In this document: positions 1-5,756 of the stretch, one piece after another | Position numbering within the stretch: position 1 is the stretch's first letter | How the letters are laid out: each line of letters opens with the position of its first letter | Origin: an uncultured Eubacteriales bacterium | Lineage (GTDB): Bacteria; Bacillota; Clostridia; Lachnospirales; Lachnospiraceae | Direction: 5' to 3' | Assembly (NCBI GenBank): GCA_900313855.1 | Contig: OMSZ01000126.1 | Location: forward strand, 1-5,756 | DNA: 5,756 bases | Translations under genes and position numbers: made by a program | Notes under the pieces: generated by a model | Databases searched by the model: none | What the model was told of the DNA's origin: nothing | The model's input: only the letters and a program-made list of their open reading frames with translations

Positions 1-1
1 A

Positions 2-1708
2 CTCTCACGTGAAGATCTTGACAAGATCGAGGCTGAGATGAAGAAGGTTGTCAAAGAGAATCTTCCTATTAAAAGATTCACACTTGGCAGGGCTGAGGCT
101 ATCAAGTTCATGCAGGATAGAAATGAGCCTTACAAGGTTGAGCTTATCGAGGATCTGCCGGAGGATGCTGAGCTTTCCTTCTACGAGCAGGGTGAGTTCA
201 CAGATCTTTGCGCAGGACCACATCTTATGAGCACCAAGCCTGTTAAGTTCTTCAAGCTTACATCATCATCAGGCGCATACTGGAGAGGTGATTCAAACAA
301 GAAAATGCTCACACGTATCTACGGAACCGCCTATACCAAGAAGGAAGATCTTGAAGAACGTCTTGCATTCTTAGAGACGATTAGAGAGCGTGACCACAAC
401 AGACTCGGACGCGAGCTTGAGCTTTTCACAACCGTTGATGTTATCGGACAGGGACTTCCGCTCTTCATGCCTAAGGGAACAAAGATCATCCAGACCCTGC
501 AGCGCTGGATCGAGGATCTTGAGGATAATGAGTGGGGCTATGTAAGAACACGTACTCCGCTTATGGCAAAGAGCAATCTTTACAAGCTTTCAGATCACTG
601 GTTCCACTACAAGGATGGAATGTTCGTATTAAATGATGACGACAATGATACAGATGATCCTTCGGCTTACGCTGATCCTGAGACCTGCTTAAAGCACGCA
701 CAGGAGAATGTTCATCTTAACGCTGACGGCAAGGAGGTTATGGCGCTTCGCCCTATGACCTGCCCGTTCCAGTATTTCGTATATAAGGCAAAGCCTAAGA
801 GCTACAGAGATCTCCCATACCGTATGGGCGAAACCTCTACACTTTTCCGTAACGAGGATTCCGGTGAAATGCACGGACTTACACGTGTAAGACAGTTCAC
901 AATCTCAGAGGGACATCTTGTATGTACTCCCGAGCAGATCAAGGATGAGTTCAAGAACTGTGTTGCTCTTGCAAAATACTGTCTTACAACCTTAGGCGTT
1001 GAAGAGGATGTAACCTACCGTATGTCAAAATGGGATCCTAACGATTCAGACAAATATCTTGGTACTGCTGATGATTGGAACAAGGTTCAGAACTACATGA
1101 GAGAGATCTTAGATGAGATCGGTCTTGACTATGTTGAGGCTGACGGAGAGGCAGCATTTTACGGACCTAAGCTTGACATCCAGGCTAAGAACGTATATGG
1201 CAAAGAGGATACAATGATAACTATCCAGCTTGATATGTTCTTATCAAAGCGTTATGACATGACCTATGTTGATAAGGACGGCGAGAAGAAATATCCATAC
1301 ATCATCCACAGAACATCAATGGGATGCTATGAGAGAACTCTCGCATGGCTTATTGAAAAATATGCCGGCGCATTCCCTACATGGCTTGCCCCTGAGCAGG
1401 TTCGTATCCTTCCTATATCAGAGAAGTTCCATGAGTATGGTAATGAGATACTTGCAGAGCTTAAGAAGAACGGTATCCTTGCTACTATGGATGACCGTGC
1501 AGAGAAGATCGGATACAAGATCCGTGAGGCAAGATTGCAGAAGCTTCCTTATATGTTGGTTGTAGGCGCGAACGAGCAGGAGAACAAGACCGTTTCTGTC
1601 AGAAAGCGTGGAGAAGACGGTGATCTCGGAGCTATGGAGCTTAGCACATTTATTAATAAGATCTGTGAGGAGATCAGAACCAAATCGCTCACACAAATGG
1701 AAGTATAA
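2..1708 (+). CDS. thrS: Threonyl-tRNA synthetase, 5'-truncated by window edge
   Basis: This cytoplasmic class II aminoacyl-tRNA synthetase charges tRNA-Thr with threonine using ATP. The frame is open from base 2, so the ATG at 38 is an internal Met (residue 13 of the 568 visible), not the start. The TGS domain and the first part of the editing domain lie outside the window; by E. coli numbering about 110 residues are missing. The editing-domain motif DLCAGPH is present (Cys70, His74 of the fragment). The catalytic core follows: motif 2 around YRMGETSTLFRNEDSG, and motif 3 in HRTSMGCYERTLAWLIE. The three expected zinc ligands appear as Cys254 (RPMTCP), His305 (SEGHLVC) and His436 (HRTSMG). The C-terminal anticodon-binding domain starts near PTWLAPEQVRILP and runs to the end. 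An acidic insertion of about 30 residues precedes the zinc Cys, and several core motifs differ from the E. coli and Bacillus versions (RPMTCPFQ for RPMNCPGH; FTISEGH for FTQDDAH). Any T-box leader would lie outside the window. Confidence 0.97.
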   Translation, partial: LSREDLDKIEAEMKKVVKENLPIKRFTLGRAEAIKFMQDRNEPYKVELIEDLPEDAELSFYEQGEFTDLCAGPHLMSTKPVKFFKLTSSSGAYWRGDSNKKMLTRIYGTAYTKKEDLEERLAFLETIRERDHNRLGRELELFTTVDVIGQGLPLFMPKGTKIIQTLQRWIEDLEDNEWGYVRTRTPLMAKSNLYKLSDHWFHYKDGMFVLNDDDNDTDDPSAYADPETCLKHAQENVHLNADGKEVMALRPMTCPFQYFVYKAKPKSYRDLPYRMGETSTLFRNEDSGEMHGLTRVRQFTISEGHLVCTPEQIKDEFKNCVALAKYCLTTLGVEEDVTYRMSKWDPNDSDKYLGTADDWNKVQNYMREILDEIGLDYVEADGEAAFYGPKLDIQAKNVYGKEDTMITIQLDMFLSKRYDMTYVDKDGEKKYPYIIHRTSMGCYERTLAWLIEKYAGAFPTWLAPEQVRILPISEKFHEYGNEILAELKKNGILATMDDRAEKIGYKIREARLQKLPYMLVVGANEQENKTVSVRKRGEDGDLGAMELSTFINKICEEIRTKSLTQMEV

Positions 1709-1737
1709 TATAAAGCTATAGATTCATATTCACAATC

Positions 1738-1779
1738 AAAAAATAAGATTAGTGTTCCAAAACACTAATCTTATTTTTT
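1738..1779. terminator. Bidirectional intrinsic terminator between convergent genes
   Basis: A perfect 19-bp inverted repeat has arms at 1738-1756 and 1761-1779 and a 4-base CCAA loop at 1757-1760. The outer part of the stem pairs six A with six T, so a U-tract follows the inner hairpin whichever strand is transcribed. The inner stem (TAAGATTAGTGTT paired with its complement) is AT-rich for a terminator but long and without mismatch. It lies 29 bases after the thrS stop and 17 bases beyond the stop of the minus-strand kinase gene, so it can serve both. The rest of the 88-base intergenic region (1709-1737 and 1780-1796) shows nothing else recognisable. Confidence 0.9.
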
Positions 1780-1796
1780 GTAGCAGTATATTATTC

Positions 1797-4466
1797 TTAT
1801 TCATCAAAGTACATGAATCCGAAGGTTCCCGGTCCACAGTTTACCGCGATGGCAGGCGATGCCTTCTGGAAGAATATATGATCAAACTCAACCCTGTCTC
1901 CTATCATTTCCTTGATAAGATCAAGCTCCCTCTGGTTAATACCCACATAAGTTACAAACAGCACTCTGCGATCGACCTTATCCATTCTTCCGATCACCCT
2001 GTCTATATACTTTTTCCAGGCACGCTCTTTTCTTCCGAAGAAGAAACCGCCAACCTTCATATCACCATTCTTAACCTTAAGCATCGGATGAACAGAAAAT
2101 GCCCTCATGATATCCGCAATATGATCATTTAACTGTCCGGCTCTTGCCAGATAATCCAGGCTTTCAACAATAAATGTTGTCCTAACCTTATCCTTTAGCA
2201 CCTCAAGTCTTTCGATAATCTCATCAACGCTCTTCCCGGCTTCTGCCATACGGCACGCTGCAAGAACCATCAGACCCTGTCCGCTTGAGAGCTGTGTGGT
2301 ATCATAAACAGTAACATTATCAAATATTCCGGCCGCCTCCGTTGCTATCGCGCATCCGCTATTGTTAAGCTTTCCGGAGATTGAAAGATGGATAACATTA
2401 TTGGCATTTGCCAGCTGATTGGCAAAGAATGCCTCGTGTTCACTAACAGTCGGAGCCTTTGTCCATGCGGCATTACCCTCCTTCATATATGCAAGCAGCC
2501 CCTTAGAATCTATCTCCAATCCATCTGCGAATATTCCATCCTCCGTCTCAACTCTGTGTGGAATAAGACCAATGTTATGCTTTTTGACAAGCTCCTTTGG
2601 TATATCCGCCACACTCTCAGTAGATATCACAACGCCGACCTTCTTCTTGTGTTTGTTCATCCACGCCATACTTTCTTCGAGAATGGTCGAATCATCATTG
2701 GTAACTATGACCAGATCACGCTGCAGCTGTCTGTATAACTCCTGCTCTAGAGCCTCGCCGCTTACAGGCTTAACAAGATATCCGTCAAAGCCCTCACGCA
2801 CATAAAGCGCCTTGTTATCAGCATCGGCATTAGCAGTAAGGATAACCATTTTGGCATTCTTACTTCTGCCACCCGCCTGGGTTCTGATCTTCTGCGTACA
2901 TTCTATTCCATCCATTTCCGGCATCATATGATCCATGAAAATAACATGGTATTCCTTTTCCAAGGTCTTTTCAAGAGCAACCGCACCACTCTCGACCGTA
3001 TCAATATTAACCTTGGTTTCCCGCAAAAGCTTAGTCACAACCATAAGGTTCGACACATTATCATCCACAACAAGGATCCTTGCCTCAGGTGCCTCAAAGC
3101 TGTTGTGGTAAACCTTCTTTTCGTGAAGTGCCGCGCGGTTTTCTATGCCGAATTCTCCAACCGCATTCTCATCCGTAATCTTTCCTGGTATCTCGATAAT
3201 AAATGTTGAGCCCTTGGAATAAACACTGTTGACCGTGATCTTACCACCCATCATGTCAACAAACTGCTTAACAATGGAAAGTCCCAATCCGGTACCCTCT
3301 ATATATTTGTTTCTCTCCTCATCCACACGCTTAAAAGCAGTAAAAAGATACGGGATATTCTCCTTCTTTATTCCTATTCCGGTATCCGTCACCGTGTAGA
3401 TAACATTGGCCATCCCATCCTCTTTTCTCTCACACTGGATCGAGAGATTGACCGAACCCGTCTTGGTATATTTGATAGAATTATTGATAACATTAATAAG
3501 TATCTGCTTGATCCTGACTTCATCACCAAGATATCCTGCCGGCATATCAGGAGCAAGATCCACATGGAACTCCAGTCCTTTTTCCTTGGCACGGATCCAC
3601 AGCATACCGACAACATCCGAAAGCATATCTCCTATATTATATGGCTCAGAGCTTAGCGTCATCTGCCCCGACTCAAGCTTGGACATATCAAGAATATCAT
3701 TGGTAAGATGAAGAAGCATCTTACTTGCAGACTGGATATTGGCAGCATTTTCCGCCACCTCCTTTGATACATCCTCACGAAGTATCATTTCATTCAAACC
3801 TATAATGGTGTTGATCGGCGTTCTGATCTCATGACTCATGCTTGAGAAGAAATGGCTCTTTGCCGAAGTGATATCCTCTATCTCACGACGGCGTTCCTCC
3901 GCCTCTTTATTCTCATGATTATACATTTTGATAACAAAGGTTATCATGATGTTGACTGCGCACATTATAAGGAGCAGGGAAATAAATGAATCCATATACG
4001 CCACCGTGTTGTTGTGTTCCGTAACATACTGCGGATAATGATAAGCATAACCATAGCACAACAGTGTCATAACAACCTGCGCAAAGAAGAAGAATTTTTT
4101 CACCCAGCCCTTTAGTGTCAGACTGGTGAAAAGAATCGCAAGTATGAACCACAGCGGTCCTCCGCCGTATATACCTCCGCCGGTAAAGAATGTAACCGGA
4201 AGCAGAAAGAACACTATTATAATTGAAAAGACTGTCGCCATAATTCCGATCATCTTCTTGCGTATGGCAATAACACTAAGCAGCGCTGCAATAACGATAG
4301 CACCGCCGAGCATCAAAAGATCCGTAAAGGTCTCGCCTATCAAGGCTCCAACAATGAATATGATCACCATTGCAAGAAGAGCCACACAGGAAAGAAGTAC
4401 AAAAAGCCTGTTTTCAAAGCTTAGATCTGATTCAAATAACATTTTTCTCAATTTCTTGAAAAGCAT
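1797..4466 (-). CDS. Membrane hybrid sensor histidine kinase with receiver and C-terminal DegV-like domain
   Basis: This 889-residue protein is predicted to be a membrane sensor kinase that autophosphorylates on His and passes phosphate to its own receiver. Domains in order: a basic N-terminus (1-20); six hydrophobic helices at about 20-44, 47-68, 73-95, 104-118, 124-142 and 157-180, with charges fitting the positive-inside rule; a short charged linker (184-200); HisKA with SHEIRTP (phospho-His212); HATPase_c with N-box Asn325/Asn329, G1 DTGIGI (361-366) and G2 GTGLGLSI (391-398); a receiver at about 463-580 with Asp468/Asp469, phospho-acceptor Asp512 (MDHMMPEMDG), Thr544 and Lys566-Pro567; a linker; then a DegV-like domain (about 608-889). 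DegV hallmarks are ESVADIPKEL, YDTTQLSSGQG, FIVESLDYLARAGQL, GRKERAWKK and a terminal CGPGTFG. DegV proteins bind fatty acids, and the FakB members present them to FakA kinase; that role here is inference. The ATG at 4466 has AGGAGG nine bases upstream. The gene is 15 bases downstream of a receiver/HPt gene. All kinase and receiver catalytic residues look intact. No large extracytoplasmic domain is seen, so the signal may be sensed in or near the membrane. The ligand is unknown. Confidence 0.93.
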   Translation of the reverse strand: MLFKKLRKMLFESDLSFENRLFVLLSCVALLAMVIIFIVGALIGETFTDLLMLGGAIVIAALLSVIAIRKKMIGIMATVFSIIIVFFLLPVTFFTGGGIYGGGPLWFILAILFTSLTLKGWVKKFFFFAQVVMTLLCYGYAYHYPQYVTEHNNTVAYMDSFISLLLIMCAVNIMITFVIKMYNHENKEAEERRREIEDITSAKSHFFSSMSHEIRTPINTIIGLNEMILREDVSKEVAENAANIQSASKMLLHLTNDILDMSKLESGQMTLSSEPYNIGDMLSDVVGMLWIRAKEKGLEFHVDLAPDMPAGYLGDEVRIKQILINVINNSIKYTKTGSVNLSIQCERKEDGMANVIYTVTDTGIGIKKENIPYLFTAFKRVDEERNKYIEGTGLGLSIVKQFVDMMGGKITVNSVYSKGSTFIIEIPGKITDENAVGEFGIENRAALHEKKVYHNSFEAPEARILVVDDNVSNLMVVTKLLRETKVNIDTVESGAVALEKTLEKEYHVIFMDHMMPEMDGIECTQKIRTQAGGRSKNAKMVILTANADADNKALYVREGFDGYLVKPVSGEALEQELYRQLQRDLVIVTNDDSTILEESMAWMNKHKKKVGVVISTESVADIPKELVKKHNIGLIPHRVETEDGIFADGLEIDSKGLLAYMKEGNAAWTKAPTVSEHEAFFANQLANANNVIHLSISGKLNNSGCAIATEAAGIFDNVTVYDTTQLSSGQGLMVLAACRMAEAGKSVDEIIERLEVLKDKVRTTFIVESLDYLARAGQLNDHIADIMRAFSVHPMLKVKNGDMKVGGFFFGRKERAWKKYIDRVIGRMDKVDRRVLFVTYVGINQRELDLIKEMIGDRVEFDHIFFQKASPAIAVNCGPGTFGFMYFDE

Positions 4467-4475
4467 GAGTAAGCT

Positions 4476-4481
4476 CCTCCT
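4476..4481 (-). promoter_or_regulatory. Strong Shine-Dalgarno site for the kinase-DegV gene
   Basis: The minus strand reads AGGAGG, then nine bases, then ATG at 4466-4464. The site lies entirely in the 15-base gap after the upstream stop codon (4482-4484). It supports the chosen start over the later in-frame Met at residue 9 and indicates independent translation within one operon. No promoter is visible in this gap. Confidence 0.88.
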
Positions 4482-5756
4482 CTATTCTTCCGGCAGGAAT
4501 TCAAGAATTTCGGAATCGAAATCCATTTCCTTAAAATCATGAATGTCATCCGGATTAAATTCAATAACATCATCTTCTTCCGACGAACTGTTCATCACAA
4601 CATCCTCAACGCCGAAAGTCATCTTGATCCCGTTAGTTATATTCTCATACCGCATAAACATATCTTCATGATTCTTTTCTATATACGCACTGTCACCGGT
4701 CTTGGCCGCATCCTCTAAGAGTCGTGCTTTTTCCGAAAGCTCCATTGCGCCTATCATCTTTGCGGTACTTTTAAGCGCATGGACAAGTATTGCATAATTG
4801 CCAAGCTCACCGCTCTCGAAATATCTCTCCATATCAACCTTCTTAGTCATCGATTCCGTAGCGAACTGAATAACAAGGGATTTGTAGAAGCCTCTGTCAT
4901 TCTGACAATACCGAAGCCCGTTTTCGGTATCTATGCCTAGCTCTTTGAGTGCATCTAAAGCCTTATTGGCGCCACCTTCAGATACATCCTTTTCCACAGT
5001 CTTTTCATATGTGATAGCCGATACCGGAAGAACACGCTTAAGCACGCGCTCTAACTCCTCCTGCTCTATAGGCTTGCTGACAAATCCGTCAAAGCCTTCC
5101 CTGATGAACATCTCCTTAGCCGAGCTTACCGCATTAGCTGTAAGGGCAACTATCGGGAATTCCTCGTGTTTTCTTGAAGCTTCGGTACGGATCCTCTTCA
5201 TCGCCTCAACGCCGTCCATTCCCGGCATCATGTGATCCATGAATACAAGGTCGTAGCTGTTCTTCTTACATCTGCTTATAGCCTCAATTCCCGAATCCGC
5301 TGTTGCGACTATCATTCCATAACTTCCGAATATACCCATTGCAACAGTAAGATTCATCGGCTCATCGTCCACAACAAGAACACGAACGTTTCGACAGAAC
5401 ATCTTGCCTTCCTCTGTCTCCTCGTCATTTATACTATTGATAGCGGAAGCGATAGGGAAGCAGTAGAACGGTTTTCTTATAATCCTTACCCTTGAACCTA
5501 ACGGGAGCTTGAAATTCTCACCCGCAACCACCTCAATGCGGACAGTCTTAGAAAGCTCGGTCATGAAATCAACATCCTTTTCATATTCGTCCTCTCCAAC
5601 GAAAAGATGAGTAAGCTCGATCTGTTTGACAAGCTTCTTAAGATTCTCAATATTATCAACCCTGTGCAGATTGACCTTAAGTCCCTCCGCAATATTTCTA
5701 ACTGTATTATTGTAGTACTCTCTGACATTGGGATTGGCGTATTTGTCAAAATGAAG
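4482..5756 (-). CDS. Multidomain phosphorelay protein (degenerate receiver, receiver, HPt), 5'-truncated by window edge
   Basis: The frame is open to the right edge: 64 codons precede the Met at 5564, giving 424 visible residues. That Met falls inside a domain, so it is not the true start. Residues about 1-110 resemble a degenerate receiver: a strand at THLFVG where the acceptor Asp is expected, a strand at VRIEVVAG, and a retained Lys-Pro in RIIRKPFYCFPIASAIN (Lys95-Pro96). Residues about 123-244 are a canonical receiver: VDDEP (Asp130/Asp131), acceptor Asp174 in MDHMMPGMDG, LTAN, and Lys228-Pro229. Residues about 272-382 form an HPt domain with phospho-His326 in HALKSTAKMIGA. An acidic tail (about 383-424) ends the protein. 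In known hybrid kinases of the BarA type, receiver and HPt domains follow a HisKA/HATPase core; a kinase core upstream of the window is likely but unseen. The protein probably relays phosphate from its receiver to His326 and on to another receiver, possibly that of the downstream kinase-DegV protein, whose gene follows after 15 bases. It could instead be a kinase-less relay protein. Confidence 0.9.
   Translation of the reverse strand, partial: LHFDKYANPNVREYYNNTVRNIAEGLKVNLHRVDNIENLKKLVKQIELTHLFVGEDEYEKDVDFMTELSKTVRIEVVAGENFKLPLGSRVRIIRKPFYCFPIASAINSINDEETEEGKMFCRNVRVLVVDDEPMNLTVAMGIFGSYGMIVATADSGIEAISRCKKNSYDLVFMDHMMPGMDGVEAMKRIRTEASRKHEEFPIVALTANAVSSAKEMFIREGFDGFVSKPIEQEELERVLKRVLPVSAITYEKTVEKDVSEGGANKALDALKELGIDTENGLRYCQNDRGFYKSLVIQFATESMTKKVDMERYFESGELGNYAILVHALKSTAKMIGAMELSEKARLLEDAAKTGDSAYIEKNHEDMFMRYENITNGIKMTFGVEDVVMNSSSEEDDVIEFNPDDIHDFKEMDFDSEILEFLPEE

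Follow-up and report, generated by a model that had tools for sequence, protein, structure and literature searches.

DegV proteins are chiefly known for carrying fatty acids to FakA. The members of the FakB/DegV family (PF02645, COG1307; S. aureus FakB1 5uto, 4x9x, Thermus 2dt8) are stand-alone proteins, whereas in the window, the whole stretch of 5,756 nucleotides analyzed here, a DegV fold forms the C-terminal domain of a kinase. The fusion gene lies on the minus strand (1797..4466), and its frame runs from 4466 to 1797 with an ATG start, 889 amino acids, and no internal stop (table 11). Pfam, NCBIfam, and structure prediction placed a six-helix membrane region, HisKA, HATPase_c, a receiver, and DegV along it in this order. 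The fusion of kinase, receiver, and DegV in one 889-codon frame, which the initial annotation had proposed, was confirmed by the open reading frame, by Pfam, and by a protein database search with residues 560-889. This search returned 914 proteins at E <= 1e-3; all 120 of the matches listed contained DegV and a receiver, and 114 of the 120 contained HisKA and HATPase as well (one being the window's own protein). An assembly artefact or a missed stop joining two separate genes was ruled out, since the frame is open and the same four-domain layout occurs in many independent assemblies of relatives.

The fusion is not unique to the window; it represents a large family among Clostridia of the gut and rumen. 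Hybrid kinases, Hpt relays, and DegV are each known. Proteins combining them are present in databases, where they are automatically named "DegV family EDD domain-containing protein", as suspected by the initial annotation, which had guessed at an uncharacterised family. In a scan of genome contigs at least 599 stretches matched, and 80 loci were kept, 78 of which held a total of 80 fusion frames (none in L015 and L033; that of L040 was cut at a contig end). These 80 and the window's own make up the wider fusion set of 81 used below. The record titles named mostly Lachnospiraceae, plus Butyrivibrio, Pseudobutyrivibrio, Ruminococcus, Oscillospiraceae, and others, and one record labelled Alistipes with a fusion may reflect contamination. 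Sampling of 150 genomes of the window's family gave 39 fusion frames (786-1162 aa, at least 268 bits) in 28 genomes, and a phylum-wide sample of 299 genomes gave fusion-type frames only within that same family (G000, G098, and G076, the last with its membrane part in another frame). Records other than metagenome assemblies, presumably cultured isolates, also carried fusion frames: Lachnospiraceae bacterium NE2001, LC2019, V9D3004, and AD3010, Butyrivibrio sp. LC3010, VCD2006, and XPD2006, and Ruminococcus sp. YE71.

The domains of the fusion are all encoded on the minus strand. The membrane input region (residues 17-180, 3927..4418) contained six predicted helices in the full-length model (17-43, 47-70, 73-95, 103-117, 120-143, and 153 onward), in agreement with the six-helix membrane sensor first described. 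In a crude scan of hydropathy, just three windows stood out between residue 17 and about residue 180. The HisKA dimerisation and phosphoacceptor domain (residues 202-267, 3666..3863) contained His212, HATPase_c (residues 314-427, 3186..3527) contained Asn329 and the G2-box glycines, and the receiver (Response_reg, residues 464-576, 2739..3077) contained the phospho-acceptor Asp512. These hybrid kinase signature residues (H212, N329, the three G2-box glycines, D512, and T544) were identical in 81/81 aligned fusions, and the receiver is intact, as had been described initially. A flexible linker with pLDDT <50 (residues 591-607, 2646..2696) connected the receiver to the DegV domain (residues 613-887, 1806..2630). 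A profile search of the C-terminal region returned PF02645 over profile positions 3-278 of 280 with 156.9 bits (cut-off 27), which agrees with the full-length DegV fold of the initial annotation, and TIGR00762 of NCBIfam scored 165.7 bits against a cut-off of 99.7. The full-length model reached a pLDDT of 80 and a pTM of 0.41, and because of this pTM its domain arrangement is untrustworthy. Modelled alone, the DegV domain reached a pLDDT of 96 with a predicted two-lobed EDD fold, and the closest solved structures were DegV/FakB proteins, many of them titled with a bound fatty acid. DhaQ and DhaK-DhaR, which are EDD-fold co-regulators, were also among the structure entries matched by title.

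The window is an entire contig of 5756 bases from a genome of 425 contigs that is 80% complete. Behind the fusion gene, a terminator-like hairpin with a 20-pair stem (1737..1780; -22.9 kcal/mol, z -7.9) separates it from the convergent thrS (2-1708, plus strand, 5' end missing), and a scan for the terminator consensus found none. A ribosome-binding-like AGGAGG (4476..4481, minus strand) was read 9 nt ahead of the fusion ATG.

Beyond what the initial annotation covered, the analysis revealed a partner kinase gene, a mobile Hpt domain, and c-di-GMP neighbours in relatives. The partner, a hybrid kinase encoded 15 nt ahead of the fusion gene on the same minus strand, is represented in the window by its 3' part only, as the contig ends there (4482..5756), and consists of a degenerate receiver-like stretch, a receiver (5040..5381), and an Hpt domain with an HALKS motif (4689..4877), the last found by Pfam and by a local Hpt profile. 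In the nearest relative, L006, the complete partner had 870 aa with the layout HisKA-HATPase-(about 145 aa)-REC-Hpt. A gene of 640-970 aa on the same strand, at most 60 nt ahead of the fusion gene, was present in 74/80 cases, and the partner catalytic residues, judged by position, were kept in 73-75 of 75 rows. In all seven partners scanned, HisKA and HATPase were followed by a stretch of about 140-155 aa that matched no Pfam family, and then by REC. Their Hpt was above the Pfam cut-off in the first partner of L006 and in those of L022, L078, and L034, and just below it in that of L009; by Pfam, no Hpt was found in the second L006 partner and in the partner of L064, which goes with a long fusion. 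By the local profile, the second L006 partner does have an Hpt and is encoded beside a separate 312-aa Hpt protein.

The fusions themselves came in two lengths, about 780-930 aa and 1114-1177 aa, the longer with an Hpt behind DegV; of five scanned by Pfam, the four long ones had the Hpt and the short one did not. All 80 fusions were then sorted with the local profile, which was built from 13 seeds from fusion loci. In 43 short fusions the Hpt was on the partner and none was on the fusion. In 33 long fusions it was on the fusion, and 30/30 readable partners were without it (three partners were cut or other). The remaining four were L042 and L025, with an Hpt in the next gene, L007, cut by a contig end, and L031, with a different neighbour. 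Thus an Hpt with HxxK[ST] was found on the partner or the fusion for 76/80 fusion genes, and by this profile it was never met on both across the 80. The long fusions formed one clade together with L042 (support 100). The swapping of the Hpt between partner and fusion is strong evidence that both proteins act together, and we infer phosphotransfer between them.

Whether the DegV domain could still serve as a carrier was judged from the residues on which FakB depends. In FakB1, a network of Thr62, Ser95, Ser171, and His270 surrounds the fatty-acid carboxylate, Arg173 and Arg205 are completely conserved in FakB and essential, and Arg205 is needed for the contact with the membrane and FakA (PMC8892158). 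The FakB1 sequence carries the network and both arginines at these numbers. At positions 62, 95, 171, 173, 205, and 270 the window has T, N, A, Q, F, and N. On the minus strand, only Thr669 (2460..2462), equivalent to Thr62, is kept. The equivalents of the other five are all replaced, which sets this DegV apart from FakB carriers: Asn701 (2364..2366) stands for Ser95, Ala776 (2139..2141) for Ser171, Gln778 (2133..2135) for the catalytic or lid Arg173, Phe810 (2037..2039) for Arg205, and Asn876 (1839..1841) for the His270 of the carboxylate network. The hallmarks ESVADIP, DTTQLSSGQG, ESLDYLARAGQ, and CGPGTFG reported initially are all present, but in the motif ending in ARAGQ the place of Arg173 is taken by Gln, and in AVNCGPG that of His270 by Asn, so a FakB-like lipid binder in working order, as had been supposed, was not supported.

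The replacements extended to relatives. Among 111 full-length rows of close relatives, position 173 was Gln in all 111, position 205 was never Arg (F 92, L 13, M 3, V 2, I 1), position 270 was Asn in 110, and Thr62 was kept in 88 as in the window. Across the wider set of 81, Arg205 occurred once, most fusions having a hydrophobic residue there (F 26, M 16, I 11, L 8, V 7), and position 270 was Asn in 71, His in 2, and another residue in 7, with L040 unreadable. Two or more of the triad of Arg173, Arg205, and His270 occurred together in 0/81 fusion domains. The loss of carrier residues was not uniform, as Arg173 was found in 25/81 and Ser95 in 51/81 fusions. In contrast to the fusions, 29 of 31 stand-alone controls had all three triad residues and 2/31 had two, with Arg205 in 31/31. 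Position 171 was Gly in all 31 controls, which makes Ser171 a weak criterion for FakB. These controls were 29 of the best PF02645 scorers (from 30 loci, L111 having no frame) and two from the window's genome, and were possibly biased to canonical residues; therefore 18 unfused DegVs nearer to the fusions, their nearest kin among the loci fetched, were added, and all 18 had kept the full triad. Ordinary FakB identity was rejected for the fusion DegV on the residues at 173, 205, and 270.

The carrier residues were not lost by decay, because the whole DegV domain stays well conserved, with a mean column identity of 50% over 46 diverse rows. At the limits chosen, ten positions were fusion-specific: T641, G644, F646, F680, A688, F715, N717, V718, D832, and S870. 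Plain fatty-acid binding may still be possible, since Thr62 is kept and Asn could bond the carboxylate. By its title, entry 7scl is a crystal of FakB1 R173A that holds palmitate. The genome of the window also encodes two canonical stand-alone DegVs and a FakA (two further DegV matches are cut by contig ends), and FakB function there is, on gene content, covered by these proteins.

In two of the 20 unfused relatives, L125 and L126, the start of the DegV lies in the final bases of a kinase gene. These kinases resembled the partners, with 614 and 593 bits (39-41% over 843 and 786 aa), rather than the fusion kinases, with about 250 bits when these were cut to 600 residues. By Pfam they were HisKA-HATPase-REC-Hpt proteins, and their DegVs had no other domain; in L126 the next gene encodes REC-GGDEF. 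The triad was lost in both DegVs, the residues at 173, 205, and 270 being K, I, and N in L125 and R, F, and N in L126. In a tree of 49 rows (SH-aLRT, quick search) the two grouped with the fusions (100) and outside the fusion-only branch (96), and the same placement received 86 in a tree of 90 rows, which took in the wrong-frame sequence of L138. On the simplest account, a lead from two cases, the DegV would first have become associated with the partner kinase and lost its carrier residues, and would later have been fused to a second kinase. Of the 18 unfused loci with the triad, about 12-15 kb each, 16 had no gene resembling the operon's kinases. In L140 a partner-like 951-aa gene is found on the opposite strand at a distance of about 4 kb, and in L135 two genes come after the DegV, one of 235 aa and a kinase-like one of 450 aa. 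Since L135 keeps the canonical triad, having a kinase nearby is not sufficient for the loss.

Taken on sequence evidence, the DegV tail is missing residues on which FakB carriers depend and is likely a ligand sensor, one by which a two-kinase phosphorelay would be tuned; we give this reading an even chance. An ancestral DegV would have been a fatty-acid carrier tied to the partner kinase, would have lost the hand-over to FakA and the membrane-docking arginine while retaining a pocket that accepts hydrophobic ligands, lipid-like or otherwise, and would then have been fused to the second kinase. Occupancy by the ligand might alter the activity of the kinase or the relay, in which phosphate would pass from His to the receiver Asp, to the Hpt His, and to a response regulator. 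The sensor role is favored because the hand-over residues are lost, the fold and conservation are kept, the unfused DegV has no receiver, and EDD-fold co-regulators exist. It is weakened by the position of DegV behind the receiver, the usual spot of an output domain, and by the fact that just two unfused operonic DegVs were seen. A lipid as the ligand would be favored by the predicted fold only.

The initial annotation had left the choice between a phosphorylation-driven output and a sensor feeding back on the kinase, and the second, a sensor or co-regulator, now seems the better supported, the first less so. As an output, DegV would have its lipid pocket opened or closed by phosphorylation of the receiver, and the kinase would control lipid uptake, storage, or release. 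The intact receiver ahead of DegV, which thereby occupies the usual effector position, and the retained DegV fold agree with this, but the related DegVs of L125 and L126 are separate proteins without a receiver, the absence of Arg205 in 80/81 argues against FakB-type lipid exchange, and phosphate traffic seems to continue past DegV because an Hpt follows it in the same chain in 33 operons; we regard an output role as unlikely. Also improbable in our estimate is that the sensor reads a non-lipid small molecule through a rebuilt pocket, comparable to the EDD-fold DhaK/DhaQ with dihydroxyacetone. DhaQ and DhaK-DhaR are EDD-fold regulators of dihydroxyacetone kinase operons, which handle dihydroxyacetone and act on transcription factors, and to our knowledge no kinase fusion of them has been described. 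The domain could further be a scaffold without a ligand, or a dimerisation or docking domain joining the two kinases and the Hpt. The mostly hydrophobic residues in place of Arg205 could mark a new protein interface, and the attachment of the Hpt behind DegV in the 33 operons would fit; a polar Asn876 in 71/81 and conservation across the whole domain are unexpected for a mere scaffold, and we think this role quite unlikely. That the domain is still a FakB, a tethered carrier feeding FakA, is highly implausible despite the DegV fold and the FakA in the window's genome, as Arg173 and Arg205, essential in FakB, are both absent in the window and the latter in 80/81.

If DegV is indeed a lipid sensor of the relay, it would be a new class of signal receptor, a lipid receptor welded to a kinase. 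Hybrid kinases of the BarA, TorS, ArcB, and RcsC type share the HisKA-HATPase-REC signatures and an operon Hpt with the fusion, which differs from them by its DegV tail and by an Hpt on the partner or behind DegV. No kinase equivalog was above its cut-off among the 25 of 144 NCBIfam matches listed (the best, TorS, had 312.4 of 676.5 bits). A link between fatty acids and a kinase likewise exists in S. aureus, where SaeRS activity is reported to require fatty acid kinase, in whose absence a free fatty acid pool rises; the start of the abstract of PMC5539427 names no DegV domain on this kinase. PMC12688256 mentions a DegV that stands alone near a response regulator, and PMC10138225 and PMC11617999 give background on FakB and FakA. 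Literature searches, with most subscription journals outside their scope, found no paper on a DegV-kinase fusion. The family would offer a natural experiment in the conversion of a lipid carrier into a regulator, with a carrier fold recruited into a kinase, the carrier residues also lost in two unfused kinase-tied DegVs, and a residue set defined for testing the change; it is also a candidate lipid input for the two-component systems of rumen and gut Clostridia.

On the output side, the response regulator in about a quarter of the operons might be an adjoining REC-HD-GYP or REC-GGDEF enzyme of c-di-GMP. More tentatively, and doubtful as a whole, a carrier captured by a sensor-kinase operon could have become a cytoplasmic lipid receptor, so that in gut and rumen Clostridia the acyl pool of the membrane or a related lipid would be read by a two-kinase relay setting c-di-GMP. 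A gene directly ahead of the partner on the same strand was readable in 67 operons; in 17 of these it was of c-di-GMP type, with an HD-GYP motif in 12 and of one cluster of 446-461 aa in 5. The HD-GYP neighbour scanned by Pfam (L006) was REC-HD, and the 446-461 aa genes scanned, those of L064, L061, and L039 (the last elsewhere), were all REC-GGDEF. The c-di-GMP gene clusters were absent at that place in 50/67 operons, so that c-di-GMP, though a plausible output, is not a general one; the 50 include L009, L021, and L048, with a gene of 791-805 aa there, which in L009, the only one scanned, has GGDEF, REC, and HD. A DNA-binding output domain was found in 0/15 neighbours scanned (one or few per cluster). 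Behind the fusion, 14 operons encode a single-receiver protein of 251-265 aa.

The kinase-DegV module occurred in tandem in the two nearest relatives of the window. At the locus of the nearest one (L006:7321-19804), and in the same order at L035, a REC-HD-GYP gene was followed by a partner gene, a fusion gene, a gene for a separate 312-aa Hpt protein, a second partner, a second fusion, and the gene for a 250-aa receiver protein, whereas a single fusion gene is visible in the window, ending at a hairpin before thrS. This hairpin (1737-1780), an inverted repeat that is rich in A+T and pairs 20 bases in its stem, lies between the two convergent genes and is probably a two-way terminator; it was absent from the output of the consensus terminator scan. 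The RUG14282 assembly contained three fusion genes, one on each of three contigs (L030, L040, and L054), and since these belong to one assembly, that genome may operate several kinase-DegV pairs side by side.

The partner gene of the window contained a conserved stretch (5381-5756) of about 120 residues ahead of the receiver, which had no Pfam match. Because the partner consensus in this stretch has no Asp at the expected phospho-acceptor site, the stretch is probably a degenerate receiver.

Other arrangements of the DegV domain were also observed. In genome G076 (L151:5977-8758), the membrane region (266 aa) and the kinase-REC-DegV part (685 aa) of a fusion lay in different, overlapping frames, which may represent either a true split or a frameshift. 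The DegV matches at L149 (G029:C44:64825-65658) and L150 (G191:C4:16031-16888), with scores like those of stand-alone DegVs, lay within frames of 580 and 601 aa, respectively, which are possibly other DegV fusions. At L135 (7004-9886), a canonical stand-alone DegV overlapped two genes, one of 235 aa and one, kinase-like, of 450 aa; this may be a further case of a DegV linked to a two-component system.

Several gene clusters accompanied the fusion. Proteins of 251-265 aa, encoded directly behind it in 14 loci (e.g., L073:13797-14552), contained a single true receiver, located in their C-terminal half, and their N-terminal half had no Pfam match. A cluster of 345-517 aa, near the fusion in 16 loci, was taken by us, from the look of its sequence, to resemble a putative AlsT-type symporter. 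Directly 3' of the long fusion, a cluster of 323-335 aa was present in five loci (L045, L046, L052, L060, and L067), and the one member scanned, that of L045, was DUF6976.
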